IMG/VR virus record: IMGVR_UViG_3300034066_001836
Location: 1-27,447 of that record
From: a virus
Length of the DNA stretch: 27,447 nucleotides
Direction: 5' to 3' (one strand)
Part shown: positions 1 through 27,447 of the stretch, in pieces
How the letters are laid out: every line of letters starts with the position of its first letter
How positions within the stretch are numbered: position 1 is the first letter of the stretch
Program-made: the position numbers and the translations under genes
Notes under the pieces: generated by a model
What the model was told of the DNA's origin: nothing
Seen by the model: the letters and a program-made list of their open reading frames with translations, nothing else
Database searches by the model: none

Positions 1-1
1 G

Positions 2-3000
2 ACGCGTGCCCTTGCAGCTGAGGCTGGACTTGCTTCAGACATCTCCGCAGAGGAAGTTCGTGCTCTCGCTGCCGAGGCTGGACTTGCTTCAGACATCAGT
101 GCTGAGGAATCTCGGGCTCTTGCAGCTGAGGGCGTTATTGCTGCTAATCTTGCGACAGAGGTTTCTGCTCGACAAGCTGCTGACACAACACTCCAAGGGA
201 ATATCGATGCCGAGCAAGCTGCGCGCATTGCCGGGGACGCTTCTGTTCAAGGTAATCTTGATACTGAGGTATCTGCTCGACAGGCTGCTGACACAACACT
301 CCAAGGCAACATTGATGCCGAAGAAGCCCGTGCTGCCGCAGCTGAAGGCGTTATTGCTGCCGACCTTGCTACAGAAGTTTTGGATCGCACAAGCGCAGAT
401 ACAGCTCTGTCGACTCGAATATCGTCTCTCGAAGCTGACGCTACAACAAAGACTTATGTAGACCAAAAGTTTGCTGAAGTCATTGATAATGCGCCTGCGG
501 TACTGGACACTCTTAACGAGCTTGCCCAGGCAATAGGAGATGATCCTGATTTCATAACAAACATCAGCGCATCTATTGATGTAGTGGAAGCAAGTGTAGC
601 AGCTGAAGAGACTCGGGCTCTTGCAGCTGAGGCTGGACTTTCGTCCGACATTAGTGATGAGGAAACTCGTGCTCTTGCAGCTGAGGCTGCTCTGGATGTT
701 GAAATTGAAGCGCTCGACGGGCGAATCACTACCCTTGAGGATAGTGTTTACATCATTCGAGAGGTGCCTAGTGGATCGGTGAACAACACGAACACGGTAT
801 TCGAACTTAGCTCTACCCCAACTTCAGGTTCCGAACAGGTATTCCTGAACGGTCTTCTACAAGAAGCTGGAGTATCTGGGGATTATACTATCTCAGGTGA
901 TACTATCACTTTTGGAGTAGCACCAAAAACCGGATATGCGCTCTTTGTCAACTACGTTACTGGCGCACCAGTATTCAATCTTGGATCGGGAAGCTCTAGC
1001 GGATTTAGCGGCGATTACAACGACCTTATCAACAAGCCAAGCTTGTTCAGCGGTTCGTACAATGACCTTACCAATAAGCCAACCATAGCGTTAGCTGGAC
1101 ATCAATGGTCTGCAAATCACACTCTTGCCGACGGTACCCGATATTTGGCCGGTGACATCGTATATGACAATGGAAACATATACGTGGCAAAATTTGACAA
1201 CGAAAGTATGCCAACGTCTAGCGACGTGTACTGGCAAAATCTTGGCGCGGGAAAAAGAATTAACATTGACGGAAGGGATATCCAAAACATTCAATATTCA
1301 CAGTTGAGTGGTAAACCTTCTTTATTCAGTGGGTCATATAACGACCTTTCAGACAAGCCAGCTATTCCAAGCATTGATGGTCTTGCAACTGAAACTTATG
1401 TTGATGCTAAAGTTGCGGATCTTGTCTCTAGTGCTCCCGCTGCGCTTGATACGCTTAACGAGCTTGCACAGGCAATAAACGATGATCCTTCGTTTGCTGC
1501 GACTGTAGCTAGTAACATTGGTGCCATTGCTTCTCGTGTTACAACACTGGAGGGCGTTTCATTTGCTACTGTAGCTACCAGCGGTTCGTATACAGACCTT
1601 ACTAACAAGCCTACATTGTTTAGTGGTTCGTATACAGACCTTACTAACAAGCCTACAGTTCCAAGTGCTTTGGATGATCTTTCTGATGTAGTAATTACCT
1701 CAGCAAGTAAGGGACAGATAGTAGCTCACAACGGCACCTCGTTTGTGAACACGAACACTATTGAGGCTTCTGCTGCGGCTGTTAAACCACTGATCTTGAA
1801 GGGAGCAGCTTCTCAATCTGCTAACCTTTTCGAGATTCAGAACAGCTCTGGAACTACTCTTACTTACGTTAGCTCATCTGGATTGTTAAACACGTATCTC
1901 GGATACGTCAACAGCATCTATGTTGGTTATAGAAACGCAAATCGAAATACGTTCCTTGGTGAAAGATCCGGCGAAAGCAATGCAGTAAACGCTCAAGACA
2001 GCGTAGCTGTTGGTTTTGAAGCTGCTCGATATAACACAACGGGTTATGAAAACGTCGCTGTTGGTAAGAGTGCTATGGGTGCTGCAAACAGCACCGCATA
2101 TCGAAACACTGCTGTTGGTTACTTTGCTGGAGCATACATGACATCGGCGTTCGCCAACACTATGGTTGGACATCTTGCTGGTAATGCAGTTACTACTGCA
2201 ACGTGGAACACTCTGATTGGTAAAGATGCGGGAACAGCTTTAACAACCCAAGGTTCTAACACATTTGTTGGAGGACAAGCAGGACTTGCTGCTACCAACA
2301 CATATAATGCCGTCTTTATTGGAACAAGTTGTGGAGCTGTTGGAACTGATATGGCTCGCAGCGTAGGTGTTGGAGTATCTGCACACAAAAACGGCTACGA
2401 CAACGTGGCAATCGGGTTTGAGTGTGGTAAAAACATGACAAACCAAGAAAACCAGAATGTGTACATCGGAACTTCTGCTGCACAACAAGGGTTTCACCAG
2501 AACAAAAACGTCATTATTGGATACAATGCTCAACAAGCCAACATAACCTATGGTACAAGTCAAATTGCAATCGGTTGGGGTGCGGCTTGTACAGGAAGCA
2601 CTGCATTAGCCATCGGAGTTAGCGCATCTGCTGCCGATAGTTGCATGGACATTCGATTTGGTGGTGCATCTCGTATGACTGGTGATAGCTCTGGTAACAT
2701 AGCTATTGCAAACACACTTCATGCTAAACGTTACACAGAAACAGTAGCAAATGCGTTTAACACATCACTCGCTCCGTCATCTGGAACACTCACTGTTGAT
2801 ACGTCGACAGGAAACTGTGTCCTTGGTGCTCTTAATGCTTCCGTTACTACGTGGGCATTTACAAATGTACCAACTGACAACAGCAAGGTCACAACAGTAA
2901 CAGCTGTCTTGGCTGGTAATGCGTCCTACACATACGGCGATGCGTGCTCTGTAAACGGCTCTGCTGTTTCAGGCGGAATAATGTGGAGTGGCGGAACTGC

Positions 3001-3103
3001 CCCGACTTCAACGGCGGGAACAGATATCATCACCTTCATCATCGTCAAAGACAGTGCTGGAACGGTGAAAGTGTTTGGCTCAGCTACAACCAACTTTAGC
3101 TAA
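2..3103 (+). CDS. Large tail fibre protein, C-terminal part (5' end outside window)
   Basis: The frame is open from base 2, so the gene starts left of the window; 1033 residues are visible. The first part (to about base 720) is Ala/Glu-rich and repetitive, with recurring RALAAEAGLASDIS units and ARQAADTTLQGNID units, as in trimeric coiled-coil fibre shafts. A helical module containing LDTLNELAQAI occurs twice (near 505 and 1444). Five short SGSYNDLTNKP-type repeats (about 1004-1665) are typical of long fibres of T4-like marine phages. From about 1975 to 2640 there are many short units ending in VAVG, TAVG, TMVG or TLIG, resembling the left-handed beta-roll of YadA-type heads. The last 120 residues look like a receptor-binding tip. 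Expected role: host recognition at the end of the virion tail. The fold assignment is inference. It is followed 18 nt downstream by another adhesin-like gene. Confidence 0.85.
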   Translation, partial: TRALAAEAGLASDISAEEVRALAAEAGLASDISAEESRALAAEGVIAANLATEVSARQAADTTLQGNIDAEQAARIAGDASVQGNLDTEVSARQAADTTLQGNIDAEEARAAAAEGVIAADLATEVLDRTSADTALSTRISSLEADATTKTYVDQKFAEVIDNAPAVLDTLNELAQAIGDDPDFITNISASIDVVEASVAAEETRALAAEAGLSSDISDEETRALAAEAALDVEIEALDGRITTLEDSVYIIREVPSGSVNNTNTVFELSSTPTSGSEQVFLNGLLQEAGVSGDYTISGDTITFGVAPKTGYALFVNYVTGAPVFNLGSGSSSGFSGDYNDLINKPSLFSGSYNDLTNKPTIALAGHQWSANHTLADGTRYLAGDIVYDNGNIYVAKFDNESMPTSSDVYWQNLGAGKRINIDGRDIQNIQYSQLSGKPSLFSGSYNDLSDKPAIPSIDGLATETYVDAKVADLVSSAPAALDTLNELAQAINDDPSFAATVASNIGAIASRVTTLEGVSFATVATSGSYTDLTNKPTLFSGSYTDLTNKPTVPSALDDLSDVVITSASKGQIVAHNGTSFVNTNTIEASAAAVKPLILKGAASQSANLFEIQNSSGTTLTYVSSSGLLNTYLGYVNSIYVGYRNANRNTFLGERSGESNAVNAQDSVAVGFEAARYNTTGYENVAVGKSAMGAANSTAYRNTAVGYFAGAYMTSAFANTMVGHLAGNAVTTATWNTLIGKDAGTALTTQGSNTFVGGQAGLAATNTYNAVFIGTSCGAVGTDMARSVGVGVSAHKNGYDNVAIGFECGKNMTNQENQNVYIGTSAAQQGFHQNKNVIIGYNAQQANITYGTSQIAIGWGAACTGSTALAIGVSASAADSCMDIRFGGASRMTGDSSGNIAIANTLHAKRYTETVANAFNTSLAPSSGTLTVDTSTGNCVLGALNASVTTWAFTNVPTDNSKVTTVTAVLAGNASYTYGDACSVNGSAVSGGIMWSGGTAPTSTAGTDIITFIIVKDSAGTVKVFGSATTNFS

Positions 3104-3121
3104 TAGGGGATAGGTGATTTT

Positions 3122-3856
3122 ATGCCCTTAAGTTTCGGTTTTGGTAAAGGATCTATTTTTAAGTCTCCGGCGGCTTCTGCGACACCAGTGTTTGCTGGTG
3201 TTACAAGCTCTCTGGCACTGTGGTTAGATCCATCTAACTCATCGTGCTACTCCGGTTCTGGCACTACGTTGACTGACCTTAGTGGTAATGGTCTAACCTG
3301 CACACTCACCAGCGGCGCTACAGTTTCTGGTGGGCATATTGTTCTTGACGGAATCAACGACACTGTTAATACAAACAGCAACGTGGATCTTCGAAGGAAC
3401 TGGACTCTGGAGTGCTGGGTACGACCAAATATATCAACAAACTTTTCATTTTTTGGACACGGTTCTTCGCCGACAAGTTCAGGACTTCATTTACTGTGGC
3501 AACCATCTGGTGCTAGAACATTTCTATTCGGAATGATGAGCAATGACGTATCGAAGAATATGACATCAAACAGCTTTCCTGCAAATGTTTGGTACCACGT
3601 TGTAATCACATATAATCACACAACCTTCGCTAAGAAGGCGTATGTGAATGGGGTTGATGCTGGGTTGAACCCAGAGCAGACTCAGGCTGCGTATATTGCA
3701 GCGCCAAATATATTAAGATTTGGGGCATATTACAGCTCAGGGCCCGCAGCATATGGTAATGGAAAGTTTGGTCAGCTTAGATATTATACACAAGCACTAT
3801 CTGCGGCTGATGTTTTAGTAAACTACAATGCAACAAAGGCCACATTTGGCTTATAA
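3122..3856 (+). CDS. LamG/concanavalin-like lectin-fold protein, probable tail adhesin
   Basis: 244 residues. After a 30-residue lead the protein has the pattern of a laminin-G/ConA-like jelly roll: an ALWLDPSN strand, LTDLSGNGLTCTL, a hydrophobic ILDGIND-type strand, WTLECWVRP (about residue 95) and, late in the domain, NVWYHVVITYN followed by KKAYVNGVDAG. These are the usual landmarks of the LamG_3 family, which binds glycans or proteins. It starts 18 nt after the tail fibre stop, on the same strand, with a GGGGATAGG ribosome-binding region, so it is most likely co-transcribed and part of the adsorption apparatus. A terminator follows 54 nt later. Binding partner unknown. Confidence 0.7.
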   Translation: MPLSFGFGKGSIFKSPAASATPVFAGVTSSLALWLDPSNSSCYSGSGTTLTDLSGNGLTCTLTSGATVSGGHIVLDGINDTVNTNSNVDLRRNWTLECWVRPNISTNFSFFGHGSSPTSSGLHLLWQPSGARTFLFGMMSNDVSKNMTSNSFPANVWYHVVITYNHTTFAKKAYVNGVDAGLNPEQTQAAYIAAPNILRFGAYYSSGPAAYGNGKFGQLRYYTQALSAADVLVNYNATKATFGL

Positions 3857-3872
3857 AGCAACCAATTTACAA

Positions 3873-3889
3873 ACCTAGCATGACTAGGT
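3873..3889 (+). other. Small hairpin after the LamG gene
   Basis: ACCTAG and CTAGGT form a perfect 6-bp stem around a 5-nt loop. It has no T-tract, so by itself it is not a convincing terminator; it precedes the stronger hairpin at 3911. Confidence 0.3.
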
Positions 3890-3910
3890 AGTAAAGGATG
3901 TTTCACACAA

Positions 3911-3940
3911 GGAGGGCCACCCGGCCCTCCTTTCTTATTT
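3911..3940 (+). terminator. Rho-independent terminator for the tail fibre operon
   Basis: GGAGGGCC-ACCC-GGCCCTCC is a perfect 8-bp GC-rich stem with a 4-nt loop, followed on the plus strand by TTTCTTATTT. It lies between the convergent adhesin gene and gp4. The minus-strand exit (TTGTGTG) is not T-rich, so it is best assigned to plus-strand transcription. Confidence 0.85.
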
Positions 3941-4387
3941 CTTCGCTATCACAACCCCAAGAGTCCTCAAGGTCACCTCATCCCAAACCTGAAACTTGTA
4001 GCCCATACTGTTTGCATACTGCTCAGCGGCCTGCCATTTGGCGGTGTTCTGGGCATAAGTTAGGGCTTCCGATTCTACTACCTGTCTACGCTTACCCTGC
4101 CTAGTTTTTGGGGGAACGCACTCTTTCTGGGGCTTTACTTCTACCAATAACGTCCCGGCATTAGTTTCAACTAAGAAGTCGATGATGTAGCGGTGGACTT
4201 TGTTATCCACCGGAGAGACATAGGGGACAACAACAGTCTCGGAAGACCATGTGGTAATCTTGTCGTTCATATCGAGCCAATACATCACGGCGGCTTCCCA
4301 GCCCGACCTGTAGACTATTCTTGACCTGTCCCCTCGGTATTTTTGGGGATTTTTAGGGGTAAAGAGCCCCTGATGAAAGGTTTTCAC
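3935..4387 (-). CDS. 4: Head completion protein, T4 gp4 family
   Basis: 150 residues, the same length as T4 gp4. It begins GTG and reads MKTFHQGLFTPKNPQKY. Recognisable family features are KYRGDRSRIVYRSGWEAAVM near the N-terminus, a VVPYVSPVDNKVHRYIIDF strand, and LLVEVKPQKECVPP, followed by a basic stretch and KWQAAEQYANSMGYKFQVW. The D...E.K arrangement resembles restriction-endonuclease/TnsA-like folds, as proposed for this family. In T4 the protein acts on the filled head before tail joining. It is transcribed away from the baseplate genes at 4444, with a late-promoter core 37 nt upstream of its start. The MKTF start resembles a capsid-targeting leader but lacks the downstream cleavage motif. 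Confidence 0.85.
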   Translation of the reverse strand: MKTFHQGLFTPKNPQKYRGDRSRIVYRSGWEAAVMYWLDMNDKITTWSSETVVVPYVSPVDNKVHRYIIDFLVETNAGTLLVEVKPQKECVPPKTRQGKRRQVVESEALTYAQNTAKWQAAEQYANSMGYKFQVWDEVTLRTLGVVIAKK

Positions 4388-4395
4388 CGTCGCCT

Positions 4396-4403
4396 ACTAA
4401 ATA
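4396..4403 (+). promoter_or_regulatory. T4-type late promoter core (ACTAAATA)
   Basis: ACTAAATA lies 40 nt before the baseplate gene at 4444. It forms a divergent pair with the minus-strand core at 4425-4432. Confidence 0.6.
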
Positions 4404-4424
4404 GATCATTGGATTTCACAGTTC

Positions 4425-4432
4425 TATTTAGA
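4425..4432 (-). promoter_or_regulatory. T4-type late promoter core (TCTAAATA) for gp4
   Basis: The minus strand reads TCTAAATA, 37 nt upstream of the GTG start of gp4. Confidence 0.6.
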
Positions 4433-4443
4433 GGCCCCTATCA

Positions 4444-5343
4444 ATGTCCGGTTACCTTGAATACATACGCAAGCTCTATGGAGATCGAGCACTTGAGCTT
4501 ATAGGAAAAGCAGGACAGGGCTTCCTGCCGCCCGATGGAAACTATGAGGTCGATCAGATGGTATATCCTCAAGACCTTTTCTCACCAGACTCCTCCCCAT
4601 TTATCCTGTTCTTTGCGGTACATCCAACCAACACAAACGTAATCTTGGATAAGATTGCCCTCTATATGCCAAGGGAGGTCTCCGTCAACTACGGCATAAA
4701 CTTCAGCGAGGCTACCAACATATTTGAATATGCCAACATGATGTCAGATCCATCCGTTGCTGATTATTTTGGTAGCGGTGCCAGCTTAGCCTCAGTTGCG
4801 TACGGAGTAGCTCGCGGTGCAGCGGGAGGAAACGGACTTGCCGGTAAGGTACTAGGTGGGATATCGGGCGCAGGTACGTCTCTCGGAAATGCTGCAAGTC
4901 GATCAAACTCGATTGGACAGACAATTTCAATCCAGAAGAAAAAGACTCTGAATCCCCACTTAGCAGCTTCTTTTGAGGGTGTTAATTTTCGAAGACACCC
5001 GTTCACTTTTGACTTGGTTGCTCGTAACCAGGCAGAAACCGACACAATTAACGACATAATTTACAAATTCAAATACCACGCTCATCCCGAAGCCGGAGAA
5101 CCAGACTCCTCGGCTACCTTCTGGGAGTGGCCGTCCGCGTGGCAAATCGGCCTGTTTTCTCCAGCAAGAAAGTACCTTCACAGCATTTCCACGTGCCACA
5201 TTACAAACATGAACGTTAGCTATTCGACTGGGGGAACTAGAGCGTTCTTCTCGGATACGGGCGCTCCGGTTTCAGTCCGACTTTCGCTTGAGTTTATGGA
5301 AACAGAGCTTATTACGCGAGGGCGTATCCGCCAAGGATTCTAG
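4444..5343 (+). CDS. Baseplate tail-tube initiator/cap protein (gp48/gp54 family)
   Basis: 299 residues. The N-terminal half holds the motif IALYMPREVSVNYGINFSEA, which is typical of T4-like gp48/gp54 proteins. A Gly/Ala/Ser-rich central stretch follows (about residues 120-160). The C-terminal half (FEGVNFRRHPFTFDLV, then IIYKFKYHAHPE, and SISTCHITNMNVSYSTGG, with a final LSLEFMETELITRGRI) resembles the tube-like beta domain that these proteins share with the tail tube. In T4 such proteins sit on top of the central hub and start tube polymerisation. Whether this is gp48 or gp54 cannot be decided by eye, and only one copy is obvious here. The next gene starts 2 nt after its stop. Confidence 0.75.
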   Translation: MSGYLEYIRKLYGDRALELIGKAGQGFLPPDGNYEVDQMVYPQDLFSPDSSPFILFFAVHPTNTNVILDKIALYMPREVSVNYGINFSEATNIFEYANMMSDPSVADYFGSGASLASVAYGVARGAAGGNGLAGKVLGGISGAGTSLGNAASRSNSIGQTISIQKKKTLNPHLAASFEGVNFRRHPFTFDLVARNQAETDTINDIIYKFKYHAHPEAGEPDSSATFWEWPSAWQIGLFSPARKYLHSISTCHITNMNVSYSTGGTRAFFSDTGAPVSVRLSLEFMETELITRGRIRQGF

Positions 5344-5345
5344 TA

Positions 5346-5852
5346 ATGAAGTATTTTCAGTACCTACCATCCTTAGATTATGCAGATCTTTCAGCGACAA
5401 ACATACTCGCTAGGGCAAAGGTTCGCGAGCACGTTCTTAATAATGCTGTAGTGTACTACACGCATCGAATCCAGGATGGGGAGCGCCCGGATACCCTGGC
5501 CACCAAATACTACGGTAACTCTAACTACACCTGGCTTATCTTCTATGCCAACGACATATTCGATCCCGTCTTTGATTGGCCCCTCTCAAGCGAAGCTTTA
5601 ATCGCTCACATGGTCAATAAGATTGGCTCTCTTGAAGTAGCCCAACAAACCCCACACCACTACCTTCTGGATGGGCAATACATAATAGACAGGCAGTCTT
5701 TCCTGGATCCAAATGTACCAGCAAACAGGAAGCGAATGGTTTCGGTGTACGAACATGAGGTCAACAAGAACGAGAAAAGCAGAGAAATCAAGCTGATAGA
5801 TAAAGCCTACGTTCGGCAAATCGTAAACGAGATGCAGCGACTATTCATTTAG
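5346..5852 (+). CDS. 53: Baseplate wedge protein gp53
   Basis: 168 residues against about 196 in T4. It carries the conserved gp53 core: YYTHRIQDGERPDTLATKYY, then NYTWLIFYANDIFDP and DWPLSSEAL, a LysM-like segment (about residues 35-85). In T4, gp53 clamps the wedges around the hub during baseplate assembly. It starts 2 nt after the upstream tube cap/initiator gene and is followed 6 nt later by the hub gene, so these are one transcription unit. Confidence 0.85.
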   Translation: MKYFQYLPSLDYADLSATNILARAKVREHVLNNAVVYYTHRIQDGERPDTLATKYYGNSNYTWLIFYANDIFDPVFDWPLSSEALIAHMVNKIGSLEVAQQTPHHYLLDGQYIIDRQSFLDPNVPANRKRMVSVYEHEVNKNEKSREIKLIDKAYVRQIVNEMQRLFI

Positions 5853-5858
5853 GCGGTT

Positions 5859-7253
5859 ATGTCTGATCAAGGTCTTAGTCCCGAGATTCTACGCAGAGAG
5901 CGTGACTACTACATCGACTATCTGAAGATCGTCGCATACAACGGCAAAGAGTACTCTATCGCTTCGCAGATGATAGAGTTTACCTATCATGAGAGCATAG
6001 CAACTCCATGTGTATACTGCTCTGTAACCCTATATGACGCAGTAGACTTCCCCACTCTTCTTCCGATGATAGGCGAAGAGAGACTAAAGGTGAGCTTCAC
6101 GCGCCAGGATGAGCACGCCGCTAAAAAAGAAGGCGGCTTCAAGAAGCCGATTGTACTCGACCTTCCCATATACAAGATCTCGGGTCGCTCTCCAGAGAAC
6201 ACAAGCCGAAAGGGACAGGTTTACACGCTCCATGCAACCTCGGATGAGATGCTTAAGTCTCTTAAGAGTAAGGTACGCCTTGGACTTAAAGGTCTTACTT
6301 ACTCAGAGATGGTGAGGAAGGTTTACGACGAGTATGTGAAGGCTTCAAAGGACATAGAAGTTGAGGACACAAAGCACATACACGACTTTTGCATTTCAAA
6401 CATGAACCCTTTTAGGTTCATTACACACGTATCAGGCAAGTCTATCAGTCCAAAGTACGGCGGCTGCTTGTACTTCTTCTACGAGGACCGAAACAAGTTC
6501 AATTACAAAAGCCTAGGTACTATGTTTGAGGGTGAACAGAGCCTAGAGCTTAACTTTGCGGTTAAGAACACTCTAAAGCAGGGGGGAGACAAGGCTGGCC
6601 CCAAAGAAAGAGTATTCGACCGCGATATGTACTCTGTTGAGGCGCTTGAGCATAAAGGTAGCTTTGACCTCATTAAGACCATCATATCAGGGGCGTATTC
6701 CCAAAGAGCCATCTTCTTTGACCCGGTTCGACAGCTGATATCCACTAAGGACTTTGATATTGAAGACGAGTGGGACTCGCTACCCCACATAGACAAAGTA
6801 AAACCTTTTACATCGGGGAACTCAGCCAAATCTGCCCCAGACTCTCGAATTACCGTCCACTGGACCAACAGCGAACATGACACGGTGGAACATATAGCAA
6901 GCAAGGAACCAGGTATTAACCCCTTTAGACCTGAAGATTTCACACTTAGGGTCAACGCTCAGCTTGACGGAATGATGCGTAGCTCTATTGACGTCATAAT
7001 CCCAGGTACCCCCGACATGATAGCAGGTCAAGTAGTTCAATTTCATCTCCCCGAACACTTGGGAAAGGTAAGCGAACAAGAACCAGAGGAGCCAGATGCG
7101 TACCTTCAGGGCAAGTACCTTGTCGTGAGTGTAATGCACAGGCTCTCTACGACTGAGTATACTTGTAGTGCGACTATCGTAAAGGACTCCTTCTACTCGA
7201 ATATCAAACATCGTGACCCAGAAGCCGAATACCCGATTGAGAAGATCTACTAA
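5859..7253 (+). CDS. Baseplate hub protein, gp27-like
   Basis: 464 residues, longer than T4 gp27 (about 391). The N-terminal part has the pattern YIDYLKIVAYNGKEYSI, then MIEFTYHESIATPCVYCSVTL and LPMIGEERLKVSF, as in the first barrel of gp27/gpD-type hubs. The middle has NPFRFITHVSGKSISP and GGCLYFFYEDRNKFNYKSL, a signature of hub proteins in many T4-like phages. The end (YLVVSVMHRLSTTEYTCSATIVKDSF) matches the last strand of such hubs. No lysozyme domain is visible here, unlike T4 gp5. The hub lies at the centre of the baseplate below the tube. Its start has a TTTAGGCGG ribosome-binding region. The stop overlaps the next start (TAATG). Confidence 0.7.
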   Translation: MSDQGLSPEILRRERDYYIDYLKIVAYNGKEYSIASQMIEFTYHESIATPCVYCSVTLYDAVDFPTLLPMIGEERLKVSFTRQDEHAAKKEGGFKKPIVLDLPIYKISGRSPENTSRKGQVYTLHATSDEMLKSLKSKVRLGLKGLTYSEMVRKVYDEYVKASKDIEVEDTKHIHDFCISNMNPFRFITHVSGKSISPKYGGCLYFFYEDRNKFNYKSLGTMFEGEQSLELNFAVKNTLKQGGDKAGPKERVFDRDMYSVEALEHKGSFDLIKTIISGAYSQRAIFFDPVRQLISTKDFDIEDEWDSLPHIDKVKPFTSGNSAKSAPDSRITVHWTNSEHDTVEHIASKEPGINPFRPEDFTLRVNAQLDGMMRSSIDVIIPGTPDMIAGQVVQFHLPEHLGKVSEQEPEEPDAYLQGKYLVVSVMHRLSTTEYTCSATIVKDSFYSNIKHRDPEAEYPIEKIY

Positions 7254-7915
7254 TGACCGACTTACGCGACACCAAAAGAAAGAAGGTTGCTCGGTCGCCG
7301 GAAGATATCTTCGAAATAGGTATCCAGGAGGCTCAGAACGCTGGGGTATTCAGAAAGCGCACCCAGAGCGCTATTAAGTGGTACCTAGGGCTAATTCGCC
7401 GCCTTGCTCCGTCTCCAATCAACCGAGCGGCCTTTACAAAAAAAGAGCGTCTCAGACAGGGGATCCGCTTTGGTAGCCTATACTGTTACGTATACGACGC
7501 AAAGACCAAGGACAACCTACCGTACTGGGATATGTTTCCCTTGGTATTTCCTATCATGCCTACTGAGAAGGGCAACGGCTGGTATGGTCTGAACCTCCAC
7601 TATGTACCCCTTGAGTACCGCGCAAAACTCCTTTCCGTCCTATTCAAGGTTGCAAATAACAAGCGGTACGATGAGACCACAAAGTTGAGACTCTCCTACG
7701 AGTACATCAAAAATCTCGGAAGTATGAACAAGGCTTTGGCGATGACGGCTTTCAAGCAGTACCTAACAAGCCACGTCCGCAGCCGTTTCGTTTATATCTC
7801 CCCCGATGAGTGGGCGATTGCCCTGTTTCTGCCGATGGAGCAATGGCAGAAGAAGAACTTTGGGGAGGTCAATTTCGACATTCAGGGGCAAATCAAACGC
7901 CTCAAAGATAAATAA
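7253..7915 (+). CDS. Conserved T4-like virion protein, possibly DNA end protector (gp2) family
   Basis: 220 residues, basic N-terminus. Characteristic stretches are GSLYCYVYDAKTKDNLPYWD, then MFPLVFPI, GNGWYGLNLHYVPLEYRAKL, a helical region ending in LTSHVRSRFVYISPDEWAIA, and LFLPMEQWQKKNFGEV. I associate this pattern with a conserved protein of T4-like phages often labelled gp2, which in T4 caps DNA ends in the head and protects them from RecBCD; T4 gp2 is longer (about 274). The neighbourhood with genes 4 and 53 resembles T4 order 2-4-53. It is translationally coupled to the hub gene by a one-base overlap. The name is tentative. Confidence 0.5.
   Translation: MTDLRDTKRKKVARSPEDIFEIGIQEAQNAGVFRKRTQSAIKWYLGLIRRLAPSPINRAAFTKKERLRQGIRFGSLYCYVYDAKTKDNLPYWDMFPLVFPIMPTEKGNGWYGLNLHYVPLEYRAKLLSVLFKVANNKRYDETTKLRLSYEYIKNLGSMNKALAMTAFKQYLTSHVRSRFVYISPDEWAIALFLPMEQWQKKNFGEVNFDIQGQIKRLKDK
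7907..7914 (+). promoter_or_regulatory. T4-type late promoter core (GATAAATA)
   Basis: GATAAATA overlaps the last codons of the preceding gene and lies 9 nt before the ATG of the tube-like gene at 7924. That start has no clear Shine-Dalgarno sequence. Confidence 0.5.
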
Positions 7916-7923
7916 TAGCAACT

Positions 7924-8583
7924 ATGTCCATATCCATTACAAACCTCAAGGCCGCAATAGACCTCGGTAACGGCCCAACCATGGCCTCCCAATTTCAAGT
8001 CGTTTTTCGGCTACCGGTGGCCCTTAAAACAGGCAACGAAGCGTTTACCTCGTCTACCCTTTCAATCCTCTGTCAAAGTGCGACTTTGGCCGGAACGCAA
8101 GTCGCAACAACCGAGCTTCCAATTTACGGACCCGGAGTAAAGATGCCCTATGGGCTCATTTATCAAGACTTGAACATTTCATTTCTTTGCACCAATACCA
8201 TGGCTCAACGCAAAGTGTTTGAAGAATGGCGCCGAATCATCATCGACCCGACCACCAACTACGTAAATTACTACGATACATACGTGGGAGAGATAATCGT
8301 ACAGAAGCTTAATCAATCCGGTGAGGCGGTACATAGCGTTTTATACGAAGAGGCGTTCCCCGTTGCCATCTTTGAACAAGAGCTTTCTTCCACTAACAAC
8401 GATTGGCTGCGGCTCTCGGTACAATTCTCCTATCGGAGATGGAGAACTCGGCTTGACCTTAATGCGGCCTCTTCGGCTGGCTTTGGGTCTATCGACATTC
8501 CACAAGCTCCAGGGGAAGAAGAAAATCCGAGCGATTTGTTCAAGAACACTCCAGCTCCAAGGGTTCCAGAGTTTAAGCCATAA
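7924..8583 (+). CDS. Tail tube-like protein (gp19-fold paralogue)
   Basis: 219 residues. The middle region CQSATLAGTQVATTELPIYG, then GVKMPYGLIYQDLNISFLC and QRKVFEEWRRIIID, followed by NYYDTYVGEIIVQKL, is a good match in pattern to T4-like tail tube proteins. The end (LRLSVQFSYRRWRT) fits the last tube strand. A second, different tube gene lies next to the sheath gene at 17052, so this copy, embedded among baseplate genes, may form a specialised ring, for example at the baseplate-tube junction, rather than the bulk tube. A Pro-rich tail follows residue 190. A late promoter core lies 9 nt upstream. Confidence 0.7.
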   Translation: MSISITNLKAAIDLGNGPTMASQFQVVFRLPVALKTGNEAFTSSTLSILCQSATLAGTQVATTELPIYGPGVKMPYGLIYQDLNISFLCTNTMAQRKVFEEWRRIIIDPTTNYVNYYDTYVGEIIVQKLNQSGEAVHSVLYEEAFPVAIFEQELSSTNNDWLRLSVQFSYRRWRTRLDLNAASSAGFGSIDIPQAPGEEENPSDLFKNTPAPRVPEFKP

Positions 8584-8606
8584 GAAGCTTTTAAGGATTG
8601 GTGAAT

Positions 8607-9347
8607 ATGCAACAAATAGCGCCGATTATACACCCAACTTTTGAGGTTACGGTCCCATCGTCCGGGAAGAAAGTGACCTCGCGGCCAATAGTCACCCGAG
8701 AGCGAAAGGCGCTTCTAACTGCCCTTCAGTCGCAGGACTCATCAGTCATTGGAAAGAGTGTAAAGGATATCATTCGAGCTTGCGTATCTGACGTAGCCGT
8801 AGACGATCTTACCACCTTTGATTTTGAGTGGATTTTTCTTCAACTGATTATTAACTCGATCAAAGAGACTCTCGACCTTGAGGTCCGCATCCCAAATAGA
8901 GAAGCTGAGTGCGAAGACTGCGGTCGTACTCGCATTATGAAAGTGAACCTTCGAGAAGCGGAGGTCGAAGGTATTAAGCAAGAGAAATCCGATTTCATTG
9001 TGGAAATTAGCCCAGGATTCGGTCTAAAGCTTCGGTATCCAACAGAGAAGCATCTGGAATCACTCGACGCTAGTACTAAAGACAAGACAACAGTCGAGAA
9101 GCTTACCGACCTTATAGCCCTCTCAATCGAATCAGTATTCGACGAGTCTGGAACCAAACGGTTCTCGGATTTTGACTACAAATCGCAGATTGAGTTTTTG
9201 GATTCTTTACCAATCCCAATAACGGACAAATTGGAAGCGTTCATCAATTCGGCACCGAGGGTGTTGTTAAAGGTAGTGGTGGAGTGCCCCAAGTGCAAAT
9301 TTAGGGCGCACCATGAGATGTCGGGGTTAGCAGATTTTTTCGTCTAA
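8607..9347 (+). CDS. 26: Baseplate hub assembly / tail chaperone-like protein, gp26 family
   Basis: 246 residues from the ATG at 8607, chosen because AAGGA lies 9 nt upstream; TTG (8598) and GTG (8601) are also in frame. The pattern VPSSGKKVTSRPIVTRERKA, then LTTFDFEWIFLQLIINSIKE and ISPGFGLKLRYPTEKHLE, matches the T4 gp26-type baseplate family. Two CxxC pairs (Cys102/105 and Cys227/230) could form a zinc ribbon. The C-terminus reads GLADFFV, and its DFF codons form the slippery heptamer described separately. T4 gp26 is a hub assembly protein. The position directly before the tape-measure-like gene is that of tail assembly chaperones in many phages. Confidence 0.8.
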   Translation: MQQIAPIIHPTFEVTVPSSGKKVTSRPIVTRERKALLTALQSQDSSVIGKSVKDIIRACVSDVAVDDLTTFDFEWIFLQLIINSIKETLDLEVRIPNREAECEDCGRTRIMKVNLREAEVEGIKQEKSDFIVEISPGFGLKLRYPTEKHLESLDASTKDKTTVEKLTDLIALSIESVFDESGTKRFSDFDYKSQIEFLDSLPIPITDKLEAFINSAPRVLLKVVVECPKCKFRAHHEMSGLADFFV

Positions 9348-9370
9348 CGCTAGGTGATGACAGCCTAGCG
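9335..9370 (+). promoter_or_regulatory. Candidate programmed -1 ribosomal frameshift signal
   Basis: T TTT TTC (9335-9341) is a canonical X XXY YYZ slippery heptamer in the gp26 frame. After a 6-nt spacer, which includes the gp26 stop codon, CGCTAGG (9348-9354) pairs perfectly with CCTAGCG (9364-9370) around a 9-nt loop. Heptamer, spacer and hairpin are in the standard arrangement for -1 frameshifting. Confidence 0.7.
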
Positions 9371-9517
9371 GGATACTACAGCATCTGCTTTGACCTGATG
9401 CACATCCACAAGTGGAGCCTATACGACATAGAGAATATGTACCCCTATGAGCTTGAGGCTTACAAAATAATGCTCTTGAACCACTTGAGCGAACTGAAGA
9501 AAGGGTCTCATCGGTAG
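9341..9517 (+). CDS. Frameshift extension of gp26 (58 codons, -1 frame)
   Basis: In the -1 frame relative to gp26, reading is open from base 9317 to the TAG at 9515-9517. Slippage at 9341 would add 58 residues to give a fusion of about 303 residues. The extension includes AGYYSICFDLMHIHKWSLYD and ENMYPYELEAYKIMLLNHL, a compact helical-looking segment with conserved-type aromatic residues, not random sequence. No ATG or GTG start with a ribosome-binding site occurs in this frame before Met at 9398. It ends 3 nt before the tape-measure start. By analogy with lambda gpG/gpGT, the minor fusion product would recruit the tape measure while the major product coats it; that role is inference. Confidence 0.65.
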   Translation, partial: RLTLGDDSLAGYYSICFDLMHIHKWSLYDIENMYPYELEAYKIMLLNHLSELKKGSHR

Positions 9518-9520
9518 GCT

Positions 9521-12079
9521 ATGGAAAAGAATAAAATGTCACAGGAGAATCGGGCGTACTTTGAGTTCATAGACGACCTCAAGAAAAGCTCGCAGAAGGA
9601 CTCTCCTACCCAGGAAATTGCTCGGATGTACAGGGAGGTTTCTGACATCCTTGCCGAGGCATTTGACGAGTTCAATCCAGAGGACCTCCCAAAGTATCAG
9701 GACCGTTTGGAGGGCGTCATCAACCTTCAAAAGCAGGAGCCTAGTCTTTCAGATCCACTCTTCAAAGAGGATTTAATAAAAGCAAAGTCTTTGTTAGACC
9801 AGAAGGTCAAGCAAAGATTTGGGGCAGTACAGAAGATCTCGAAACTTGCATCCGGTACTCTTCGGACTTTAGGCGGTATCAGTTCCCATGTAAGAGACTT
9901 CATTGCAATCGGCGACCAAGCCGCCGAGGCTGGAAGGCGAGTTAATCAGATTAACTTTGGCTCTTCGAAAAGACGCTTAGACCCCGAGGAAGAGCGCAGG
10001 CAATACGATGTACTGAAAGGAAATGAGCCACAGTACTCAAGCAGCCAAACATCGGCGGGCGGTCCGAACTCCCCGATACTGGCGAGTACTGGAACCGGTA
10101 AGCAGGTATTGCCGGTTAAAGACGACAAACTCATAGGGACAAACACACAGCAGAACAGGGTACTCATTCAACTTTTCAGTGTAACAAAAGACTCAAACCA
10201 AGACATAAAGCAGATTAAAAACCTTCTGATCGCCGACGTCAGGGAGCGAGATGATAGGCGGGATGATGGAACACTCGATGCCTTAGAGAAGAATCAGGAA
10301 GCAAGAGCCTCAGCCCGAAAGAAGGGAGGTGGGTTACTTGAGGGTGTAGTCGGAGCGTCCGGCGGATATGTAACAGGAGATAACACCCAACAGCCACCTG
10401 CTACTGCTAACGATAAAACCACCGGCGGCCCTAGTACAACAAGCACCGTTTTAGCTGCTCTCGGAATTGAAAAGGCCGCAGAATGGCTTTGGAGTAAAAA
10501 GGGAGTTGCTTGGGAAGGTACTAAAAGAGCATCGGGAAAAGCCCTTGAATGGGGGGGAAAGGGTCTAAAAGCAGCGGGAAGATGGGCACCGGCTTTATTG
10601 AGAAGCGGAGCAGTTGCAGAGACAGCTTTAGTGGCAGGAGAGGCAGGAGCGGCAGGAGCGGCAGTTGCCAGCCTCCCTGCAATTTTGACCGCAGCTGCCC
10701 TTGCTGGAACTGCTTACGCAGGTAAAAAGCTCATTTATGATCCGAATAAAAAGGAGATCCACAAAGGGATGCACTCTTTAAGTGCTTCTATAGGAGAGAG
10801 GTTTAGCGGCTTAGATTACTACAAAAACCAGATGAAAGATCCCGGACTTTCCCAAGACTTAGACAGTCAGGATGAGACGGAACAGTGGGCTTTAGAATAT
10901 ATCCAAAAAAGTGCTAGAGAGAAACGCGAACGTTTCCAAAAAGCCTTCAAAAACGGAAGCAAGTACGGAGACGGCTCTTATCAAAAAAATGGTCATCCGC
11001 TAAACATGGATGAAGCCAGCTCGGACGTCTCGGCGGCGGAAGAACAGGCAAAGTCGTATAGGGAATACTTAGAGGCAAGAAAGAAGTCGGGTAAGAGTCT
11101 TGGTCCGCTTGCAAAGTTTTCAGTGGACGGAAAGGACTACCAGAATCCACTATTCTCGGAGCAAGAATATAGTCAGCTTTCTCAAGCTCAAATTAGCCCA
11201 GATATTCTCTCATCGCAGGCAATACATCAACGACTGGGTAGGCAACTATCAAACGCCATGGACTCGGGAGACGAAACAAAAGAGCCTCCTTTTGGCGGCT
11301 CAATCAAAGCGATGAACAAGGATGATGTCGACCAAATGATGCGGATGATTGCTGCGGCTGAGACCGGAGCAGTTACTGACGGAAGTGACACTAGCGACCC
11401 CCGAAGAGCCATTAGAACAAAGGGCGGCTCAGATTCAAGTGCATACGGTCCCTACCAAATCACCTATAGCCTCGCAGAAAGAGCCAGGAACAAGGGACTT
11501 TTTAACGGAGACCAAGAGCTTCAAGACTGGGTACGAGATCGATTCGTACCTCAAGGAAAGAAGATGATTAACTCTTCATACTCAGATCCAAAGTACGGAG
11601 CGGGTGGAGCCGGGGACCTCAACAATCCGCAAGACATGGAGATGTACGAAAAGATGTCACGGGCTCTCATAGCTGATAGCATGACGCGGAATGACGGAAA
11701 CACCCTTGAGGTTCTTGGGGAGCATCGTTTTGGTGCGGGAAAAAAGCACTCCTTGATGTCCAAAGATCCAGCCTATGCTCGCAAGGCTCTTCATCAGTTA
11801 AGAAGGGATCAGAACCGGATGGCGGCAAATGAATCTTTAGCTCCAAACGTAACGCCCGTACAGCAGTCAAATAGCCAGATAGCCCTAAACGAACTTTCCA
11901 AAGAGTATGACGCATCAAAGTCTGCGCCAGTTGTCGTGCAAGTGCCAACTCCTATGCCGACACCACAACCGACTTCAGCTCAACCTGGTGTATCGACCAA
12001 GAGCGTTGGAGCTTCCCCAAATGGAGCCTCAGAGTCGAGCCTGTTGCTGGCAATTCGCCAAACAGTATCACCTTTCTAG
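9521..12079 (+). CDS. Tape-measure-like tail protein with C-terminal lysozyme-like domain
   Basis: 852 residues. The N-terminal 160 residues are charged and helical. A variable, Ala/Gly-rich and basic middle includes a hydrophobic stretch around residues 365-400. From about residue 600 the sequence MMRMIAAAETGAVTD, then RTKGGSDSSAYGPYQITYSL, resembles lysozyme/lytic transglycosylase domains, with Glu614 as candidate catalytic acid and GPYQIT as the usual following motif; the domain runs to about residue 770. A Pro/Gln linker (about 805-825) precedes the C-terminus. Expected role: set tail length and digest peptidoglycan on injection. A hub or internal virion lysozyme is the alternative. ATG at 9521 is used; ATG at 9536 is also possible and has GGAAAAG upstream. 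Confidence 0.65.
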   Translation: MEKNKMSQENRAYFEFIDDLKKSSQKDSPTQEIARMYREVSDILAEAFDEFNPEDLPKYQDRLEGVINLQKQEPSLSDPLFKEDLIKAKSLLDQKVKQRFGAVQKISKLASGTLRTLGGISSHVRDFIAIGDQAAEAGRRVNQINFGSSKRRLDPEEERRQYDVLKGNEPQYSSSQTSAGGPNSPILASTGTGKQVLPVKDDKLIGTNTQQNRVLIQLFSVTKDSNQDIKQIKNLLIADVRERDDRRDDGTLDALEKNQEARASARKKGGGLLEGVVGASGGYVTGDNTQQPPATANDKTTGGPSTTSTVLAALGIEKAAEWLWSKKGVAWEGTKRASGKALEWGGKGLKAAGRWAPALLRSGAVAETALVAGEAGAAGAAVASLPAILTAAALAGTAYAGKKLIYDPNKKEIHKGMHSLSASIGERFSGLDYYKNQMKDPGLSQDLDSQDETEQWALEYIQKSAREKRERFQKAFKNGSKYGDGSYQKNGHPLNMDEASSDVSAAEEQAKSYREYLEARKKSGKSLGPLAKFSVDGKDYQNPLFSEQEYSQLSQAQISPDILSSQAIHQRLGRQLSNAMDSGDETKEPPFGGSIKAMNKDDVDQMMRMIAAAETGAVTDGSDTSDPRRAIRTKGGSDSSAYGPYQITYSLAERARNKGLFNGDQELQDWVRDRFVPQGKKMINSSYSDPKYGAGGAGDLNNPQDMEMYEKMSRALIADSMTRNDGNTLEVLGEHRFGAGKKHSLMSKDPAYARKALHQLRRDQNRMAANESLAPNVTPVQQSNSQIALNELSKEYDASKSAPVVVQVPTPMPTPQPTSAQPGVSTKSVGASPNGASESSLLLAIRQTVSPF

Positions 12080-12081
12080 CA

Positions 12082-12116
12082 AAGAAAAAGCCCGCCTAGC
12101 TGTCGCCAGACGGGCT
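12082..12116 (-). terminator. Terminator of the gp32 operon
   Basis: On the minus strand AGCCCGTCTGGC-GACA-GCTAGGCGGGCT forms a 12-bp stem with two G-U pairs, followed by TTTTTCTTTG. On the plus strand the two wobbles become mismatches and no T-tract follows, so it acts on minus-strand transcripts. Confidence 0.8.
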
Positions 12117-12137
12117 GTAAAGATATTGGATGCTCGA

Positions 12138-13064
12138 TTATTCGTTGAACATTGCGTCTACCGCATCGTCACTAGAAAGAGCTTCCGTACCACTAACAAG
12201 GTCATCAAAGATCTTGTCAGGATCCTCGCTTAAGTCCTCGGTCACTTTCTCCTCTGCCTTAGCGGCGCGAGGTGAAGTCTTGGCTGATGCCTTTACACTA
12301 GAAGAAGCTCTTGTCTGAGTAACGTCTTCACCGACAACATCGGCCAAGTGACGAGCAAGCTCATCATAGCTCTTAAACGTATCGGAGGCTACGAGAGGCT
12401 GAAGCTTATGTGCGGTCTTCCAAGCGGCCTCAATCTTATCAAGGTCTCCATTGAACAGTGAAGACTGCCCCATAAACTGCGACTCGTCATAATTGTTCTG
12501 ACCACCCTGCTTGGTAACCACCAACTTGAAGTTTGCACCCTCAAGCGGATCGAGCACATTCAAGGGCTCTCTTGGGTCAATCGGGTCATCTGAACCATTC
12601 ATAACAGCAGTGATCTTCTTCATGATCTTGTTACCAAACTCAAGCAAGAAGACCTTGCCGTTGTTCTCTGGCTTGTTACCATCCTGAATAATCAAGACAT
12701 TTGCAACAAAGCGGGGCGTACGACCGTATTTTAGATAAACGTCCTTGTTACCTCCACCGAGTCGCTTCGCAAGCTCCTCAGCAGGATCGGCTTCCCCAAG
12801 GGTAGTACGACATCGCTCAATGTACTTCTTGTTTCCCTGACCACGAATAAAGTGAGTGAAGAACTTTGCGAAATCTAAAGTCTCTCCCTCCGGGGCAGGC
12901 AGAAATCTAACGATGGCCTTGGACTCCTCGCGTCCGTCTTTGCTTTTGGCAAAGGTAGGGCTCCAGAAGCGAGGATCGGTCACATAGTTTGAGGTGACTT
13001 TATTGACAATATTTTTGATCGCATCCTTCTTCTTCATGCGATCCATCATCTCTTTGAATGACAT
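12138..13064 (-). CDS. 32: Single-stranded DNA-binding protein gp32
   Basis: 308 residues (T4 gp32 about 301). The basic N-terminal segment MSFKEMMDRMKKKDAIKNIV corresponds to the cooperativity region. The OB-fold core shows KAIVRFLPAPEGE, then FFTHFIRGQGNKKYIERC, VANVLIIQDGNKPENNGKVF and LLEFGNKIMKKI, followed by GANFKLVVTKQGGQNNYDES. The C-terminus is Ser/Ala-rich then acidic (TEDLSEDPDKIFDDL, ending DDAVDAMFNE), as in gp32, where the tail contacts replication proteins. T4 zinc ligands His64 and Cys77 have counterparts (THFIR; ERC), but the positions of Cys87 and Cys90 are Ala and Leu. AAGGAG lies upstream of the start. It is the last gene of the block, 5 nt after gp59, as in T4. Confidence 0.9.
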   Translation of the reverse strand: MSFKEMMDRMKKKDAIKNIVNKVTSNYVTDPRFWSPTFAKSKDGREESKAIVRFLPAPEGETLDFAKFFTHFIRGQGNKKYIERCRTTLGEADPAEELAKRLGGGNKDVYLKYGRTPRFVANVLIIQDGNKPENNGKVFLLEFGNKIMKKITAVMNGSDDPIDPREPLNVLDPLEGANFKLVVTKQGGQNNYDESQFMGQSSLFNGDLDKIEAAWKTAHKLQPLVASDTFKSYDELARHLADVVGEDVTQTRASSSVKASAKTSPRAAKAEEKVTEDLSEDPDKIFDDLVSGTEALSSDDAVDAMFNE

Positions 13065-13069
13065 TTTCG

Positions 13070-13747
13070 TTACTCCTTCGTTAGTCTCTTAAGCGTCTCT
13101 TTTGTTTTTTCAATATTAAGTTTTGGCCTCAGAAATCTCTCATACTTTTCGACCTTGAACTCAAAGTCAGCCCAGAGGGAATCCCCTGGTAGAAAAGGTT
13201 GATAGACCCTTCTGAGATCTAGTACCAGTGAGAGTAACAGGTAAGACTCTATGCCTAATATTCCCCCCCAAACAAATCTCAACACTAGCGGGTGGGTCTC
13301 GTCCGGTTTGCAAATTAGGAACTTTAAAGCTTCTTTTGGACTAAGAGATTTGCGTAGTTGAACCTCCGCGAGGGCGTTTTTCAGGTCCTCCTCAAACTGG
13401 TAGTCAATTCGGGTAACCCTCCCCTTCCAGTGATTCCAGATGTCTATGCAGTTCTCCGCCAGCAGCTCGCCAATCCAGAGGTGCTTGTTGTATACGAAAT
13501 TAGCCAGGAATATCTGATTGCGTTCGATGGCACTGTAGCGCTTTTGAATAATCTGAAAGAACTTCTTGTCGTGGCGGCGTTCGTACGCATCCCTAGGGAC
13601 GTCCACCCTTCCCTTATATTTGCTCCAATCGTACTTCTTTGATGTAAAGTGATTTTTTAGACTGACATAGCCACAAAAGGCATCATATCCGTCTCCCAAG
13701 TCGCAGTCAGAGCCGTCTATAAGTACGTCGTCGTTCACGTCGTCCAT
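13070..13747 (-). CDS. 59: DNA helicase loader gp59
   Basis: 225 residues from the ATG at 13747 (T4 gp59 about 217). An upstream in-frame TTG at 13765 is less likely; the ATG has GGGATTAGG at proper distance, 8 nt after the stop of the previous gene. The first half matches gp59: KYDWSKYKGRVDVPRDAYER, then RRHDKKFFQIIQKRYSAIER and IFLANFVYNKHLWIGEL. The next part, YQFEEDLKNAL, and the C-terminal YLLLSLVLDLRRVYQPF, also follow the family. In T4 it loads gp41 helicase onto gp32-covered forks. It lies directly before gene 32, as in T4. An acidic N-terminal extension (DDVNDDVLIDGSDCD) is not seen in T4. Confidence 0.85.
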   Translation of the reverse strand: MDDVNDDVLIDGSDCDLGDGYDAFCGYVSLKNHFTSKKYDWSKYKGRVDVPRDAYERRHDKKFFQIIQKRYSAIERNQIFLANFVYNKHLWIGELLAENCIDIWNHWKGRVTRIDYQFEEDLKNALAEVQLRKSLSPKEALKFLICKPDETHPLVLRFVWGGILGIESYLLLSLVLDLRRVYQPFLPGDSLWADFEFKVEKYERFLRPKLNIEKTKETLKRLTKE

Positions 13748-13755
13748 ATCTTTGC

Positions 13756-14118
13756 CTAATCCCAAGGCTCATTCACCCCATCAAGTGAGCGCTTCCATCT
13801 CTCATAATCCCAGGGGTAGTATCCGTCCTGCTCATCATACGAGAGCCCCTTGAGGTACGGGCGCGTTTGCCCGCCAAGCCATTTGCTGAACTGCTTTCTT
13901 TCTCTAGGCTTTAAGTCCTTCAGCCTCGGAAAATCAAAATGTTGATGCTCAGCCAATAAGCATGATAGGCGATGATTCTCTAATTCAAGATTGGAGATGT
14001 ATTCCTGTGCGGCCTCGATTAGCGATTTGGAATCAACACCAGCGCGGATCGAGTCAAAATACACTTGAAAGTATAAGTCTCGTGCCTCTTTGAGATTTTT
14101 ATTTGAAGTATCTGACAT
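13756..14118 (-). CDS. Unknown protein between gp33 and gp59
   Basis: 120 residues, not recognised. The first 70 residues look helical and charged (NLKEARDLYFQVYFDSIRAG; SLIEAAQEYISNLELENHRL). The second half is aromatic: KQFSKWLGGQTRPYLKGLSY, then DEQDGYYPWDYERWKRSLDG. GAGG lies upstream of its ATG. In T4 genes 33 and 59 are adjacent, so this is an insertion into a conserved order. It is co-directional with both and separated by only 8 nt from gp59, suggesting co-expression with replication genes. Confidence 0.75.
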   Translation of the reverse strand: MSDTSNKNLKEARDLYFQVYFDSIRAGVDSKSLIEAAQEYISNLELENHRLSCLLAEHQHFDFPRLKDLKPRERKQFSKWLGGQTRPYLKGLSYDEQDGYYPWDYERWKRSLDGVNEPWD

Positions 14119-14204
14119 ACCATCCTCTTTGTCGGCCTGATAAACTGCAAGCCTAGGATAGCTAATGTCGACTTTAGTGGAGCATTACATTTTATTGCAG
14201 GTAG

Positions 14205-14447
14205 CTAATCGTCAAATTTAACTTTCTGGGAATTGGAGCGGAACATATTCATGTCCGACGCCTCCTTATGCAAGAGAGCTTTGAACTCATTTGTGAGGAG
14301 AGACGATACGTCTTCTGTTTCAATCCCCTTAGACCGACAGTAGTCGGTCAGGCCATCAAGAATAGAGAGGTCATTTGCCCTGGCAAAGTTGAGAATCTTC
14401 TCGGAAAATGAAGCCTTAGTCTCTAGCATTTCTTGTACCCCAATCAT
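14205..14447 (-). CDS. 33: Late transcription coactivator gp33
   Basis: 80 residues, shorter than T4 gp33 (about 112) but similar to the short forms in marine T4-like phages. The core ASFSEKILNFARANDLSILD, then GLTDYCRSKGIETEDVSSLL and EFKALLHKEASDMNMF, is the helical flap-binding region. The end is KVKFDD, a hydrophobic/acidic tail where T4 gp33 carries its sliding-clamp-binding sequence. gp33 links RNA polymerase carrying gp55 to the clamp at late promoters, which fits the many xxTAAATA elements in the window. Its ATG overlaps the PhoH stop (ATGA). Position near 59 and 32 matches T4. Confidence 0.75.
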   Translation of the reverse strand: MIGVQEMLETKASFSEKILNFARANDLSILDGLTDYCRSKGIETEDVSSLLTNEFKALLHKEASDMNMFRSNSQKVKFDD

Positions 14448-15211
14448 AACCCCAGAAGCTTTTTGGTAGTTAAAAACTCTCTCACTAAGTGACTTCGGAG
14501 AACGTCCTGCACTCCAAATTCAACAACATCAAAACTGCTCATATTATGGCAAACTCGGATCATGCTCTCCAATCCACTTTGCTCTGTTTTTCTGTGCTGG
14601 CTTAAATCATTCTGCTCGCGGTCTCCAAGAAGTATCAATCTTGAGCCTTCGCCCATGCGGGTAACAAGACTTGTTAGTTCATGCCACGTACAGTTTTGAA
14701 TTTCGTCAGCTACCACTAATGCGCTATTCCAAGAGACTCCTCGAAGGAATGATGTACATTTAAATTGTAACACCTCATCTCTTTTCAGCTCTTCATACGC
14801 CCCCTTCCTACCAAGTATGTCGTCCACTATCTCGGCGTATGGCTCTTCATACATAGCGATCTTCTCTTGCAGCGTTCCGGGTAGAAATCCAACATCCCGA
14901 GTTGGGACAATCGAGCGAACTATGATGATTTTTTCAAACTTCCCCTCGAAAAGCTCTTTTAGTGCTAGAAATAGAGCACAATAGCTTTTGCCCGTCCCAG
15001 CGCACCCATGCAACAGTACGTTCCTCTCATTGAAAAACGAGTGAAATAGCTGCTCTTGATTCTCAGTCTTGGGCTGTATGTCTTTCAGCTTAACGAGATA
15101 GTTCTCAAATCTTTTTTGCCTACGGCGACGGGCGCGGTCTTCTTTTCGTACTTTCTCGTATGCAGCTTGAAGCTGCTGGATCTCCAATTCGGGGTCTTTC
15201 ACATCACTCAT
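14444..15211 (-). CDS. phoH: PhoH-like P-loop ATPase
   Basis: 255 residues. A basic coiled N-terminus precedes the motor domain. Walker A is GCAGTGKS (residues 69-76). IIIVRSIVPTRDVGFLPGTL (about 95-114) is the typical PhoH stretch, followed by ALVVADEIQNCT with the Walker B pair Asp169-Glu170, and LILLGDREQNDL (sensor/arginine region). PhoH proteins are common in marine T4-like phages; their role is unsettled, with RNA or nucleotide metabolism proposed. The gene overlaps both neighbours by a few bases (TAATG with the zinc ribbon, ATGA with gp33), indicating translational coupling. Confidence 0.85.
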   Translation of the reverse strand: MSDVKDPELEIQQLQAAYEKVRKEDRARRRRQKRFENYLVKLKDIQPKTENQEQLFHSFFNERNVLLHGCAGTGKSYCALFLALKELFEGKFEKIIIVRSIVPTRDVGFLPGTLQEKIAMYEEPYAEIVDDILGRKGAYEELKRDEVLQFKCTSFLRGVSWNSALVVADEIQNCTWHELTSLVTRMGEGSRLILLGDREQNDLSQHRKTEQSGLESMIRVCHNMSSFDVVEFGVQDVLRSHLVREFLTTKKLLGL

Positions 15212-15480
15212 TAAAAGTCCGGGATATTGGCTCGTTTATCCTTACTTAGGCTCTTTTTGATCTGCGACATTCTCTCCTTGAAGTCACCTTGTGGTTGTGA
15301 CGATCTGGTACCACTTACTCTATGACTTGAGCATATCGCAGGAGCGGCCATCTGGAGCATTACCGTTTTCTCGGCGCACTCTGGGCAGGGTAATGTTTGA
15401 GGGCTGTGGCGCTCGTCTACACTCTTTATTAGCTCAAACTCGTGGGAACATGAGTCGCAGCGATAGTTGTAAGATGGCAT
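15211..15480 (-). CDS. FmdB-type zinc ribbon protein (first copy)
   Basis: 89 residues from the ATG at 15480, which has AGGAAG upstream; the longer open frame has no such site. The N-terminus MPSYNYRCDSCSHEFELIKS, with a second pair in LPCPECAEKT, gives the CxxC...CxxC zinc ribbon of the FmdB/putative regulatory family. The remaining half is basic and Ser/Gln-rich (SQPQGDFKERMSQIKKSLSK). Function in phages is unknown. It leads the PhoH-gp33 transcription unit behind a late promoter core 29 nt upstream. Confidence 0.8.
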   Translation of the reverse strand: MPSYNYRCDSCSHEFELIKSVDERHSPQTLPCPECAEKTVMLQMAAPAICSSHRVSGTRSSQPQGDFKERMSQIKKSLSKDKRANIPDF

Positions 15481-15509
15481 AGGCTTCCTATCAATTTGGC
15501 ACCTATGTC

Positions 15510-15517
15510 TATTTATG
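15510..15517 (-). promoter_or_regulatory. T4-type late promoter core (CATAAATA)
   Basis: The minus strand reads CATAAATAGA, 29 nt upstream of the zinc ribbon ATG at 15480. Confidence 0.6.
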
Positions 15518-15561
15518 GTGGTGAAAATGGGCCCAATTTTGAGGAGAGCCGGACTTGATAT

Positions 15562-15585
15562 GAGAAAAAGGACCACCAAGGTCCT
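15562..15585 (-). terminator. Candidate minus-strand terminator between divergent genes
   Basis: AGGACC-TTGGT-GGTCCT on the minus strand is a 6-bp stem followed by TTTTCTC. It sits upstream of the minus operon promoter, so it would stop antisense transcripts coming out of the 15637-16876 gene group. Confidence 0.45.
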
Positions 15586-15612
15586 AAAAACCTCGAAAAT
15601 TAGGGGAGCCCA

Positions 15613-15620
15613 GATAAATA
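15613..15620 (+). promoter_or_regulatory. T4-type late promoter core (GATAAATA)
   Basis: GATAAATAGA lies 16 nt upstream of the ATG at 15637, with GGAG between them. It is divergent from the late promoter at 15510-15517. Confidence 0.6.
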
Positions 15621-15636
15621 GACTCTGGAGATATAC

Positions 15637-15981
15637 ATGATGGCAGCCCCCGAAGATTCGACATTTTCATCCCCCTCGCTGGTTGAGCTGGCCGGTACTG
15701 TTCGTTCGGAGTTCAATAAGAGCTACAAATTAGGGATGTCCAACCATCGCGTCATATTAAAGGCTGAGGAAGTAGCCAGGATTTACTATTCCAATAATGA
15801 AAAAGTGTCCGCTAATGAGCTAGACGTACTGTATGAGGTACTGCGTGAGTTTGGAATTATCCCAGCGCACGTCCCGCAGGACTTCCACGTCCATGTGGCA
15901 AACGTCATGAAATTTCTTGAGGTTGGAGATAAGACAGTAACGAAGAGTCACGTAGCCGGTCTGATTTTTTCAAGGATGTAG
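15637..15981 (+). CDS. Unknown protein, first gene of HslV-like operon
   Basis: 114 residues, not recognised. It has a short Ser/Pro-rich start, then mostly helical-looking sequence: LVELAGTVRSEFNKSYKLGM, then VILKAEEVARIYYSNNEKVS and LDVLYEVLREFGIIPAHVPQ. No membrane segment or signal peptide. GGAG is placed 6 nt before the ATG, and a late promoter core lies just upstream. One base separates its stop from the proteasome-like gene, so the two products are probably made together; a partner or adaptor role is possible but unproven. Confidence 0.7.
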   Translation: MMAAPEDSTFSSPSLVELAGTVRSEFNKSYKLGMSNHRVILKAEEVARIYYSNNEKVSANELDVLYEVLREFGIIPAHVPQDFHVHVANVMKFLEVGDKTVTKSHVAGLIFSRM

Positions 15982-15982
15982 T

Positions 15983-16558
15983 ATGACTTGCGTGGTTGGG
16001 CTTATTACCGATTCTGGCTTGATGTTTGGGGCCGACTCTTTAGTAACAACCGAATCGGGCTCGAAGCTTACACTTCTGGATAAGAAGGTCTTCATAAAGA
16101 ACAACATCATCTTTGGCTTTTGCGGGGACCTCCGATTTGGTCAGCTCATTAAACACCGCTTCAATCCGCCTTCGCCCGGAAGAAACAAGGACGTTGAGCT
16201 ATTTGTTCACACAAAGCTCGTCCCAGACCTTCAGAAGTTCTTTCATGACCTTGGGTACTTAAAATTGGACCAAGGCTCTTTTGAACTTATGATTGGGGTA
16301 AATCGCAGCATATTCACACTTTCAGAAGACCTAGCAGTTGTCGAAACCCCAACGAGGTACCAGGCTATCGGCAGCGGAGCCGATTATGCCCTTGGCGTCA
16401 TGTACGCTACCAAGTCAATTTCTAGTCCTACCCAGCGCATTACCCTGGCACTAGAGGCATCCAGTCAATTTTGCCAAACCGTAGCTAAGCCCTTTAACTT
16501 TGAGTTCCTCCCCTCGGCTACGAAGCGTCAGACAACCCAAGCAAGAAAGAAGAAGTAG
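15983..16558 (+). CDS. Proteasome beta/HslV-like Ntn hydrolase (T1 peptidase family)
   Basis: 191 residues. The protein begins Met-Thr, so removal of Met would expose Thr as nucleophile. Counting that Thr as 1, Asp17 (FGADS) and Lys33 (LLDKKVF) fall exactly where proteasome beta subunits and HslV keep their catalytic residues. The glycine-rich IIFGFCGDLRFGQLI strand and AIGSGADYALGVMYA near residue 130, followed by a helix, are also typical of the fold. The last 15 residues are basic and probably disordered. No ATPase partner such as HslU is in the window. It may form a self-compartmentalised protease acting on phage or host proteins; substrate unknown. It is preceded by an unknown gene one base away. 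Confidence 0.75.
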   Translation: MTCVVGLITDSGLMFGADSLVTTESGSKLTLLDKKVFIKNNIIFGFCGDLRFGQLIKHRFNPPSPGRNKDVELFVHTKLVPDLQKFFHDLGYLKLDQGSFELMIGVNRSIFTLSEDLAVVETPTRYQAIGSGADYALGVMYATKSISSPTQRITLALEASSQFCQTVAKPFNFEFLPSATKRQTTQARKKK

Positions 16559-16567
16559 GAGGTTTTC

Positions 16568-16876
16568 GTGGCATCGACCCGGAAACACTTTACTTTACAG
16601 GCCGAAAAATTGGGATTTAAGCGATACAGGCCCAAAGGAGACATCCATCGCTACAGTGCTCGGGAGTACATAAGGCGCCCACCACTTGCAGTTGGTATGT
16701 CCCCCAAGGGAAGCTCTGTTGATGTGTCGGTCTATCAGCTAGAGGATAAGCTCTGTCGTCACTTTGATACCTATAGCGAGGCTTGGAGCTTCCTTGTGAA
16801 GCTTATTACGCAGCTTGAAAATCCGGCAGCCTCCTCTCCACATGAGCCCTTAAAGTCAAAGAGACGAAAGGGGTAA
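16568..16876 (+). CDS. Small basic unknown protein
   Basis: 102 residues with a GTG start; AGGAGG lies 5 nt upstream, a strong ribosome-binding site. The sequence is basic and aromatic (RKHFTLQAEKLGFKRYRPKG; YSAREYIRRPPLAVG), ending in a Lys/Arg run. Not recognised. It follows the HslV-like gene by 9 nt and closes this plus-strand group. The -1 frame stays open across its stop (see findings). Confidence 0.65.
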   Translation: MASTRKHFTLQAEKLGFKRYRPKGDIHRYSAREYIRRPPLAVGMSPKGSSVDVSVYQLEDKLCRHFDTYSEAWSFLVKLITQLENPAASSPHEPLKSKRRKG

Positions 16877-17005
16877 GCTCATCGGGAAGACTGAGCACTT
16901 TTGTGACCAATGAAAAGCTTAAAACCTCTGTAGCGTCGAGGAACTGCACAAATGTACGAGTTCTTGAGGTGTCGTATAAGCCGGGCACCACAACGCGGGC
17001 AATAA

Positions 17006-17031
17006 AAAAGGCACCCGCTTGGGTGCCTTTT
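17006..17031. terminator. Bidirectional Rho-independent terminator
   Basis: AAAAGGCACCC-GCTT-GGGTGCCTTTT is a perfect 11-bp stem with a 4-nt loop, flanked by A-rich and T-rich sides, between the plus-strand group ending at 16876 and the convergent tail tube gene. It can serve both strands. Confidence 0.9.
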
Positions 17032-17051
17032 CATTTTGCAATCGGTCTCTA

Positions 17052-17609
17052 TTAGGTACGTACGGTACCCTCTGGAACCACCGAATCAACAGCAAACGTA
17101 ACCTGGAATCGCTCGATCTGATTCGAAGCTTCCCACCCAAGAGTAATCTCGGAAACGTTCGTTGGGAAAATTCCTACACACTTCCAAGACTTAATCAAAG
17201 CCTCATCCTGCCCATACTGGTGAATCAGAGCCTGAGACTTGTACTGTGATGGTCGGCTTGTAAACCCGCTATTTCGTACGTTATCGGTCGGCTCATTCAA
17301 TGCGGAGAGCCAGGCGATAAATGCGTCGTAAACCGCAAAGTCTTCATCGTTAATAATCTCAATGGACCATGGCGCATACGTTCTGCTTCCCGAGAAGTTT
17401 ACAGCACGCCCCTGGAAGAAGACTGGAATAGCGTCGACAGTCGAAGCTGGGATTTGAGTAGCGGTCGCCTTAACTGGTACGTCCCGCGAGAACGTAGAAC
17501 CATTGGCGTTGATCATGGAGATTGGAAGAGACATCTCTACTTGAAAGAGATGAGGCCGCGCTCCGCCGTAGCGCATAGTCTCTGTAAATTCGTCGATTTT
17601 AAATGTCAT
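17052..17609 (-). CDS. 19: Major tail tube protein gp19
   Basis: 185 residues (T4 gp19 about 163). The start MTFKIDEFTETMRYGGARPH, then LFQVEMSLPIS, and VKATATQIPASTVDAIPVFF with GRAVNFSGSRTYAPWSIEII are typical of gp19, as are the NDEDFAVYDAFIAWLSALNE helix and GIFPTNVSEITLGWEASNQI near the end. It polymerises into the inner tube of the contractile tail. It directly follows the sheath gene, as 18-19 do in T4, and has its own late promoter core 36 nt upstream, after the sheath gene's hairpin. Confidence 0.9.
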   Translation of the reverse strand: MTFKIDEFTETMRYGGARPHLFQVEMSLPISMINANGSTFSRDVPVKATATQIPASTVDAIPVFFQGRAVNFSGSRTYAPWSIEIINDEDFAVYDAFIAWLSALNEPTDNVRNSGFTSRPSQYKSQALIHQYGQDEALIKSWKCVGIFPTNVSEITLGWEASNQIERFQVTFAVDSVVPEGTVRT

Positions 17610-17645
17610 AGCTTGATATCAAGAAATATGCTTGGTTTCAGCATT

Positions 17646-17653
17646 TATTTATG
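17646..17653 (-). promoter_or_regulatory. T4-type late promoter core (CATAAATA) for tail tube
   Basis: The minus strand reads CATAAATA, 36 nt upstream of the gp19 ATG. Confidence 0.6.
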
Positions 17654-17660
17654 TCGTTTA

Positions 17661-17683
17661 AGGGGAGGTTTTCACCTCCCCCT
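17661..17683 (-). terminator. Hairpin after the tail sheath gene
   Basis: GGGGAGGT and ACCTCCCC pair over 8 bp with a 4-nt loop, just 3' of the sheath stop on the minus strand. The following TTAAAC is only weakly T-rich, so termination is likely partial; a new late promoter follows. Confidence 0.6.
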
Positions 17684-17688
17684 TCTCA

Positions 17689-19596
17689 CTAAAACTTCCC
17701 TACGACCTCGTTAAATGCCACACCCGAGCGTGTTGCTACGAAATTGAGGGTAATGAAGCTGATGGACTTTGCCGGTTTCACATAGATGTCACCAACAAAC
17801 TCGTTACGGTCAACAACCTCAGCTGTGTTGTTTGTCCCATCGCACACGACCTTCGAATCGTAAATACCGCGTCGAGCCTGAACCGTCTTAAGGAACGGCT
17901 CAACTTGGTTTTTGAAGTTGTTACGAGTAACATCATCGTTGATTTCGTGAATCAGGCTCTTAGCGACAATCGATATCGATTTGCGAAGCACGATGAAGAG
18001 TCGGCGTACGTTAATTCGGTCAAATGCCGATGGGCGAGCAAGGAGTGTCTTATCTCCAATCCAAACTGGACCACTTCCAGCCTGCGAGACGACAAAGTTG
18101 ACTCCAGACAGGTAAAGGTCGTCACGGGCGGCTTTGCGTGGGTTCCAGGCAAGCTTTACAACTTCCTTGAGCGTTCCTCGATTGTAGCCAGCAGGCGATA
18201 CCCATGGGTGACTCTGAGTGTCCGCACGAGCGGTAATACCTGCAAGATCACCGTTGTCCGGGATCCAAACAAAAGTGTCACGGTACTTGTCGTAAATGTT
18301 CAACCAGTTAGAGGACATTACGCCGTACGATGTCGAGGTCAGAGTGTTTCTAAACTCAATTACGTTAGCAGCCTCTCGACCGACCGCAGCTACCACGTCA
18401 TCCTTCTCAGGCGAAACGATAGCGATGCAATCCTGTCTGGTTTCTGCGATACCAAGAACATGAAGAGCTACAGCAGAAGATGCCTCTCCGCAAAGAAGAA
18501 GAGCAATATCGATAGACTCGGTATCAGAAAAGAGGTCATACCCGAGGTTCCTAGCAGCATCAATCGAGGAGCCAGAGTTGACATCTCGCCCACCGGTCAA
18601 TCTCATAGTGGTTGGCTTGTTTACCTGAGTAAAGGATGTTCCCGAAGACTTAGATCCCCAGTTTAATCCAGCTGGGAGATGGTCGGTCCAGTAAACGTAG
18701 GCGCTATTACGGTTAATACGATTAACGTAGTAGCTCGAAGTACCATCCTCATCCATGGCATCAGAAGCCTTAGACATGAACGAGTAACGCTCAAGTACTG
18801 TACCTGGGATATTCGTAAACTCTCCACCTCGGTCTATGACGACGACGTGGATTTGGTCATTGGAACCACCCTTGTTCAAAACGAACTCAGAAGTTCCAGG
18901 AGCAACGCCGATAGCATCGGCAAACTCCCATTTTGCAACAAGGGTCGCCCCAGAGAGAGCCGGGGAGAAGGCTCGGTCTACGACAAGGGTAGCGTCATCA
19001 ACGACATCAACTACCTTTCGCTCTTGGCCGCTAACTGTATCTTTTACAATAGAACCAACTGCTACTCGGGAAATGAACTCAGAATCTTCGTCGCCGCTTA
19101 CTTCTGTACCAACAGATGTAACAGTTCCAGCCAAAGTCTGATTGAACGCAGCCGAAGACGGACATACAGAGATTTCAATCGAGTTTCCGAGGGCGCCGGG
19201 GCATCGAGCAGCAAAGGGGCCTACGTTTGGTAATCCGCCTGAGAAATTAGACTCATAGTGAGAGCCGTTTTTAATGAGAACACCAACTCCGGGCGCCCCG
19301 GTGCCAGTTCCATTCTCTGCCGTAGCATTTAAAGCTCCAACTCCAGCAGCGCGAACCACTCGAAGGGCATCTGCATACGACAGGAATCGGGCAGCGGTAA
19401 AGAAAGAAGTTGCAGTATCAAGATCAGGCTTACCGAATCTCTTTACAAGCTCTCCTTCGTTGGAGAGGGTTACGATTTCGTCTAATGGGCCCCATCGGAA
19501 TACGCCACAGAAAGCTCCAACAGTCGTGTTGACTCCTGGAACATAGCTTGAGAGGTCAACCTCTCGTGTTATAACGCCTGGTGAAATTTGAGTCAT
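17689..19596 (-). CDS. 18: Tail sheath protein gp18
   Basis: 635 residues from the ATG at 19596 (MTQISPGVITREVDLSSYVP), with AAGGGA upstream; the frame extends further 5' but without a suitable start. T4 gp18 is about 659. The N-terminus with PGVITREVDLS, then GAFCGVFRWGPLDEIVTLSN, is diagnostic, as is the C-terminal domain: ARPSAFDRINVRRLFIVLRK, then SIVAKSLIHEINDDVTR and the closing FITLNFVATRSGVAFNEVVG. Sheath subunits surround the tube and contract on infection. It lies between terminase and tube as in T4. Confidence 0.92.
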   Translation of the reverse strand: MTQISPGVITREVDLSSYVPGVNTTVGAFCGVFRWGPLDEIVTLSNEGELVKRFGKPDLDTATSFFTAARFLSYADALRVVRAAGVGALNATAENGTGTGAPGVGVLIKNGSHYESNFSGGLPNVGPFAARCPGALGNSIEISVCPSSAAFNQTLAGTVTSVGTEVSGDEDSEFISRVAVGSIVKDTVSGQERKVVDVVDDATLVVDRAFSPALSGATLVAKWEFADAIGVAPGTSEFVLNKGGSNDQIHVVVIDRGGEFTNIPGTVLERYSFMSKASDAMDEDGTSSYYVNRINRNSAYVYWTDHLPAGLNWGSKSSGTSFTQVNKPTTMRLTGGRDVNSGSSIDAARNLGYDLFSDTESIDIALLLCGEASSAVALHVLGIAETRQDCIAIVSPEKDDVVAAVGREAANVIEFRNTLTSTSYGVMSSNWLNIYDKYRDTFVWIPDNGDLAGITARADTQSHPWVSPAGYNRGTLKEVVKLAWNPRKAARDDLYLSGVNFVVSQAGSGPVWIGDKTLLARPSAFDRINVRRLFIVLRKSISIVAKSLIHEINDDVTRNNFKNQVEPFLKTVQARRGIYDSKVVCDGTNNTAEVVDRNEFVGDIYVKPAKSISFITLNFVATRSGVAFNEVVGKF

Positions 19597-19634
19597 TTTA
19601 CTAATCCCTTGTTTATCGGATTCGCTGATACGTC

Positions 19635-19642
19635 TATTTATT
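19635..19642 (-). promoter_or_regulatory. T4-type late promoter core (AATAAATA) for tail sheath
   Basis: The minus strand reads AATAAATAGA, 38 nt upstream of the sheath ATG at 19596. The position also supports that start over the longer open frame. Confidence 0.6.
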
Positions 19643-19735
19643 GTGCGTAGACCGAGGTGATGGAGCCCGTCGCCCCACGCTGGGGACAATATTCATATCG
19701 AGAATCGAGAAATTGCGACGGTGACGCAGTGATAG

Positions 19736-21352
19736 CTAGTCGCTCATCTTCTTCCAGAGCATCCCATGAGATTCAAACTGCTCTACGCCGTTAAGCTTTT
19801 GCATAAAGTTCAATATTTGATAGGTCTCGGCTTTGGCCTTTACACTCTCCTCGCTTAGAGTGGCGTTATCGAGTATCAGCTTGAACTCTCGAAGAGTGTG
19901 AAGCCAGCCAAAGAGCATTAAGGCAGTAACCAGGTCGTCGTGGTTTCCTTCCTCTGCCGCATAGACAGCGCCCTGCCTTGAATAGCTCTCAAGCTCTTCG
20001 ATGGTTGCTCTATCATTTAGCAAAAGCTGGTCACCCTCAATCAAGCGTTTAAGCTCAGTACACCCTAAGAGCTTTACTGGCAAAGTGGTCTTTCCGCCAA
20101 AGCGGCCCTTTCCATTTCTGCCAAGTAAGACTTTGTGCTGTTCCTTCCCCTTTATCTTCTCAAGCGTAAGAAGGTTCTTGTAATCGGTGGCATAGAGTCC
20201 TTCCGCGACTAGAGGTCCCGTGGACGCATCTTCGATGAAGACCATTGCGTCATTGTACATGACAGCTATCTGCCGGATAAGGAGAGCCAGCTCATGAGGC
20301 TTTATCTTGTTGTCATGGTACGAAGCTACCTGCCTGTATACTTTGTCCGAGACATCAAGAACCTGGACGGCTGAGTAATCAAGACCGACGCCCTCTCCAC
20401 AGTCGCAGATCATCACGTACTGTCTCCCCTCTTCTGGCTCCTTGTATACGTTAAGAGGAACTGTTGTGCTTGGCTTTTGGGAGACAAGAGCCATCAGCTT
20501 ATCTGGGTGAATGAGAGTTTGAGTTGAACCGATCCATTGACACAAATGTTCTTGCCTGAACATATCAAGTCCAAGTTCTTTGACTTGAGCGTCAACCCAT
20601 TCCTTGTTGTCTCGCGCAGGATCAGCTCGGTAGTCAGCTTTGATCAGATGCCAGTTGTTTCCAGCTTCGGCTTCTTTTACGATCTTGTAGAAGTGATTCT
20701 TTCCTTGCGGTGTAGAGGTAACAAATAGCTTTGTTTCAGTACCTGCGGCGATTGTCGGTATGATTGATGCCTTGAACTTTTCTGCGACTGTTCTTTTGAC
20801 TGCGGCAAACTCGTCTAGGAATACAATAGAGAATGACCTACCTCGACCTGCGTTGATTGTTGTAGCTGATACCTGAACAGACGAGCCATTCTCTAGCTTA
20901 ATGGACTTGATGTTCCATTTTGTGTACCCGTGCTTAAGCCAGTGAGGAAGATTCTCATACCCGAGCTTCAGTCGGTCGTGGATTTCAATAGCAGTCTCTT
21001 GCTTGTCTGCCAGAACACCCACTGACACGTTTGGGTGGAAATTGATGAACCACCCAATGAAAGCAGCTGTTACGGAGGTCTTGCCAATCTGTCGCGAGCA
21101 TAGCATTGCAATCATTCGGTGCTCGACGTAAGCCTTAATCGCTTCTTTCTGGAACGGTCTTAGAGGAAAGAGAATGAGACCTTTGTCTGGGTGAGTTATT
21201 TTCCAGTAGTTTTCAATGAAGTAAATCGGATCAGTCGCACACTTGACCCATTCCTGACGCTGCTCGTCGGTGTAAGGAGGTATGTGCCCGGCTTTTCTGA
21301 GCCCAGGCCCTTCCCAATCGACAATCTCTTCATCATCTTTTCTACTTGCCAT
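19736..21352 (-). CDS. 17: Terminase large subunit gp17
   Basis: 538 residues (T4 gp17 about 610). The ATPase domain has Walker A SRQIGKT (86-92), Walker B IVFLDE (176-181) and the coupling motif TSTPQG (212-217). The RNase H-like nuclease domain has CDCGEG with Asp317, Glu374 in VFIEDAS, and HDDLV (471-475), matching the T4 metal ligands. It pumps DNA into the prohead and cuts the concatemer. The start overlaps the end of the small terminase gene by 11 bases, indicating coupled translation. Compared with T4 it is shortened mainly outside the motifs. Confidence 0.93.
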   Translation of the reverse strand: MASRKDDEEIVDWEGPGLRKAGHIPPYTDEQRQEWVKCATDPIYFIENYWKITHPDKGLILFPLRPFQKEAIKAYVEHRMIAMLCSRQIGKTSVTAAFIGWFINFHPNVSVGVLADKQETAIEIHDRLKLGYENLPHWLKHGYTKWNIKSIKLENGSSVQVSATTINAGRGRSFSIVFLDEFAAVKRTVAEKFKASIIPTIAAGTETKLFVTSTPQGKNHFYKIVKEAEAGNNWHLIKADYRADPARDNKEWVDAQVKELGLDMFRQEHLCQWIGSTQTLIHPDKLMALVSQKPSTTVPLNVYKEPEEGRQYVMICDCGEGVGLDYSAVQVLDVSDKVYRQVASYHDNKIKPHELALLIRQIAVMYNDAMVFIEDASTGPLVAEGLYATDYKNLLTLEKIKGKEQHKVLLGRNGKGRFGGKTTLPVKLLGCTELKRLIEGDQLLLNDRATIEELESYSRQGAVYAAEEGNHDDLVTALMLFGWLHTLREFKLILDNATLSEESVKAKAETYQILNFMQKLNGVEQFESHGMLWKKMSD

Positions 21353-21809
21353 TCTTCGCCTTTTTTACTTGCGAAGCGATAAACTCGCCGAATTGGGCGG
21401 AGGTTACGTTTAAGTGAAGATGATTACTTCGCGCTCCGCCTCGGGTATCTTCTTTCCCCCTAACTCCGCCACCACCTTCCAGTGCAGCGAGCATATTGGC
21501 ACCCTCGATTCGGGTCTTTGCAAGAGTCGCGGCGCATTGGAAGAGAAAGCCCTGCTGTGAGGCTGGGGCTAATTGCTTCAGGTCATCAAGCAGATCTTTC
21601 AAAGTTGAAAGAGTGTCTCTGATATGTTCAACCGCTGCTTTTCGATTTTCCTCTGTGAGAGAGATGACCTGCTCCTCGGCGATTCGCGGTGTATGTCCCT
21701 CGATCTCAGGGACAATAACGGGAGATTCTTCCTTCGTTTCGAGTACAGGCTTTGCAAGAGCCTCTACAGTGGATGCGTCTGGGCCATACTCGTTAGTCTT
21801 GTCACTCAT
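21342..21809 (-). CDS. 16: Terminase small subunit gp16 (probable)
   Basis: 155 residues from ATG at 21809 (T4 gp16 about 164); an in-frame Met 3 codons upstream is also possible. It is assigned mainly by position, length and architecture: an acidic, Pro-rich N-terminus, a central helical/coiled-coil segment (VEHIRDTLSTLKDLLDDLKQ and QGFLFQCAATLAKTRIEGAN) and a basic C-terminus. gp16 binds packaging-start DNA and stimulates gp17. It overlaps gp17 by 11 bases, as expected for 16-17. A late promoter core lies 31 nt upstream. Confidence 0.75.
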   Translation of the reverse strand: MSDKTNEYGPDASTVEALAKPVLETKEESPVIVPEIEGHTPRIAEEQVISLTEENRKAAVEHIRDTLSTLKDLLDDLKQLAPASQQGFLFQCAATLAKTRIEGANMLAALEGGGGVRGKEDTRGGARSNHLHLNVTSAQFGEFIASQVKKAKNGK

Positions 21810-21840
21810 ACAATTCAAACACTTTGAAAATTATATCGAG

Positions 21841-21848
21841 TATTTATG
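21841..21848 (-). promoter_or_regulatory. T4-type late promoter core (CATAAATA) for terminase operon
   Basis: The minus strand reads CATAAATACTCG, 31 nt before the gp16 ATG. Confidence 0.6.
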
Positions 21849-21901
21849 AGCGCACTTTGGAAGCTTCGGCGGAGCGCCACGGGGACAGCGGTAGAATTGG
21901 C

Positions 21902-22246
21902 CTATCTCTTCTTTTGCTGCTTGACTAAAAGCTCGGCCCGCCTGCGCTCTCGGTCAGCCTTCCAGGAGGCGTCGGGGTCGTTTTGAGATGCGGTGGCTTG
22001 TGCCTTAGCGGTACTTGGGGTCACCGGCGATTGGGGCTTAGAGTCCTTTAGGCGGAGATATGCCGCATTTACCTGCTTCATTACTTCTGGGTTACCGGTA
22101 GCTGAATCGGGGTGAAACCGCTTGGCGGCTTTGTAATAAGCGGCCTTTAGGTCATTTGGAGAATATCCTACTGGCAAACCGAGGATCGAGCGGGCGTCGT
22201 CGTCGTTTAGGTTCTGCTCTATGAGGAACTCTTCAAAGGTAAGCAT
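21902..22246 (-). CDS. J-domain protein with capsid-targeting-type leader
   Basis: 114 residues from the ATG at 22246. Residues 1-10, MLTFEEFLIE, fit the T4 capsid-targeting pattern (IPIII: MKTYQEFIAE) including a gp21-type L-x-E cleavage site. Residues 15-70 form a J domain: ARSILGLPVGYSPNDLKAAY, then YKAAKRFHPDSATGNPEVMK with HPD at 45-47, and QVNAAYLRL. J domains stimulate DnaK ATPase. The tail is basic with Lys/Arg/Gln repeats, good for DNA-filled heads. TATAAATA ends 5 nt before the ATG; the longer upstream frame would contain the promoter, so it is rejected. Likely a late, possibly packaged protein that engages host DnaK. Divergent from the recombinase gene. Confidence 0.8.
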   Translation of the reverse strand: MLTFEEFLIEQNLNDDDARSILGLPVGYSPNDLKAAYYKAAKRFHPDSATGNPEVMKQVNAAYLRLKDSKPQSPVTPSTAKAQATASQNDPDASWKADRERRRAELLVKQQKKR

Positions 22247-22251
22247 ACCCC

Positions 22252-22259
22252 TATTTATA
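22252..22259 (-). promoter_or_regulatory. Perfect T4 late promoter TATAAATA abutting the J-domain start
   Basis: TATAAATA-GGGGT-ATG on the minus strand. With the T4 rule (core at -13 to -6) transcription would begin at the A of the start codon. Confidence 0.75.
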
Positions 22260-22333
22260 CCCATACACAGGACCGTGGGTGGGGACATAAAACCTACGGA
22301 AATCACTCACCCGACCGTACGCCTTAAAACAAC

Positions 22334-22351
22334 TATGTGAAAACTCACATA
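22334..22351. repeat. Inverted repeat upstream of the recombinase, candidate operator
   Basis: TATGTGA-AAAC-TCACATA is a perfect 7-bp dyad, about 20 bp upstream of the -35 box of the recombinase promoter, in the divergent region with the J-domain gene. Confidence 0.45.
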
Positions 22352-22371
22352 AAAAAAGTTCAATAAATTGT

Positions 22372-22401
22372 TTGAAGTCGGGCCGCCGCAAAAGGTACAA
22401 T
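22372..22401 (+). promoter_or_regulatory. Sigma70-like promoter of the recombinase
   Basis: TTGAAG (22372-22377), an 18-bp spacer and TACAAT (22396-22401), 29 nt before the ATG at 22431. Unlike its neighbours, this gene has no late core, so early host-type expression is likely. Confidence 0.55.
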
Positions 22402-22430
22402 TAGATCATTGGTTGTTAGAGAGAGGCAGT

Positions 22431-23003
22431 ATGAAGGGTTGCAGACCACTTTCCGAGAATGAGAAGACACAGGTTATCAATGCTATTACCGGTCGCCACC
22501 AGCTTCGCGATAAGCTCATTGTTATCTTCGGTATCTACGCGGGATTTCGAATCTCTGAAATCCTTTCCCTCAAGGTGCGAGATGTGTTCCAGAACGGCAT
22601 CGTCCCTAACCACGTAACCGTTCAGCGCAGAAATGTTAAAGGTAAGCGCGAGGGACGAACTGTAGTTCTTCACCAGTCTATTAAGGATGCGATTGTAGAG
22701 TACCTTCTCGCCAACCTTCACCTTTCCCCAGACTCAGAGCTTTTCATCAACCAAGCTGGCACAAAGGCTATTAGCCGCCAACAGGCTTGGAACATCGTGG
22801 AGGCTGCCTTTGCAGCGTGTGAACTCACTGGAACTCTTGGTACCCACTCTCTCCGTAAGACCTTTGCCCTTAACGCTTATCAGAAGTCTGGACACTGCCT
22901 TCTTAAGACAAAGAAGGCACTAGGACATACAGACATTCGAACCACAGAGAAGTACCTAAGCTTTGCCGAGAGCGAGGTTGACGAGCTGATCCTTAGCGCC
23001 TAG
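22431..23003 (+). CDS. Compact tyrosine recombinase/integrase
   Basis: 190 residues from ATG at 22431 (AGAGAGG upstream); the open frame begins at a TTG at 22368 overlapping the promoter. Catalytic residues of the tyrosine recombinase family are present: Arg40 (GFRISEIL), a Lys in NVKGKREGRTVVL, His139 and Arg142 (HSLRKT), His166 (LGHTDI) and Tyr175 (TTEKYLSF). Only the catalytic domain remains; the N-terminal core-binding and arm-binding domains of full integrases are missing. Possible roles are resolving genome multimers or inserting DNA elements; no att site could be identified. It sits between two late genes with leader peptides but has its own sigma70-like promoter. Confidence 0.85.
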   Translation: MKGCRPLSENEKTQVINAITGRHQLRDKLIVIFGIYAGFRISEILSLKVRDVFQNGIVPNHVTVQRRNVKGKREGRTVVLHQSIKDAIVEYLLANLHLSPDSELFINQAGTKAISRQQAWNIVEAAFAACELTGTLGTHSLRKTFALNAYQKSGHCLLKTKKALGHTDIRTTEKYLSFAESEVDELILSA

Positions 23004-23007
23004 GCGC
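22996..23007. repeat. 12-bp perfect palindrome over the recombinase stop codon
   Basis: GCGCCTAGGCGC reads the same on both strands and includes the TAG stop. It could be a recombinase-related site or chance. Confidence 0.3.
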
Positions 23008-23061
23008 CTTGAGTGTTTCATGTTTTAAGTTCTCCGGGGGCCAGTAAGCTACCTATTCCCT

Positions 23062-23069
23062 TATAAATA
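23062..23069 (+). promoter_or_regulatory. Perfect T4 late promoter TATAAATA abutting the nucleotidyltransferase-like start
   Basis: TATAAATA is followed by GGTGGGT and ATG (23077). The predicted transcript would start 2 nt before the ATG. Confidence 0.75.
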
Positions 23070-23076
23070 GGTGGGT

Positions 23077-23949
23077 ATGAAGACCTTCATGGAGTACATA
23101 TCCGAGTCCATAATAGACCCACACCATGACAGGTTAGCCTCGGCGGTATTCGAATCGGAATCCCCCGCCCGCCTTAAATCCATGGTAAGAGCCCAAATCC
23201 AGAGAGGAATACACCACATCGAAACCCATGCCGGAGTGCAGGTAGTTGACTATCGGTTAATAGGGAGCATCCTCACCCATCGCTACTCGAACGAGTCGGA
23301 CCTGGACATCAACGTCCTGATCCGAGGAGAGCTTAAGCACGCGGTAAAAGTGGTGTCTCAACTTAGCGGGAAACCTGTACCCGGCTCCCCCTATGTCGTG
23401 AATTTCCACGTACTGAACCAAAAAGAAGTCTGGAACGCAGCAAACGACGATGCCGATGGTGTGTTCAACGTTGAGGAGAACAAGTTTGAGCGGGTACCGA
23501 AAGACCTCCCATTTGACTTGTCGATGTATTGGAAAGATTTTACTAGAATCGCTAGTTCAATCGAGACCTTATCGAATCGACTAAAAGAGCAGGTTCTCGA
23601 CTACGACTCTCTAAGAAAGGCTAACCGCGACGAGCTAAAGCACCTTCGCACCCTCACAGTTCAAAAGCTTCGGGCGCTCAAGAAGACTGCCGCTTCCCTT
23701 GTAGACATCTATAAAATCATAAAGATTTATCGTGACAAGATATTTGCACACGAACTAACTCAGAAAGACATCATTCGCTACGGCGAAAAGAACCGTATGC
23801 CTGCGAATGTAATTTACAAGCTTCTTGAAAAGTACCACTACATGAAGCTCCTAGATTCAATTTCAAACATCATCGGACACGACGGCTCTTTGAGCGCAAA
23901 CGAAATACGGGAATTGCAGCAGATCTTTAAGCCAACGCAGCCTAAATAG
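23077..23949 (+). CDS. Nucleotidyltransferase-like protein with capsid-targeting-type leader
   Basis: 290 residues from ATG 23077; an in-frame GTG at 23071 would lie in the promoter spacer. Residues 1-10, MKTFMEYISE, closely match the T4 IPIII capsid-targeting leader MKTYQEFIAE, with a gp21-type I-x-E cleavage site. Residues 61-80 (RLIGSILTHRYSNESDLDIN) carry the nucleotidyltransferase pattern G-S...D-x-D, with Gly63-Ser64 and Asp75/Asp77 as metal ligands. The following VNFHVL strand (near 120) lacks an obvious third Asp. The C-terminal 150 residues are helical and basic (LKHLRTLTVQKLRALKKTAA; SLVDIYKIIKIYRDKI). Substrate unknown: it could modify a nucleotide, RNA, DNA or protein. Inferred: a packaged, injected enzyme. 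Confidence 0.75.
   Translation: MKTFMEYISESIIDPHHDRLASAVFESESPARLKSMVRAQIQRGIHHIETHAGVQVVDYRLIGSILTHRYSNESDLDINVLIRGELKHAVKVVSQLSGKPVPGSPYVVNFHVLNQKEVWNAANDDADGVFNVEENKFERVPKDLPFDLSMYWKDFTRIASSIETLSNRLKEQVLDYDSLRKANRDELKHLRTLTVQKLRALKKTAASLVDIYKIIKIYRDKIFAHELTQKDIIRYGEKNRMPANVIYKLLEKYHYMKLLDSISNIIGHDGSLSANEIRELQQIFKPTQPK
23941..23948 (+). promoter_or_regulatory. Late-promoter-like core (CCTAAATA) abutting the second zinc ribbon
   Basis: CCTAAATA-GTGGT-ATG overlaps the stop of the preceding gene and repeats the layout at 22246 and 23077, with 5 nt between core and ATG. Confidence 0.45.
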
Positions 23950-23953
23950 TGGT

Positions 23954-24169
23954 ATGCCACTCTACGAATACAAATGTGACAAATGCCAAGCCGTATTTGA
24001 CTCGTACAAGAGTCAATCAATGGGATGTCAGGAAGACCCCGGTAGCGAATGTCCAACGTGTAAAGCGTCATCCAGAAGAGTTGAAATTTCAACAACGTCT
24101 GAGCCTGTCTTTAAGGGTAAGGGATTCTACGCTACCGATTACAAAGGAAAGACTACCTACAAAGGGTAA
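23954..24169 (+). CDS. FmdB-type zinc ribbon protein (second copy)
   Basis: 71 residues. MPLYEYKCDKCQAVFDSYKS and ECPTCKASS give the CxxC...CxxC ribbon of the FmdB family. The end, EPVFKGKGFYATDYKGKTTY, is the usual GxGFYxTDY tail of this family, which the copy at 15211-15480 lacks. It starts 4 nt after the stop of the nucleotidyltransferase-like gene and has a late-like core overlapping that stop. Role unknown. Confidence 0.85.
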   Translation: MPLYEYKCDKCQAVFDSYKSQSMGCQEDPGSECPTCKASSRRVEISTTSEPVFKGKGFYATDYKGKTTYKG

Positions 24170-24189
24170 TGTTCGCAGTCAAACGCCTT

Positions 24190-24278
24190 TTGAGATACTA
24201 CACTCAAGTACTGGCCCGAGGTAGCTTGTTTTAGAGAGAGAGCCTCCAGTTAATCGTGAGTAGAAAGCTACTTCGGGC
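24190..24278 (+). ncRNA. Candidate structured RNA: long hairpin with wide loop
   Basis: GCCCGAGGTAGCTT (24214-24227) pairs with AAGCTACTTCGGGC (24265-24278) over 14 bp with a single G-U, around a 37-nt loop. A smaller hairpin TTGAG/CTCAA (24190-24207) precedes it. TTGCTTATTTGTTATT follows, so it may be a small RNA ending in a terminator, a long terminator for the zinc ribbon operon, or a leader structure of the peptide at 24314. It is not tRNA-like. No gene covers 24170-24300. Confidence 0.5.
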
Positions 24279-24313
24279 GATTGCTTATTTGTTATTACAC
24301 AAAGAGGAGAAGC

Positions 24314-24466
24314 ATGAGACGTATTCTGCGACGATTCCTCCGGGTCGCTAGAGAGCTTCTAGCGGACCTACTATCGATGACTTTGATGCTTTTAGTGCTT
24401 TTCCTTTTGGGTACCTATGCCAAACTGATTTGGCACCTTCTCCGCAACATCTTATTTCTTACTTAG
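24314..24466 (+). CDS. 50-residue single-pass membrane peptide
   Basis: A short frame starting ATG at 24314 with a strong AGAGGAGA ribosome-binding site. The N-terminus is very basic (MRRILRRFLRVARELLADLL), followed by a hydrophobic segment (SMTLMLLVLFLLGTYAKLIW, about residues 21-40) and a short hydrophobic end. The layout suggests an inner-membrane peptide, for example a small holin/antiholin or other lysis factor, or a superinfection-exclusion peptide; nothing in the sequence decides. It stands alone between the hairpin region and the convergent protease gene. Real translation is likely but not certain. Confidence 0.6.
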   Translation: MRRILRRFLRVARELLADLLSMTLMLLVLFLLGTYAKLIWHLLRNILFLT

Positions 24467-24505
24467 AAAAGTCCAAGCAATCCGAGCGACCCCGACTAGG
24501 TATGG

Positions 24506-26179
24506 CTATACATAACCGCCTAGTGGAGTTGGAGTCCTTGTAGGTCTTACCGTAGGAGTCCGCGTAGGCGTGCGAGTTGGAGTCGCAGTGAATGTCGGCG
24601 TCGGGGTCCTTGTAGGTCTTACCGTAGGAGTCCGCGTAGGCGTGCGAGTTGGAGTCGCAGTGAATGTCGGCGTCGGGGTCCTTGTAGGCGTCCTAGTCGG
24701 TGTATATGTAAACGTTGGAGTCCTTGTAGACGTTGGAAGTGGGGTTTGTACAGTCGGAGCAGCAGTCACCGTTGGTAATGGAGTTAAGACCGGAGTCACC
24801 CCAGGAGCCGCAGTGGCAGTTGGTACTGGCGTAAGTATAGAGTCTTGCAGAGCCTCACAAATAGGCTTTGATGCCTCCACAGCAGCGTCCATATTCAATA
24901 GAGAACTTGTCTGCACCTTACCAGTAAGATCCGGGGTAAATGTACCATTATTCAGGATAATATCCTTCACCTGGGACTGGGTGAATAACCCACCACACAT
25001 GGCTTGTACAGCTACGACCACACCAGAGACATGAGGCGTCGCCATCGAAGTACCACTCATCCCAATATAGAACTTGTCCTTGTATGTGCTGATAACATTG
25101 GAGCCAGGTGCTGCAATATGAACAGTCTTTGCTCCAAAGTTTGAAAATGGAGATAGTTTACCCTGGCTTGTAACCGACGCAACCGAGATGATATTTCCGG
25201 TCTGGTATCCAGCCGGATATACAGCAAGCTTGTCGTTACTGTAAGATGCGTTTCCACTCGCAGCTACAAAAAGGATTCCAGCGTTACCAGCCTCTTTGAT
25301 TGCAGACGACAGCGAGGAACTGAAAGTATATCCTCCCCACGAATTGTTGCTAACTACCACCTTATGACCAGCCTTACGAAGTGCGGTACCGTAGTTGATG
25401 GCTTTTATTGCATTAGCAAGGCTCCCCCATCCATTTTTATCAAGAAACTTCGTAGCAACCAACTTTACATTCCACACCACACCAGGGATACCGATTGAAT
25501 TATTGCCCTTTGCTCCAATGATTCCAGCAACGTGCGTTCCATGCCCGTTATCGTCGAGGGGATCTCCTGAGTTCTTGATGGCGTTGTACCCGTATACGTC
25601 ATCGACTACTCCATTTCGATCATCGTCGATTCTGTTACCCGGCACCTCGTTTGGGTTCCTCCATACATTATCTGAGAGATCGGGATGGTTGTAAGAAATA
25701 CCCGTGTCTACCATCATCACTAGAAGGTCATTGCTCCCTTTGGTCTTGTCCCAAGCCTTCGGAGCATTGATCATGGCGGGAGCATAGAGCTGACTATACA
25801 GTTGATCATTGGGAACCTCAGACGCGGAGTATGCGAAATTGGGCTCGCACTTGACCCTTGAGCCAAGCTGAGACAAGGCTTTGCGAACCTTAGCAGTCTT
25901 GCAAGGATTGGTCTTGCGAGTCAGAGCTGCGGGCTTTTCCGCCCTCCCCATACCTAATGAGGCAACACCAGAAGACTTGGAATTGAAGAATAAAAGCTTG
26001 TCAGAGACTGATTCTACCTTGAAGCCTGTAGGTGAAGCAGACCTTACGGACATTACACTCTCCTTAGAGCTTGCGCGTGGTACCGTGATAATGGCTCCTG
26101 GATATACAAGCTTTTCAGCTCGCACCACAGACGCATAGACCAGAAATGGGAACACAACGGCAACAACAACTTTCTTCAT
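24506..26179 (-). CDS. Secreted subtilisin-like serine protease (S8) with Thr/Pro repeat tail
   Basis: 557 residues. Residues 1-21 are a signal peptide ([20 protein letters not shown], then A|EK). A propeptide-like stretch runs to about 125. The subtilase domain (about 130-440) has Asp158 in [16 protein letters not shown], His213 in NGHGTHVAG, oxyanion Asn310 in AASGN and Ser378 in [14 protein letters not shown], so all catalytic residues are present. From about 460 the tail is Thr/Pro/Arg-rich with [11 protein letters not shown] repeats, as in surface-exposed bacterial linkers. It would be exported from the host cell, which is unusual for a tailed-phage gene; it could act on host surface proteins, debris or neighbours. 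It looks like a bacterial gene acquired whole. Promoter not identified. Confidence 0.9.
24535..24678 (-). repeat. Two identical 72-nt tandem copies in the protease tail
   Basis: 24535-24606 and 24607-24678 appear identical base for base, and a third copy starts at 24679 before diverging. Each encodes 24 residues of the TPTRTPT-type tail. Identity at the DNA level points to recent duplication by slippage or recombination. Confidence 0.9.
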
Positions 26180-26196
26180 ACCACTCAGTATCGTCC

Positions 26197-26244
26197 CACT
26201 TCAAACGCACCTTTAGCAGAAATGTTCACACTTCAAACATTTCT
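26197..26244 (-). promoter_or_regulatory. Repeats upstream of the protease, candidate control region
   Basis: AGAAATGTT (26218-26226) and AACATTTCT (26236-26244) form a 9-bp dyad. CACTTCAAAC occurs twice (26197-26206 and 26229-26238), 32 bp apart, about three helical turns. They lie 18-65 bp before the protease start. The rest of the 26180-26327 gap shows no gene. Confidence 0.4.
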
Positions 26245-26327
26245 TTATTTTACAGGAACCCCTTGCGAGGATCCCTCATGGATACAAAGTGAAAATGTCA
26301 AGCTATGTGGATCAGGCCGATATTAGT

Positions 26328-26900
26328 CTAATGAGACAGTCCAAAATTGATTGTCATTCCAGCCTTACCCTGAGTGTTCTTAAGCACCCCAAGGGTGAAG
26401 CTCTTGTGATAAAAGTCTTCGATGTCCAATGCAACATCGGACATTCTTAAAAATCGCACAACATCGTGTCCGGGGTTTACTCCGACTCCCGCGACCACAG
26501 CCTTACCACACATCATGGCGTAAACTCGCAGATTATGAAGCACGCTTACAGCTTCGGGGTTAAAGTCAAAATGTTCCAGCTGGTTCAAGCCATCAATAAA
26601 AATCAAGTCGGGTTGGAGGCTAGAAATTGTCATCTGAAGCGTCTCGAATCGAGTATTTGGTTTCAAATGAACAAGTTTAGCGTACGGGTTAGTGATAGTA
26701 CCCTTCAGAACATCTGTATCTTCCTCAAGTGAAATGAAGGCCACATTACTTCCCGAGTCCAGAGCGTTGTTAGCCAGGTAAGTGAGGGTCGTGGTCTTCC
26801 CTGACATTTCACCCTCACCAAGTACGATTGAAAGAGTTCCCTTTTGGAATCCCCCACATAACACAGTGTCTAGCTCTTTTATTCCCGACTGATACTTCAT
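26328..26900 (-). CDS. RecA/KaiC/RadA-type P-loop ATPase
   Basis: 190 residues from the ATG at 26900, with GGAGAG upstream; the frame extends 5' without a good start. MKYQSGIKELDTVLCGGFQK, then GTLSIVLGEGEMSGKTTTLT, is the KaiC/RadA opening with a Walker A region at 28-37. VAFISLEED (53-61) holds the candidate catalytic Glu, and DLIFIDGLNQLEH (98-110) is Walker B. There is one RecA-like domain and no DNA-binding extension is obvious. It is much shorter than UvsX or gp41, so it is not a plain replacement of either. It may be a recombination, replication or signalling ATPase. It lies upstream of the protease, on the same strand, separated by about 150 nt. Confidence 0.75.
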   Translation of the reverse strand: MKYQSGIKELDTVLCGGFQKGTLSIVLGEGEMSGKTTTLTYLANNALDSGSNVAFISLEEDTDVLKGTITNPYAKLVHLKPNTRFETLQMTISSLQPDLIFIDGLNQLEHFDFNPEAVSVLHNLRVYAMMCGKAVVAGVGVNPGHDVVRFLRMSDVALDIEDFYHKSFTLGVLKNTQGKAGMTINFGLSH

Positions 26901-27008
26901 AACTCTCCGTCGATGTTTCAAGTGTTTCAAACACCCTAACAAAGTGGTGAGAGCGCCGAGCATTACCCTAGACAACGGGACACCATAGAAATCCTAAATG
27001 ACCTTGAG

Positions 27009-27380
27009 CTATAGGGACTTAATCGCTTTGCTGGGTGGCACAGCATAGTCAACGACCAATGCAAACGTGCGAAAGTAGCCATCTGCGCTCGGCTCAACCG
27101 CCTTAAGCACGTCAATTCTTCGAAACTTAATGTCGTCGATTGGCTTTTTGGTCAAAAGAGTCGTGAAGAATGAGATTCCCTCATCAATAACAGTCTGTGC
27201 CGCAAGGTGCTCTGGTGTTCCCGAAGGAACATCAATTTGACACACATGAGTCAAAGTTACAGTTGGAGAGTCATACCTGTCTGATAGCTGAGCAAAGGAA
27301 AACGTTTCACGTAGGTTTGCGCTAAGACCGGATGTGAATTGAGTTTCAGCAAATATGTAATCGAGGAGGTAAAAATCCAT
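27009..27380 (-). CDS. Unknown protein
   Basis: 123 residues, ATG at 27380 with only a weak upstream AAAGA. Not recognised. It contains TVTLTHVCQIDVPSGTPEHL, then QTVIDEGISFFTTLLTKKPI and FRRIDVLKAVEPSADGYFRT, ending FALVVDYAVPPSKAIKSL, a mixed strand/helix pattern without membrane segments or cysteine motifs. It precedes the RecA-like gene on the same strand by about 108 nt, so they may share a transcript. Bases 27381-27447 hold nothing I can support. Confidence 0.65.
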   Translation of the reverse strand: MDFYLLDYIFAETQFTSGLSANLRETFSFAQLSDRYDSPTVTLTHVCQIDVPSGTPEHLAAQTVIDEGISFFTTLLTKKPIDDIKFRRIDVLKAVEPSADGYFRTFALVVDYAVPPSKAIKSL

Positions 27381-27447
27381 TCTTTGAAATTAGCAGAACG
27401 ATTCCTACCTAGTGCATTACCACTTTCCCGGACCCCCATCTTTTACA

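Follow-up and report, generated by a model that had tools for sequence, protein, structure and literature searches.

A T4-like phage genome encodes what is, judged from sequence and predicted structure, a genuine proteasome-like (T1) Ntn hydrolase with a complete catalytic set. Its gene lies in the 27,447-nt stretch of DNA analysed here (IMG/VR record IMGVR_UViG_3300034066_001836, referred to as the window). We file the protein as a phage member of AAH. Its most likely role, to which we assign a probability of roughly 40%, would be that of a late peptidase for clean-up or trimming in virion assembly.

The kind of enzyme is already known. Among group I proteasome homologs, AAH and PPH have been known from phages and bacteria since the work of Fuchs, Alva and Lupas in 2021 (PMC8665760). 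The window thus adds a member, and the surprise with which an earlier reading of this DNA (the sequence-only reading) had presented it is not warranted. No paper assigning a role or function to phage AAH or phage proteasome homologs was found in our literature search. The new details are a conserved T4-type late promoter, a linked gene for a 114-aa protein, a basic tail seen only in phages, and adjacency to terminase and portal genes. Coordinates are collected in Table 1.

Table 1. Features of the window, numbered from its first nucleotide
Feature	Position	Strand	Remarks
Tail tube-type gene	7924..8583	+	
PhoH-type ATPase	14444..15211	-	ATPase nearest to hydrolase, opposite strand
T4-type late promoter motif GATAAATAG (predicted)	15613..15621	+	23 nt upstream of operon start; kept in relatives
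114-aa protein	15637..15981	+	no family match; stop codon 1 nt before hydrolase start
AAH-type proteasome-like hydrolase, 191 aa	15983..16558	+	predicted catalytic set Thr2, Asp18, Lys35; basic C-terminal tail, about residues 177-191
102-aa protein	16568..16876	+	begins 9 nt after hydrolase stop
T4 gp19-type tail tube protein	17052..17609	-	convergent neighbour; ATAAATA 43 nt before start
T4 gp18-type tail sheath protein	17689..19626	-	ATAAATA 15 nt before start
Protein with tyrosine recombinase domain	22368..23003	+	PF00589, 3e-21
Protein with weak matches to AbiU2-type HEPN and nucleotidyltransferase	23071..23949	+	TATAAATA motif 8 nt before start
Secreted-looking serine protease, 557 aa	24506..26179	-	phrog_3677 'protease', 1.3e-56

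Fold and family of the hydrolase

The hydrolase gene is an intact ORF with an ATG start. Its product begins MTCVVGL, that is, with Met-Thr and without a pro-peptide. Residues 1-174 match PHROG 1040 (E 2.7e-18), labelled 'peptidase HslV family', a cluster name with no tested function behind it. Matches to the Pfam Proteasome model (0.0052) and to HslV models (0.04) were both under the model cut-offs. When a profile of 80 relatives was searched against the PDB, a comparison with T1 families that the sequence-only reading had suggested, it retrieved BPH (1.9e-9), HslV (3e-8) and proteasome beta (1e-6).

The AlphaFold single-chain model (mean pLDDT 93.3) displays a proteasome-like order of strands and helices and gives no sign of a fold differing from Ntn hydrolases. 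Helices H1 (50-58) and H2 (71-89) are both present, and so is the GSG-type helix (GSG..YALG) noticed earlier. Among solved structures, the best match of the model is BPH (Foldseek E 9.9e-11; Z 20.8, rmsd 2.4, 171 residues); comparison with HslV and proteasome beta gives Z about 20 each. The earlier assignment to proteasome/HslV-like T1 hydrolases is thereby upheld. In a quick tree with few well-supported forks, the window member groups with its relatives L001 and L023 (100) on a long branch.

Catalytic residues

Residues were scored in 178 phage and bacterial homologs with a readable N-terminus. Asp18 (mature Asp17) is kept in all of them and Thr2 (mature Thr1) in 176, so that the loss of Thr2 considered in the sequence-only reading is confined to one Ser and one Asn, the latter at a doubtful start. 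Since a pattern around residues 45-54 served to find the bacterial homologs, and tblastn the named-phage ones, Thr2, Asp18 and Lys35 were not selected for in these sets, unlike in the viral contigs, for which search patterns included Thr2 or Asp18.

An exact Thr1-Asp17-Lys33 spacing had been claimed before. Its threonine and aspartate stand, but its lysine has to be moved by one position. Lys34 (mature 33) is variable among homologs (T, R, P, E, S, K), whereas Lys35 (mature 34) is invariant (178/178); conservation thus rules out Lys34 as the catalytic lysine. Lys35 is aligned with Lys37 of Thiobacillus denitrificans BPH (HEK), named catalytic by Fuchs et al. 2017 (PMC5777263). Lysine falls at mature position 33 in 142 homologs and at position 34 in 28, the window clade among the latter. 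By this alignment, the spacing in the window hydrolase is 1-17-34 with Lys35 as the predicted catalytic lysine, because the window clade has one additional residue before it. The count of 33 met a lysine owing to an accidental KK pair. The corrected position matters for mutants built to test the hydrolase.

Relationship to known proteasome homologs

Bacterial relatives were found in Azospirillum, rhizobia, Streptomyces, Frankia, Actinoplanes, Paenibacillus and other Bacilli, and further relatives in viral contigs. This matches the range reported for AAH, namely phages, alphaproteobacteria, actinobacteria and Firmicutes (PMC8665760). On this ground, and because the anatomy of PPH is not found, the hydrolase is filed as AAH, by distribution and anatomy. 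Common features are group I membership, a compact fold, the Thr-Asp-Lys set and the missing pro-peptide. The window member differs in its additional residue before the catalytic lysine and in its basic tail.

Other known systems fit less well. PPH, a phage-borne group I member, has about 140 residues and misses helix H2 (PMC8665760); with 191 aa and H2 present in the model, the window protein is not a PPH. HslV (ClpQ) has the same fold and a similarly short pore loop, but identity is about 19%, phages provide no HslU partner, and scores of 13.5-13.7 bits on HslV equivalog models, against cut-offs of 137-157.75, rule out that the hydrolase is HslV. BPH of T. denitrificans (5ovs/5ovt) is the closest solved structure, with 23% identity over 171 residues. 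Its pore loop is long and acidic (PMC8665760), whereas that of the window hydrolase is short, helix 2 being separated from the following strand by about 10 residues. In BPH, removal of Met exposes Thr1, and the enzyme is inert in vitro on peptides and casein (PMC5777263). As this is the nearest characterised relative, peptidase activity of the window hydrolase cannot be assumed.

Operon organization and late promoter

The window belongs to the genome of a T4-like phage, with genes for gp32, gp59, PhoH, tail tube, tail sheath, large terminase and baseplate proteins. Since the closest tail sheaths (Stenotrophomonas phage DLP6 and Pelagibacter, Sinorhizobium and Ochrobactrum phages) are only about 42-44% identical, no host is named for it.

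The hydrolase gene is the middle one of a three-gene operon on the + strand, surrounded by genes on the - strand. The first gene is preceded by the T4-type late promoter motif GATAAATA, which all seven related loci have retained although the surrounding spacers have changed. The window contains eight copies of ATAAATA, against an expectation of 2.6 and with as many reached in 2 of 100 shuffles; seven of these copies lie 8-43 nt upstream of gene starts, including those of tail sheath, tail tube and the hydrolase operon. The motif thus supports a predicted late-type T4 promoter, of the same type as that of the tail sheath and tail tube genes, in agreement with the earlier claim of a late operon.

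The upstream gene, coding for the 114-aa protein, is linked to the hydrolase gene in all eight T4-like loci (the window included, as L006) and was seen beside none of the AAH genes found outside this clade. Searches of PHROGs, Pfam and named phages gave nothing significant for the protein, and at pLDDT 48 its structure model cannot be relied on. Downstream, the 102-aa gene varies between loci: it occurs in L004, L023 and L024 and is replaced in L001.

Strict linkage of the 114-aa gene would also suit a specific processing enzyme, or a ligase like connectase, that acts on one phage protein (the 114-aa product, for example) and is not a bulk protease. BPH is inert on generic substrates (PMC5777263), and connectase is a ligase built on a proteasome-like fold (PMC8665760). 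However, the model is devoid of the connectase-type two-helix insertion between early strands, and every other AAH gene found is without the 114-aa gene beside it. We consider such a specialised enzyme unlikely.

Genomic placement in other phages and bacteria

Placement was counted in 61 non-redundant viral loci, 48 on contigs below 80 kb and 13 on contigs of at least 80 kb. In 23 of the 48, a gene for terminase large subunit or portal lies on the same strand at a distance of no more than 3 kb from AAH; in none of the 13 is there one nearby. Against a generous null, where AAH is placed at random among the genes of a contig always carrying both terminase and portal and where loci count as independent although relatives are not, direct adjacency is in excess both below 80 kb (15/48 loci, 5.6-7.5 expected; P 1e-4 to 3e-3) and on contigs of at least 20 kb (10/30, 1.6-2.2 expected; P about 1e-6 to 2e-5). 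At least three PHROG types (phrog_9, phrog_2/5902, phrog_38) are represented among the terminases beside AAH.

Presence of AAH in head modules of many phages could mean that the hydrolase replaces the prohead protease, and in ct2KA10 AAH lies directly 3' of a large structural-looking gene. Yet several head modules with AAH also carry a head maturation protease. Moreover, L001, a close relative of the window, encodes a T4 gp21-type S77 prohead protease. We therefore do not regard the hydrolase as a stand-in for the latter, and such a replacement in the window clade seems extremely improbable.

In other large phages AAH occupies different positions, a point against an assembly role: its neighbour is thymidylate synthase in a T5-like Salmonella phage, Pseudoalteromonas phage J2-1 carries it after PhoH, and Ochrobactrum phage OC has it within a MazG/HNH region. 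Such an accessory gene, patchy in phages, placed variously in their genomes and spread over many viral contigs, might serve host takeover or counter-defence, its product being a late chambered peptidase directed at host regulators or at proteins of defence, with no part in virion assembly. Against this speak the promoter type, which is late and not early, and the frequent position of AAH beside terminase and portal in smaller phages. This function is conceivable but, in our opinion, rather doubtful. The sequence-only reading had named assembly or late takeover; both are possible, and the head-gene neighbourhood in other phages leans to assembly.

In Azospirillum, AAH resides on large chromosome-size contigs, flanked by conserved genes without phage-derived look. 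This context speaks against the assembly role, as it suggests that AAH activity is not tied to virions.

Two observations concern paralogs. A 369-kb viral contig (L027) contains two divergent AAH genes in tandem (4427-4993 and 5001-5555); both products have N-terminal Thr and might form a ring of two kinds of subunit. In Rhizobium loci L102 and L104-L106, AAH is accompanied by a relative of the first copy. In these loci (L102, L104, L105, L106), the best AAH frame is devoid of the first ~40 residues, the region of Thr1, Asp17 and Lys33, which points to a frameshift in the gene, or to a wrongly split frame, beside a second paralog.

Association with ATPases

The earlier remark that no HslU-like unfoldase is nearby holds: no HslU-like gene occurs near the hydrolase gene in the window, and AAA_2 (ClpX/HslU/ClpB-type) genes were found in none of four related contigs. 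ATPases of ClpX/HslU type are also missing from 11 of 12 named AAH-bearing phage records. The exception is jumbo Salicola phage SCTP-2 (W11:57471-57953 and 193085-193636), with AAA_2 proteins in frames of 748 and 406 aa. Among 20 AAH-bearing bacteria, ten have HslU above cut-off; the ten without it are all actinobacteria (Streptomyces, Frankia, Protofrankia, Pseudofrankia, Actinoplanes). From phages and bacteria together, it is reasonable to conclude that HslU is not a general partner of AAH. The proposed subunit working with a host ATPase is weakened accordingly, if HslU was meant. PhoH was rejected as partner ATPase, as it stands beside AAH only in the window clade (on the other strand) and in two further phages.

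These data also bear on possible mimicry of HslV, in which the phage subunit would dock on host HslU or mix with host HslV and so redirect ATP-dependent degradation. The common fold and an HslV-like short pore loop (PMC8665760) are consistent with it. Ten AAH-bearing actinobacterial genomes without HslU argue against it in general, and so does the distance from HslV equivalog models noted above. Mimicry is, in our view, very unlikely.

C-terminal tail and proposed role

A basic C-terminal tail (net +4 or more after residue 176) occurs in 14 of 98 phage homologs and in 0 of 84 bacterial ones, both sets including near-identical copies. It was seen only in phage homologs, its carriers being T4-like, jumbo and actinophage members. 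As C-termini point outwards in the proteasome-like fold (PMC8665760), the tail could dock the enzyme.

We propose the following course of events for the assembly-stage peptidase. Host methionine aminopeptidase would remove Met1 and expose Thr2 as nucleophile, which Lys35 and Asp18 would activate. Subunits would stack into a ring like that of HslV or BPH, with active sites inside. Late in infection, the hydrolase may then cut proteins that are small or unfolded, with no phage ATPase dedicated to it. Possible targets are fragments of scaffold or pro-peptides, or host factors met during assembly; the co-translated 114-aa protein might be a partner, an adaptor or a substrate. Assembly is favoured because of the late promoter type and the head-gene neighbourhood in smaller phages; in Vibrio phage phiTY18, AAH adjoins an S49-like head maturation protease. 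Together, late promoter, linked 114-aa gene and recurrent terminase or portal neighbours lead to a concrete proposal, assembly-stage proteolysis, for a family common to many phages and soil bacteria.

More speculatively, a proteasome-type chamber that works without an ATPase might have been recruited by several kinds of tailed phages as a dedicated enzyme of late assembly, alongside the prohead protease. In the T4-like clade it would have a 114-aa partner of its own and would dock on nucleic acid or head through its basic tail. In this full form, the scenario is improbable.

Other genes of the window

Several further genes deserve mention. Tail tube-type genes occur twice, on opposite strands. 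The tyrosine recombinase domain is unexpected for a T4-like phage. Close to it on the same strand lies the gene with weak matches to AbiU2-type HEPN and nucleotidyltransferase. The putative serine protease starts like a signal peptide, contains a subtilisin-type domain and has a long tail rich in TPTRTP, which gives it a secreted look within a T4-like phage.

Follow-up and report, generated by a model that had tools for sequence, protein, structure and literature searches.

Putative capsid-targeted internal proteins of a T4-like phage: a J-domain protein and a nucleotidyltransferase-fold protein with T4-type leaders

Only a few internal proteins are known from T4, where they count as a textbook curiosity. 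In one of them, IPIII, the ten N-terminal residues suffice for packaging; mutations at residues 4 and 7 affect targeting and those at residues 8 and 10 affect processing, the two steps being separable, and the protease gp21 cleaves after [LI]xE (PMC9026906). IPI, IPII and IPIII are inhibitors of type IV restriction (PMC12373910). Alt of T4 is an ADP-ribosyltransferase. Among J-domain proteins, Rki (057w) of phage RB43 was the first functional one described from a phage; it acts on DnaK, stabilises sigma32 and is made early from an early promoter (PMC3486835). For nucleotidyltransferases of the pol-beta type, and also for GNATs, a role as effectors co-injected with DNA has been proposed in the polyvalent proteins of phages and conjugative elements (PMC5512222).

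Here we describe two genes that combine features of these systems. The window, the whole stretch of DNA analysed, is a 27,447-base IMG/VR fragment of a T4-like myovirus whose genes include gp17, gp18, gp32, gp59, gp2 and baseplate genes. It contained neither Rfam matches nor tRNAs, and megablast of the region against phage records gave no match. The features discussed below are as follows.

21902-22246 (-): J protein, 114 aa, ATG at 22246-22244, adjoining gp16/gp17
21902..22216 (-): predicted mature J protein, 104 aa, pI 9.8, J domain plus basic tail
22037..22189 (-): J domain (Pfam DnaJ), residues 20-70, with HPD as residues 45-47
22217..22246 (-): J leader MLTFEEFLIE, next residue Q; predicted gp21 cut after Glu10
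22252..22259 (-): TATAAATA, T4-type late promoter box of the J gene, its first base 13 bases before the ATG
22431..23003 (+): XerC/D-like tyrosine recombinase, lying between the J and NTase genes, syntenic, without a leader
23062..23069 (+): TATAAATA, T4-type late promoter box of the NTase gene, 15 bases upstream of the ATG
23077-23949 (+): nucleotidyltransferase (NTase)-type protein, 290 aa, ATG at 23077, past the tyrosine recombinase
23077..23106 (+): NTase leader MKTFMEYISE, next residue S; predicted gp21 cut after Glu10
23107..23949 (+): predicted mature NTase, 280 aa, pI 9.2
23263..23307 (+): GSILTHRYSNESDLD, GS...DxD active-site motif of the NTase, residues 63-77, from an alignment of 31 sequences

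Both proteins probably belong to the capsid-targeted internal proteins of this T4-like phage and are injected with the viral DNA; packaging, cleavage and injection are inferred from the T4 precedent. At the sequence level it is shown that each has a canonical leader and a late-promoter box, that the residues for targeting and cleavage are conserved and that a close relative has a gp21-type protease. The likeness to IPI-IPIII and Alt of T4 thus comprises a 10-residue leader with the mapped residues 4, 7, 8 and 10, the basic character of the proteins, the T4-type late promoter and, in the relative, the protease. The difference lies in the cargo, a J-domain cochaperone and an NTase-fold protein unrelated in sequence to IPI-III or Alt. 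Polyvalent proteins differ in being multidomain and occurring mostly in other phage types, whereas the window encodes separate single-domain proteins, each with its own T4-type leader.

A sequence-only reading of this DNA had claimed that both open reading frames begin with a leader of one motif ending at an [IL]-x-E site, that IPIII of T4 begins MKTYQEFIAE and that both proteins have basic regions. All of this held: the frames were confirmed, on opposite strands; IPIII and also IPII of T4 start with MKTYQEFIAE; and the computed pI of both mature proteins (9.8 for the J protein, 9.2 for the NTase) is high. At the positions mapped in T4 both leaders have an aromatic residue at 4 and 7, Ile or Leu at 8 (Ile in the NTase) and Glu at 10. 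Given the amino-acid composition, a start matches M-x-[TS]-[FY]-x-x-[FY]-[IL]-x-E with p = 7e-6, and two matches among about 40 genes have P ~4e-8. In 20 codon shuffles of the window, each with about 782 start-like codons, there were no matches, against exactly two in the real window, so that a chance origin of both leaders is all but excluded. As a control, the strict motif was found at the annotated starts of T4 only in ipII, ipIII and gene 61.1. Since ipI, which has a 19-residue propeptide, and Alt deviate from the strict motif, the leader test is specific, not complete. Gene 61.1 of T4 (L174:18966-19130, -), annotated as hypothetical, begins MKTFKEFIKE, a capsid-targeting leader.

A point missing from the sequence-only reading is that the only perfect TATAAATA boxes of the 27.4 kb window, exactly two, lie directly upstream of the two leader genes. 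The sequence NTAAATA is retained before the J and NTase genes in related contigs. By promoter match, with expression itself inferred, both are late genes, and from the usual late-promoter geometry their transcripts would begin within a few bases of the start codons.

The order gp16, J, recombinase, NTase is kept in contigs related at 91%, 82% and 75% in TerL, in which the J proteins are 52-71% and the NTases 58-79% identical to those of the window. The recombinase (22431-23003, +), a lone catalytic domain that is 70-86% identical in relatives of the clade, is an odd gene for a T4-like phage. The window also carries, at 24506-26179 (-), a subtilase (Peptidase_S8) that has an apparent signal peptide and whose C-terminus is a PT-rich repeat. 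The J leaders of the four lineages read MLTFEEFLIE, MLTFDEFLLE, MLNFAEFLLE and MLTFEEYLIE, the NTase leaders MKTFMEYISE, MKTYLEFISE, MLTFLDYLAE and (V)KTFLEYLQE. All eight have F or Y at positions 4 and 7, I or L at 8 and E at 10; positions 5 and 9 are variable. These are genuine leaders, and they are under selection.

The sequence-only reading had pointed to a gp21 protease and further leaders in the rest of the genome as checks. Gp21 is absent from the window, itself a fragment, and so are additional leaders. In the 145-kb relative with 91% TerL relatedness (G001) a gp21-type protease was identified (PF03420, E = 3e-35), and a second relative (G002) has one too. [IL]xE sites occur in G001 near the start of gp21 (LLQE) and of gp22 (LLRE) and within gp23 (FITE). 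Besides the J and NTase genes, G001 has three further leader genes:

L051:160-1200: 346-aa J protein, leader MKTFQEYLNE
GNAT-like protein (Pfam score below cut-off), leader MKTFLQFIVE
unidentified protein, leader MKSFERFIEE

A third J-like reading frame of G001 (L052:286-534, -) has no leader and has HPN in place of HPD.

It might be argued that the proteins reach the core through their leaders and stay uncut by gp21 after Glu10, so that they are carried at full length. Two observations could favour this: residue 11 of the J protein, following the cut site, varies among the four lineages (Q, Q, S and K), residues that gp21 would have to accept; moreover, targeting of IPIII is separable from its processing (PMC9026906). 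Against it, residues 8 and 10, which determine processing, are always [IL] and E throughout the clade, and E10 is present in 31 of 31 NTases. We regard uncut carriage as very unlikely.

The NTase family, for which at least 440 viral loci were found, provides a view of the leader over a greater distance. In 70 of 86 relatives inspected, a short leader of loose pattern (hydrophobic positions, then Glu) directly precedes S[IV][ILV]D. Within the family the leaders vary, the E|S[IV][ILV]D that they run into is invariant, and two leaderless homologues start with M-SIIDIPR exactly at the junction. The NTase leader is therefore a module ending where gp21 should cut. In the AlphaFold model residues 1-13 have a pLDDT below 50, the leader being unstructured.

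A second alternative is that the resemblance to a leader reflects an intrinsic N-terminal helix, or mere coincidence, without any role in packaging. It draws support from the conservation of E10-S11-x-x-D14, which extends past the leader and is found in the NTase family even in homologues with a short leader or none. The evidence against it is that the motif is common to two unrelated folds (P ~4e-8) whose genes share the same late promoter, that leaderless NTase homologues begin at the junction, and that the motif stands on many unrelated proteins in T4-like phages. This alternative, too, we consider very improbable.

Both proteins had been credited with enzyme-type domains. For the J protein this was confirmed by Pfam (DnaJ, PF00226; E = 1.4e-9, 38.3 bits, cut-off 27.8) and by HPD, which is invariant across nine J homologues. 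For the NTase it held only in part. G63, S64, D75 and D77 are invariant in the 31 sequences, but the third acidic position is Asn109, an Asn in 30 of the 31 sequences and Asp in one. The protein therefore has an NTase fold, with catalysis uncertain, and 'enzyme' is a weaker description than had been stated. Alone, it matched Pfam Polbeta only weakly (16.9 bits, cut-off 26.9); its homologue in contig L012 exceeded the cut-off for NTP_transf_2 (25.2 bits vs 21). The AlphaFold core (residues 20-140) is confident, with a pLDDT of ~87-97, and matches nucleotidyltransferases. The best structural matches in the PDB were AadA, AAD(9) and the minimal NTase HI0073, with E >= 1.3e-3 and none below 0.001; those in BFVD, with E as low as 1e-10, were mostly uncharacterised phage proteins. 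Both structure models leave the helical C-terminal half unresolved and of low confidence. HEPN (AbiU2) was considered as an identification and rejected, as it scored 20 bits against a Pfam cut-off of 26.8 and the C-terminal half is unresolved. A PDB sequence search with the NTase profile returned just one chance coiled-coil-like match, PADLOC gave weak NTase-like matches only, and tblastn of the NTase against phage isolates found no match. The most plausible role is that of an injected nucleotide-handling effector whose substrate is unidentified, injection and nucleotide transfer both being inferred.

In bacterial and archaeal genomes the NTase was found on two MAG contigs only; it is therefore not a host-derived gene family. 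On many marine contigs it forms one domain of a longer protein, mostly of ~650-1,036 aa, and such fusions contain, where tested, an additional cytidylyltransferase-like domain. The longest of these sizes is that of a kinase-NTase-cytidylyltransferase fusion of 1,036 aa (L021:1841-4951, +) with the leader MKDFKTYLQE. P-loop kinases and adenylate kinases near marine NTases bear leaders of their own (MKDFKTYLQE|GVYDPGIFKAFF and MKRFKSYIKE|EIPG), while an adenylate kinase on another contig has none. An assignment of the C-terminal part of a marine fusion to DUF6267 proved wrong; this region consists of the cytidylyltransferase-like domain and DUF5824, and DUF6267 is encoded by a gene neighbouring the fusion. 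DUF6267-type proteins (L117:5478-6548, -; L012:3465-4721, +; L009:2714-3934, +) have a KWDG motif as in ATP-dependent ligases and capping enzymes, and the one on L117 carries a canonical capsid leader.

The domain fused behind window-type NTases in marine phages belongs to the same family as T4-GC190 of phage S-SM1. This cytidylyltransferase (SSM1_190) starts MKKFSAFLNE|A; no other annotated gene of S-SM1 has such a leader. Mass spectrometry of purified virions detected the protein (PMC3037559). It resembles the window NTase as a leader-bearing nucleotidyltransferase-type enzyme of a T4-like phage and differs in having a cytidylyltransferase-like rather than a pol-beta fold; the window NTase, moreover, stands alone. 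By analogy, SSM1_190 is the closest experimental support for packaging of the window proteins.

For the J protein a single-sequence search of viral_contigs gave no match. In cultured T4-like phages that infect Aeromonas, Vibrio and Variovorax, J homologues begin with leader-like sequences (MSKTFSELFE, MKSTKQFLME, MNRYESYLRE); Aeromonas avDM6, Vibrio vB_VmeM-32 and Variovorax V45v66 are among the cultured phages that encode a leader-type J protein. The homologue of Pantoea phage Phynn is leaderless, and J function is therefore not always dependent on packaging. Compared with the Aeromonas phage 65 p124/CC2_351 family (phrog_13942; J domain plus ~250 aa), the window protein shares the HPD J domain and the leader-like N-termini seen in several members; it is, however, a short form consisting of the J domain and a basic tail, and the long form is encoded separately in G001. 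With Rki it has in common that it is a small J-domain protein of a T4-like phage and is expected to engage host DnaK. The two differ in timing: Rki is early and its presence in virions has not been reported, whereas the window protein does not meet the criterion of a Rki-like early promoter, having a late-promoter box instead, and with its capsid leader would arrive preformed. Engagement of host DnaK at time zero is the most likely function of the J protein; both that engagement and stimulation of the ATPase are inferred.

Leaders of this kind are not confined to the present lineage. A scan of IMG/VR for MKT[FY]xE[FY][ILMF]xE returned at least 120 stretches, where about three were expected by our own estimate. 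By BLAST, 85 leader reading frames (81 of them of at least 50 aa) fell into 36 families, including PHROGs called 'internal head protein' and 'internal virion protein', a SAM lyase and HAD-like phosphatases (Pfam below cut-off). A late-promoter box preceded 46 of 65 leader genes, vs 138 of 640 neighbouring genes (Fisher p = 2e-15). One SAM lyase family protein (L076:4557-5096, -; PF23780, E 7.5e-16) has a capsid leader and a late-promoter box, and several similar proteins occur, e.g. on L073, L075 and L118; this suggests injected SAM-degrading anti-restriction. On another contig (L084:2357-3913, +) four leader genes lie in tandem, each starting MKTFKEY(L/I)xE, with differing bodies, one of them HAD-like.

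The mechanism we propose follows T4. Both proteins would be synthesised late and docked by their leaders in a gp22-type prohead core, where gp21 would cleave after Glu10 to give new N-termini at Gln11 (J protein) and Ser11 (NTase). The basic mature proteins would remain with the DNA and be ejected together at the next infection. In its first moments, before phage transcription, the J protein would engage host DnaK via the HPD J domain, diverting it by analogy with RB43 Rki, and might also help to refold proteins that have come through the tail tube in unfolded form. The NTase would act in the same moments as a nucleotidyl-transferring or nucleotide-binding effector. That the proteins are packaged, cleaved and injected, as the sequence-only reading had it, is largely supported, every testable prediction at the sequence level having turned out as expected; packaging, E10 cleavage and injection nevertheless remain inference, as do a DnaK-engaging factor and a nucleotide-transferring effector at the onset of infection. 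The injection reading is limited by the lack of proteomics from this lineage and of an identified host.

A further alternative is that the proteins are prohead-core assembly factors, targeted and cut but working in head building (for example, the J protein bringing DnaK to the folding of gp23 or gp22), with delivery incidental or absent. T4 core proteins and IPIII do influence head morphogenesis (PMC9026906), and DnaJ-type proteins of jumbo phages have been predicted to assist folding and assembly (PMC7824862). On the other hand, the genes lie among accessory genes beside a recombinase, outside the head cluster; the NTase family has a patchy occurrence, with fusions to unrelated enzymes of metabolic type; and the leader-bearing internal proteins of T4 are ejected with the DNA, IP1-3 blocking host defences (PMC12373910). 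An assembly role is therefore unlikely, and we retain injection as the preferred reading.

A bolder reading, which is possible but no more than that, is that aquatic T4-like phages hold a general kit of capsid-delivered enzymes in which one interchangeable 10-residue leader may be placed on almost any protein. The kit might comprise nucleotidyltransferases, P-loop and adenylate kinases, cytidylyltransferases, HAD phosphatases, SAM lyases and GNATs, and the leader-tagged J protein would recruit DnaK to refold cargo threaded through the tail tube, yielding working enzymes before phage gene expression.

Delivery of this kind is an established mechanism; the cargo, to judge from the literature searched, is new. 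Leader, late promoter and [IL]xE site together make a simple sequence test by which injected cargo is predicted in T4-like phages, both cultured and uncultured. Among the predictions are a cochaperone of DnaK and nucleotide-handling enzymes that current annotations list as 'hypothetical' or as auxiliary metabolic genes. The new N-termini that are predicted can be looked for in virion mass-spectrometry data that already exist. If the prediction is true, part of the apparent metabolic reprogramming in infection would act from the virion at time zero.
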